The notes under the pieces are model-generated. The model searched no databases. It saw nothing but the letters and a program-made list of their open reading frames with translations, and had not been told where the DNA came from. DNA of 42,300 nucleotides from a virus. Both the position numbers and the translations under genes were made by a program. The stretch's first letter is position 1. Each line of letters begins with the position of its first letter. The DNA lies in IMG/VR virus record IMGVR_UViG_3300047494_000051, positions 1-42,300 of that record; one strand, written 5' to 3'. Below, in pieces: positions 1 to 42,300 of this stretch.

Positions 1-21
1 CCGAGTATGGCCGCCCACCAT
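1..21. repeat. Terminal direct overlap, left copy
   Basis: The first 21 bases are identical to the last 21 (42280-42300). An overlap this short is what an assembler leaves when it closes a circle. It supports a complete circular or circularly permuted phage genome rather than a biological terminal repeat. The reading frame of the gene that spans the join stays open when one copy is removed. Confidence 0.9.
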
Positions 22-115
22 GGCAACGGACGTTTGCGGCGAACACAAGACATCCGGATCTGACAACACTGGGTTCTGGCGGCTCAAGCGCGAAGCTGAG
101 AAGGAGGCAACCTGA
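1..115 (+). CDS. C-terminal part of a small Cys-rich protein that spans the circular join
   Basis: This is the 3' part of the gene that begins at 42161. With one copy of the 21-base overlap removed, it encodes 77 residues and stops at 113-115. Cysteines fall at about residues 18, 21, 29 and 52 (CEHC, then GAC, then DVCGEH), which suggests a small zinc-binding fold. The C-terminus is charged. The stop overlaps the next start as TGATG, so translation is probably coupled. I do not recognise a family. The gene is visible only if the sequence is treated as a circle. Confidence 0.7.
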   Translation, partial: RVWPPTMATDVCGEHKTSGSDNTGFWRLKREAEKEAT

Positions 116-363
116 TGAACAAAACCACCGAACCACTATGGTGCATCCGATACGTCGGCCCGGATGACCTGCATGCGGCATCCAGCAAAGAGGCGGCCGA
201 GGCAATGGCGACAAAGCACCGTGCAGCCGTGGCCAAGCTGATTGAGAATGATCCGTCGCTCGTTGCAGATGGCATTACCGCCGAGAGCATGGATGTGGTG
301 GTAGAGCCGTGGCCCTGGAGCGCCGAGGCGCATGCTAAGGATTTGCTCGATGACGGGCGATAA
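115..363 (+). CDS. Small phage protein of unknown function (82 aa)
   Basis: An AGGAGG ribosome site at 102-107 precedes the ATG at 115, which overlaps the stop of the previous gene. The product is acidic and alpha-helical in composition, rich in Ala and Glu, with a run of alternating charged residues from about 20 to 45. It has no membrane segment or recognised motif. It belongs to a short plus-strand operon that starts at the promoter near 41883 and runs across the circular join. Function unknown. Confidence 0.7.
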   Translation: MNKTTEPLWCIRYVGPDDLHAASSKEAAEAMATKHRAAVAKLIENDPSLVADGITAESMDVVVEPWPWSAEAHAKDLLDDGR

Positions 364-544
364 CAAAACCACAGTCGAGGTCTGCGCCAAATGTGGAAAA
401 CCATTTACTGACCTTCAGGTGCGCATGATCGACATGCCATCGGAAAAGAAGTTTCACGTGACCTGCACAATGGAGGACATGCCGCAGTTTGCCGCGTCAA
501 TGGCGGAAATGCAGGCAAGGCGCATCTGGCCGTTCAACCAGTAG
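350..544 (+). CDS. Small zinc-ribbon-like protein (64 aa)
   Basis: I chose the ATG at 350, which sits inside the end of the previous gene. AAGGA lies about 9 bases upstream, so the start is consistent with coupled translation; a longer in-frame start at 332 is less likely. The N-terminus carries VCAKCGKPF, a CxxC knuckle, and a second His/Cys pair (FHVTC) follows about 20 residues later. This suggests one zinc-binding site of a LIM or ribbon type. It is the last gene of the operon and is convergent with the ATP-grasp gene. No promoter or terminator is evident in the 80 bases between them. Confidence 0.65.
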   Translation: MTGDNKTTVEVCAKCGKPFTDLQVRMIDMPSEKKFHVTCTMEDMPQFAASMAEMQARRIWPFNQ

Positions 545-624
545 GTCGCCTGGTTCGTCATCTTAGCGGGTTGACCTCCCCGTAAGCCAGCACTGCCGCC
601 TGGGCCAGCGCCTTATACTGCGCC

Positions 625-1947
625 TCACGCCGCGTATTCGATCCCTTCCGCGTAGCCCATCGCCTGAATGCCGGGCAACTGCCATTTCAGCTTCTGCCCA
701 ATGTCCGTTCGATACATGGGGCTGTTCGGCAGGCTGACGCGCGCAAGGATCTGATACGCGTGCCGCTTTGCTTCCTCCACCGTGGCCCCCGTGCCCGATG
801 CCACCAGGATGTAGGTGCCGGCCGTGACTTCTATTGGGCTGTTGAGGATCACCTGCCCCATCCGCCGCGGCGCCGATCCCAGAGCCATCTCGCAAGGATG
901 GATTGACCGACGCACTTCCGGCGTCAGGCCATAAACCGGAATACCCAGCACGTCTTGGATCGGGAATTTGTTGTACGGATAATCGGGGATCGATAGCACG
1001 ACGCCGGCGGCAATCGTGTCCATGTCAAACGGCTTGCTGTCGCGGCCTTGCGCGATGTCCATCAGCCAGGTCGCAGGGTCACCTTTGTGCAAGGCCTGCT
1101 GGATATTGAAGGTGGGCCAGCCTGGACGCATCGTGAATTCGAGAGGCCAGGGAGTTCCGGCGTCATCAATGATGCAATTAACATCTATGTATCCGACGTA
1201 GCCAGCTCGCGCGAGGTCTGATTCAAAAGGCGCGAGAATGAGGTCCGCGAGCTTGGACTCTGCGACATATCGAAGGATCGTTCCCTGCTCTCCGGTGTTG
1301 GGGCCACGATCCCCGTCACAGAGTTTCTTGAACTCGAAGTTTTCGCACCATCCTCGGTTAAAGCCACCAGGCCCACACCATACTCCCACCGCCATTTCTG
1401 TCCCACTGATTTTCTCCTGTAGGATAAACGGTGATTTCAGTTTGCCGAGAGACTTCCACCGCTCGAGCATGTATATCAGGTCTTCCGGCGTTTTGCCCAC
1501 ATAGGAAAGCGCCTTGTCCGCATCTCCGCTGGGCTTTGAAACGAACGCCTTATCCTGCTTTTTCACGTAGGCGATTGCTGCATCATAATCGTTGAAGGAT
1601 TTCGACGGAGCGACGGCGATGCCCTTGCGCCGGAACATGGACATGCCACGGTCCCGGTCGAGTTCCCATTCCCCCGTGTCGAAGGTGGCGCCGATGATGG
1701 CCGGCGGCTTCGGCTGGGCGCGGATCATGTCTAGTTCGCGAAGGAACATCGTGTTGTCGGTGCAGAAGATCATGTCCGCCCAGCGCACCCAGGCGCGCCA
1801 ATCCGCCACGCGCTCGATCATACCCTTGCCGATGGGGATGAGGCGGGGCTTGGCAGGGACGTACCAGAGAACGTCATGGCCGGCGGCTTTGCAGCGCAGG
1901 AGCCAGTCAAGGCCGTTGGCTTGCGGGTCGATACAGAGAATTCTCAC
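625..1947 (-). CDS. PurD-like ATP-grasp protein
   Basis: This 440-residue protein resembles phosphoribosylamine-glycine ligase (GARS, PurD), an ATP-grasp enzyme of purine synthesis. Visible signatures are a nucleotide-binding SKPSGDADK near 137-145, LQEKISGTEM near 177-185, GDRGPNTGEQGT near 212-223, IDVNCII near 254-260 and a Mg-binding LEFTMRPG near 269-276. The N-terminal region starts with a Rossmann-like strand (MRILCID). The start is GTG at 1947, overlapping the previous stop as GTGA. It is the last gene of the late operon, an odd place for a nucleotide enzyme, so the substrate may differ from that of PurD. No other purine gene is present in the window. The ATP-grasp assignment is firm; the reaction is not. 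Confidence 0.8.
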   Translation of the reverse strand: MRILCIDPQANGLDWLLRCKAAGHDVLWYVPAKPRLIPIGKGMIERVADWRAWVRWADMIFCTDNTMFLRELDMIRAQPKPPAIIGATFDTGEWELDRDRGMSMFRRKGIAVAPSKSFNDYDAAIAYVKKQDKAFVSKPSGDADKALSYVGKTPEDLIYMLERWKSLGKLKSPFILQEKISGTEMAVGVWCGPGGFNRGWCENFEFKKLCDGDRGPNTGEQGTILRYVAESKLADLILAPFESDLARAGYVGYIDVNCIIDDAGTPWPLEFTMRPGWPTFNIQQALHKGDPATWLMDIAQGRDSKPFDMDTIAAGVVLSIPDYPYNKFPIQDVLGIPVYGLTPEVRRSIHPCEMALGSAPRRMGQVILNSPIEVTAGTYILVASGTGATVEEAKRHAYQILARVSLPNSPMYRTDIGQKLKWQLPGIQAMGYAEGIEYAA

Positions 1948-2081
1948 TCGTCGTCGTCCTCTGTGTCTGGCGCTTCTTCCGGCTGGTCTGTGGGGTCCTC
2001 GTCCTCGTCCTCTTCATGGATCGGGGACGGGTCCACGGGCGAGTTCACGGCCACGTCGAGGGTGTCGTTCGGGCCGGTCAC
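1944..2081 (-). CDS. Tiny acidic protein (45 aa)
   Basis: A GTG at 2081 overlaps the stop of the upstream gene (GTGA), and the stop at 1944 overlaps the next GTG start in the same way. The last half is almost wholly Asp/Glu with a few Pro and Thr (HEEDEDEDPTDQPEEAPD). The double coupling supports translation. The function is unknown; possibilities include a DNA mimic, a chaperone-like tail or a packaged acidic peptide. The frame could also be a passive remnant, so confidence is moderate. Confidence 0.55.
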   Translation of the reverse strand: MTGPNDTLDVAVNSPVDPSPIHEEDEDEDPTDQPEEAPDTEDDDE

Positions 2082-3778
2082 TGCTCGCCTGTCCCGGCCG
2101 CCACTGCGGCGCCTGGCGCAACCCGGCTGAGGAAGCTGCCCACGCCACCGGATGCGGCGCCTGGGTTCTGGATGCCGGAGCGCGCGGCGCGGGCCGCGGC
2201 GAGGTAAGGCGCGGTCAGCAGCGCGCCTTTGATGGCCTCCGGAATTGTCGTCTTCATGCGCCCCGCCGTGCCGCTGTCGGGAACGGTTGCGCCAAGGTGT
2301 TCCTGGCCGGCCGCCGCCCACTCCTGGAAGTCCGATCCGCCGCGGCTGAAGCCCGCTTTGCGCGAGCTGCTGTCCATGGATTTGATTGCCGACAGCAGCA
2401 TGGACGGCGTGAAATTTCCGAGCGCCTTAGGATTTCCGGCAGCCTTCTCCACGGCCATCATCAGCGCGGCCGCCTTCCTGGCCTTCTGAAGCTCCGGCGC
2501 AAAGGCAGGGTTCACGCGCTCGATGTTGTCGCGGAATGCTCCTTGGAGTTCGGTGAACGCGCGGCCAAGCATCTTCTGGTTAGGGTCCATGGACGCGCTG
2601 AACTGCCGCGCGTGCGTGCCAAGGTCCTGGTCGATCATGTTCATCGTGCGGCCAGACATGCCGCCGCCGGGCAGGATGCGCTTCTGCATTTTCTCGGAAA
2701 CGAAAGCATCGAACTGCGCGAGTTCGCGCTGTGGCAGCGTGCTGTAATCCTTCCGGATTGAACTGATCTTTTTGGCGATCTGCATGTCGGGATTGAAGGC
2801 CATGCGCGGCAGCACGGACTCGTATGCCTGGCTCACTTTCTGCGCGGCATACTGCACCGCCTCGTAGCCGGGTTTGGTGTTCGGCGGGAGTTTCACACCA
2901 AGCGGCGCGAGCGCCTTGTTGATGGTCGCAAGCTGAAAATCAGAAACCGCGCTCACCCGGGCGTTGTGGATGACGTCGCCGATGATCGGTGTGGACATGG
3001 CTTTTTGCTCGGCCTTGTTCGCGTAGGTGCCGCCAAGCTGGCCAGGAGTAAGCCGCACGCCGGCATCCAAAAGGATTTTGCGCGAGGGCGTGAGGCGGTT
3101 TGCAGCGCTTGCCGCCGCCAGTGCGGATTTCACTTCCAGCGCGGCGCTTACCGAGCCAAACCCGGCCCCCACGCCGGCGCCGGCCGCAACCTGCTCGGCC
3201 TTGTGCTTCCAAAAGTCCTGGCCGGCATCCACGGGCGTCAGTGCACCGGCCGCAGCGCCCGCCGCCGCCGGCTTCACCAGGGCTTTGCCGACTTTCGCGC
3301 CGGTGCTGGCCGCCTTTCCGACTTTCGCCAGCCCCAGGCCTTCCTCAATGCTTTTTGCGATCCGGCCTGGCCCGATGAACGATCCGGCGAAGTCGCCCGC
3401 GGTCGCCGCAATCGGGTGCTGCGCGTAGCTGGGTTTCATGGCGGCCTGGATCGCCTTGTTGGCCAATTCGCCTTCGTCGGACATGGCGCCGCCGGCGCGC
3501 GTGAGAGCGTTGTTGCCGCCGAACAGGCCGCCCACCGCCTTGAGTCCCCGGCCGGCCAGTTGCTCGCCGCCGAACACCATCCCGGCCGCGCCGGCGCCCA
3601 CACCCTTCGCGGCCGAGACCAGGGAGCTTTCCTGCGGCGCTGCTGCTGGCGGCTTCTGCAGAACGAACCCGGGCGGCAGAGGCGGGTGTCCGGCAGGCTG
3701 TGCCTGGCCCTGCTGCGGTTGAGGTTGCAGCACGAATCCAGCAGGCAGCGGAGGGAGGCCGCCTACTGCGGGGTCCAT
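2078..3778 (-). CDS. Large virion protein, probable DNA-ejection (internal) protein
   Basis: This 566-residue protein opens with two copies of a Pro-rich motif (PPLPAGFVLQ and PPLPPGFVLQ, about residues 9-18 and 33-42). I have seen such motifs at the start of large phage internal or tail-associated proteins. An Ala/Gly-rich, membrane-active-looking stretch (about 55-180) and a helical region follow. It is the last of three large Gly/Ala/Gln-rich proteins in a row downstream of the tail genes, where short-tailed phages keep ejection proteins. The start overlaps the end of the previous gene by 16 bases. Role inferred from position and composition. Confidence 0.6.
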   Translation of the reverse strand: MDPAVGGLPPLPAGFVLQPQPQQGQAQPAGHPPLPPGFVLQKPPAAAPQESSLVSAAKGVGAGAAGMVFGGEQLAGRGLKAVGGLFGGNNALTRAGGAMSDEGELANKAIQAAMKPSYAQHPIAATAGDFAGSFIGPGRIAKSIEEGLGLAKVGKAASTGAKVGKALVKPAAAGAAAGALTPVDAGQDFWKHKAEQVAAGAGVGAGFGSVSAALEVKSALAAASAANRLTPSRKILLDAGVRLTPGQLGGTYANKAEQKAMSTPIIGDVIHNARVSAVSDFQLATINKALAPLGVKLPPNTKPGYEAVQYAAQKVSQAYESVLPRMAFNPDMQIAKKISSIRKDYSTLPQRELAQFDAFVSEKMQKRILPGGGMSGRTMNMIDQDLGTHARQFSASMDPNQKMLGRAFTELQGAFRDNIERVNPAFAPELQKARKAAALMMAVEKAAGNPKALGNFTPSMLLSAIKSMDSSSRKAGFSRGGSDFQEWAAAGQEHLGATVPDSGTAGRMKTTIPEAIKGALLTAPYLAAARAARSGIQNPGAASGGVGSFLSRVAPGAAVAAGTGEQ

Positions 3779-5355
3779 TGGCCGTTCCTCAGAAAGAGCT
3801 TCTGGCCTGTCTGCGGGTTGACGGCGGTGGGAACCTCAGCGCCGGCCACCGGCTGCATCTGACCCTGCCCGCCACCGGTGCCGCCGCTGAGCTCCACCTT
3901 CACGTCACCGGGGGCTTTGCCCGCGGCGTCCATTTCCTGCTGCATCTGATCGATGACGGCCCGATATTGCTCCTTGGTCTGCGCAACGGACAGCATCTCG
4001 CGCGCGTGGTCCTTGTCGCTAACGGTCGGCGTTCCGGTGGGGCTCATGGCGCGGGCGTAAACGTTCACCAGGGACGTGTTTGCCGCCACGAAGCGGGACA
4101 CCGCCGGATCACCCGATCCCGACTGCACCGCGGCAATGGCCTTGTTGAGCGGGACGAACTGCGTGCGCGGGAACGCTTCGGACGCGGCCAGCGCGAGCGG
4201 AATGACGCGCTTCGCCTCATCCACCGCCATGCCCATGTTTGCCGAACGCGTGCCCAGAGTGCGCTCCCCGGCGGTGAGGCCGCTGAACTCAGCCATCTTC
4301 GTGGCGATGTCGGTGGGGCTTAGGCCGGCCGCTTTTGCCTGCGCGGTGATTTCCTTCCGCAACGCCACAATGTTGGCCGCGCCCTGGGTGCCGCGGCCAA
4401 TGTTCTGCATCACGCTCTTGTCGCCGGCGAGATACTGGCCGGCCATCTCCTTCAGCGTGTCCTTGTCCAGCGCTCCGCCGCCGCCGCCCGCGCCCGGCTT
4501 CGTGAGACCAACGCTGTCCTTGATCGGCACCGAACGGCCATCCTCGGTGACGCGCACAAGGCTGCCATCCGGCTTTTGGAAGATCTGGCCCTTACCGGCC
4601 TGAAGCGCCAAAGCCTCGCGGCGCATCGCCAGTGAGTCGGCGTGTTCCTGCGCGCTCAGCGCGCGGGTGGCCTGCCTGTCGGCCTCCGTGTCAGCGTGGA
4701 ACTGCTCACGGTCCAGCCTCGTGTCCTTGCGATCGTCGGCGGCCTGCTGGGCCTTGAAGACTTCCAGCTTGTCCTTGTTCGCCTGCTGGATTTGCGGCCA
4801 GGCATTGCGGGCGGCCATCAGGATCGCCTGCGGCGGGGTGCCCGGCGGGGCTACGGCGCGCATCTGCTGAACCACATCGTTGAACGTGGTGGGCTGAAAG
4901 TCGCCGAGGCCCGGCTGTTGCGGCGAAACGCCACCGCCTCCACCCGGCGACATCCCCCCCTGCATCTGCGGGTTCTGTGGCCGGACTTGCTGGCCGGGCA
5001 TCATTTGCTGCGGCTGCTGCGGCGGGCCGGGCGGCGGTGCCATCCGCTGCGCCCCTGGAAGTGGGCCTGGGCCGCCCGGTGCGCCACCGCCTGCCATCGG
5101 CGCGCCACCGCCGCTCTGCCCGCCCCCGAACCCCTGCGACACGCTGTAGGGGCCAGGGGGCTGCTGATCGCCACCGCCGGCCTGATGAAGCTGCGCGGCC
5201 ATGTCGATCTTATCCGCAATCGCTCCCAGCTGCGCCGCCTGCTGGGCGTGCTGGAACTCGATCTGCTTCATCTTCACTTCCTGCTGGCGCTTCATCTGGC
5301 TTTGCGCTGTGTCCAGCACGGTGCCGAGATTGCCCAGAAATGCCCCGATGCTCAT
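3763..5355 (-). CDS. Virion protein, probable DNA-ejection protein
   Basis: This protein has 530 residues. The N-terminus is a Gln-rich amphipathic helix (about 15-60). A low-complexity Gly/Pro/Gln stretch (about 60-150) and a long charged coiled-coil-like segment (about 190-250) follow. The C-terminal half is mixed helical and ends with a short Gly-rich linker. I see no catalytic motif. It lies between the other two ejection-type proteins in the same operon, which supports an internal virion role. Confidence 0.55.
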   Translation of the reverse strand: MSIGAFLGNLGTVLDTAQSQMKRQQEVKMKQIEFQHAQQAAQLGAIADKIDMAAQLHQAGGGDQQPPGPYSVSQGFGGGQSGGGAPMAGGGAPGGPGPLPGAQRMAPPPGPPQQPQQMMPGQQVRPQNPQMQGGMSPGGGGGVSPQQPGLGDFQPTTFNDVVQQMRAVAPPGTPPQAILMAARNAWPQIQQANKDKLEVFKAQQAADDRKDTRLDREQFHADTEADRQATRALSAQEHADSLAMRREALALQAGKGQIFQKPDGSLVRVTEDGRSVPIKDSVGLTKPGAGGGGGALDKDTLKEMAGQYLAGDKSVMQNIGRGTQGAANIVALRKEITAQAKAAGLSPTDIATKMAEFSGLTAGERTLGTRSANMGMAVDEAKRVIPLALAASEAFPRTQFVPLNKAIAAVQSGSGDPAVSRFVAANTSLVNVYARAMSPTGTPTVSDKDHAREMLSVAQTKEQYRAVIDQMQQEMDAAGKAPGDVKVELSGGTGGGQGQMQPVAGAEVPTAVNPQTGQKLFLRNGQWTPQ

Positions 5356-5358
5356 GGC

Positions 5359-6270
5359 TTACTGCCACCCGCCGCCATCTGAAGCGGCGCCGTCGCCCGA
5401 GAAGGCATTTCCTACGCCACCACCACCGAACAGGGAGGTAAGTTGAGAAATCCCGCCACCAAACAACCCGCCGAAGCTGCCAAACCCGCCCAACGCGTCC
5501 CCGAGCAATGACCCGATGCCGCCAAACATCCCTTGGTTCTGCGCGTTCTGCGCATTGTACTGCGCAAGCTGGTTCTGGTAGCCTTGGTTCGACAGGCCGA
5601 GATACTGGTCAGACGCGTTCGTGGCATTCCCATAGAGCGCCTGCTGATTGCCGAGCGCGCCGATGTTCGCCTGGTTGATCGCGTTGGACGTGCTGTAGGG
5701 AAGCTGCCCCGATGCCAGAGTCGCATCGGCGCCGCCCTGCCCCTGCGAAGCCCCGCCGGCAAAATCCTGGTTGGCCGTGTTGTTCAGTTGGCCGTATGCG
5801 CCTGCGCCCGCGATCTGGCGCTGCAATTCGTTGTTCTGCCAATCAATGTTGAAATTGCTGTTGTTCTGCGCGGCCACGCTCGCGCCGTATGGCGTGGCAC
5901 CCACGCCGGTGGACGCCAGTTGCGCGTTGGTCTGGTCCTGCTGCTGTTGCTGCGTCCGGGCATACAGCGCGTTCTGCGGGTCGAAGGCGGTGTTCAGGAT
6001 GGAGCTGCCCGCGCCGAGCGCCTGGTTGCCTGCGCCGTAGAGCGCCGAGCTTGCGCCGCTGGCCTGGCTGCCAAGCTGGCCGAATAGCCCGCCGGCTTGG
6101 TTCGCCGCGCTCTGATATCCGCCCGCATACTGGTTGTTCAGGATGTTGTTCGTGTAGCCGGCGCCCTGCGATGCCGCGCCGGAAATGCCGCTGAGGTTGC
6201 TGCCGAAGGTGTTGTTGGCCTGTCCGAAATTCGAATAGTTCGGCGCAGTCGGAACGGTAGGGCTACCCAT
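5359..6270 (-). CDS. Gly/Asn/Gln-rich virion protein, probable ejection protein
   Basis: This 303-residue protein is dominated by Gly, Asn, Gln, Ala and Ser, with few charged residues. The C-terminus is a Gly/Phe/Leu-rich segment (about 245-285) that could insert in a membrane. Proteins of this composition often sit between the tail genes and the large internal proteins in podoviruses. The ATG at 6270 is separated from the preceding stop by 6 bases. No enzyme motif is visible. Confidence 0.55.
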   Translation of the reverse strand: MGSPTVPTAPNYSNFGQANNTFGSNLSGISGAASQGAGYTNNILNNQYAGGYQSAANQAGGLFGQLGSQASGASSALYGAGNQALGAGSSILNTAFDPQNALYARTQQQQQDQTNAQLASTGVGATPYGASVAAQNNSNFNIDWQNNELQRQIAGAGAYGQLNNTANQDFAGGASQGQGGADATLASGQLPYSTSNAINQANIGALGNQQALYGNATNASDQYLGLSNQGYQNQLAQYNAQNAQNQGMFGGIGSLLGDALGGFGSFGGLFGGGISQLTSLFGGGGVGNAFSGDGAASDGGGWQ

Positions 6271-6276
6271 GGCTGA

Positions 6277-6744
6277 TCACTCCAGATACGCGCTGTGCAG
6301 CATTTCCACTGCTGGCAGGCCAAGGCGTTCGAGGATCCGGCCGGCGCGCGCCTCGCTATCCTTCAGACGTACCTTTCCTTGAACCTTTGCCGGGCGGGGC
6401 AATGCCGAAAGCGCGTGCTTCCAGAGAGATGCCCAAACTAAGCCGCGGTTCTTTTCCTCCGGCACCACCCAGATCGTGTCTTCCTGGATGTACAGCGTCG
6501 ATTGGTAACGATCGGGCCGGTGGAAATGAAACCCGATATAGCCTGCGAGCTTCCCGTCTCGCCTCGCTACAAACGCCCGCCATGTGCCTTGCTCCTCACG
6601 CGCCAGGTAGAGCTTCCAGTTGACCGCTAGCGGCACCTTGTCGGTGTCGAGCGCAATCTCTGCCCAATGCGCCTTGACCAGCTCGCCGAGCCGGTCATTG
6701 GCGAGCAAACCTAGGAGCGGTTCCCACCCATAGGTCAGGGGCAT
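6277..6744 (-). CDS. GNAT-family acetyltransferase-like virion-region protein
   Basis: This 155-residue protein has a GNAT-like layout: a central beta segment (AGYIGFHFH, about 68-76), a strand with an acidic residue (DTIWVVPEEKNRGLVW, about 89-104) that matches the acetyl-CoA loop region, and a C-terminal helix. A similar small GNAT protein occurs in the structural regions of other podoviruses. Substrate unknown. It starts two bases away from the stop of the preceding 52-residue gene. Confidence 0.6.
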   Translation of the reverse strand: MPLTYGWEPLLGLLANDRLGELVKAHWAEIALDTDKVPLAVNWKLYLAREEQGTWRAFVARRDGKLAGYIGFHFHRPDRYQSTLYIQEDTIWVVPEEKNRGLVWASLWKHALSALPRPAKVQGKVRLKDSEARAGRILERLGLPAVEMLHSAYLE

Positions 6745-6745
6745 G

Positions 6746-6904
6746 TCAGCAGTTTCGCGGGCCGGGGGGCTGCTGATAGGCCGGCGTGTCCTTGCGCGTC
6801 GTTTCGCTGTTCACGCTCGCCTTTGGCAGGTTGCGAGTGGATGCGTCATCGGGCGCAACCTTGCCGTTGCCGCCCATGCCCTTGTCGGCGCCCACATCCT
6901 TCAT
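6746..6904 (-). CDS. Small hydrophilic protein (52 aa)
   Basis: This short gene has an ATG at 6904 that overlaps the stop of the lipoprotein gene (ATGA), and it ends two bases before the GNAT start. The product is Lys/Gly/Asp-rich, ends in Pro/Gln, and is probably disordered. Tight packing on both sides is the main evidence that it is translated. No recognised motif; function unknown. Confidence 0.55.
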   Translation of the reverse strand: MKDVGADKGMGGNGKVAPDDASTRNLPKASVNSETTRKDTPAYQQPPGPRNC

Positions 6905-7278
6905 GGCTTGGCTCCTGTGGTGGTGGAGGGCACCACCTTGATGACGGGCGCGCCCTGCTGCGTGATCGCCAGCGCCTGCGCGTTGATCTGGCCCACCAGC
7001 GTGGTGATGGCGGCGAGGTCTAGCGTTGAGGCGTTCACGGCGGCCTGGAGTTTGGCCACGTAGCTATCGCTCACCAGCAGCGCGGCGGAGATGGCCGGCG
7101 CCAGCGCAGGGTCTGCGGCTTCGGCGGCGAGCGCGATGCCCTTGGCGATGCCGTAGTCGGTCAGCGCGGTGTTTGCAGCGCTGATGGCGGTCTGCGCATC
7201 TCCAAGGACTGTGGCCTGTTGCGTGGCAGAACAGGCCGTCAGCGCGAAGATGGGCAGAGCGATGATGATCCTACGCAT
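6901..7278 (-). CDS. Small phage lipoprotein
   Basis: This 125-residue protein has a clear lipoprotein signal: a basic start (MRRIII), a hydrophobic core, and the lipobox LTAC at about 13-16. The mature part is Ala-rich and helical and ends in Thr/Gly/Lys/Pro. It lies beside two or three small membrane proteins in a lysis-like cluster, so an outer-membrane spanin role is possible. It is longer and less Pro-rich than most Rz1 proteins. An alternative is a surface-exclusion lipoprotein. AAGGAAA precedes the ATG. Confidence 0.65.
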   Translation of the reverse strand: MRRIIIALPIFALTACSATQQATVLGDAQTAISAANTALTDYGIAKGIALAAEAADPALAPAISAALLVSDSYVAKLQAAVNASTLDLAAITTLVGQINAQALAITQQGAPVIKVVPSTTTGAKP

Positions 7279-7290
7279 GGAATGGTTTCC

Positions 7291-7515
7291 TTATGTTTTG
7301 GGGGCCGTGACTACGCCTGGCGTCAGGGTAGTGCTGGTTGCTTCTGCGGTGTGAGCAAGCTGGACGCCGATAGCCTCCACCTGCGGCAGCGCATCATTGA
7401 TTTTCTGCCTGTTCTGCACATGCAGAAGAACCAGCAGCGCATTCACGGCCAGGTTGAACAGCGGCAACGCGCCCACGATGGCGTCGATCAGGGTCGCGTG
7501 GGCGGTGTTGTCCAT
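7291..7515 (-). CDS. Small single-pass membrane protein (74 aa)
   Basis: The protein has one strong hydrophobic segment (about residues 9-32, LIDAIVGALPLFNLAVNALL), then a short polar tail. It lies between a coiled-coil membrane protein and a lipoprotein, as holin or pinholin accessory genes often do. Translation is supported by its position in a tightly packed minus-strand operon. The holin role is inference from context. Confidence 0.55.
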   Translation of the reverse strand: MDNTAHATLIDAIVGALPLFNLAVNALLVLLHVQNRQKINDALPQVEAIGVQLAHTAEATSTTLTPGVVTAPKT

Positions 7516-7600
7516 CTCATCAGCCCCTAAGGAGAGATGCCGCTATATCACCGTTTCCTTCCTATTTAGAAGGGGTTTCTTCCTTTTTAGGGCCGCGTTC

Positions 7601-7951
7601 CTAGAATGGGTCTTCAAGCTTAGGAACGGGTGGTATCGTCAAATGCTCGCCATATTTCGCAGCGATGTTGCACAGATCATGACGGTAATCGTGCGCCCAT
7701 TCATCCACCCGCCGCGCGCGGCGCTCCCATAACTCCGCACGCGCCTCCGCTTCATTAATTCTGCGTTCGTAGCGGTCCAGCGTTGACTCCAGGCTGCGGT
7801 CGAGATTGGCGCGGACCTCATCGCCGCCGGCGGCCGACTTGCTTTTGCTCAGATCCTTGGAGTTCTTGAAAATAGCCCACGCCATTACGCTCAGCAGTCC
7901 AAAACCATTTGCTACCGTCGTCCAAAGACCAGCCGATGGATTATCCGCCAC
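7601..7951 (-). CDS. Membrane protein with coiled coil, possible inner-membrane spanin
   Basis: This 116-residue protein has one N-terminal membrane segment (about 10-28) followed by a long charged helix with heptad-like spacing (about 45-95). This is the topology of Rz-type i-spanins, which link to an outer-membrane lipoprotein during lysis. A lipoprotein gene lies two genes downstream. The start is GTG at 7951, one base from the stop of the upstream gene. A stretch of 85 bases to the next gene holds no clear signal. Role inferred. Confidence 0.55.
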   Translation of the reverse strand: MADNPSAGLWTTVANGFGLLSVMAWAIFKNSKDLSKSKSAAGGDEVRANLDRSLESTLDRYERRINEAEARAELWERRARRVDEWAHDYRHDLCNIAAKYGEHLTIPPVPKLEDPF

Positions 7952-7952
7952 G

Positions 7953-8345
7953 TCAAATTAAGCCCCCGTGCTTCCGAATGAATTTCCAAACGGACACCAA
8001 ATTCAGCGCCGCGCTCACCCCATAAAATGCCATGGCGCCATGTGGTCCGCCGATAGAAAATATCATTGCCCAGCCCATTTCTCCGGACGTGAGCGCAGCC
8101 AAAATCGCAGCCCCGCCGCGGATCGGTCGCACGTCCACCGTGACTGCAAAAAGCTGGAACAGGCCAACGGCCAGGCACACGTTTTCCCAGAACATCGCCG
8201 GCGCAAGCTGAAGCAGCGGCCCGAAGCTGTTGTAGCTGAGGCCGTCCTGCATCGTGGAATTGATGATGAACCAGCCGATCAGCGAAATTGCGCTGCCGAC
8301 TTCGGCCCATCGCGTGTCGCTCAACCAAATCGTCCGAAGGGTCAT
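7953..8345 (-). CDS. Polytopic membrane protein, possible holin
   Basis: I chose the ATG at 8345, one base after the upstream stop (TGAGATG). Longer in-frame starts lie in the out-of-phase part of the fibre gene. The 130-residue product has about four hydrophobic segments (near 14-30, 42-72, 78-96 and 98-120), ending KFIRKHGG. A small polytopic membrane protein ahead of spanin-like genes fits a holin, but the family is not recognised. Confidence 0.6.
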   Translation of the reverse strand: MTLRTIWLSDTRWAEVGSAISLIGWFIINSTMQDGLSYNSFGPLLQLAPAMFWENVCLAVGLFQLFAVTVDVRPIRGGAAILAALTSGEMGWAMIFSIGGPHGAMAFYGVSAALNLVSVWKFIRKHGGLI

Positions 8346-8346
8346 C

Positions 8347-9468
8347 TCACCACTCCAGCAACACATATCCGGGGCCGCCGGCGCCGCCGCTGGTTCCTCC
8401 TCCGGCCCCACCGGACCCGCCGCCGCCGTATTCGCCTGGGGTGATGCCATTGTTCGTGGTTGCTCCTCCCGATGACAGGGATGGCGCGCCGGCACCCAAC
8501 AGGCACCCGCCGCCGCTGCCGCTTGCGAGCGCAGGCGGGCCGGAGAAGTAGAACCCTTGGGTTCCAGGCAGTCCGCCAATGCCACCAGCCGCGCCGCCGG
8601 TAGATGGCGAGGCGTTGTTGCCGTAGGCGCCGCCGGCCCCGCCGGCACAACTCGCCAGGGTCACTAGGGTGGCCGAGATGATGGAGCTTGTTCCGCCCGT
8701 CCCGCCCGGCCCAGCGCTTCCTCCAGTTCCGGCCAACCCGACATTGATCGTATAGACGGCGCCTGGGGTCACATTGATCAGGAGTTTCTTGTACGCAGCC
8801 GCGCCGCCCCCACCACCCCCGCCGGCATCGGTGCTTGCGGCACATGCGCCGCCGCCGCCGCCGCCGCCGCACATCGTGGCATAGACGTTCGTCACTCCGG
8901 CCGGCGCCGTCCATGTGGCCGTGGAAAGGAACTGCGCAAACCGCGCCGTTAGTGCTGCAGCAACCGGCGGCGGCGTGTTCACCAGCACAAAAGCATTGGC
9001 CGCCTGCGAAAAGCTGACCATGCAGAACTGGCCCGCGCCGAGGGTTTGAGTGTTGGAATATCCCGGCGAGTCGTAAAGCGACAACGCGGACAAACCGGAT
9101 CCAGAATTGGTCACGTCCTTGATCAGGATCGCAGTGGAGACGCCGCTCAGGCCGCTCGGCATGAAAAAACAGTAGGTGGTCCCGGTCTGATACGTTTGGA
9201 CCTGGGGGGAGCCTGCGGAGCCTGTCAGATTGACCGTCTGGCCGCTGATGCTGGCCGTGCAAGGAATGATGCTGCCCACGGCCAATCCAAGGGCTTGGAG
9301 CGCCGCCTGCGCCGTGGTGGAGCCAGTGCCGCCATTGGCGATGGTGACCGGCGTCGTGGGGATCGTCAGGCCGTTCAGATAGGAGACCAGCGCCGCAAAG
9401 TTTGCGTTCACCTGAGCGGATGCTGCCACCTGGCCCGGCGAAAACTGATATGGAACGCCTGCGGTCAT
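8347..9468 (-). CDS. Tail fibre-like protein with Gly-rich C-terminal domain
   Basis: This 373-residue protein starts at ATG 9468. The N-terminal region has the repeat-like NGGTGSTTAQAALQALG (about 47-63), typical of phage fibre and tail-tip proteins. After about residue 190 it becomes a Gly-rich domain opened by TWTAPAGVTNVYATMCGGG, the pattern of the Gly-rich fibre domain in which polyglycine helices bundle. It ends in VLLEW. It probably binds receptor at the tail tip. Low-complexity DNA here produces spurious frames on both strands. Confidence 0.7.
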   Translation of the reverse strand: MTAGVPYQFSPGQVAASAQVNANFAALVSYLNGLTIPTTPVTIANGGTGSTTAQAALQALGLAVGSIIPCTASISGQTVNLTGSAGSPQVQTYQTGTTYCFFMPSGLSGVSTAILIKDVTNSGSGLSALSLYDSPGYSNTQTLGAGQFCMVSFSQAANAFVLVNTPPPVAAALTARFAQFLSTATWTAPAGVTNVYATMCGGGGGGGACAASTDAGGGGGGGAAAYKKLLINVTPGAVYTINVGLAGTGGSAGPGGTGGTSSIISATLVTLASCAGGAGGAYGNNASPSTGGAAGGIGGLPGTQGFYFSGPPALASGSGGGCLLGAGAPSLSSGGATTNNGITPGEYGGGGSGGAGGGTSGGAGGPGYVLLEW

Positions 9469-9469
9469 G

Positions 9470-11239
9470 TCACTGGACTCCCGAGGGATACTGCTGGACG
9501 TAGCCCAGCACCTGATACTGCAGATACGTGTTGCTGATCCTGAAGCCCTGGCTGGACGTGCCGCTCGCCTGGAAGAAGCCTTGCTTGAACACCACCGGGC
9601 CGGGCCACGCGATCTCGTAAGGCGATAGCGGCTGGGAAGTGCCATCCCACACGCCGACATCCCAGATCATCGTATCCCACACCGACACAAGGCCGCTCGG
9701 CGTGACGGAAGCCGATTCGAGCAGGGTGCCGCTGCTGTCGTTGAACGTCACCGCCACGGCTGGGCTGGCGCCGATGAACGCCATCTCCAGCGTCGTCAGG
9801 ATCATCGCATTTTCAGCGATCTCCCCGTTATCTGGCCCGAGCGAGGTTTGATAGTTCCACAGCATCGGGTTGCCGAATTCGGTGAAAGTGTCGGTGGAGC
9901 CTGGGATCACGTTGGACTGGAACAGCCCCTGGAACGGCGCCTTGGGCGTGCCCACAAGGAACGTTTGCGTGTTGCTGACGATGCCGGTGGCCGAATGGTT
10001 CCGTACGGCCAGAGTATGAGTTCCGACGCCCACCGCCGGGGCCTGCCCGGACCAAAGTGAGCCGCGCGCCGAGGCGGCAGCGAAACTGCCGACGCCCGAG
10101 GTCGTCCATGTGCCGCTGTCGAGCTGGTAGTCCAGCGCGGCGGCCGGCGTGTCCTCGTAATCAATCCCACCGATGGAGAACGGGATGTTTGCCACCACTC
10201 CCGCAATAGTCCCGAGTGTGATGCTGCTCGGGGTGCCCGCGATCGAGTAGGTCACGGAGTTGCTGACGATGGCCGGCACCGCCGTGTTGCGCACGGTGAG
10301 CGTGTGCGTTCCAGAGTCGGCAGCTGGGCCGAGGCCGGTCCAGGATCCGCCGTTTGAGGTCGCCGCGGCGAAGCTTGCAACGCCAGTGGTCCACGCGCCG
10401 GTGTCCAACATGTAATCTAGACCGGTGGCGTTCGGCGACTCCCCGTCCAGGCCGCCGATCGAGGGCGCGACGAGGCGAGTTGCAGTGATGGTGCCCAGCG
10501 TGATGTAGACCGGAGGGGTTGCGTCAAAGACCTGTACGTTGGTTATGACCACAGCAGGGTTCATGCCGCCTGCTGGACCGCCGTTGCTGGCGACAAATTC
10601 CACGCACGGGTTCGCGCCGGAATTATTGAAAGGTAAGCCAGTTCCAGAAGCATTTATAGGCGCGTCTTGATAGACGAGTGCGCCATTTATTGTAAGGACG
10701 GAATAGACTTTGTTTGCGACAGAATCGTAATTTATTGCAAGCTGCACTGACCCGACTTGTGGGACTGCGATTTGCACCGGTCCAACCGGCGTATCGTATA
10801 TCGCGGCTCCAACGGAGTATGCGTTGGTAATATCTCGGTTCATCCGCATGTCGTAGAGAACGTTCCCCTGGGAGCCTGCGGAAGGGGAAATAGATACGCT
10901 AAATGTCGGCGTCGTCAGCGGTGCGCTTATATTATAATTCCAAGAGAAAAGCACATGCGAAGACGTGCCTGCCGGCAATCCTTTGTAGCTTTGCCGAGCA
11001 TACGAATAGTGATATTCGAAATCCGATATAGGCGGCATATGCATTGCGTTGTTATACTGAAAACCGACATTTATTCCGGTGTCGGTTGCGGCCCACGGCG
11101 GCGTTGCATAGGTCTGATCTACTTCCGTGTATGAAAACCACTGTCCGCCACCAGGCCCGCCGTTGCTTGCCCCGCCGTAAGGCGGAGACACGCCTTGAAA
11201 GAACGGCACAATGGTCAATTGCGTAAGTTGCCCCGTCAT
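9470..11239 (-). CDS. Tail or fibre protein with two tandem Ig-like domains
   Basis: This 589-residue protein starts at ATG 11239, overlapping the upstream stop (ATGA). The N-terminal 250 residues look like a lectin-type beta sandwich. Two homologous segments of about 90 residues follow (roughly 255-345 and 346-435). Each starts ITLGTI, contains an IGG motif and a LDY-LD-G-WTT core, and ends in THTL-VRN. These are probably beta-sandwich modules used as spacers. The last part is a separate beta-rich domain. Probably part of the adhesion device. Confidence 0.65.
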   Translation of the reverse strand: MTGQLTQLTIVPFFQGVSPPYGGASNGGPGGGQWFSYTEVDQTYATPPWAATDTGINVGFQYNNAMHMPPISDFEYHYSYARQSYKGLPAGTSSHVLFSWNYNISAPLTTPTFSVSISPSAGSQGNVLYDMRMNRDITNAYSVGAAIYDTPVGPVQIAVPQVGSVQLAINYDSVANKVYSVLTINGALVYQDAPINASGTGLPFNNSGANPCVEFVASNGGPAGGMNPAVVITNVQVFDATPPVYITLGTITATRLVAPSIGGLDGESPNATGLDYMLDTGAWTTGVASFAAATSNGGSWTGLGPAADSGTHTLTVRNTAVPAIVSNSVTYSIAGTPSSITLGTIAGVVANIPFSIGGIDYEDTPAAALDYQLDSGTWTTSGVGSFAAASARGSLWSGQAPAVGVGTHTLAVRNHSATGIVSNTQTFLVGTPKAPFQGLFQSNVIPGSTDTFTEFGNPMLWNYQTSLGPDNGEIAENAMILTTLEMAFIGASPAVAVTFNDSSGTLLESASVTPSGLVSVWDTMIWDVGVWDGTSQPLSPYEIAWPGPVVFKQGFFQASGTSSQGFRISNTYLQYQVLGYVQQYPSGVQ

Positions 11240-12390
11240 GAAGGCAGCGCCATGGAACAGATGAAGGTGTTCTTGTAGGGCAGCATGAAGACGGACGGGA
11301 TCGTGTGCGGCCCGCTCCACGCGCCCAAGCTGAAGTTATACCAATATTCGATTGTCGATTGTAGAACCGCGGACTTCTGCTGTACCGCTACGCGCAACGT
11401 TTGCATGTTGAAGGCCGCACACATGCGAGACGGATACACCGCATTTTGGAACGGCAGGCAAATGCCCATCCCATAGTTCCCGATAGGATCGCTGACGTTT
11501 GAGGAAAAGTCGATGATGCGCACGCCGTCCGGAGCGACAAAAGCCAGGCCCTTCGGAGTGGCCGTCACGGTGTTTGGCGCGAGCGTGCCGGTGGCCACAT
11601 TAAGGGCGTTTGCCGCCCAGGGTGCAGGAACTCCGGTGTAGTCGCCGGTGACTTGGTAAATGTTTGATATGCCCTTGAACACCATGAGCGACTGGATGAT
11701 GCCGCCTTGGACGTTGTTCAGCGGGAGCCCTTCAAGCGCGGTGATGGGCGTGCTGTCTCCGAAGGTGAGAACTTGGCCGGCATTTGTCTGCTGAAGCGGA
11801 AAGAACACATCGCTCGCCTGCACCGCGTTGCCCACCGCGTAATAGGCCCGGCCGCCGTAGATTGAGACCGCGGTCGGAGGAGCGATCAGCAGGTTTCCGG
11901 TGGTATTTCCGGAGTGCCAAACCGGTGCAGACGGCTTGGTTAGATCGAACCACCCGAAATAGCCGTTTGCGGGCCCCTGGAAGCCAGGATGCGTCACCAG
12001 GACATAGGCGCCGATGGTCGCCATCGTCGGCACCGTCCAGTCGCCCACAACCGGCTGGGTGTAGGGCAGGTTGCTACCGGTCACGCCGGAGGGAGTGGAG
12101 AAGGTCTGGGTAAGCAGGTTGTAGATGAATGGCTGATCAAAGCCGTTCTGCGAGACCATGCCATAAAGCACGTCGCCCAGGATCAGGAACACCGTCACCG
12201 CGCCGTAGGTCGAGCTCAGGCCCTTGATCTGGATGGACGCGGGCCGCGGCACGAACACAGATTTGGTGGTGGGATCCGGGATTAGGTTCTGCAGCGCGAC
12301 CATGCTGTTCAGGCCGGTGTTGCTGCTGTCGAGCGTGTCAGTGACGCCGGAGGGCTTCCAGTTCAGGACCTTGCTGTTTCGGATGGCCAC
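11236..12390 (-). CDS. Beta-propeller-like tail protein (P22 gp10 or T7 gp12-like role)
   Basis: This 384-residue protein lies directly downstream of the adaptor gene. It has several repeated strands ending in aromatic/Gly patterns (for example YGAVTVFLILGDVLYGMV, GAYVLVTHPGFQG and YGGRAYYAVGN). In P22-like and T7-like phages the corresponding position holds the tail hub or nozzle, built on a propeller. Starts at GTG 12390. The assignment rests on gene order and strand pattern. Confidence 0.6.
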   Translation of the reverse strand: MAIRNSKVLNWKPSGVTDTLDSSNTGLNSMVALQNLIPDPTTKSVFVPRPASIQIKGLSSTYGAVTVFLILGDVLYGMVSQNGFDQPFIYNLLTQTFSTPSGVTGSNLPYTQPVVGDWTVPTMATIGAYVLVTHPGFQGPANGYFGWFDLTKPSAPVWHSGNTTGNLLIAPPTAVSIYGGRAYYAVGNAVQASDVFFPLQQTNAGQVLTFGDSTPITALEGLPLNNVQGGIIQSLMVFKGISNIYQVTGDYTGVPAPWAANALNVATGTLAPNTVTATPKGLAFVAPDGVRIIDFSSNVSDPIGNYGMGICLPFQNAVYPSRMCAAFNMQTLRVAVQQKSAVLQSTIEYWYNFSLGAWSGPHTIPSVFMLPYKNTFICSMALPS

Positions 12391-12393
12391 TGC

Positions 12394-13116
12394 TCACCAC
12401 CCGATGGATTTTGTGTTTTTTAGCTGCCCGTAATTGCTGCCGAAGCGCCGGCTGTCCAGCGTCACGCGCTTGGCCCGACCCTCGTCATCGTTTGTCAGCT
12501 TCATGAAGTTTTCGAGCTTGGTGGCGGCCAGCGCCTCGAAATCCGCCATCCGCGTGTCATCGGTCAGCAGGCACAGCTTCGCGGTGAGCGCGAAGATGAG
12601 ATATTCCTGGTTCGGAAACCAGGGAATTTCGGTGGCGAAGCTGGCGGTGGGAATGTCGGGCAGCAGGCGCCGGTATTGCACGGACATCGGCACCGCCAGG
12701 CTGGACGGCGGCCACAGCCAAAGGATGGCCGGCAGAGGCGGTTCCTGGCCGAGCGGGGACGTGTCCGTGGCGAAGAAGATCGGGAACGACGCAATGCCGG
12801 CCTGCTGCACCTGCATGTAATATTCGACCAGATCGATCGATTTCATGATGTAGGGCACGCCGTTGTAGACGTAGCGGACACCGTCCCGTTCGGCGCGCTT
12901 GTAGTCCGCCGGCAACAGATACGGCCCGGAACCGTTTCCCGAGCCGTTGTCCGCCACCATCTGAAAAGTCGTGATGCCCTGGCACAGGTCGAGGTCCTGG
13001 GTGTCGGCCAGGTCCGCCAGGATGACGTTCAGGAGCTGCTGCGCCTGCGTTATCCAGCCGGGGACCTTGGCTGCCGTTGTGGCAAGGCTAACGATCTGCG
13101 CGGCTGTGAGGGCCAT
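12394..13116 (-). CDS. Head-tail adaptor (P22 gp4-like)
   Basis: This 240-residue protein begins with a helical N-terminus (MALTAAQIVSLATTAAKVPG), followed by YLLPADYKRAERDGVRYVYNG and a beta-rich centre. It ends with helices containing LTAKLCLLTDDTRMADFEALAATK. This matches the adaptor that sits below the portal in P22-type phages. The start at 13116 lies within the end of the upstream gene (29-base overlap). The downstream neighbour is a propeller-like tail protein. Confidence 0.65.
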   Translation of the reverse strand: MALTAAQIVSLATTAAKVPGWITQAQQLLNVILADLADTQDLDLCQGITTFQMVADNGSGNGSGPYLLPADYKRAERDGVRYVYNGVPYIMKSIDLVEYYMQVQQAGIASFPIFFATDTSPLGQEPPLPAILWLWPPSSLAVPMSVQYRRLLPDIPTASFATEIPWFPNQEYLIFALTAKLCLLTDDTRMADFEALAATKLENFMKLTNDDEGRAKRVTLDSRRFGSNYGQLKNTKSIGW

Positions 13117-13648
13117 CGATCACCGCCTGGAGCTGCTGAATTTCCTGCTCCCATGCCGCGATGGCGGCGGCCATGGTGTCCCGCGTCACGCCTTCGTTCG
13201 CCAGCGTGCGTTCGCGCTCCTCGTCGGCCTTTACCTGCTCATGCCGGAGGGCCTTGAGTCGCTGCATGAAGCCGTTTGAGGGCGAGTAGTCGCCCCGCTT
13301 GTTCCCGGAGTTCCACGCGGCCTCATCGTCCGTGGCGGCCTGTTCCGACTCGCGGATACGACGCGCCTTGTCGGCTTCGTGCGTCAGCTCGGCGCGGCGG
13401 AACTGGTCTTCGGTGAAGGCGATGCTGGCGCGCTTCTCCTTGATCAGCTTGCGCAGGCCCACGATGGAGTAGCGGGCGTTCACGCGGTCAGCAATGTGGC
13501 AGGCGCGGTCCACTGCGGCGGCATGCTCCTCCGGCGTGGCGTCCAGCGGGACATGGGTCTGCAGAACCATCTGCACCGTCTCGCCGCAGCTCACCTGGAG
13601 CGAGATACCCAGGGCGGGCGCGGCGGGTGCTGCGTGTTCGGCGGTCAT
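13088..13648 (-). CDS. Head-region protein of unknown function (186 aa)
   Basis: The N-terminal third is compact and beta-like (LGISLQVSCGETVQMVLQTHVPLD). The rest is a charged helix with coiled-coil potential (about 60-180). The start ATG overlaps the preceding stop (ATGA). Its position between the capsid protein and the adaptor is typical of small head-completion proteins, but I do not recognise the family. Confidence 0.55.
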   Translation of the reverse strand: MTAEHAAPAAPALGISLQVSCGETVQMVLQTHVPLDATPEEHAAAVDRACHIADRVNARYSIVGLRKLIKEKRASIAFTEDQFRRAELTHEADKARRIRESEQAATDDEAAWNSGNKRGDYSPSNGFMQRLKALRHEQVKADEERERTLANEGVTRDTMAAAIAAWEQEIQQLQAVIDGPHSRADR

Positions 13649-14118
13649 CAGATCGCCACCGGCATCGGGCCGGCCACGGAGACGCTGCTACCCACGGTCT
13701 TCACCGCCAGCGGCTTCTCGCGGAAGATGTCGACCACCTTGCCTTCCTGGCGGGACTGGTTTTTCCAGCACTCGGCCTGCATGCTGAAAAGCTGGCGAGC
13801 GAGGCTGTCGGGGAGCTTGTACGTCGCGCCGTGCCAGTAGGCGCGACCGTCCACTACCAAGCAGGCTTGCGGCGAGACATTGTCCGGCAGGTTGAGCGTC
13901 ACTTCCGTGATCGCCTCGTCGGGCTTCAGGGCTGGCGTAGGCGCCACACCGGCCGCAATGCGTTCCTCGCGCAGGGCCGCTTCCAAAGCATCAGCGATGA
14001 GCTTCTTCCTTTGCTCATCCTGAACCTGCTTTTTGGCTTTGGCCCGAACCTCGGCAAGCTGCTCATCGGTGAGCGCAAGCGGGCCATTCTGCGCGGCGTC
14101 GGCGTCTTTCTCGGTCAT
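13648..14118 (-). CDS. Head-region protein of unknown function (156 aa)
   Basis: A charged helix (about 15-55, EVRAKAKKQVQDEQRKKLI) is followed by a small beta-rich part (about 65-115). An AAGGGA ribosome site precedes the ATG at 14118. The gene is embedded in the head module between the capsid-associated proteins and the adaptor. It may be minor or structural. No enzyme motif was seen. Confidence 0.55.
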   Translation of the reverse strand: MTEKDADAAQNGPLALTDEQLAEVRAKAKKQVQDEQRKKLIADALEAALREERIAAGVAPTPALKPDEAITEVTLNLPDNVSPQACLVVDGRAYWHGATYKLPDSLARQLFSMQAECWKNQSRQEGKVVDIFREKPLAVKTVGSSVSVAGPMPVAI

Positions 14119-14130
14119 GAAGTTCCCTTG

Positions 14131-14442
14131 TCAGGTGTGCACCCAGGACGCGCTGGACGCGGATGTGTAGGGGATCAGGATCGGCCATCCCTGCGGATCG
14201 ACCAGCACGTAATCTCCCGGCTGAAGGCGAAGATTTCCGCGGCCCGGCACATGGAGGATGCCGTTGAAAGAGAAATACCCATGCGAGGAATAGGGCGATG
14301 ACGCGCCGTTCGGCTTGATGGCGTTGTTGACCGCCGCCACGTCCGCCGGCAGGTAATGCGCCGTGCTGCCGTTTTGTTTCGACGGCATGACGACACCGAT
14401 GAGCGTGCTTGTCGCGGCGGTCCCCGCGGTGATAGTGCTCAC
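14131..14442 (-). CDS. Small head-region protein (103 aa)
   Basis: The protein is beta-rich, with an Ala/Thr/Ser start and a compact end (GNLRLQPGDYVLVDPQGW). The start is GTG at 14442, overlapping the previous stop as GTGA. Two small proteins in a row directly after the major capsid gene suggest decoration, cement or completion proteins. No family recognised. Confidence 0.55.
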   Translation of the reverse strand: MSTITAGTAATSTLIGVVMPSKQNGSTAHYLPADVAAVNNAIKPNGASSPYSSHGYFSFNGILHVPGRGNLRLQPGDYVLVDPQGWPILIPYTSASSASWVHT

Positions 14443-14690
14443 GGGTTACCCGTGGACCAGGCCTGGATCGTGGCCAGGTTCAGCGTGCCCAGCTGGCTGT
14501 TCAGTAGCGTGCCGAGGCTGGACACCGCAGTGGCGATGGTGGCCGCACTTGGGGCGCCCGTCGATCCGGAGTTTGCCACCTGGATGTTTGCCGGCGCAAC
14601 AAGCAGAGACTGCATGGATGGCACGGTCATTCCGCTGGCGCCGTCGGGTTGGCCGGCGATGGTGACGTTTGCGATAAGCACGTAGTTCAT
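14439..14690 (-). CDS. Small head-region protein, possible decoration or cement protein (83 aa)
   Basis: The protein is mostly small residues (Ala, Ser, Thr, Gly, Val, Leu) with an Ile/Val-rich first strand (MNYVLIANVTIAG). It starts 11 bases after the capsid gene stop. Size, composition and position suit a capsid decoration protein. This is inference; the family was not recognised. Confidence 0.5.
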   Translation of the reverse strand: MNYVLIANVTIAGQPDGASGMTVPSMQSLLVAPANIQVANSGSTGAPSAATIATAVSSLGTLLNSQLGTLNLATIQAWSTGNP

Positions 14691-14701
14691 GGCGGGTCCC
14701 C

Positions 14702-16057
14702 TTAGCCGAACGTCGGCGTGAAGTTGGAGGCGGATTCGATGCGCGCGCCGAACTGCTGGTTCGTGAACATCACGCCATAGAACTTCTTCCAGCCGACGAT
14801 CCGCAGCTGGTTCAGCGGATCGGATTTGTCCGCCGTGTCCAGATACGTCATCCGGACGTTGTCCAGGTCGATCATCGAGTAATAATCCCGGCCAAACACG
14901 TATGTCGCGAAGACGGTGATGCCAGTCGCGGGCGCGGCCGGCGGAACCTGCTGCGGCCCAATGCCGGTAAGCGTGACGGTGGCGCCTGGATTGATCTGCG
15001 TGGCAACGCCGGTATACGGACCGGAGGTCGGGCCCTGCGGCGAGGTTGCGAGGTTGGCCAGCGCGCTGGCGTTGGTGCCGATGTAGACGCTGTATGTGAA
15101 GCCCGCGACGTTCGGCACAGTCAGGGTGAGCGCGGTGTTAGCGCCGCCGGGCGCGGTGCCGCCGTCCACCTGATAGATCTGGCTTTCATACTGTCTCTGG
15201 CCGTCGGAGCCGGTTACCTGGGTGAAATACGTCGTGCCTGCGGTGAGCGTGCCGCCGGTCGTGCCAGCCGCGCCGGTGACCGCGGCCAGACCGTTCCAGA
15301 ACGGCACCATGTTGGACATGCAGAAGATCAGGCTGGACCACTCGCCGATCTCGAAATTGTAAAGGCGGTTTATGTCGGAATAGGACCATGCCGTTTGGAC
15401 CGTGCCGTTCTCGCGGAAATCGCTGGCAACCAGCGGATGGATGATGGAGACATAATGCGCGTGGGTGCGCGGGTTGGCCGAGGCGTTTGAGCCGCCGGTC
15501 TTCACATCCACCCGGGCGTCCGTCTCGTCGTCGCCGCCGAAGCGCGGCGCTCCAATGGTCATTAGGGAGGCCACGGTGCGGTTGACGGTGTGCGGGTCCA
15601 GCACGTCGCCGGCCACGATCGCGGAGCGCGCGCCGCGCTGGTTTACGAAATTGACCTGCGCACCGCCGGAAAGCGTGAGGTAGGTGTTGCGCTCATCCGA
15701 CTCCGCGATCTGGAGCGCGGTCAGGCGGATTGCCTGCTGGAATGTCGGATGGAAGATCGTCATTTCGGCAACGTCGGTGACGGTGACCTTGTCGCCCCAC
15801 TGTTGGCAGATGCCGGAGACCTGGCTGATCGTCATCGTCTCGCCAACTGGCGGGACGCCTTCGGACAGAGGCGCAAATGGGACGGTCAGGCGGTTGTAGC
15901 GGGTCGCGGTGTAGGTGGTGCCCATGCCTTTCGGCAATTCGGCGCGTGTCGCAAACTGATAGGCGCACAGCTGCCGCCGGGCGAGAGGAAGAACTTTCTT
16001 CTCAATGTAGTTGATCCGGTCTGCTGCGAACTGACCCGCGGTGTTGTTGCCTGGCAT
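14702..16057 (-). CDS. Major capsid protein (N4-gp56-like)
   Basis: This 451-residue protein has features of N4-gp56-type capsid proteins: an N-terminal arm (about 1-45), a strand-rich region (GTTYTATRYNRLTV), the conserved block HAHYVSIIHPLVASDFR (about 204-220), and EIGEWSSLIFCMSNMVPFW (about 239-257). The last third contains FGRDYYSMIDLD and ends with GVMFTNQQFGARIESASNF. Between about residues 260 and 380 lies a Gly/Thr-rich beta segment that looks like an inserted Ig-like or FN3-like domain. The ATG at 16057 has GGAGG upstream. It directly follows the scaffold gene. Confidence 0.8.
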   Translation of the reverse strand: MPGNNTAGQFAADRINYIEKKVLPLARRQLCAYQFATRAELPKGMGTTYTATRYNRLTVPFAPLSEGVPPVGETMTISQVSGICQQWGDKVTVTDVAEMTIFHPTFQQAIRLTALQIAESDERNTYLTLSGGAQVNFVNQRGARSAIVAGDVLDPHTVNRTVASLMTIGAPRFGGDDETDARVDVKTGGSNASANPRTHAHYVSIIHPLVASDFRENGTVQTAWSYSDINRLYNFEIGEWSSLIFCMSNMVPFWNGLAAVTGAAGTTGGTLTAGTTYFTQVTGSDGQRQYESQIYQVDGGTAPGGANTALTLTVPNVAGFTYSVYIGTNASALANLATSPQGPTSGPYTGVATQINPGATVTLTGIGPQQVPPAAPATGITVFATYVFGRDYYSMIDLDNVRMTYLDTADKSDPLNQLRIVGWKKFYGVMFTNQQFGARIESASNFTPTFG

Positions 16058-16095
16058 ACTTTAGTCCTCCGTTGTGATACGGAGGCTCCCCCGCA

Positions 16096-16872
16096 TCAGA
16101 AAACCACGCCCTTCAGTCTCGACTCGATGGCGGATAGATCGTCGCCGCCCCTTGCCGTCCGGTCCGCCCTCGTATCCCCGCCGGCGCCTCGATTTGCCGG
16201 AACCGTGTTGCCCGCCACCCGGCCCGCTGCTGCTGGCCTCTGCTTCGCCGTGGCCTTGCTGGCCTTGGCGAGAACTGCCTGGCCCACGGCATAAGCCAGG
16301 GCCGTTTCGCGCTTCACCTGAAACCCCAGCGCGCCTTGCTCCGTCACTAAGCGCTCCACATCGCTTGCGAATTTCTTCGCCAGAGGGTCCCGCGCCTGCC
16401 GAGCTTCGAAGCTCATCCTGTCCACCTGGTCAGCTTGCTGGCGCTGGAAGTGCGCCATCTGCTGCATCGTCGCCTGCTGCTGCTTGTTCAGCAGGTATTG
16501 GAACTGCTCGTGCGGCTGCATCATCTCCAGCCGCGCCGCTTCTTCGGCTTGCATCCTGGCCAGATCGGCAGGACTTGGGCCTTGCGACTGAGGCTGCCGG
16601 AGGGCCGTGAGCTGTCTTTCAAGCTCGGCCGCGCGTTCCTTGGCCTCTTTCGCTTCCGCTGTTGCGCGCCGCACCCGCTCGTTAGAGCGAGAGGGCGCTA
16701 CATCTTCTTGGCGTGCTTGGCCTTGGTCGATTTCGGCATTTTGCGCGCCTTCTCCGTCATCGCCTCCTTGCCCTTCGCCATCATTCCGGTCGGTTTCTTC
16801 TTGGATTTCGGCTTCATCATGGGAGTCGTCCTCCAAAAGCGAATCGAGTTCGTCGGCGAGTTCAGGGGGCAT
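16096..16872 (-). CDS. Capsid scaffolding protein
   Basis: This 258-residue protein lies just upstream of the major capsid gene and has the expected composition: an acidic, disordered N-terminus (about 1-55), a long charged coiled coil (about 65-170, with RATAEAKEAKERAAELERQL), and a basic C-terminus that could contact the capsid protein. GGAG precedes the ATG at 16872. A second, basic frame overlaps its acidic part (16698-16820). Expression is probably driven by a strong promoter at 16938-16968. Confidence 0.75.
   Translation of the reverse strand: MPPELADELDSLLEDDSHDEAEIQEETDRNDGEGQGGDDGEGAQNAEIDQGQARQEDVAPSRSNERVRRATAEAKEAKERAAELERQLTALRQPQSQGPSPADLARMQAEEAARLEMMQPHEQFQYLLNKQQQATMQQMAHFQRQQADQVDRMSFEARQARDPLAKKFASDVERLVTEQGALGFQVKRETALAYAVGQAVLAKASKATAKQRPAAAGRVAGNTVPANRGAGGDTRADRTARGGDDLSAIESRLKGVVF
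16698..16820 (-). CDS. Possible overprinted basic peptide (40 aa) inside the scaffold gene
   Basis: In a second frame over the acidic part of the scaffold gene there is an ORF of 40 residues, almost half Lys, with repeated Met-Ala-Lys-like steps (MMKPKSKKKP at its start, KAKHAKKM at its end). A full GGAGG (16830-16834) lies nine bases upstream of its first ATG. A basic shadow under acidic codons is expected by chance, since GAN codons shifted by one read as AN-rich codons. The ribosome site is therefore the only specific support. Confidence 0.35.
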   Translation of the reverse strand: MMKPKSKKKPTGMMAKGKEAMTEKARKMPKSTKAKHAKKM

Positions 16873-16937
16873 CTTGGCTCCACGGGATACGTGACCCGGA
16901 TCGATACGGCCCGGTTACGGGGGCTAGGCGCTTTTTC

Positions 16938-16968
16938 AGCATAGGGGATGGATTACCTAGATTGTCAA
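16938..16968 (-). promoter_or_regulatory. Promoter for the scaffold-capsid-tail genes (minus strand)
   Basis: Read on the minus strand, a perfect TTGACA (16963-16968) is followed either after 17 bases by CCTATG (16940-16945) or after 19 bases by TATGCT (16938-16943). It lies about 65 bases upstream of the scaffold start, where the plus-strand cassette separates the scaffold from the portal. It would let the head and tail genes be transcribed despite the inverted cassette. On the plus strand the same bases read TTGTCA, so a divergent promoter for the cassette may overlap it. I found no clear -10 for that direction. Confidence 0.5.
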
Positions 16969-17015
16969 ATGTTTTTCCTATACGGATTGGGGGCGAAAAC
17001 GCTCGGAGCCACTAA

Positions 17016-17489
17016 ATGCGCCAGTTTTGGGCCGGCATCCTCTGCCTTGCGGGTATTTATTCCTTGTCAGGCATCCCGGCTGCCCAGGGTGCTGGGCCTC
17101 CGTATGCGACCTACCAGACGCCCAACGGCACCACACAGGCCGTGACGATCCTTTGTCCCGGTTCGGGCACGGCGGCGGCCAACTGCGCTTTCGGCAGCGG
17201 CGGCACTACGGCGGTGACGTCCACCCCATCAGGGACAACGACTTCGGCCACGCCGAACACTTTCACCACGGCGGCAGCGGCAAACGGATCGCGCAAGGGG
17301 TGTAGCGTCCAGAACACCGGGACCGGGACCCTCTACGTCTACTTCGGAACCACCGGCAGCACGGCTGCATCCAACCAGGTCGCACCCGGAGGCGCCATAA
17401 GCTGCAATGCGCCGGGCATCGTGCTGACAGATGCAATCCAGGTCGCCGACACACTCGCATCGCAACCCTATGTTTTGGTGCTGCAATAA
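17016..17489 (+). CDS. Small exported protein of unknown function (157 aa)
   Basis: A signal peptide (about 1-26, MRQFWAGILCLAGIYS... ending AAQGA) is followed by a beta-rich, Gly/Thr/Ala-rich domain with four cysteines (for example ILCPG, NCAFG, GCSVQ, SCNAP). GGAG lies about nine bases upstream of the ATG. The next gene starts within its stop (TAATG). It is first in a three-gene plus-strand cassette inside the minus-strand late operon. Export is well supported; function unknown. Confidence 0.65.
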   Translation: MRQFWAGILCLAGIYSLSGIPAAQGAGPPYATYQTPNGTTQAVTILCPGSGTAAANCAFGSGGTTAVTSTPSGTTTSATPNTFTTAAAANGSRKGCSVQNTGTGTLYVYFGTTGSTAASNQVAPGGAISCNAPGIVLTDAIQVADTLASQPYVLVLQ

Positions 17490-19204
17490 TGGGCAATCGA
17501 AATAGGTTGCTGCTTGGAACAGCGCTTTCTCTGGTTTTCGTCCTTCCTGGATACGGACAAAGCTTCTACCCGCCGCCTGGACTGACGGCGGGCGGCCCGG
17601 TGGACACCAGCACGGTGACGCTCCCAAGCGCGCCAAACCCGCTGCCTCTTACGCAATCCTTTGTGGATGCGCGCGGCCTGAACATCCGCGCATATCATTC
17701 TGTCGGCGACGGAGCGGACTACTCGCCCGCGCTTTCGCTTGCCTACCAGACGATGAACACGAACTATCTTGTGGGCGGCCTTTACACGCCCGTCTACATT
17801 CCGCCCGGCGCCAATTGGACGCTGAACACGCCGCTGACCACGCTGCCCGCGGCGAGCGTCCCGGCTGCTCTTGTCGGCAACGGCCTTCGTCATTCCTGGC
17901 TGACGCTCGGCGTCAACTTCACGGGCCCGGTCTATCGATGCTCGCAAACGCCTCTGGTGTTTACAACCCCGACGATTTTGCCCACGGCCACCAGCTCGGG
18001 CTGCCGAGTGCAGGATCTTTCAATCACCGGCAACACCACGTCTAGCGGTCAACAAGGCCTGATGTTCTATGATGCAGTGGACGGCGCCCTGGTATCCAAC
18101 GTCAGTATTTACGACCTGCCAGGGCCGTGCCTTTCTGCGGGCACTGTTTTGAACAAAACAAACGCATTTTTCAGGGAAAGTCTCATTGATGGATTGACCT
18201 GCTACAATACTGGATCCGCGGGAACTATACCAACCCTTTACGTGTCATCCACAGGCACGCAGGATGCGAGCAACCAAGACCTTATCAGGCACTTTCGGTC
18301 ATTCAGCTCTGCGGCTGACGGTGTAGTAGTTGAAAACGCTAATCTGACATCGCCAGTGCGCCAAATCACATTCCTTGACGCAAAAGTGGAAAACTCGGCA
18401 GGGAATAACTTTCGAATCGGATCGTCCAGCCTGACCGGGTCAATCACCACCATTGATTGTATTTCGTGCGCTGGCATCAGCCCTTCTTCGGGGAATAGCA
18501 ATCTTCTGGTGACGGCTGTCGGAACTGCTTCTGCCGTTGCTAACTCTTCCTTTACCGACTTTTTGAGTTTGGCCGGCGCCGGCACAGGCGGCGGGGTAAA
18601 CATTCAATACGGCAAAAACCTGACCGTCAGCATGGTGGCGAACACGACCACAGGCACCCAGGTCACCGTTGGGTGCGGCATCAACGGACCTTTGACGATT
18701 ACGGGTCAGGGCGACGAAAGCACTTACACCACCTCTGTGTGTGGATCTCTCACAGCAGGCCTTCTCAGGTTTGGTTCTGCCGCAACCATCAGCCCTAAGA
18801 CAGGATTTGTGCCAACTGCGGCCTTTGGAGTTCCTGGAACATCTTCGATAAGCACCACAGGAACCGCCCATACCGCCATGCTTGGCGGAGGCATCAGCTT
18901 GGTATCCGAAAGCGCGACTATCAACGTAGTTTCGGTTGGAACAGCGACTGGAAATCTGTCGATAGGCCTGCCAGCCGGCGCTACTGCAAACCAAGAATTT
19001 GCCTCTTGCATCCCGTCCCAGGTGGTCAGCAGCACGGGCAGCTTGCCAGGAACGCCTAGCAACGGAACAGGAATCCAGGTTGCTGCGGGCAGCGGCCTTG
19101 CGACGCCTATAGCTTTGAAAACTACTGGCCTGTTCACGACATGGACCGCGGCCAACACGGCAGTTGGCACCTACACGATTAACTTCTCTTGCGTCATATT
19201 CTGA
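17489..19204 (+). CDS. Exported beta-helix protein, tailspike-like
   Basis: This 571-residue protein starts with a clear signal peptide (about 1-24, core LLLGTALSLVFVLPGYG, then QSFYPPP). A segment with the look of a pectate-lyase-type tailspike head follows (about 50-75, DARGLNIRAYHSVGDGAD). The centre (about 120-420) is repetitive with short strands, as in right-handed beta-helices. Virion tailspikes do not normally carry signal peptides, so this may act outside the cell, for example on capsule or surface polysaccharide. No catalytic residues could be assigned. It is translationally coupled to the gene before it. Confidence 0.6.
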   Translation: MGNRNRLLLGTALSLVFVLPGYGQSFYPPPGLTAGGPVDTSTVTLPSAPNPLPLTQSFVDARGLNIRAYHSVGDGADYSPALSLAYQTMNTNYLVGGLYTPVYIPPGANWTLNTPLTTLPAASVPAALVGNGLRHSWLTLGVNFTGPVYRCSQTPLVFTTPTILPTATSSGCRVQDLSITGNTTSSGQQGLMFYDAVDGALVSNVSIYDLPGPCLSAGTVLNKTNAFFRESLIDGLTCYNTGSAGTIPTLYVSSTGTQDASNQDLIRHFRSFSSAADGVVVENANLTSPVRQITFLDAKVENSAGNNFRIGSSSLTGSITTIDCISCAGISPSSGNSNLLVTAVGTASAVANSSFTDFLSLAGAGTGGGVNIQYGKNLTVSMVANTTTGTQVTVGCGINGPLTITGQGDESTYTTSVCGSLTAGLLRFGSAATISPKTGFVPTAAFGVPGTSSISTTGTAHTAMLGGGISLVSESATINVVSVGTATGNLSIGLPAGATANQEFASCIPSQVVSSTGSLPGTPSNGTGIQVAAGSGLATPIALKTTGLFTTWTAANTAVGTYTINFSCVIF

Positions 19205-19216
19205 AAGGGCTTTTCA

Positions 19217-19651
19217 ATGCTCACCATTCCCCGCGGCGTCCAGAACAACAATCCGCTGAACATCGACTACAACACGGCCAACCATTGGAACGGGCAGATC
19301 CCCGTGTCCTACCTCGGCACCGAGACCCGGTTCTGCGTGTTTGAATCGCCAGCGGCGGGGATCCGCGCGGCCATCGTGAATTTCCAGCATTACGTCGAGC
19401 ATGACGGCTGCCGGACTTGGGGCGACATCATTGCGCGGCAGGCGCCTTCCGGCCCGGAAAATGACACCGAGGCCTACAAGGCCACCGTGCATGAGGCCAC
19501 CGGGTTCGACATGGAAGCGCCGGCCGCGGTGAGGGACTGGGCGGCGATGAAGGCATTCGTCGCCGGCTGCGTGATCGTCGAGTGCGGCTCGGTGGAATAC
19601 AGCGATGCCGTGTGGGAGAAGGTCCGCACGGGAGTGGTGATGACGGCCTAA
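19217..19651 (+). CDS. P5-like muralytic enzyme (endolysin candidate)
   Basis: This 144-residue protein has the pattern RG-NNNPLNI (about 6-16), then GTETRFCVFESPAAGIRAA (about 35-52) and a region containing IIARQAPSGPENDTEAY (about 72-88). This is the signature of the phage 'structural protein P5' lytic transglycosylase-like family. No signal peptide is visible. It is the only peptidoglycan hydrolase I see in the window, so it may be the endolysin. If so, it sits on the plus strand away from the spanin and holin candidates. Its stop overlaps that of the opposite-strand gene. Confidence 0.7.
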   Translation: MLTIPRGVQNNNPLNIDYNTANHWNGQIPVSYLGTETRFCVFESPAAGIRAAIVNFQHYVEHDGCRTWGDIIARQAPSGPENDTEAYKATVHEATGFDMEAPAAVRDWAAMKAFVAGCVIVECGSVEYSDAVWEKVRTGVVMTA

Positions 19652-19818
19652 GCCGGTCGTATGTCCGTCGCAGGAGCGACAGTTTGCTCTTGCGCGCGAT
19701 TGGCCACAGCATCCGCTAACTGGCTTTCCAGTTTTAAAGAATCAATCAACAGAAGATTATATATCCTCTGCCATTGACTTTTCGGAAGTGTAATTGTGAT
19801 TTCTGAATCATTTATCAT
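19648..19818 (-). CDS. Small protein downstream of portal (56 aa)
   Basis: The ATG at 19818 directly abuts the portal stop (TAGATG), with no spacer. The product starts MINDSEITITLPKSQWQRIY and is helical afterwards (about 15-50), so it may be a small DNA- or protein-binding factor. The last 4 bases overlap the end of the convergent lysin gene (CTAA shared between TAG and TAA). This stretch is AT-richer than its surroundings. Function unknown. Confidence 0.65.
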   Translation of the reverse strand: MINDSEITITLPKSQWQRIYNLLLIDSLKLESQLADAVANRAQEQTVAPATDIRPA

Positions 19819-21918
19819 CTAACCAGCCTTCCTCGGCATTGCGGTCGGCATCTGATCGCGATGGATGGCGCCGGGCGGGTTCTGCCCTCCGGTCGCCTGT
19901 CCAGGCTGCGCACCCGGACGAGGGCCGCCGCCCTGCCCTGGCTGTCCGCCGCCCTGCATCTGCGCCGCGTGCGCTTGGTTCTTGGCCGCCATCTGCTGCT
20001 GGTGCTTCCACATATGAGCCTGGATCACCTGCCGCGCCTGCGGTGACGCGCCCTGCATCGCCTGCTGATGGACCTGTAGATGCTCCCGATCATCGTCGGC
20101 AGCCGACACCGGCAGATCGATCGCGTTCAGCAGCAGCGAGTTCTCCTCGTCCGGCGGCATGCCGATCATGTCGGAAATCGGTTTGAAAATCTTCGGCCCC
20201 AGGTGAGGCCCGTACGTCGCCTCCACGAACCGCTCGATCAGAGGAACCATATCCAGCGTCCGGCCCTGCATCATCTGCGGCGGCACCTTCGTCAGCACGT
20301 TCATGCCGGCGATCTGCATCTGCATCTGCTGCGCCGTCCGGGCCTGCTCAATCCCATACCAGTGGAAGGTCATCCGGTTCCCCTCCTGCTGCGGCGGAAC
20401 CTCCTGCATGCCGCTTTTCATGCCCTCGCGGCCGAACGCCTTGACCCAGATCGCATCCTGCCGGAACTGCGCATCGTAGAGCATGAAGCGCCGGATGATC
20501 GGCGTGAGGATCCCGGACTCGAACGGCACTATCACGTCTGCCGTCGTCAGGATGTCCACCTGCTGCTCCGACGCCACCTCGGCCTGGCTGGGCTTCTTCG
20601 CGGCGCTGCGCTGCGCCACCATCGACGGGTTCACGCCCAGCGTCTGCATCACCTGCTGCGTCAGCGCCGCCACAAGGCCCAGCGCGTCCTTCCAGAGCGG
20701 TGGGAACTCGGCGAATTTCGTGCTGTTCGGATCGACCTCCCACACGGCGGCCAGATCGATCACCATGGACCCCACCCGCGGGTTGTTCAGCGGGTTGGTC
20801 ATGATGATCGGCAGCAGGGAATAGCTGGCGCTGTCCGCCCCCTGGTTCAGGAAGTCGTTCGCCAGATATTGCAGCTTGGCGACGGGATCAATCTTGCTGA
20901 TGCCCTTGAACGAGCCGCCGATCTTGTCCACCGGCTCGGAAATCAGCGGGCAAAGGTCACACCAGAACGGGTTTAGCCGGCAGGACAGGATCAGGTCATC
21001 CCCGCCGAAATAGGTCCGCGTTAGGCGCCGATTGCCGTCAACCTCCAGCACCTTCCACGTCTCGTAGACCAGCGCATATTTGCCTCCGCTTTTCACGCCG
21101 GCCGCGTCCACATGCTCCTTCTTCATGTCCTTGCGGTTGGTGTCCTTTCCGCCGGCCTCCAGCCGCGCAATCAGCTCGTCGCCCTGCGCCTGGCTAATCT
21201 CCTCGGCTTTGATCTTGGCCTTGATCATGCCCTTGGACCACCGCCGCAGGATCGTCGCTGACCCGGCATACTTGAACAGCGCCTCATCCACGCTGTCGGC
21301 AATCAGCGGCGTAACCATCACGTCCGCGTCCGGAAGGATTTCCACCACCGGGCCAAAATCCAGGACCTTCTCCTCGGTCACGTCGTCCATCATGTCGTCG
21401 TCCGACACCACCGAAGCGTCGAGCTCCACACCCTCTACCTCGGGCCCCTTCCGCGTCCGCGTGGTGACAAACCGGGAATGCTCCCACCAATCGACATATA
21501 CGTTCCACTGGCCTTCGATGTCGCCCTGGGTGAACAACGCCGGAATCACCGAGACCCGCATTTTCGACTTTTCCACGTAATGGTCGATCAGCGCGATGAG
21601 CGCGTCCGGAAGCTCGTCGCTGTCGGTGGTGACTTCCACGTAGCGGCCGGATTGGGGGAATACCTGATTTACAAAACGAGTTTTGCGAGCTTGCACCGCA
21701 TCGTGGATAATGGGGACGTAAGCTTGGCTATTCCCATTATAAAATTGATTCTCGTTTAGCACGCAGTTGTAACAGTCCCAGTAGTCCAGGGCATCGTTGA
21801 TACGCGTTGACGCCTCGCCGAACTGCTTCTCGATCCCCTCATAGACCTTCAGCAGATCGTCCTTGATGGACTTCCGCTTTGAAAGCTCGGTCTTCCGGGT
21901 GATCTCGGCCATCGTCAT
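19819..21918 (-). CDS. Portal protein (P22-like)
   Basis: This 699-residue protein has the size and layout of P22-type portals. The N-terminus is helical, and about residues 40-100 contain DYWDCYNCVLNENQFYNGNSQAYVP and AVQARKTRFVNQVFP. A wing-like region follows (about 150-330). A conserved middle contains GISKIDPVAKLQYLANDFLNQ, and a stem region has PPLWKDALGLVAALTQQVMQTLGVNPSM. The C-terminus is a Gln/Pro/Gly-rich barrel-type tail (about 615-699). It follows the terminase, as expected. The start overlaps that of the 107-residue gene upstream (ATGA). Confidence 0.8.
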   Translation of the reverse strand: MTMAEITRKTELSKRKSIKDDLLKVYEGIEKQFGEASTRINDALDYWDCYNCVLNENQFYNGNSQAYVPIIHDAVQARKTRFVNQVFPQSGRYVEVTTDSDELPDALIALIDHYVEKSKMRVSVIPALFTQGDIEGQWNVYVDWWEHSRFVTTRTRKGPEVEGVELDASVVSDDDMMDDVTEEKVLDFGPVVEILPDADVMVTPLIADSVDEALFKYAGSATILRRWSKGMIKAKIKAEEISQAQGDELIARLEAGGKDTNRKDMKKEHVDAAGVKSGGKYALVYETWKVLEVDGNRRLTRTYFGGDDLILSCRLNPFWCDLCPLISEPVDKIGGSFKGISKIDPVAKLQYLANDFLNQGADSASYSLLPIIMTNPLNNPRVGSMVIDLAAVWEVDPNSTKFAEFPPLWKDALGLVAALTQQVMQTLGVNPSMVAQRSAAKKPSQAEVASEQQVDILTTADVIVPFESGILTPIIRRFMLYDAQFRQDAIWVKAFGREGMKSGMQEVPPQQEGNRMTFHWYGIEQARTAQQMQMQIAGMNVLTKVPPQMMQGRTLDMVPLIERFVEATYGPHLGPKIFKPISDMIGMPPDEENSLLLNAIDLPVSAADDDREHLQVHQQAMQGASPQARQVIQAHMWKHQQQMAAKNQAHAAQMQGGGQPGQGGGPRPGAQPGQATGGQNPPGAIHRDQMPTAMPRKAG

Positions 21919-22238
21919 CCCACCTGTTCGTTGATTGTGTCGATGGTCCAGGTTTCGATCCGCCGGGCCAGCAAAAGGTTGCGAACGAAATCAGGGATCA
22001 GGATCGTCGGGATCGGGCTGCCCTCGCGCGCGCCGAAATTGGCGATACTTCGGCCTTCTCGATCCCAAAGCACGATCGCATAGCCGGCGATGGGGTCTGC
22101 ATTGTCCATCGCCGCTATCATGCCGTTGAAAACATCGCGCACAACCTTTTCGTCCCGGCGATGCTGCTCCGGAAGCCGCACGATCTCCGGACCATTTTTC
22201 AGCTTCACCTTGCCGATGCGCGTCCGGAACTCTTCCAC
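21915..22238 (-). CDS. Small protein between terminase and portal (107 aa)
   Basis: I chose the GTG at 22238: an AGGGGA ribosome site lies just upstream, and the longer frame is an out-of-phase extension into the terminase gene. The product has a compact alpha/beta look, with AGYAIVLWDREGRSIANFG (about 56-75) and IPDFVRNLLLARRIETW (about 83-99). A small conserved protein between TerL and portal is common in podoviruses, but its function is unknown. Confidence 0.65.
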   Translation of the reverse strand: MEEFRTRIGKVKLKNGPEIVRLPEQHRRDEKVVRDVFNGMIAAMDNADPIAGYAIVLWDREGRSIANFGAREGSPIPTILIPDFVRNLLLARRIETWTIDTINEQVG

Positions 22239-22246
22239 TTCATCCC

Positions 22247-24247
22247 CTATTTCAGCGCGGACCTGTACCGCCGCCCGTCGTTCGTCGTCTTGAAGTGCGC
22301 CATGTCGTCCTCGCCCTCGGCAAACGCCACCGTCCCGCAAAAACTCTCAAGGCCCTCCAGCAGCGTCTTGTATATGCCCTCGCTTGCCTCCGGAGCCAGA
22401 ACATTCCCAGGCAGAACCCTTCTCGAATATCCGCCCACCATCCCGTTCAAAACACGCCGCGCCGACGATGACACCTGGAACGCAGGCTCGCCCCGGATCC
22501 GCCGCTGCAGCATTGCCTTGCATTCGATCCGACCGCGGTCCAGCGGCGCCCCGATAACCGGCCGCCCGTTCGCCCGCTGAATCGCCGCGGCCAGCCCCAC
22601 GTTTCGGTATTTGTCGAAGTGCATCGGCGGCAGCACGATCTTCAGAGCGCCCCCGGTCAGCCTGCCGGCCTCGCGCATGATGTCGCCCACCACATCCCCA
22701 GGCAGCCCCTCCACACACCAGTCCGCCAGCACCCGCACCACCCCGCCGATGTCCTGCGCCAGCGCCGCCGTCACTCGGCTCCCGTCCGCATTCATCGCCA
22801 GCCAGGTCGGCTGCCACCGGATCATCTCCTGGCCCTCAAACACGCTCGCCGGCGAGAAATCCCCGAAGATCGGCTCCCCTGGCCGCATCAAATTCGCATA
22901 GGCCAACGCGTTCGGCGCGTCGATCTTCCCGCGGGGGAACGACAGTAGCTGCGCCGTCGCAGTCGAAAATGCCGCCTCGCTTCCGGCAAAAAGAACCAGC
23001 TTCGCGTGGAAATACGCCTGCAATCCCCTGATGAACGTCAGTTTGTCCCGCGGCGCCTTCATACCCCGCAGCGGGATTGATCCACGCTTGACCATCGCCT
23101 CGCGAATCGGTTGCATCGCCCATTGCTCGAGCCCGTCCCGCTCAAACCCGACCTCCACTGGAGAATACGTCTCGCTCAACCGAAACAGCAGATCCACAAT
23201 CTTGTCCGGTTGGAGGAAGTCCCCGCCCATCTCCCAGATCACCAACTCGCCGCCGGCCGCCCAGCTCCACACCGCCCAGCCAGTCATCGCCGACGTCTTC
23301 GCCGTCGTCCGCGCCGGATCCACCATCGCATAAACCGCCTGCCAGGTCCGCTGCCGCTGCGCGTCATACCGAAACTGATCCGCGGTAAACACCTTTTCCG
23401 ACGGCGCCTCCGCCACCAGCATGTACTCCTGCATGAACGACGCGTGCTCCCCCTGCGCCGTGTAGTTCGCCTCCATCTTTTCCACGTCCGCCAAGGAATG
23501 CTTCTCCGGCCACGTCGCCACCGCCCGCCCGCCCTCATCGAAATACCGAATCGGATACGTCCGGTGCAGCCATTCCCCCGACCGCGCCAGGCTACGCAGC
23601 AGGCACATATCCGCCAGCGGCGTCCCCAGCATCCGGATCGGCGTCCGCAAAGGATCCTGCAACGCCGGCAAAAACTCCGACGCAAACCAGCGCGAAGTCT
23701 CCTTCACCGCCTCCGGATTCTTAACCCACTCGTCATCCTCCAGGTCATCGATCAGCACAAAGTCCGGCCGCGTCTCCTCCTTCGCCCCACGCAAACTCTG
23801 CCGCGCCCCAAAAGCCTCAATAATCACCCCATTTGACAGCAGAACCTTCCCCTCATTCCAAACAGCCCCCCGCAAATCCCCAAAAGCCGCCATGATATAC
23901 GGGTTGTTGTCGATCTCCCGCTTAATCCCCGACAGCCGCTGCGCCGCCCTCGAGTACGTATTCCCAAGCACAATCCCGTATTTGAATTCCCGCAGCGCGG
24001 ACCGAAGCACCATGCACTCCTCCGCCAGCGAACTCTTCGCCCCACCCCGGAACGCCTCCACCAAAACCCTCGGATGCGGACCATGCATGTCCCGGATAAT
24101 GTCCGCATGCATCGCTGGCGTCCGCAAAGGATGACGCCGCGCAAACAACGTCTCATGCGCCCGAACCCGGTCCGCCATAATGTCCGCCAGCAGCTTCAAC
24201 CGCGTCTCGCGGATCTCCGCCTCAACCAAACCAGCTTGGCGCGCCAC
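22247..24247 (-). CDS. terL: Terminase large subunit
   Basis: This 666-residue packaging motor has a Walker A-type motif (EAFRGGAKSS, about 64-73, Lys71), Walker B (FVLIDDLEDDE, about 163-173), and RNase-H-like nuclease residues (AMVDPAR, about 307-313, and VEVGFERDGLEQW, about 364-376). It cuts and translocates DNA into the procapsid. The start is GTG at 24247, sharing one base with the preceding stop. It is a late gene on the minus strand, downstream of a KTSC gene. Confidence 0.85.
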   Translation of the reverse strand: MARQAGLVEAEIRETRLKLLADIMADRVRAHETLFARRHPLRTPAMHADIIRDMHGPHPRVLVEAFRGGAKSSLAEECMVLRSALREFKYGIVLGNTYSRAAQRLSGIKREIDNNPYIMAAFGDLRGAVWNEGKVLLSNGVIIEAFGARQSLRGAKEETRPDFVLIDDLEDDEWVKNPEAVKETSRWFASEFLPALQDPLRTPIRMLGTPLADMCLLRSLARSGEWLHRTYPIRYFDEGGRAVATWPEKHSLADVEKMEANYTAQGEHASFMQEYMLVAEAPSEKVFTADQFRYDAQRQRTWQAVYAMVDPARTTAKTSAMTGWAVWSWAAGGELVIWEMGGDFLQPDKIVDLLFRLSETYSPVEVGFERDGLEQWAMQPIREAMVKRGSIPLRGMKAPRDKLTFIRGLQAYFHAKLVLFAGSEAAFSTATAQLLSFPRGKIDAPNALAYANLMRPGEPIFGDFSPASVFEGQEMIRWQPTWLAMNADGSRVTAALAQDIGGVVRVLADWCVEGLPGDVVGDIMREAGRLTGGALKIVLPPMHFDKYRNVGLAAAIQRANGRPVIGAPLDRGRIECKAMLQRRIRGEPAFQVSSSARRVLNGMVGGYSRRVLPGNVLAPEASEGIYKTLLEGLESFCGTVAFAEGEDDMAHFKTTNDGRRYRSALK

Positions 24248-24468
24248 TACAGCCTTACCCCCCGATACAATCCCCTCACCCGCTCCGCAAAATGCCCGCC
24301 CACACTCTCCGCATTAACCAACTTCCTATGCGCCTCAGCCGTCACACCGTCATACCGATATCGGGCGCCAGTCCTGAACTCGACCTCCAGCGCATTCTTC
24401 ACCGGATCATGCCGAACCCTCGAAATATTCGAACTCTCAACCTCTTCCCATGGACCCATCTCGCACAT
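24247..24468 (-). CDS. KTSC-domain protein
   Basis: This 73-residue protein matches the KTSC pattern (VESSNISRVRHDPVKNALEVEFRTG-RYRYDGV, with a C-terminal SVGGHFAERVRG). KTSC domains are small and common in phages; they occur next to terminases and on lysyl-tRNA synthetase-like proteins. The function is not established. Located directly upstream of terL, whose start overlaps its stop. The ATG at 24468 is used here; a second ATG three codons later is also possible. Confidence 0.75.
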   Translation of the reverse strand: MCEMGPWEEVESSNISRVRHDPVKNALEVEFRTGARYRYDGVTAEAHRKLVNAESVGGHFAERVRGLYRGVRL

Positions 24469-24984
24469 TCCCTATCCGAAACCAGATTTAGTCAGAATGG
24501 GGCGCGGTTTCCGTTTGGCCTATAGAAATTTTCGTGCACGCGCGCGCGGCCGGGGCAAATCCCAAGTTCGGACCACCCCCACCCCCGAGGCCCCCACCGG
24601 GCAGCCCCACCCCCTCCACGCCCGTTCGCAACAAGAAGCATGCCAATCAACTTGCAAGCCTGCCTCGCCTGTGCAATGATGAGGCATGCCAATGGGTTAG
24701 CAGATAGGGCTACTCCGCCCAGAGTTGTCGCAGAAGAACCATTATGCCAACTGACCGCCCGGTCATTACATCTGCCACAATTCAAACCCCTCCAGTCACC
24801 ACCACTAACCACCATCGGAAGCCCGCCACAGTCGATCGGTAAGATAGGCCGTCGATCATCGGTGACCTGCCTTCGATAGCCGTGCTATGGAGCAAAGACG
24901 AGCGCAGTTGCTGGCACAGTAACCTGGAGGCCCTAACCCCTTGGGCGCGCCTCTGAAACCCTTAGGGCTTATGGCGGGCAGGGT
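24469..24984. other. Intergenic region upstream of the terminase operon
   Basis: This stretch of 516 bases has no convincing gene. It lies between the minus-strand terminase operon and the plus-strand HGG-type gene, and probably holds the late promoter and perhaps a pac or cos site. Seen: a strongly C-rich stretch on the plus strand (about 24569-24620), an alternating GC tract near 24538-24554, two copies of GCATGCCAAT (24638-24647 and 24684-24693), and CCCTAA/TTAGGG inverted arms (about 24935-24965). I could not identify a consensus promoter. Confidence 0.4.
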
Positions 24985-25653
24985 ATGACAGAAGATCGAA
25001 CAGGCGGGCTTCTTTGCGGCGCTAAATTGCGGAATAAAGAAGGCTACTGCCGGGCTCTGGCTTTGGTCGGAAAGACGCGGTGTCGGTATCACGGCGGATG
25101 TAGCGTAGGACCCAGTGAGGAGAAGATCGCTTCAACGGTAGCTGCGATGGTTGCCGGCCGGAAGGCTTGGCTTGAGCGTAAGAGGGCAGAGAAAGAGGCT
25201 GGGCTGACCGATAAGATGGTTCAGCGCCATGCACAGAAACGGCCTGCAACGGGGTCCACAGCCTCCAAAAGCTCAGTTCCGATAGTCGCCAAGGCTCAGC
25301 GCTCTTTCGCCTCTGTGGCGGCTTCCTTGCCAGTTCTTGAGGCATATGAGCCGGTGCAGTCGGTTCCGTTTGAGCAGCAGACGCCACCGGAGCAGGTTGC
25401 GAGCTTGACGGTGCACGGGTTGTATAAAATCCGGCAGCTTTTCGATTTGGACGCTGGTGGTGGCGAGGATGGTCCGAATTTGCGGCTGCTGGGAATGCAG
25501 GTGGACCAAGCGGGCAAGTTGCTGGCGATGGGTCAGAAGCAGGCGGCTTCGGTGATTGCGGCGAAGACGGCTGACAGCTTGATTCAGCTGCTGGATTGTT
25601 TGCGAAAGGGCGAGCGGGCGACGTTTTTGGACGGTGAGGCTGAGGGCGGTTAG
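24985..25653 (+). CDS. HGG-motif zinc-finger protein, possible small terminase subunit
   Basis: This 222-residue protein starts with a Cys/His knuckle (C11, C22, C33 and H36: CGAKLRNKEGYC...CRYHGG). The HGG-type pattern is seen in phage-encoded proteins near packaging genes. The middle is basic and Lys/Arg/Ala-rich, and the C-terminus is helical (about 140-210). It is on the opposite strand to terL. No other small terminase candidate is apparent, so this is a guess. It overlaps the DUF1376-like gene by 4 bases, end to end. Confidence 0.55.
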   Translation: MTEDRTGGLLCGAKLRNKEGYCRALALVGKTRCRYHGGCSVGPSEEKIASTVAAMVAGRKAWLERKRAEKEAGLTDKMVQRHAQKRPATGSTASKSSVPIVAKAQRSFASVAASLPVLEAYEPVQSVPFEQQTPPEQVASLTVHGLYKIRQLFDLDAGGGEDGPNLRLLGMQVDQAGKLLAMGQKQAASVIAAKTADSLIQLLDCLRKGERATFLDGEAEGG

Positions 25654-26786
25654 GCGCGGCGTTCTCGGACGGCTTTGTCGAAATATTTCAAGGTGGAGCA
25701 GCCGGCGTAGCTGGGTGAGCTTGCGACGGCGGTGACGGCTGCGAGGATCTGGTCGGAGCGGAAATCGTCTTTCAGCCACTGGACGAGCGGTCGCATGTCG
25801 CCGCGGAAGGTTGCGGGGTTGAGGCGGCCGGCGTCGCAGACGAGGTCGAAGACGACGTCGAGCTGGTAGCCGTTGACCGTGGGCTGGCGCTTCCCGGTTT
25901 TCAGGTCGATTTCCTCGCCATCAGCGAAAGATTTGAATGGGTTCGGGGCGGGTCCAACTCGCTTTGGGTCGTATGGCTCGGGCGGCGGTTCTGGGTAAAT
26001 TTGCTCGCAAAACCAGCGGTAGAACTGTTTTTTCGGGTTGTCGAAGTGGACGTTTTGGGCCTGGCGGAGCACGTCCATGGCGCGGCTGTGCAGGTTCGGC
26101 GGCAGGTCTTCCGCGATGTTTTTCAAAAAGATGGCCGATGCGCGGGAACTGTCGCCGGTGACTTTTTGCCACAGCGCGGCGCCTTCGACTTCGAGCCTGC
26201 CAGCGGCCAGCGGTTCGGCGGTCGGCTCGCGCGGCAACGATACGGGTGGTTGTTCTTTTTCTTTCTTTCTTATTGTCCTGTCCTGTCCTGTGGAGCCTGT
26301 AACAGTTTCTGTGACAGAGATTGTGACAGGCTTTGTGACAGTGTCTGTGAGCAACGTCTGTGTTGATATTTGAGGAGCGTCTGTGGTGTTTGCTTTGCGT
26401 GCGGCTTTTGCTTGTCGCGCGGCTTCGGTGCGGCTGCGCTGCGCCTGCTTCATCTTCCAGCTTTCCAATGCCTTCTCGCATACCACGGGGTGATAAAGGC
26501 GTCCGTCACTGCACTTCACCCACCCGCGCATTGCGTGCGCACGAACCTTTTTCCATGCGGTCCCAGCGTCGGAAAGGTGCGCCAACATGCGATCGTTATC
26601 TGGCAAACTGCCGGCGGGTATTTGGTGCCACGCTGACATCCAAAGTGAGAGCGCGGCCAACTTTTCTTCGGCATTGCCCAAAACCCAAGTCTCTGATGCG
26701 CGCAGCCTCGTCACATCAAGCGGCATCCACGGGTAATCGTGAAGGTCGCATTCGATCGGCGTAAACGGCTCCGGAAGGTCGCTCAT
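25650..26786 (-). CDS. DUF1376-like replication protein (helicase loader or initiator)
   Basis: This 378-residue protein starts at ATG 26786, overlapping the helicase stop (ATGA). About residues 18-120 match DUF1376 (YPWMPLDVTRLRAS, LALSLWMSAWHQIPAGSLPDND, then HAMRGWVKCSDGRLYHPVV). A low-complexity Thr/Val-rich linker (about 140-170) and a C-terminal helical domain (about 205-375) follow. DUF1376 proteins pair with DnaB-type helicases in phage replication modules, as here. It probably helps load the helicase or recognise the origin. Confidence 0.7.
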   Translation of the reverse strand: MSDLPEPFTPIECDLHDYPWMPLDVTRLRASETWVLGNAEEKLAALSLWMSAWHQIPAGSLPDNDRMLAHLSDAGTAWKKVRAHAMRGWVKCSDGRLYHPVVCEKALESWKMKQAQRSRTEAARQAKAARKANTTDAPQISTQTLLTDTVTKPVTISVTETVTGSTGQDRTIRKKEKEQPPVSLPREPTAEPLAAGRLEVEGAALWQKVTGDSSRASAIFLKNIAEDLPPNLHSRAMDVLRQAQNVHFDNPKKQFYRWFCEQIYPEPPPEPYDPKRVGPAPNPFKSFADGEEIDLKTGKRQPTVNGYQLDVVFDLVCDAGRLNPATFRGDMRPLVQWLKDDFRSDQILAAVTAVASSPSYAGCSTLKYFDKAVRERRA

Positions 26787-28276
26787 TGCTGCCAAAATCC
26801 TGCCGGCTCGCTAAAGTGGGATGGAAATTCGCCCTGGAGTGGGATGATGTCACTCCCGATCTCAGGCTCTGAAAATGATGATGTTGGTCCATCGAATGTC
26901 AGCTGCACCGTGCACGGTGCACCGTCGCGGACTTTTTCAAAAATTAGCTCAGCCTTACCAGCGCAGCGCTCCTTTGCCTCCTCCCATTCGCGGATCGCGG
27001 CTTGATGTTTTTCGCGCCCTTCTTTGTTCGGCGCCGGCTCGGATTTCGGCAGGTAGGCCTCCTCTCTGTGGATGAACATGACGGTATCCGCGTCCTGCTC
27101 GATGTCGCCGGCCTGGCGCAGATCCCCTAGGTTCGGCCGCTTGTCCTCGCGCGCCAGTAGCCCGCGGTTGAGCTGCGCGAGGCACAGGACCGGACAATCG
27201 AACTCCTTGGACATGTCCCGCAGCGCGTTGCTGATCCGGCCCACGGCCTGCGTGCTGCCGTTCTTCCGGTCCGCGTCATCCGGCTTCACGATGTTGATGT
27301 GGTCCACCCAGATAAGCGCGAGGCGCTTGAACCTGCGCTGCGCCGCGCGGGCTTTTTGGCGGATGGCCACGAGGTTCTGGCCGCCGGCGTCTTCAATGAA
27401 CAACGGCAGGCCGCCGAGATCCTTGCGCACACGGACAAGGCGTTCGAACTGTCCCTCCACGCGCCCGCGCTTCATGGCCACCATCGGGATGCGCGCGGCT
27501 TCGGCCAGCACGCGGCGTCCCAGCGCCACCCGAGGCATTTCCAGAGAAAAGCCCAGCACACCGGCATCGCCGGACACCTTGCAGGCCTTGGCGACATGCA
27601 CAGCCCATTGCACGGCCAGCGCAGTCTTTCCCTGCGCGGGGCGCGCACCGAGGATGTTGAAGGTGCCGTTTTCCAGGCCGCCCAGGGCCTCGTCCACGGT
27701 GGGCATGCCGGTGGAGCGCCCGGCCATTGTCTCACCACGCATGGCGGTCTCCGCCTGCGCCAGAGCGGCATCCATGGCCTGGTCAAGGGTGCCGCCGCGG
27801 CCATAGTGCCCGGTCCCGTCCAGCAGCGCGTCCAGGCCAGCCATGGCCTTGTTGACGAGGGCGCCGGCCGGCATGTCGCGCGAGCCGATCAGAAGATCCG
27901 TTTGGATTTGATCCACCACGGCTTTGATCACGCGGCGGTGGTGATATTCGGTGACGGCGTGCGCATAGTCCGCGGTGGCCATCCACCCGGCGCATCCGGT
28001 GAGGACGCCGGCAAGGTATGCTCGATCCTCCGCCGGCAGGTTCAGCGCCGCCGAGATAGTGCGCAGGTCCGCGCTGGCGCCCAGATCGATGACCGTCTCG
28101 TGCACAGCGCGATGCAGTTCATAGGCGTAGTGCTGCGGTGAGAATGTCTCCGGCACCCGGGCAAGCGAGCGGCCGGCATTCATCAGCAGGCAGCCGATCA
28201 GGCCTTGTTCGACCTGGTGGCACTCATCCGCCGGGGACGGCGTGAACGGCGTCTGAAATGGGAGGACGTCAGCCAT
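26783..28276 (-). CDS. dnaB: Replicative DnaB-type helicase
   Basis: This 497-residue protein has an N-terminal DnaB-like domain (about 15-110) and a RecA-type core with Walker A GARPAQGKTA (about 210-219), Walker B LIWVDHINIV (about 321-330, Asp325) and VLCLAQLNRG (about 355-365). The C-terminal part ends with a Gly/Ser/Pro tail. It unwinds the fork for phage replication. I chose the ATG at 28276, overlapping the upstream stop; the longer frame is out-of-phase sequence. It sits at the end of the early-left operon with the DUF1376-like gene. Confidence 0.85.
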   Translation of the reverse strand: MADVLPFQTPFTPSPADECHQVEQGLIGCLLMNAGRSLARVPETFSPQHYAYELHRAVHETVIDLGASADLRTISAALNLPAEDRAYLAGVLTGCAGWMATADYAHAVTEYHHRRVIKAVVDQIQTDLLIGSRDMPAGALVNKAMAGLDALLDGTGHYGRGGTLDQAMDAALAQAETAMRGETMAGRSTGMPTVDEALGGLENGTFNILGARPAQGKTALAVQWAVHVAKACKVSGDAGVLGFSLEMPRVALGRRVLAEAARIPMVAMKRGRVEGQFERLVRVRKDLGGLPLFIEDAGGQNLVAIRQKARAAQRRFKRLALIWVDHINIVKPDDADRKNGSTQAVGRISNALRDMSKEFDCPVLCLAQLNRGLLAREDKRPNLGDLRQAGDIEQDADTVMFIHREEAYLPKSEPAPNKEGREKHQAAIREWEEAKERCAGKAELIFEKVRDGAPCTVQLTFDGPTSSFSEPEIGSDIIPLQGEFPSHFSEPAGFWQQ

Positions 28277-28463
28277 TGGCGATCGCCAGCCCGAGGAGCT
28301 GCAGCATCGCGTTCTTGGTGCTGGTGACTTCCTCAATCATGTCGTCAGCGGGGATGTCCTGCGCCTTTGCCAGATCGTTCCACGCGGCCAGCATGTCGCG
28401 GCGCACGGCGCAGAACTTCTCGGCCGGCGTCAGATCGGGTACGAGGCGGAGGCTGCGGGTCAT
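28269..28463 (-). CDS. Small protein between resolvase and helicase (64 aa)
   Basis: The ATG at 28463 overlaps the stop of the RuvC-like gene (ATGA), and the end overlaps the helicase start by 8 bases. The product is a mixed helical protein (TPAEKFCAVRRDMLAAWNDL, then MIEEVTSTKNAMLQLL). Tight coupling in the replication module suggests a small accessory role. No family recognised. Confidence 0.6.
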   Translation of the reverse strand: MTRSLRLVPDLTPAEKFCAVRRDMLAAWNDLAKAQDIPADDMIEEVTSTKNAMLQLLGLAIANG

Positions 28464-28936
28464 GCTGCGCGCTTCTCCATCGCCTGGCACGCGTGCCTCC
28501 AGAGAACATACGCATCAGAAATATTGTGATCCGTGATCCGCATGCCTTGGTCAGCAACCCAGGCCGCCACGACGTTCTTCGCCTCACCCTTTGCCCAGCG
28601 CGCACGGCCGATCGTGGTCATGCGCGCTTCGGTGGCGCTGGCGATGCGCATGCGGACCTCGCGGCGGTAGCAGATCAGCTCCGCCAAATAGAGCATGCCC
28701 AGCTGCTGATATGCCGTGGGGCCAGGATTCTGCCGATGCAGGTTTACGTCCGCTTCGATCATGATGAGCGACGGCTTGTGCATGCAGATGGCGTCGGCCA
28801 GGCAATCGCTGAAAGCTGCGCCCTGCGCTCCGGGGTTTACCATGGACGGCAACTCCCAAAGCCCAAGGGCAGGCTCACGCCCAGGCTGGCCAGCGCACCA
28901 GCCAGCCCGGCTGCTCAGATCTATTGCCAGGATCAT
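28460..28936 (-). CDS. RuvC-like Holliday junction resolvase
   Basis: This 158-residue protein has the RNase-H-fold residues of phage RuvC-type resolvases: D6 (ILAIDLSS), E61 (IMIEAD), and D136 and D141 near the C-terminus (RITDHNISDAYVLW). It would cut branched DNA that arises in replication and recombination. It stands upstream of the helicase in the replication operon. The start overlaps the stop of the preceding gene (ATGA). Confidence 0.75.
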   Translation of the reverse strand: MILAIDLSSRAGWCAGQPGREPALGLWELPSMVNPGAQGAAFSDCLADAICMHKPSLIMIEADVNLHRQNPGPTAYQQLGMLYLAELICYRREVRMRIASATEARMTTIGRARWAKGEAKNVVAAWVADQGMRITDHNISDAYVLWRHACQAMEKRAA

Positions 28937-29505
28937 GCGGTCGGCCGATCCTCAGGATTGCCAGACTTGCGCGGGCGGCCGCGCGGCTTGCTCACCACGG
29001 TGCCCGCTTCCTCGGCGCGACGGTCAAACAGCGTCTTGCCTTCGCGCCAGCCGGTGTCCCAATGCGTGTGCAGATCAGTGCCGGCCACGTGGATGTTGTT
29101 GTCACGCGGCTCGCCGCCAGCGCCAGCAAACCGTCCGTCCTCCTCGGCATCAAATGCTGCCTGTTCGGCCAGGGACTTTTCTGTCGGCGCCGGTACACCG
29201 TGCGTGCCGAATAGATCGGTCTGAGTAAAGCACGGCAGTGAGGCCAGGGTGCCGTAATAGCCGAGCTGCTTCATACGCAGCATGGCGGCATCGGCATCCA
29301 TGGCGGCCAGTCTTTCCATCATCGCCAGCGCGACCAAGTCGATACCCACGGCCTTCGCGCGCTTGCGGGTGCCGCGGTAATCGCTGCTGGCTTCATCCAG
29401 CGCCACCTTGGCGCGGCGGATGTAGCGGTAATGTTCGAGGAAGGTGTCTGGCGAAAGGTTCGGCTTGGCCGCTTCCTTTTCGTCGTCTTGGAGACGTTTT
29501 GCCAT
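28933..29505 (-). CDS. Replication-operon protein with AT-hook-like C-terminus (190 aa)
   Basis: I chose the ATG at 29505, which has AGGAG upstream; a longer frame is possible but unsupported. The product is helical in its first half (LSPDTFLEHYRYIRRAKVALDE). It carries a C-terminal KPRGRPRKSGN motif (about 176-186) of AT-hook type, so it may bind the minor groove. I have seen similar proteins in phage replication modules of alphaproteobacteria. Exact function unknown. Confidence 0.6.
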   Translation of the reverse strand: MAKRLQDDEKEAAKPNLSPDTFLEHYRYIRRAKVALDEASSDYRGTRKRAKAVGIDLVALAMMERLAAMDADAAMLRMKQLGYYGTLASLPCFTQTDLFGTHGVPAPTEKSLAEQAAFDAEEDGRFAGAGGEPRDNNIHVAGTDLHTHWDTGWREGKTLFDRRAEEAGTVVSKPRGRPRKSGNPEDRPTA

Positions 29506-29521
29506 TTTAAAAACTCCTGTT

Positions 29522-30058
29522 TTATACAGCGATCCGATTTTCATATGCGAAGTCGCCGCGCAAAAGGCGACATTCGGCAACATAAGCTGCGTCGGCGTCC
29601 TCCACAGTTTTGAACGTGCCGATATAAGTCATCCGGCCATTGATACTGACGCGGGCAACATAACTGCCGTGAGACAGAGTGACCCCTTTCGGCAGATCAG
29701 CACGTTTCTTACGAGGTCCACTGTTGGCGTTATTCTGAGCGAAAGTTGCCAAGCGGAGATTGCACCACCGGTTGTCTGTTCTAATACCGTTCCTGTGATC
29801 TATATTCATCTCGGGAAAGCTTCCTGTCTGCATCAGCCAGATAATGCGATGCGCAAGATGAACAGAATTACCGATACAGATTTGCCGATACCCAGCGCAG
29901 TGGTTTGAACCGGCACGCTTCCCAGCGTAACGCGAATTCCAAAGCCGAGATAAATGATCGTCGCCAGAGCGTGTCAGCCATGTCAGATGGCCAGTGTTCG
30001 AATCGTAAGCCAACGTCGCGCACGCAAACTCCTGGGTGATCTCACACTTCTTCGCCAC
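29522..30058 (-). CDS. HNH homing endonuclease with AP2 domain
   Basis: The start is GTG 30058, with GGAGG five bases upstream. A longer frame (to 30088) begins inside the upstream terminator. The 178-residue protein has an HNH-type centre (HLAHRIIWLMQTG, then NIDHRNGIRTDNRWCNLRLAT) and a C-terminal AP2-type DNA-binding domain (GVTLSHGSYVARVSINGR, then YIGTFKTVEDADAAY). It is probably a free-standing mobile gene inserted in the early-left operon. It resembles the HNH-AP2 gene at 35506, so the two are likely paralogues. Confidence 0.8.
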   Translation of the reverse strand: MAKKCEITQEFACATLAYDSNTGHLTWLTRSGDDHLSRLWNSRYAGKRAGSNHCAGYRQICIGNSVHLAHRIIWLMQTGSFPEMNIDHRNGIRTDNRWCNLRLATFAQNNANSGPRKKRADLPKGVTLSHGSYVARVSINGRMTYIGTFKTVEDADAAYVAECRLLRGDFAYENRIAV

Positions 30059-30074
30059 GCTGGCCTCCGGAGGC

Positions 30075-30103
30075 AAAAAAAGCGGCACCTTTGCAGATGC
30101 CGC
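30075..30103 (-). terminator. Rho-independent terminator (minus strand)
   Basis: Read on the minus strand, GCGGCA and TGCCGC form a stem with a 10-base loop, followed by seven Ts (30075-30081). It lies just downstream of the gene that ends at 30116 and separates the upstream regulators from the HNH gene and replication module. Replication genes would then need readthrough (antitermination) or a second promoter. Confidence 0.65.
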
Positions 30104-30115
30104 CCGGTTGATGGA

Positions 30116-30508
30116 TCAGGCAGCGCCGGCGACTGTGGCGGCGGGCGCGGGCGCCGGGGGCTGAAGCGCGGCAGCCAGTGCGGCCGTGTTGCTCTGCGCG
30201 TTCGCGGTGGCCTGCTGGATGGCGGTCACCAGTTCGGCAGTCGGTGCGTTGCCGGCCGCTAGCTGCGCGGTGAGGCTGGCAATCTGCGCGGTGTCAGCCT
30301 GGACCGCAGAAACGGCCTGGCCCACTTCGGCGGTGAGCGCGTTGTCGGCTGCGGTCAGGCCGGCGATGGCGCTTGCATTTGTGTCACTCATATTTCGTAG
30401 CTCCTGGCGTATGGTTCCGAGCAACCGAATGGCATGCTCGATCTGGTCATGCTGCGCTTGTTGCTTGCGCAGGATCGTCCACAGCAGTTCGCGGTCTTCA
30501 CAATCCAC
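30116..30508 (-). CDS. Ala-rich helical protein (130 aa)
   Basis: I chose the GTG at 30508, with AGGAG about six bases upstream, inside the stop region of the upstream HTH gene. The C-terminal 91 residues form a separate-looking Ala/Thr/Gln-rich coiled coil. A second ATG (near 30391) has its own AGGAG, so an internal start is possible. The product ends in an Ala/Pro tail. A terminator follows it. Function unknown. Confidence 0.55.
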   Translation of the reverse strand: MDCEDRELLWTILRKQQAQHDQIEHAIRLLGTIRQELRNMSDTNASAIAGLTAADNALTAEVGQAVSAVQADTAQIASLTAQLAAGNAPTAELVTAIQQATANAQSNTAALAAALQPPAPAPAATVAGAA

Positions 30509-30827
30509 GCGCGTTCTCCTGGGATCCGTTGGGCGAGCCAGCGCGCTCAACCGCAGGCAAAAGCGCCAACGACCCTTTCGAGCCGCCGGCTAGTTTGCTC
30601 TTGGGAGCGTCGGCATGGTCACCGACCTGTTGAATCTGAAATCCGGGGATGAGTCCTGCGGCGCGAGCCACGCGCGGGCAGAGCGACCGGCGGCCATGCA
30701 CGATATGGTTAATCATCACCACGCTCACGCCAGCCTTTTTCGCGAGCGCCCGCTGAGCGCCATAGACGCCATCGCACTGCGCGACGATGCGGGCAACTGC
30801 TTCGTCGTGGTTCAGAAAACCGGACAC
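30498..30827 (-). CDS. HTH protein, Cro/CI-like DNA-binding regulator
   Basis: I chose the GTG at 30827 because GGGAGGAG lies five bases upstream; the longer frame at 30878 lacks this. The 109-residue product contains a helix-turn-helix (YGAQRALAKKAGVSVVMINHIVHGRR, shown here as YGAQRALAKKAG then VSVVMINHIVHGR). It is followed by a Gly/Ser-rich tail. It is likely a secondary regulator of the early-left operon. Its start overlaps the end of the zinc-ribbon gene. Confidence 0.6.
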   Translation of the reverse strand: MSGFLNHDEAVARIVAQCDGVYGAQRALAKKAGVSVVMINHIVHGRRSLCPRVARAAGLIPGFQIQQVGDHADAPKSKLAGGSKGSLALLPAVERAGSPNGSQENARGL

Positions 30828-31018
30828 GAACGCTCCTCCCCGCTGATTTGCGACCATGGCCAGCACGCCCAGGAACAAAAAACCCGGTCCGCAACCGGCA
30901 TGGTTTCAATGTCGGTGACGAACAGGTTGTTGAACCGCTGCACGCCGCCATCCGTTCCGCACACGATGGCCACGGCTTCAGCCGCGGCAAGCGGCGCATT
31001 GCAGGTGGAGCAGAACAT
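30812..31018 (-). CDS. Small Cys-rich protein (68 aa)
   Basis: I chose the ATG at 31018, overlapping the stop of the GcrA-like gene (ATGA). The product has CSTC near the N-terminus, a further Cys (IVCGTDGG) and a CSWAC near the C-terminus, which suggests two zinc-binding halves. The longer frame upstream is an out-of-phase read. Function unknown; probably a small regulator or adaptor. Confidence 0.6.
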   Translation of the reverse strand: MFCSTCNAPLAAAEAVAIVCGTDGGVQRFNNLFVTDIETMPVADRVFCSWACWPWSQISGEERSCPVF

Positions 31019-31260
31019 CAGCCAAACCGCTTGATCGGCGACGGGCGCGGCGCAAAGCTGTTCCGGTGCGCGATGCCGATGATGACGTTCTTGGAAACGT
31101 TCATGCGCCGCCCAATCTCTGCCGCGCTGTAGCCCTGCCTCCAAAGCGCGCGCGCACGTTCAATGGTTTCGGCGGAATGCATGTCGCCAACCTTCAGACG
31201 AGCAGCGCGGCGCCGCGCGATATTCTCAGGGCATCGGTTGCTTTGCGCGCGACCGTCCAT
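31018..31260 (-). CDS. GcrA-like regulator
   Basis: This 80-residue protein matches the N-terminal DNA-binding part of GcrA, a cell-cycle regulator of alphaproteobacteria that works with RNA polymerase sigma-70 and methylated promoters. The matching block is TIERARALWRQGYSAAEIG, then NVSKNVIIGIAHRNSF. It lacks the longer C-terminal part of cellular GcrA, so it may mimic, redirect or block the host protein. The start overlaps the previous stop (TGATG), with GGAG and AAGGG upstream. Confidence 0.65.
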   Translation of the reverse strand: MDGRAQSNRCPENIARRRAARLKVGDMHSAETIERARALWRQGYSAAEIGRRMNVSKNVIIGIAHRNSFAPRPSPIKRFG

Positions 31261-31646
31261 CAGCCCTTCTCCTCCGTCGCCACACCAGCCAGCGAGTCCA
31301 CGCGGACATCGCCCGCAATTTCGCCCAACGCATCAGCATCGGCGTCCCTCATTTCCGCCAGCAGTGCGCGCCGCTGGGCAATTAGCTGTTCAGTTCGAGC
31401 GATGTCCGCCGCCAACCACGCCGTAAACCGCGCGCGGACAGCGCGGCACGCGGCCGGCAGCGTCACCGGTTGCTGGTAGTGGTGCGAGTAAACCTTGCGC
31501 GCGGGCAGCCCCAATGCATCGGCCGCGATCTCAAGCGCCGCAGTCACCTTTGTGCCGCGCTGGCGCTCGATCGCCACCACGCGATCCACGTATGTTGCTG
31601 CGCTAATCACGGGCGCAGGTCCGTTGCAGATTGTTTTGCAAGCCAT
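31260..31646 (-). CDS. Unknown helical protein, possibly DNA-binding (128 aa)
   Basis: I chose the ATG at 31646 (AGGAAG, six bases upstream). The product begins MACKTICNGPAPVISAA. A helical region around residues 15-60 resembles a helix-turn-helix (VVAIERQRGTKVTAALEIA, LGLPARKVYSH). Acidic helices follow to the C-terminus. It sits immediately upstream of the GcrA-like gene. Family not recognised. Confidence 0.55.
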   Translation of the reverse strand: MACKTICNGPAPVISAATYVDRVVAIERQRGTKVTAALEIAADALGLPARKVYSHHYQQPVTLPAACRAVRARFTAWLAADIARTEQLIAQRRALLAEMRDADADALGEIAGDVRVDSLAGVATEEKG

Positions 31647-31754
31647 GTCCGACTTCCTGATGCATGACGGGGCCATGCAATGGAGGACAGCCAGGAACGT
31701 GCCAGCCGAAACCAGAGACGATGCGATCCTGCCAGGGACACGCGCGCCGTCATT
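31607..31754 (-). CDS. Doubtful small ORF (48 aa)
   Basis: An ATG at 31754 overlaps the stop of the tiny membrane gene (TAATG), giving a 48-residue Arg/Ser/Trp-rich product. It overlaps the start of the next gene by 40 bases and has no motif. TAATG coupling is the only support, so I list it with low confidence. Confidence 0.25.
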
Positions 31755-31890
31755 AGGAAAAACCGAAGCGAAAAAACGCGATCAGCGCGCCGTACAGCAG
31801 CGCCATGCCAACGATCCACTGGACCGCTGCCATGATCTCGCCGCGCCGGGAGGGCGCGGGCTCGAAAGAGTAGGGGCGATCTACAGACAC
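31753..31890 (-). CDS. Tiny membrane protein (45 aa)
   Basis: A GTG at 31890 lies inside the end of the previous gene. The product begins MSVDRPYSFEPAPSRR and then has a single hydrophobic helix (about 22-41, VQWIVGMALLYGALIAFF). It is the last of three tiny membrane genes in a row (37, 34 and 45 residues). Coupled starts support translation. Function unknown. Confidence 0.5.
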   Translation of the reverse strand: MSVDRPYSFEPAPSRRGEIMAAVQWIVGMALLYGALIAFFRFGFS

Positions 31891-31985
31891 GCCCACACCA
31901 CGACGAAGAGCATGGCCCACAGCGCGCCGCCGAACGCCAAACCATGGAAAATGCCGCGGGCGGCTGCCAAGGGCTCCTCTTCCAT
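31881..31985 (-). CDS. Tiny membrane protein (34 aa)
   Basis: The ATG at 31985 overlaps the previous stop (ATGA). After MEEEPLAAARGIF the sequence is almost entirely a membrane segment (about 15-33), with Trp and Cys at its end. It is the middle member of the three-gene cluster of small membrane peptides. Function unknown; such peptides often modulate lysis, ion balance or host receptors. Confidence 0.5.
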   Translation of the reverse strand: MEEEPLAAARGIFHGLAFGGALWAMLFVVVWACL

Positions 31986-32098
31986 CACAGCACGCCCGAG
32001 AGGCAAAGCCAGGCCGTGATGGCGGCGCAAATGATGCCGACGAGCGCGTGTGAGGCGGCGTCTTCCCAGCACGCGAACAGCTTGGGTCCGGTGGCCAT
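31985..32098 (-). CDS. Tiny membrane protein (37 aa)
   Basis: GGAGG lies five bases upstream of the ATG at 32098. After a polar start (MATGPKLFACWEDAAS) there is one hydrophobic helix (about 17-36). It is the first of the three tiny membrane genes, with the next two each overlapping the one before. It lies downstream of the Cro-like gene, but is separated from it by a plus-strand gene. Confidence 0.55.
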   Translation of the reverse strand: MATGPKLFACWEDAASHALVGIICAAITAWLCLSGVL

Positions 32099-32158
32099 GA
32101 CAGCCTCCGGACCCCGCGCTACGGTTCGGTGGACGAGACCAGAACCGGAGGACAGAAA

Positions 32159-32398
32159 TTGAGAAACTACACGCTGCCGTGGCTTGGCTTCGCCATTTTC
32201 ATGGCGTGCCTCTACTTTTTCGGCGCCCACTTCGTCGCCGATCCATCCCAACGAATAATCATTGGGGTAGCCGCTGCCGGCCTGCACGCAGGCGACCAGA
32301 TTATTGCAGTGTCGAGGGAGGTAGATCGGTGCTTTCAGCAGCAAACAGAGACGCTGCGCATAATCAAAAAGCACTTCGAGCCGTGGCTTTACGATTGA
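32159..32398 (+). CDS. Small membrane protein on the opposite strand (79 aa)
   Basis: I chose TTG 32159 because GGAGG lies seven bases upstream; an ATG at 32129 is also possible. The product has one strong membrane segment at the N-terminus (about 5-22, LPWLGFAIFMACLYFFG) and a second weak one (about 30-45), then a charged coiled-coil end. It runs against the early-left operon, in the same direction as the CI-like gene. It could therefore be expressed in the lysogen, for example as a superinfection-exclusion protein. Function inferred from context only. Confidence 0.5.
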   Translation: MRNYTLPWLGFAIFMACLYFFGAHFVADPSQRIIIGVAAAGLHAGDQIIAVSREVDRCFQQQTETLRIIKKHFEPWLYD

Positions 32399-32403
32399 GA
32401 GGA

Positions 32404-32649
32404 TCATGCTGCCACCAGCGATTCAGAAGGCGCAGACCACAGATCGGGCCTGATCTCGTGCCTTGGGATGCCAGTAACACTCTCAACCTGCGGAACAATG
32501 TCTGCCGGTATCGGCCGCTCGCCGTTCACCCACTGACTGATAGCGCCAGGGCTGCGCTTCACAAGCGCCGCGATCTCGCTCTGCCTCTTACCGCAGGAAC
32601 GGAAGCGGGTTTTCAGGGCGGCTTTCTGGTCGTCTGTGAGGTCGGGCAT
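32404..32649 (-). CDS. Cro-like repressor
   Basis: This 81-residue protein is an XRE-type DNA-binding protein with a helix-turn-helix at about 21-45 (KRQSEIAALVKRSPGAISQW, then VNGERPIP). It is first in the early-left operon and divergent from the CI-like gene, which makes it the likely Cro counterpart in the lysis-lysogeny switch. Its promoter lies at 32658-32686. Confidence 0.75.
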   Translation of the reverse strand: MPDLTDDQKAALKTRFRSCGKRQSEIAALVKRSPGAISQWVNGERPIPADIVPQVESVTGIPRHEIRPDLWSAPSESLVAA

Positions 32650-32745
32650 GGCCCTGGTGTTTAGGCTGCCGCAACTGTTTCGTCAACCTCAATGTTTCGG
32701 CTGCCTGCGTCGTCGGCTCGGCATGTTTGTCGGATAATTGGCATC
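32650..32745. promoter_or_regulatory. Lysis-lysogeny switch: leftward promoter and operators
   Basis: Read on the minus strand, TTGACG (32681-32686) and TAAACA (32658-32663) with 17 bases between them form a good promoter for the Cro-like gene. Two related direct repeats, TGTTTAGGCTGCC (32658-32670) and TGTTTCGGCTGCC (32693-32705), are 35 bases apart. The first covers the -10 box and the second lies just upstream of the -35, so they are the likely repressor sites. A rightward -10-like GATAAT (32733-32738) may serve the CI-like gene, but its -35 is weak. Confidence 0.6.
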
Positions 32746-33099
32746 ATGCCCGACAAAAAGCTCACACCCGAAGAGATCGCCGCCAACCGCAGGGCGGTGC
32801 AACACGTCTCAGAATGGTTGCGCTACCGGGACTATACACAAATCAAGCTGGCAGATAGCCTAGGTGTTTCAAAAGCCACAATTAGCAAGTGGCTATCAGG
32901 AACCCAGGGGATGTCCGTAGCGCAGTTTCTTGATATTGCTAGATTTTGCGATTGCCGCCCGGAAGAGCTGATGATGTCTCCCAATCACCGGGAAACCGCG
33001 ATCAGATATCGCAGGCTCGCCGAAGCACTGAACGGCATGCCGGAGGATCGTTTTGACGCGGTGGTTGCCGGTCTGCTGGCGATGATACCAAAGGACTGA
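32746..33099 (+). CDS. CI-like repressor (XRE-type)
   Basis: This 117-residue protein carries an XRE helix-turn-helix (about 24-50, YTQIKLADSLGVSKATISKW, then LSGTQGMSV) and a helical C-terminus. It is short for a CI repressor with a peptidase or oligomerisation domain: it has only the DNA-binding part plus a short extension. The ATG at 32746 is the first sensible start. It is the only plus-strand regulator divergent from the Cro-like gene, so it is probably the lysogeny repressor. How it is inactivated is not apparent, as I see no LexA-type cleavage domain. Confidence 0.65.
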   Translation: MPDKKLTPEEIAANRRAVQHVSEWLRYRDYTQIKLADSLGVSKATISKWLSGTQGMSVAQFLDIARFCDCRPEELMMSPNHRETAIRYRRLAEALNGMPEDRFDAVVAGLLAMIPKD

Positions 33100-33104
33100 A
33101 AAAA

Positions 33105-33157
33105 GTTTAGTTACCCTCACCTTTTTCGCTTGCGTCATACGTTTCGTGTGCCTAAAC
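33105..33157. promoter_or_regulatory. Putative operator region for the right early operon
   Basis: At 33105 there is GTTTAG, and at 33141-33157 there is GTTTCGTGTGCCTAAAC, whose reverse complement matches the switch repeat (GTTTAGGC, then CG and AAC). The spacing between the GTTT elements is 36 bases, close to the 35 at the switch. It lies about 40-90 bases upstream of the first gene of the right operon. Possible promoter elements (TTACCC and TCATAC) are weak. Confidence 0.4.
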
Positions 33158-33197
33158 TCCGCCCCAAGCCACCCCCCGGTCGGCGCGGAAACACACC

Positions 33198-33344
33198 ATG
33201 CACTTCCTCAACGACCGCCGCGGCAACAGCGCCATCCTGTTCGCGGCGTTCCTGGCGTCCTGCGGCCTGTTCATCGTCGGCGCCTTCAACGGATACGGCC
33301 ACCAGATCGCGCAGGCGATGGCGGCCATTGGCGGGGCGATCTGA
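33198..33344 (+). CDS. Flp-pilin-like small protein (48 aa)
   Basis: This 48-residue protein starts MHFLNDRRGNSAILFAAFLA. It closely resembles the N-terminus of Flp/TadE-type pilins (leader ending DxxG, then about five residues and a hydrophobic helix). The usual Glu-Tyr after the cleavage glycine is Leu-Phe here. A hydrophobic helix (about 11-32) and a short Ala/Gly-rich end follow. It is the first gene of the right early operon and is followed two bases later by another tiny membrane gene. A role as a pilin decoy is speculative. Confidence 0.5.
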   Translation: MHFLNDRRGNSAILFAAFLASCGLFIVGAFNGYGHQIAQAMAAIGGAI

Positions 33345-33345
33345 G

Positions 33346-33456
33346 ATGGCCCGCTTCGACCTACCCAGCATTCTCTTCTTCGGCTTCTGCGCGCTGCTCG
33401 CGGCCGTGCTGATCGCCTGCGTTGCGACCGGCAACCATCTGGCGGGGGGCGTCTGA
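33346..33456 (+). CDS. Tiny membrane protein (36 aa)
   Basis: The gene follows the previous stop by one base (TGAGATG) and is itself followed in the same way. The product has a single hydrophobic segment (about 8-28, SILFFGFCALLAAVLIACVA) and a short polar end. Tight spacing on both sides supports translation. Function unknown. Confidence 0.55.
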   Translation: MARFDLPSILFFGFCALLAAVLIACVATGNHLAGGV

Positions 33457-33457
33457 G

Positions 33458-33703
33458 ATGGCGCATCGTTGTCCGCGAGGAATTGAAGGATGCAACTGCG
33501 GCGCGGCTTACTGCGGCTGGCGCCCAATGCACACTGCGCCGACTGACGGCACCGCTTTTCTTGCATTCGATGCGTATGGCGAATTTCAAATCGCGCGGAT
33601 GGACGAGGGCCTGTTCCGTAGTTGGGAGACTGGCAAGCGGGTGGATTTAGACACCTGGCAGCCGCTTCCTAATCAGCCTGGTCCCGCGCCGAGGACCGCG
33701 TGA
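33458..33703 (+). CDS. DUF551-like protein (81 aa)
   Basis: An N-terminal Cys cluster (C5, C12, C14 and C19) precedes a domain of the pattern WRPMHTAPTDGTAFLAFDAY, then FRSWETGKRVDLDTWQPLP. This is the DUF551-like fold common in phage early genes. The same domain recurs in the gene at 39023, where FRSWEKGRRIEIDVWQPLP matches, so the two are diverged copies. Start at ATG 33458, coupled to the previous gene. Confidence 0.6.
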   Translation: MAHRCPRGIEGCNCGAAYCGWRPMHTAPTDGTAFLAFDAYGEFQIARMDEGLFRSWETGKRVDLDTWQPLPNQPGPAPRTA

Positions 33704-33954
33704 TGGCGCATCCTGACAATTTCTCCCCCACCCTGTTCGACCGCGCGTGGGGCATCTGCCGTTTTGCCGACGAGGACGACGCGCCCGCCGAGCATGAGCA
33801 GGATCGCGACTGGTCCGATCTGATCGAGCGAGCGCAGGTCGCCGCCGAAGATCGCGAACTCTACCCCGAAGATTACGCGATTCGGGACCAGCGGCTGGCT
33901 GACGCATTTGCGCGGGAAGCGGCATCCATCAACCACAAACACGCAGCGGAGTAA
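33703..33954 (+). CDS. Acidic early protein (83 aa)
   Basis: The ATG at 33703 overlaps the previous stop (TGATG). The product is acidic and hydrophilic (ADEDDAPAEHEQDRDWSDL), with a helical centre. It has no membrane segment or recognised motif. Its place among a run of small early genes suggests an accessory or host-takeover role. Confidence 0.55.
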   Translation: MAHPDNFSPTLFDRAWGICRFADEDDAPAEHEQDRDWSDLIERAQVAAEDRELYPEDYAIRDQRLADAFAREAASINHKHAAE

Positions 33955-33959
33955 CCCTC

Positions 33960-34160
33960 ATGCGCAGAATCACGGTCAATTTCGCCCCGTATGCCATGCA
34001 CAAGGCGAACCCAATCTTCCTTTACGTCAACGGGACCGAGACAAACTCAATCCACAGGATGACGGTCGAGGAAGCCGAGCGCGCCATCCGCGAATTGCAG
34101 GAGGCGATTGATAAGGCCTACCGCGCCGAGGAAGACGCAGCCGAGCAGGTGGCGGCATGA
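33960..34160 (+). CDS. Small early protein (66 aa)
   Basis: A short beta-like start (MRRITVNFAPYAMHK) is followed by a charged helix (about 35-62, TVEEAERAIRELQEAIDKAY). The ATG at 33960 follows the previous stop by a few bases. No family recognised. Confidence 0.5.
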   Translation: MRRITVNFAPYAMHKANPIFLYVNGTETNSIHRMTVEEAERAIRELQEAIDKAYRAEEDAAEQVAA

Positions 34161-34357
34161 TCACCGTGCACCCCGCCACCCTCCGCCGCATCGCCGACCA
34201 GCTCGCCGCCGTCAGTTCCCGCGAGGTGTCGCCGGCCATCTACCAGAGCGCCATGCAGCACGCGGCGGATGAGCTGCGGGGCCTGATAGGCGAGCCGAGT
34301 GCCGCGGAACGGCGGGTGCGGTGGTTGCGCGCGGTTGAGGGTGGGGTGTGCGCGTAA
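34157..34357 (+). CDS. Small early protein (66 aa)
   Basis: The start overlaps the previous stop (ATGA). The product is helical (LRRIADQLAAVSSREVSP, then AMQHAADELRGLIG). It ends with a TAATG overlap with the next gene. Function unknown. Confidence 0.5.
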   Translation: MITVHPATLRRIADQLAAVSSREVSPAIYQSAMQHAADELRGLIGEPSAAERRVRWLRAVEGGVCA

Positions 34358-34554
34358 TGGATCGCCAATTCAGCAACCCCAACGTGGGAAAAGAAGTCCG
34401 CATTGAGCAATACGGTAACGAGGTCCATCTGATTTTTGTCGCCAGCACGCGGGCAAAGTCAGATGCCTTGGTTGAGAACTTGCTTACCCAATTGAAGGCT
34501 GGGGCGCTCAATCTGACGCTGATGGGCAAGCCTAGCGCGGCGGTAGAATCGTGA
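34357..34554 (+). CDS. Small early protein (65 aa)
   Basis: The ATG at 34357 overlaps the previous stop (TAATG), so I chose it over the longer frame at 34348. The product is beta-rich (KEVRIEQYGNEVHLIFVAS) then helical (SDALVENLLTQLKAGALN). No recognised motif. Confidence 0.5.
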   Translation: MDRQFSNPNVGKEVRIEQYGNEVHLIFVASTRAKSDALVENLLTQLKAGALNLTLMGKPSAAVES

Positions 34555-34733
34555 TCCGCTCCGGCACCACCAGCACCGGCGTCCATTATGAGATCGCAGA
34601 TCGTGCGGACGGTCGCATTGCCTACAAGGTCGAGCGCCCCGGCGTTTACACCGAAGCAGGCAGCGAAGCGACGAAGGCAGCCGCAATCGAAGCCGTGTGT
34701 GCCTGCGTCAAACAGAGGGAAGCCAGAACATGA
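34551..34733 (+). CDS. Small early protein (60 aa)
   Basis: The start is GTG at 34551, overlapping the previous stop (GTGA). The product has a beta part (GVHYEIADRADGRIAYKVER) and a C-terminal helix. It ends inside the start of the ERF gene, so its translation is coupled to recombination. Confidence 0.5.
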   Translation: MIRSGTTSTGVHYEIADRADGRIAYKVERPGVYTEAGSEATKAAAIEAVCACVKQREART

Positions 34734-35509
34734 ATGAAGTCAATACGATCACCCATGAAAACCAGTCCGTCAGCACGGTTGATGCGAGGCACGATGGTTC
34801 TGTTCTTGCCATCATTTCCCGCGCCGCCAGCGATCCGTCCGTGGATGTCGCCAAGCTGGAGAAGCTGCTCGAAATGCAGGAGCGCATCACAGCGCGCGCG
34901 GCGCTGGAGGAGTTCAATCGATCTTTTGCCCGCCTTGCTGGCAAGTTGCCTCGCATCAAGCGCGATGGGACTGTCTGCTACGAGGACAAGCAGGGAAACA
35001 AAAAGCCGGCATTCAAGTTCGCCCGCTGGGAAGACATCATGCGGCACATCCAGCCGATGTTGGATGAAGAAGGTTTTGCGCTTGGGTTTGAAACGGCACC
35101 GCGCGCGGACGGCGGCGGCCTGCTGGTGACTGGCACGCTTGTGCATACTGGCGGCGCCAGCAGGACGGCTTCCATCCCCCTTCCGTTGGACACCAGCGGC
35201 GGCAAGAACAACCTGCAAGGGTATGGCAGCACGTTCTCTTACGGACGCCGGTATTGCTCCACCATGCTTCTGAACATCGTCACGGAGGGCGAGGACGATG
35301 ACGGCGTTCGCGGCGCGCAAGAGTTCATTACCGATGAGGCGGTGACCGCCATCGCCGCCGAGTTGAAGCGTCGGAAGATTCCCGAGGTTGAATTTGTGGT
35401 GGCGATGGGCGTCCGTTCCTTGGAGGAAATCCAGGTCAAGGATTTGCCCGCAGCAAGAAACGCCATCCGCTCCTACAAACCCCGCGCGCCCGCGGAGACC
35501 GGGCCGTGA
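34730..35509 (+). CDS. erf: ERF-type single-strand annealing protein
   Basis: This 259-residue protein matches the ERF family (an N-terminal acidic stretch, then LLEMQERITARAALEEFNRS, KFARWEDIMRHIQPMLDEEG, and GYGSTFSYGRRYCSTMLLNI). ERF proteins anneal complementary strands in phage recombination. Here the gene is followed by an HNH gene and then a YqaJ-type exonuclease, forming a classic annealing/exonuclease pair. The ATG at 34730 overlaps the previous stop (ATGA). Confidence 0.8.
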   Translation: MNEVNTITHENQSVSTVDARHDGSVLAIISRAASDPSVDVAKLEKLLEMQERITARAALEEFNRSFARLAGKLPRIKRDGTVCYEDKQGNKKPAFKFARWEDIMRHIQPMLDEEGFALGFETAPRADGGGLLVTGTLVHTGGASRTASIPLPLDTSGGKNNLQGYGSTFSYGRRYCSTMLLNIVTEGEDDDGVRGAQEFITDEAVTAIAAELKRRKIPEVEFVVAMGVRSLEEIQVKDLPAARNAIRSYKPRAPAETGP

Positions 35510-35973
35510 AACTGCCATCCGCCGAGCGCGTGCGTGAGCTGTTTGATTATGATCCTGCAACCGGCACGATGACGCGGCGAGGCACGCGCATCCCCGTAGG
35601 TGAGCCAACCGCGAACGGCTACGGCTCAATTTGGATTGGCGACAGCAGCTACCTCACTCACCGCTTGGCTTGGGTCTGGGTGCATGGCGTGTGGCCGGTC
35701 GGCGACATGGACCATAAAGACGGCAATCCCCGGAACAACGCGCTGGAAAATCTGCGCGTAGCTACCCGCACGCAGAACCTTGCCAACCGGTGCCGCAACC
35801 GAGGCAAGCCGTGGCCAAAAGGTGTCTCTCCACACAGCACGGGCTTTCGCGCGCGCATTCGGCACGAAGGCAAGCTGTATAATCTCGGCACGTTCGCGAC
35901 GGTCGAGGAAGCAAGCGCGGCCTATCTGGCCAAAGCCAAAGAACTCTTCGGCGAATTTGCGAGGGCAGCATGA
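35506..35973 (+). CDS. HNH endonuclease with AP2-type domain
   Basis: This 155-residue protein has the HNH centre LTHRLAWVWVHG, then GDMDHKDGNPRNNALENLR, and a C-terminal AP2-like part (GVSPHSTGFRARIRHEGK, then YNLGTFATVEEASAAYLA). The start is GTG 35506. It separates the ERF gene from its exonuclease but keeps both overlaps (GTGA at the start, ATGA at the end), so expression of the pair is preserved. Likely a mobile gene. Confidence 0.8.
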   Translation: MKLPSAERVRELFDYDPATGTMTRRGTRIPVGEPTANGYGSIWIGDSSYLTHRLAWVWVHGVWPVGDMDHKDGNPRNNALENLRVATRTQNLANRCRNRGKPWPKGVSPHSTGFRARIRHEGKLYNLGTFATVEEASAAYLAKAKELFGEFARAA

Positions 35974-36698
35974 TCGAACACAACGTGGTCCAAGGTGAAC
36001 CGGCGTGGTTCGCGCTTCGCATTGGAATTCCGACAGCTTCTGAATTCAAAAAGATCATCACACCGGCCAAGGCCGAGCTTTCCAAGCAGGCGCGCGGCTA
36101 CGCGTTCAAACTGGTAGCCGAAACGCTGCTGAATCGCTCCTTGGATGACCTTGAGGGCCTGGAATGGATCACCCGCGGACGCGAGCTTGAACCGACCGCC
36201 GTGCGCGCCTACGAGTTCGCCGAGGGCATCAAGACGCGCCCGGTGGGCTTTATCACCACTGACGACGGAAAGATTGGCGCATCCCCTGACCGCATGCTGA
36301 TCGGCGTGGCGGGCGGGCTCGAGATCAAGGTTCCGGCACCGGCAACGCATGTCGGCTACCTGATCGACGGTTTCGGCGACGATTACCGCCCGCAGGTCCA
36401 AGGTCAGATGATGGTCTGCGAATTGGATTTCGTCGACCGCTACAGCTACTCGCCGGAAATGCCTTTTGTGCGCGACCGCACGCCGCGCGACGAACCATAC
36501 ATCGCCAAGCTGGCCGCCGCGTTGCGCGAGTTCTGCGATATGAAAGACACCATGCTGGAAAAGGCAAAGGCAGCAGGATGGTTCGCGGAGAGCCCCCAGG
36601 TCGGAACGCCGGCAGATGCTGCCTACGGTGATCTGGATGAGTTGGACCGCATCATGAGCAGCTATGCGCCCTACGGCAACACGATCATGGCGGGCTGA
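35970..36698 (+). CDS. YqaJ-type exonuclease
   Basis: This 242-residue protein contains the PD-(D/E)XK core of YqaJ/lambda-Exo nucleases: GASPDRMLIGVAGGLEIKVP (about 103-122, with D107 and E118-I-K120) and later PQVQGQMMVCELDFVDRYS (about 141-159). It would degrade one strand of double-stranded ends to feed the ERF annealing protein. The start overlaps the HNH stop (ATGA). Confidence 0.8.
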   Translation: MIEHNVVQGEPAWFALRIGIPTASEFKKIITPAKAELSKQARGYAFKLVAETLLNRSLDDLEGLEWITRGRELEPTAVRAYEFAEGIKTRPVGFITTDDGKIGASPDRMLIGVAGGLEIKVPAPATHVGYLIDGFGDDYRPQVQGQMMVCELDFVDRYSYSPEMPFVRDRTPRDEPYIAKLAAALREFCDMKDTMLEKAKAAGWFAESPQVGTPADAAYGDLDELDRIMSSYAPYGNTIMAG

Positions 36699-36780
36699 TT
36701 TCGGCAACGGCACGCGCAGGCGTCCGGCCAACAAATTCCATCGCTCATTTCGGGCGGCGGCATAACGGAGGGCAGATTAC

Positions 36781-37110
36781 ATGACCAAGCCAACCATTAT
36801 CCGCCAGGGCGACGTGCTTGTGCTGCCCTGCGCCACTATCCCAGCCGCAGCGCGCGCGGTGGATGCGGAAGCCGGCCGCCTGATCCTCGCCCGAGGAGAG
36901 GCGACCGGCCACCACCACAGCATCGCGCTCAACCCGCGCATCTGCATGTTCCGCGACGACGGCGCTGGCGGCTCGCTCTACCTCAAGGCAGACACCGCGG
37001 TGTCTCTGGAACACCAGGAACACCATGCGCTGAACATCGCGCCTGGCACCTATGAAGTCCGCATTCAGCGCACGGTGCAGACTGGCGTTGCCCGTCGCGT
37101 GGCGGATTGA
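36781..37110 (+). CDS. Small conserved phage protein (109 aa)
   Basis: The sequence runs [16 protein letters not shown], then [17 protein letters not shown] and [19 protein letters not shown] recognise this general pattern from phage and bacterial proteins of unknown function; it has a beta-rich look and several His residues that might bind a metal. GGAGGG lies upstream of the ATG. The 82 bases before it hold nothing else I could identify. Confidence 0.6.
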
Positions 37111-38369
37111 GCGCCGTGGCGAAGATCGAAAAACTGACGGAGCAACAGGCAGCGATGCTGCCCACGATCCGCGACGAGTATCTGGCGCACGGCCTCAGCA
37201 CGGCGCCAGCCGACAGAACGCGGGCAGAGTCCGCGTTTGCGCGCGTCTACGAAAGGATCAAACTGCCGACGCCGCGCGTCATCTGGGTGAGTAGCCCGCT
37301 TGGCGCGCACTTCGCGCACGCGCTTCTTTCGAAATTTTTTCACCTTGCCGAAGGCAAGGTCGGGGCTCAGGTCAGGGCTCAGGTCAGGGATCAGGTCGGG
37401 GCTCAGGTCAGGGCTCAGGTCAGGGATCAGGTCGGGGATCAGGTCTGGGCTCAGGTCAGGGATCAGGTCTGGGCTCAGGTCTGGGCTCAGGTCAGGGATC
37501 AGGTCGGGGCTCAGGTCAGGGCTCAGGTCAGGGATCAGGTCGGGGATCAGGTCTGGGCTCAGGTCAGGGATCAGGTCTGGGCTCAGGTCTGGGCTCAGGT
37601 CGGGGATCAGGTCGGGGATCAGGTCAGGGATCAGGTCTGGGCTCAGGTCGGGGATCAGGTCTCGTTCCAATACCCAACCATGCACGGACAGCACGACGCG
37701 ACATGGGCGGCATGGGTCATGGCCGCCGTTGCCATCGGCGTCCGGTTGCGCAGCGACACGGCGGACGGCTTCAAGATTTTCCTGGATCTGTGCCAGTCCT
37801 GCATGTGGGCCTACGCCTACACAAACACCGTCATCGCATGCGATCGCCCGCTATCGATCAGCCGAGACGAGCGCGGCCGGCTGCACAACGATGACGGCCC
37901 CGCCATGGAATTCCGCGACGGCTGGACAATCCACGCCGTGCACGGCGTCCGCGTACCATCCTGGCTGTTCACCAACCCGGAGCGCCTGACGCTCGACGCG
38001 ATCCACGCTGAGTCAAACACTGAAATCCAGCGGGTAATGATTGAGCGTTTTGGATGGGATAGGTATGCCGAGGAATGCGGCGCCGACATCATCGACCACG
38101 ACGAGCGATGGGGCACGCTGATGCGCCGCAAGACGCGGGACGGAGAGCCGATCCTGTTTCTGCGCGTCGTCAACCGCAGCCCGGAGCCGGACGGATCGTT
38201 TCGGAAATATGTGTTGCCGCTGGACAGTCGGCTGCGACCGATTCCCGATCCTGCAAAGGTCGATGACGATTTTGGCGAACCGCAAAAGTTGACCGCGCTT
38301 AACGGTGTGGCATCGACGTTCGGCCTGCGCGGCAACGAATATGCCGAAATGTTGAGCGCGGAATCGTGA
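37107..38369 (+). CDS. DUF6745-like protein with a QVxx repeat region
   Basis: This 420-residue protein has three parts. The N-terminal helical part (about 1-80) is followed by a tetrapeptide repeat, QV(R/G/W)(A/D), of about 25 units (about 84-185). The C-terminal domain resembles DUF6745 ([20 protein letters not shown], then [19 protein letters not shown], and [19 protein letters not shown]). The repeat length may vary between strains. The start is TTG 37107, overlapping the previous stop; a GTG nine bases later is also possible. Function unknown; DUF6745 proteins occur in many bacteria. Confidence 0.65.
37358..37662. repeat. 12-bp tandem repeat within the DUF6745-like gene
   Basis: About 25 units of 12 bases (consensus CAGGTC followed by AGGGAT, GGGGCT or TGGGCT) repeat in frame. 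A block of nine units (108 bases) recurs almost unchanged, which shows that groups of units were duplicated. Because the unit is a multiple of three, all frames stay open: the frames read [16 protein letters not shown], and on the minus strand PDLS/PDLI. Slippage or recombination could change the copy number without shifting the frame. Confidence 0.9.
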
Positions 38370-38746
38370 CCGAACTGACGCCAAACGAGCAGGCAGCTTT
38401 TGAACGCGGCTGGGCGGCTGCCATCGAGGCGGCGGCTGGGGTGTGTGTGACCGAAAGCACAAATTGTGAAAGTCGTGCACGGGGAACAACTCTTGAACGG
38501 TCGGGCTGGCAGATGTCTGCCCTTACGGCGGAAGCAATTCTAAGCACTATCCGCGCCCTCCGTCCCCCAGCGCCGCCTGAGCCGTTGCTGCGGTGCGAGT
38601 GTGGGGGTGGCGCGCAAATCGGCGTCACGTTCCAAGGTGATTTGCGCGTGCGCTGCGTTTCTTGCAGTTGTTGCAGCACTCCCGCTTTCCCCACCGAACC
38701 CCTCGCCCGCGCTTCGTGGAACCGGATGCAGAGGAGGGATGGGTAA
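38366..38746 (+). CDS. Lar-like zinc-ribbon protein (126 aa)
   Basis: The start is GTG 38366, overlapping the previous stop. After a helical N-terminus there is a ribbon with CECGGGAQIGV (about 76-86), then VRCVSCSCCST and TEPLARASWNRM. This is the pattern of Lar-type restriction-alleviation proteins. An antirestriction role is inferred from the resemblance only. Confidence 0.6.
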   Translation: MTELTPNEQAAFERGWAAAIEAAAGVCVTESTNCESRARGTTLERSGWQMSALTAEAILSTIRALRPPAPPEPLLRCECGGGAQIGVTFQGDLRVRCVSCSCCSTPAFPTEPLARASWNRMQRRDG

Positions 38747-39033
38747 TGGGAGAGGAATTTGAAGGCCTACGCAACGCGTTGCTTGCTATTCGGCAAAGTC
38801 ATGTTCCCGATCAACCCGCCTCTTCAGGCGCGGATGAGGTTTCGTGGGTAATGCAGCACGTCGGCCGACTGCGTAAGATTGCCGCGGACGCGCTTGATGC
38901 GACAAAGGCGACAACACAAAGCCAACTTCGTCTCTGTGGCTTTTGCCGCGCGTGGTACAGCAAGCCCTGCGGTGAGGGATGCCAGTGGTTGCCAACCGAT
39001 CCTGTTTTTGAGGCAAAACCCGATGCCCGCTGA
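38746..39033 (+). CDS. Small Cys-containing early protein (95 aa)
   Basis: The ATG at 38746 overlaps the preceding stop (TAATG), with GAGGAGGG upstream. The product has helical N-terminal and middle parts, and a C-terminal CGFCRAWYSKPCGEGC (about 65-80), probably a zinc site. It ends inside the start of the next gene. Function unknown. Confidence 0.55.
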   Translation: MGEEFEGLRNALLAIRQSHVPDQPASSGADEVSWVMQHVGRLRKIAADALDATKATTQSQLRLCGFCRAWYSKPCGEGCQWLPTDPVFEAKPDAR

Positions 39034-39526
39034 AACCCCCACCCCGCTCCCTGCGTGCCCGTTCTGTGGTGGGGAGAACATTGGTTACGTGTCGCTATCG
39101 TGGCCGGAAAGCGTGCCACGGTGCAATTCGTGTCTTGCAACGGCTCCCTCTGCCGCCGCCTGGTCCCGCCGCGTCACGCCCGATGCGGGGGTGAGGGAGG
39201 CGCTGGTGGAGATGGTTTACGAAACAACGCATCTTTCGCCAGAAAATGAAGACGGCTCGCATCTGTGCATTATTCCCAAACACACACTTGAAAAAGCCCG
39301 CGCCGCCCTCGCATCCACCCCGCCGCAGGTGAAAACGGATGCGGGAGCGTGGCGCACGATGGAGAGCGCGCCGAGGGATGGCAACTCGTTCTTGGCATAC
39401 GATGTGTATGGCGAAATTCAACATGCATGGTTTGACGAAGGGGAGTTCCGAAGCTGGGAAAAAGGTAGGCGCATAGAGATTGACGTGTGGCAACCGCTTC
39501 CCACCCCGCCGCAGGTGAAGCCATGA
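39023..39526 (+). CDS. Fusion of Lar-like zinc ribbon and DUF551-like domain
   Basis: I chose the ATG at 39023, overlapping the previous gene's end; the longer frame is out-of-phase. The 167-residue product starts with a Lar-like ribbon (ACPFCGGENIGYVSL, then PRCNSCLATAPSAAAW), has a helical middle, and ends in a DUF551-like domain (APRDGNSFLAYDVYGEIQ, then FRSWEKGRRIEIDVWQPLP). That last part matches the gene at 33458. Two early-gene domains seem to have been joined. Confidence 0.65.
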   Translation: MPAETPTPLPACPFCGGENIGYVSLSWPESVPRCNSCLATAPSAAAWSRRVTPDAGVREALVEMVYETTHLSPENEDGSHLCIIPKHTLEKARAALASTPPQVKTDAGAWRTMESAPRDGNSFLAYDVYGEIQHAWFDEGEFRSWEKGRRIEIDVWQPLPTPPQVKP

Positions 39527-39873
39527 CCGAGGACGACGCTGGGGTGATTGAGGATGCAAGGCAGACAGAACCCTATCGCCCCAGCAATGGATGCGAGGGC
39601 ATGGATTTCATGGCTGCATGGTGCGACCGATGCAAACGCGATGCTGCGTTCCAAGCAGGCACGGGCGACAGTTGCCCGATTGCTGCAAACGCCATCGCCT
39701 ACATGGAAGACGAACCGGAATATCCAAAGGAATGGGTGTGCGACGCAGGAACGTTCGACGGCAACGCGCGATGCACAGCGTTCGAGCTACATGAGTTAGC
39801 CGAGTGCTCGCTCTACGCCCCTCCTGGTATTATTGCCGACGCCCGCCAGATCGCGCTCCCGTTCCATGCCTGA
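39523..39873 (+). CDS. Cys-rich phage protein (116 aa)
   Basis: The ATG at 39523 overlaps the previous stop (ATGA). The pattern YRPSNGCEGMDFMAAWCDRC, then DSCPIAANAIAYME and ARCTAFEL is shared by many phage early proteins, to which I cannot assign a function. Cys pairs suggest zinc binding. Confidence 0.6.
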   Translation: MTEDDAGVIEDARQTEPYRPSNGCEGMDFMAAWCDRCKRDAAFQAGTGDSCPIAANAIAYMEDEPEYPKEWVCDAGTFDGNARCTAFELHELAECSLYAPPGIIADARQIALPFHA

Positions 39874-39911
39874 CCGCCCCCTGCCCGGCTGGCCACGCGG
39901 GTTGGGTGAGC

Positions 39912-40205
39912 ATGGGTGAGCGCCGGCACATTAAGCCGCATGACTGGACGCCCCTAAGCATGACGCCAGCAGAGGTTGCCCAGCGCGTGTTCCGGGCTTC
40001 CGAGGCATGGTTCCGCGCCCATGTGCCTGACGACTTCCCCCGGCCAGTGGACGGCCTTTATGCGACCGAAGCCGTGGAGACGTGGCACCGCCAGCGCCAT
40101 GGACTTGCCGATGGACCGGCGACGCCCAAGGATGCAACCAAGAAGCTGATGGGGCGACTCCATGGGACGCGTGCGCGTGCGGTATCTGGTAGCCCGTCCG
40201 CGTAA
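39912..40205 (+). CDS. Excisionase-like HTH protein
   Basis: This 97-residue protein contains MTPAEVAQRVFRASEAWFRA followed by FPRPVDGLYATEAVETWHRQ, a winged-helix pattern of the AlpA/excisionase type. It overlaps the start of the integrase by 44 bases, as excisionases often do. I chose the ATG at 39912. It would direct the integrase toward excision. Confidence 0.65.
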   Translation: MGERRHIKPHDWTPLSMTPAEVAQRVFRASEAWFRAHVPDDFPRPVDGLYATEAVETWHRQRHGLADGPATPKDATKKLMGRLHGTRARAVSGSPSA

Positions 40206-41259
40206 GAGCGGCCCGGCCTGGTATTGGCTGCCGACCCCTACGCTCCAAGCCGCAGGCTTTATCGCCCGCCGCCTGCCCGACGACACCGCTGCCGCCGTTG
40301 CCGCCGCTGAGAAACTGAACGCCGAACTTGATGCCTGGTATCAAGACGGCACCCCGCGCACCGGACACGTGGAAGGCAGCCTCGCTGCGCTGGATGCGAT
40401 CTTTCAGAAGCACCGCACCTTCACCGGCCTGGCGCCGCGGACACAAGACGATTTTGCCCGAAACATCCGCCCTGCCATCAAATGGGCGGGCGACGTGCGG
40501 CTGGATCACATCGAACGCCGGGCAATTCTGGCGTGGATTGAGGACCAGATCGCCACGCGCGGCGAAGCCAATGCCCGCAACGCTGGCGCTGCCTTGCGCC
40601 GCCTGTTCGCCTTTGGCCGGAATCAGGGATGGATAGAAGTAACGCCAGCCGACAAGCTCAATCTGCCGACGCCAGCCCGCCGGGCGCGGGTGTGGACCGT
40701 TCATGAGCGCGACCGCTTTATAGCCGCAGCAGCCGAGGTAGGCCACCCGTCTATGGGCCTTGCGGCGATGCTGGGATGGTGCCTAGGCCAGCGGCCGGCG
40801 GACCTGCGCACGCTCACCTGGGCGGCCTATGACGGCAGCGCCGTAGCTCTGCGCCAAGGCAAAACGGGTGCAAGGGTATGGATACCCGCTCTCCCCGAGT
40901 TGCGACGCCTGCTTGACGCGGCTGACCGATCAGGCTTGCAGATCGTGGTCAGCGAAGAGACGAAGCGTCCCTATCTCGAAAGCGCTTTCCAGCACGAGTT
41001 CGCTCGCATCCGTGCCCATGCCGGGTTGCCGTCCGATCTTCAATTTCGAGACTTCCGTCGCACGCTTGCGACGGCGCTTGGTGCTGCCGGGTGTTCCGAG
41101 GACCAGATCAGATCCATCACCGGCCATAAGACGAGGGAAATCCTGACCACCTACGTGGTGCCGGACACCGGATTTGCACGCGGGGCGATGAAGCGGCTAC
41201 AAGACGCCAGCCGCGCGCAGAGTCGAACAGATGCGCGGCGTTCAACTAAAACGAGTTGA
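40162..41259 (+). CDS. int: Tyrosine-family integrase
   Basis: This 365-residue protein has an N-terminal arm-binding-type domain, a core-binding part (about 70-165) and a catalytic part with R211 (GQRPADLRTLTW), K234 (RQGKTGARVW), R299 in FRDFRRTLAT, H322 (ITGHKTREIL) and Tyr331 (TTYVVP). The first His of the HxxR motif is Arg296 here, seen in some alphaproteobacterial phage integrases. The stop lies within the arm-type repeat at 41254. The attP region follows directly. Confidence 0.85.
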   Translation: MGRVRVRYLVARPRKSGPAWYWLPTPTLQAAGFIARRLPDDTAAAVAAAEKLNAELDAWYQDGTPRTGHVEGSLAALDAIFQKHRTFTGLAPRTQDDFARNIRPAIKWAGDVRLDHIERRAILAWIEDQIATRGEANARNAGAALRRLFAFGRNQGWIEVTPADKLNLPTPARRARVWTVHERDRFIAAAAEVGHPSMGLAAMLGWCLGQRPADLRTLTWAAYDGSAVALRQGKTGARVWIPALPELRRLLDAADRSGLQIVVSEETKRPYLESAFQHEFARIRAHAGLPSDLQFRDFRRTLATALGAAGCSEDQIRSITGHKTREILTTYVVPDTGFARGAMKRLQDASRAQSRTDARRSTKTS

Positions 41260-41408
41260 ACGGAACACTTGCTAAGCCATTGAAATGCCGGGTTAGCACA
41301 GCGGTAGTGCAGCGGTTTTGTAAAGCGCTGGACCGCCTTGATATTGCTGGCATCCGTTCAACTTTTTTGCCGTAAAAAGCGGCATTAGGGCATATCAAGT
41401 TGAACGGA
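41237..41408. other. Presumed attP: core flanked by four arm-type sites
   Basis: The 11-base motif TCCGTTCAACT occurs four times: on the plus strand at 41353-41363, inverted at 41254-41264 and 41398-41408, and with two mismatches at 41237-41247. Two copies lie on each side of the tRNA-Thr-like block (41287-41328). This is the arrangement of arm-type sites around a crossover core, as in lambda-type attP sites. The assignment is inferred. Confidence 0.65.
41287..41328 (+). other. 5' half of a tRNA-Thr-like sequence (presumed att core)
   Basis: The sequence reads like a tRNA from its 5' end to just past the anticodon: acceptor strand GCCGGGT, D-arm GCAC/GTGC, and an anticodon loop with TGT (41319-41321), which reads Thr codons. 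The anticodon stem has one G-G mismatch. No T-arm and no matching 3' acceptor strand follow. It is probably not a functional tRNA but the region of identity with a host tRNA-Thr gene used for integration. Confidence 0.65.
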
Positions 41409-41409
41409 T
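41352..41409. terminator. Large inverted repeat, possible bidirectional terminator
   Basis: A perfect 13-base inverted repeat (41352-41364 and 41397-41409) encloses a smaller hairpin (TGCCG/CGGCA, 41368-41384) with T and A runs. It lies between the convergent integrase and HNH genes, and it overlaps the last codons of the HNH gene. It could terminate transcription both ways. The outer arms are also the arm-type motif, so the structure may serve only recombination. Confidence 0.4.
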
Positions 41410-41876
41410 TTTTGAGCCGACTTTGTGCTCTTAAGTGCCAAGCACACTGCTACATGCGACACCCCAAAAACCTCCGCAATTTCGCGGAGCTTCCATCCTT
41501 CTTGCCGCAGCGCGACAGCCTGTTCCTTGTCAATTTTGATCGTGCGGCGCGGCAGCCGCCCGTTGCGTCTAGCATCGGCTGCGTTATCCAGCGCAGACCC
41601 CCACGCCAGATTTTCGGGCCGGTTGTCGGCTCTGTCGTCATTTAGGTGCCTGCAAAGCTGACCAGGCTGCGCTGGACCGTTGAACGCCTCGCAGATGACC
41701 GCATGGAGTTGCCGGGTGACGCCCGCAATTTCAATCCGAAGGTAGCCCTTCCTGTCAGGCGATGGCGTGAGGATCTTGCCAGCCACCCAGTTCCTAGATG
41801 CTTCTCGCCGCCGAACGCGGCCTAAATCGGACACGTCATGGGTCGGGATAGAGGGGATTTGCCGCCAGTTTTCCAT
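41385..41876 (-). CDS. HNH endonuclease with NUMOD4-type and HTH parts
   Basis: This 163-residue protein starts WRQIPSIPTHDVSDLGRVRR (a NUMOD4-like region). It has an HNH-type centre (LHAVICEAFNGPAQPGQLC, RHLNDDRADNRPENLAWG) and ends with a helix-turn-helix (LRQEGWKLREIAEVFGVSHV). It differs from the two HNH-AP2 genes, so it is of separate origin. It lies between attP and the divergent promoter. Confidence 0.8.
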   Translation of the reverse strand: MENWRQIPSIPTHDVSDLGRVRRREASRNWVAGKILTPSPDRKGYLRIEIAGVTRQLHAVICEAFNGPAQPGQLCRHLNDDRADNRPENLAWGSALDNAADARRNGRLPRRTIKIDKEQAVALRQEGWKLREIAEVFGVSHVAVCLALKSTKSAQKSVQLDMP

Positions 41877-41888
41877 GCTTGCTATAAT
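41859..41888 (+). promoter_or_regulatory. Promoter for the RHH gene operon
   Basis: TTGCCG (41859-41864) and a perfect TATAAT (41883-41888) with 18 bases between them form a plausible sigma-70 promoter. Transcription would start near 41895, inside the first operator repeat. It should drive the ribbon-helix-helix gene and the small genes that continue across the circular join. Confidence 0.6.
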
Positions 41889-41890
41889 AG

Positions 41891-41963
41891 ATGATATCTT
41901 CTAAGTGGGATAGATGATATCGACTAAAATGCAGGTTTTGACGGAAAATGTGATATCCACTAA
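41891..41963 (+). promoter_or_regulatory. Three 14-bp operator repeats
   Basis: Three copies of RTGATATCNNCTAA lie at 41891-41904, 41914-41927 and 41950-41963 (TT, GA and CC in the variable positions). The first overlaps the expected transcription start, and the second and third lie over the beginning of the RHH gene. Binding there by the gene's own product would repress its promoter; this is inferred. Confidence 0.65.
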
Positions 41964-42174
41964 CCGCGCAGGTGTGGGCCGCAAACAAATCAATCACGAA
42001 CAGACGCCGTTGCGGCTTCCAGAAGGAACGCTGGCCCGAGTTGATGCCGTGTTGGCAGAAGGTGAAAAGCGGGCTGACCTGTTGAGAGTGGCCGTCGAGA
42101 CTGAGCTGCAAAAACGCGAACATAGGCACCACAAGCGCCGGCGGATGGAGGGCAACGAGCATGAGCCAGGGTAA
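41914..42174 (+). CDS. Ribbon-helix-helix regulator (86 aa)
   Basis: The product has an RHH-like core (TPLRLPEGTLARVDAVLAEG, then KRADLLRVAVETELQKRE), then a basic His/Arg/Lys tail. It is likely a DNA-binding dimer that controls its own promoter through the three repeats. The exact start is uncertain: ATG 41914 lies inside an operator copy, and ATG 41929 or GTG 41950 are alternatives. The end overlaps the next gene. Confidence 0.6.
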   Translation: MISTKMQVLTENVISTNRAGVGRKQINHEQTPLRLPEGTLARVDAVLAEGEKRADLLRVAVETELQKREHRHHKRRRMEGNEHEPG

Positions 42175-42300
42175 CAAAACCAGCGAACGGCCGGTAAGCG
42201 ACTATTTGAGATGCGAGCATTGCATCTTTTGGTTGCGCGGAGCCTGCATCCGTTTTCCGCCGGTTGCCTATCAGGGTGGCCGAGTATGGCCGCCCACCAT
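42161..42300 (+). CDS. N-terminal part of the Cys-rich protein that spans the circular join
   Basis: ATG 42161 lies within the end of the RHH gene. The frame remains open to the end of the window and continues from position 22 to the stop at 113-115, giving 77 residues in all. The N-terminal part contains DYLRCEHCIFWLRGACIR, a CxxC followed by a third Cys. See the entry at position 1 for the rest. I do not recognise a family. Confidence 0.7.
   Translation, partial: MSQGNKTSERPVSDYLRCEHCIFWLRGACIRFPPVAYQGGRVWPPT
42280..42300. repeat. Terminal direct overlap, right copy
   Basis: Identical to bases 1-21. Together with the open reading frame across the join, this indicates a closed circle. One copy should be removed when counting genome length, leaving 42279 bases. 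Confidence 0.9.

Follow-up and report, generated by a model that had tools for sequence, protein, structure and literature searches.

The IMG/VR virus record IMGVR_UViG_3300047494_000051 was analysed as one window, by which we mean the whole stretch of 42,300 bases, and its gene content is podovirus-like. Because it encodes an integrase (PF00589 match, 8e-11) and an HTH repressor-like ORF, the phage is probably temperate. The late genes, for TerL, portal, scaffold, major capsid, tail proteins, tail fibre and internal virion proteins, lie on the minus strand, and the ORF coordinates agree with the initial annotation in placing three plus-strand genes, encoding 157, 571 and 144 aa, between the minus-strand scaffold and portal genes. 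The features are as follows:

8347-9468, minus: the window's own tail fibre, no signal peptide, starting MTAGVPYQFSPGQVAASAQVNANF, with a Gly-rich C-terminal domain
14702-16057, minus: major capsid (major head) protein (PHROGs 8e-34)
16096-16872, minus: scaffold (weak PHROGs match of 0.02, with synteny and 27-42% homologs in relatives)
16873-17015: divergent intergenic region between scaffold and p157, the only place for a promoter of the cassette's own
17016-17489, plus: p157, 157 aa; predicted signal peptide at residues 1-25 (17016-17090); cysteines 47, 57, 96 and 130 in the mature part
17489-19204, plus: p571, 571 aa; predicted signal peptide at residues 1-23 (17489-17557); 10 cysteines in the mature part
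17711-18742, plus: beta-helix core of p571 as modelled, covering protein residues about 75-418 (model residues 52-395)
19217-19651, plus: endolysin-like muramidase-type protein, 144 aa (phrog_873 and PDB 7q47 matches)
19648-19818, minus: 56-aa ORF directly after portal, converging with the lysin gene; no family match in Pfam or PHROGs
19819-21918, minus: portal (PHROGs 8e-7)
22247-24247, minus: TerL (PHROGs 2e-56)

The start of p571 overlaps the stop of p157, and the lysin gene starts 12 bases after p571, behind an AAAGGG element. The 571-codon frame is non-random, as none of 2000 base shuffles stayed open. The 144-aa protein matches the endolysin family phrog_873 (6.5e-35) and the solved endolysin PDB 7q47 (1.3e-10 over residues 3-130); the searches made of the window found no other endolysin. 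Virion-borne copies occur in this family too (phrog_873 head and packaging; 9vvp Gp29), and the lysin here is encoded by an ORF of its own, of 144 aa. The cassette yielded no holin or outer-membrane exporter. Near the tail fibre, a lipoprotein ORF with an LTAC lipobox and hydrophobic ORFs (6901-7278, 7601-7951 and about 7953-8330, minus strand) are candidates for spanin and holin. The homolog of tail tube protein B (9470-12390, minus strand) is divided between two ORFs that overlap (11236-12390 and 9470-11320); in relatives it is one ORF of about 540-900 aa that matches both, and we read the split as a frameshift, either programmed or an error. An ATP-grasp enzyme at 625-1947 on the minus strand resembles PurD (TIGR00877, 4.9e-17, below the cut-off) and is kept at 42-57% in relatives, beside the internal virion protein genes.

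Gene calls were mechanical, and signal peptides were called by a crude, purpose-written scorer of n-, h- and c-regions. It finds Sec-type signal peptides on p157 (MRQFWAGILCLAGIYSLSGIPAAQG, followed by AGPPY) and p571 (MGNRNRLLLGTALSLVFVLPGYG, followed by QSFYP) and none on the 144-aa lysin, which upholds, on the evidence of this heuristic scorer, the earlier suggestion that two of the three proteins are exported. The two scores, 3.87 for p157 and 3.56 for p571, lie below the cut-off of 4.2 applied to relatives, so these signals are weaker than most found there; at that cut-off, none of the 98 core virion proteins taken from relatives passed the same scorer. Neither protein gives any hint of a lipoprotein or outer-membrane anchor. 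The smaller one, p157, has no match in Pfam, PHROGs or NCBIfam and no homolog in cultured phages even at an E value of 1, and its C-terminal half shares 52% identity with an exported protein of 232 aa at locus L051.

Likewise, p571 has no match in Pfam, PHROGs or NCBIfam, and no direct homolog was found by a single-protein pattern scan of viral contigs or by tblastn of cultured phages. It took whole relatives and an alignment of two sequences to reach any homologs: one in relative G015 (944 aa, 30% identity, E 1.4e-27, with a signal peptide) and others at six further loci of other phages, L206-L211. Every relative of p571 found in phage contigs begins with a signal peptide. These homologs carry about 230-280 extra residues between signal peptide and helix that are missing from p571, which has about 30-50 residues there; p571 could still carry a small anchor, or p157 could serve as its adaptor. 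The AF2 model from an eight-sequence alignment reached an overall pLDDT of 57 (39 with the two-sequence alignment), with most 10-residue blocks of the core at about 56-87 and a poor C-terminus. The core models as a right-handed parallel beta-helix, whose best comparisons by VIA-align were the alginate epimerase AlgE6 (Z 29.7), the Sf6 tailspike (Z 28.3 over 317 residues at 3.4 A) and the matrix lyase RbmB (Z 27). The description of the large protein as tailspike-like thus holds at the level of predicted structure; the fold is common to cellular lyases and epimerases as well, and the modelled helix does not distinguish an enzyme from a binder. One p571 homolog is matched by PHROG 32881, filed under moron genes (1e-13). 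A small exported protein with two cysteines next to a p571-like exported protein forms a cassette that recurs between packaging genes of other phages. At L206, L209, L210 and L211 an exported arabinofuranosidase-like protein accompanies this pair, and the trio, in a different kind of phage, adjoins a TerS-like ORF, with a TerL-like ORF on the other side in L210.

A portal search of IMG/VR returned 49 related loci, while the same search of bacterial genomes returned only three MAG contigs, from different phyla (Acetobacteraceae, Burkholderiales, Dehalococcoidia). The comparison of related phages that had been suggested for the cassette points to mobile behaviour: it is missing from the nearest relatives, L002-L004 (52-55%), where the gap is without cargo, and elsewhere the same gap holds other cargo. 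It contains a Phage_lysozyme2 gene in L015, a GH19-type lysozyme gene in L013 and, in L009 and L006, two co-directional genes for signal-bearing proteins, one Gly-rich and belonging to the tail-fibre family phrog_863, the other 404 aa long and beta-helical in appearance. Because relatives carry lysozyme-type genes there, the portal-scaffold gap looks like a lysis or cargo locus. In L044 the gap holds an inverted gene resembling adenylosuccinate synthetase or PurZ (12072-13112, minus strand; NF038379 7e-68 and NF003295 3e-73, both below cut-offs), and it is possible that this phage has a 2-aminoadenine genome. GC3 is 0.615 for p571, 0.728 for p157 and 0.855 for the lysin, against 0.69-0.83 and mostly about 0.80 for core genes; given these unequal values, the cassette may be composite. 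A promoter of its own, which had been proposed, found no support: a consensus scan of 16000-20500 gave no sigma-70-like match, although this consensus may not be that of the host. There is a weak terminator-like site at 19667-19680. Flanking inverted repeats were considered as an explanation of the inversion and rejected, the only one being a 16-nt GC-rich pair that is probably due to chance. Of the proposal that the cassette is a moron module, the absence from L002-L004 and the foreign composition of p571 stand, whereas a role in lysogenic conversion is unsupported and the linkage to an endolysin speaks against it; the coupling to an apparent endolysin points to late or lysis-time expression.

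The reading of relatives, in an analysis where most sequences are metagenomic contigs, covered the whole or the greater part of the contigs of thirteen of them. From 12 of the 13 we listed by hand 39 signal-bearing proteins resembling tail fibres or tailspikes, called with the one scorer and falling into clusters that are not fully independent; most of the relatives have one to six each, and G018 has no signal-bearing fibre on this list. Such proteins follow tail tube protein B in G003, G007, G015, G017, G027 and others, occupy the portal-scaffold gap in G007 as in the window, and stand five in a row between TerL and portal in G012, where nothing fills the usual fibre slot behind tail tube protein B. 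Every fibre-like candidate found in G007, G008, G012 and G015 has a signal peptide, and at L097, L118 and L129 the sole fibre in the usual slot is signal-bearing, its start overlapping the end of the tail gene or lying within 14 nt of it in L097 and L118. An isolated phage, Bradyrhizobium phage ppBdUSDA122-1, has two signal-bearing genes after its tail protein gene, WAX24264 and WAX24263, with even cysteine counts of 6 and 18; WAX24263 is annotated as a tail fiber protein and matches a tail-fibre PHROG (2.8e-28). The premise that virion proteins are not normally exported, from which the initial annotation had argued, is put in doubt by the relatives whose only fibre candidates have signal peptides. 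For the same reason we rejected the idea that all signal-bearing genes are late accessory morons, as several fill the only fibre slot.

The tail regions of these relatives hold other genes worth recording. O-antigen ligase- or polymerase-like genes, opposite to the late-gene strand, lie within the fibre region, or close to it, in G018, G020, G023, G024 and G026 (L056:4510-6000, plus strand; L059:6440-7360; L062:4029-5129; L064:18120-19313; L068:2639-3643); the identity is based on PF04932 (4e-4) for L056 and on sequence similarity judged by eye for the remaining loci. Exported proteins of the AbfB or arabinofuranosidase type recur among the signal-bearing tail-region proteins (L054, L070), with a PF09206 match of 3e-15 for L054:10336-12330. 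In the tail region of G026, the gene at L068:4221-5471 (plus strand) has a Hint- or intein-type-looking start, MQILTPTGYRDITDCVVGDEI, followed by a fibre-like body.

The number of cysteines in the mature part is even in 38 of the 39 listed proteins, and in 40 of 41 when p157 (4) and p571 (10) are added, against a simulated mean of 20.5 even and a maximum of 32 in 20,000 simulations. With one representative per sequence cluster, 19 of 20 are even. Among the 98 core virion proteins encoded by these genomes, 39 are even, 39 odd and 20 without cysteine. An automatic list free of hand selection gave 38 even, 5 odd and 2 without, at least three of the odd cases resembling membrane proteins or unrelated ORFs, not fibres. 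The parity hypothesis arose on the first set, so that loci fetched for other reasons (28 even, 3 odd, 6 without; partly overlapping the first set) come closest to an independent check. Parity is our strongest evidence, indicating that the signal-bearing proteins are probably indeed exported to an oxidising compartment where all cysteines would be paired, and it argues against uncleaved hydrophobic N-termini, a reading that we rejected.

The fibres also allow the signal peptide to be compared with its absence on one and the same domain. Exported fibres share an N-terminal stretch conserved over about 30-75 residues, with bodies that are otherwise unrelated. Such a conserved N-terminus on unrelated bodies is the usual mark of a virion-anchoring domain, and this stretch looks like one. 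An unbiased DNA pattern search for its motif ATQVNxNF hit 83 places in IMG/VR. For 21 clusters, a start codon opens the domain itself, about 13-22 residues ahead of the motif, and the domain lacks a flanking cysteine pair; for another 5, the domain is immediately preceded by a signal peptide, and such a cysteine pair has been acquired in 3 of these 5 (Fisher p 0.004, on small numbers). Among fibres that share the domain, lack a signal peptide and contain cysteine, a hand count gave 6 even and 14 odd. In the window, G003 and G013 the usual fibre slot holds a signal-less version of the domain; the window's fibre (phrog_863 1e-28; PF21722 Gly_rich_2 1.8e-12) appears to be the cytoplasmic counterpart of the exported fibres. 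For G007, G008, G012 and G015 the pattern supports putative exported virion fibres.

For the window itself we tentatively favour, at slightly less than an even chance, an exported, disulfide-bonded free spike or hydrolase that is held in the periplasm and released at lysis. This view starts from what is read in the sequence, namely the ORFs, the heuristically called signal peptides, the even cysteines, the fold class, the lysin and the hotspot. The genes for p157, p571 and the endolysin would have been inserted, inverted, into a cargo or lysis hotspot that separates portal from scaffold; both p157 and p571 would pass the inner membrane through Sec, lose their signals and, once in the periplasm, fold with every cysteine paired. 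As no outer-membrane crossing is visible for p571, periplasmic accumulation would be expected, and since neither protein hints at a lipoprotein or outer-membrane anchor, a Gram-negative host would keep both in the periplasm until lysis. The stockpile would be freed when the co-encoded lysin ends the infection, and released p571 may bind or cut surface polysaccharide, clearing receptors from debris or opening a matrix. We infer a free rather than virion-bound p571 because the window has a separate signal-less fibre, the cassette stands apart from the tail genes, and p571 is without the N-terminal region of its homologs. Against a free role, the exported proteins that occupy the fibre slot of relatives with a conserved N-terminal domain would suit a virion role better.

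The signal-bearing spikes and fibres could accordingly be receptor-binding proteins that mature in the periplasm with disulfides and are mounted on tails after lysis. This is possible but rather doubtful: the uniformly signal-bearing candidates of G007, G008, G012 and G015, the empty slot of G012, the single exported fibre of L097, L118 and L129, the anchoring-like domain that also occurs signal-less in the same slot, and the two successive genes of ppBdUSDA122-1 all argue for it, whereas attachment would have to follow lysis, some contigs may be incomplete, highly divergent fibres could escape detection, and no tailed phage known to export its tail fibres through Sec turned up in the open-licence literature searched. 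As for the window, the separate fibre, the position of the cassette and the short N-terminus of p571 count against it. Another reading places the action of the exported proteins in the periplasm or at the surface of a lysogen or a still-living infected cell, where they might, for example, mask receptors or cut O-antigen or EPS as it is being made. The foreign composition of p571, its inverted orientation, the presence/absence pattern, the integrase, the opposite-strand O-antigen-ligase-like genes and PHROG 32881 are in keeping with such conversion or exclusion, which we nevertheless consider unlikely, as the cassette is linked to an endolysin, which lysogens must not express, the scan gave no sigma-70-like promoter, outer-membrane targeting is lacking and late gene order surrounds most homologs. 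Finally, the fold, the phage context and the simplicity of the scorer might suggest an ordinary tailspike whose hydrophobic N-terminus is not a working signal peptide and which stays in the cytoplasm until assembly. With its predicted signal peptide and even cysteines, p571 departs from that pattern, and canonical n/h/c regions with AxA sites in dozens of proteins, the failure of all 98 core proteins in the same test, near-universal even cysteine numbers and signal peptides joined precisely to the front of a domain whose first residue is otherwise Met make this reading highly improbable. Export and disulfide bonding are common to all serious readings.

Host range is set by tail fibres and spikes, and the usual assumption is that their assembly takes place in the cytoplasm. 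If a class of signal-bearing, even-cysteine fibres exists, some phages would finish their virions outside the cytoplasm or would shed free exported spike-like adhesins or enzymes in large amounts, at lysis or in lysogens. It is conceivable, though we hold it to be doubtful, that in a broad set of tailed phages the receptor-binding fibres and spikes pass through host Sec, are oxidised in the periplasm and join the virion only once lysis has occurred; if true, the last step of virion assembly occurs outside the cytoplasm. As a rule for annotation, fibre genes should be inspected for a signal peptide and cysteine parity, and recombinant depolymerases of this class would need periplasmic rather than cytoplasmic expression.

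Compared with known systems, p571 resembles the Sf6, HK620 and CBA120 tailspikes (TSPs) and Klebsiella depolymerases in its modelled right-handed beta-helix core, its phage origin and the polysaccharide action expected of it. It differs from beta-helix tailspikes in its Sec-type signal peptide and 10 cysteines, an even number, in the position of its gene, which is outside the tail genes, inverted and adjoining an endolysin, and in being without the long N-terminal region of its homologs. Exported phage-encoded surface proteins are familiar from Llp of T5 and other receptor blockers. Lom of lambda is likewise a phage-encoded surface protein of lysogens (PMC12309495). Like p157 and p571, Lom and Llp are exported by the infected cell or lysogen and may affect adsorption, but they are membrane barrels or lipoproteins, whereas p157 and p571 appear soluble and spike-like. 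Endolysins exported by Sec through a signal peptide or SAR, such as Lys44 of fOg44, share with the endolysin-linked cassette the passage of a phage protein through Sec during infection for use at lysis (PMC6116005); in the Lys44 type the lysin itself is exported, whereas here the lysin is signal-less and the spike-like proteins carry the signals. The mosaic adhesive trimer (MAT) fibres of Bdellovibrio, which resemble phage tail fibres and have a conserved domain of about 130 aa after the signal peptide (PMC10769870), are cellular genes of a predatory bacterium for prey recognition and are likened here from their published description; as with the exported phage fibres, they bear a signal peptide and act outside the cytoplasm of the cell that produces them (PMC10769870).
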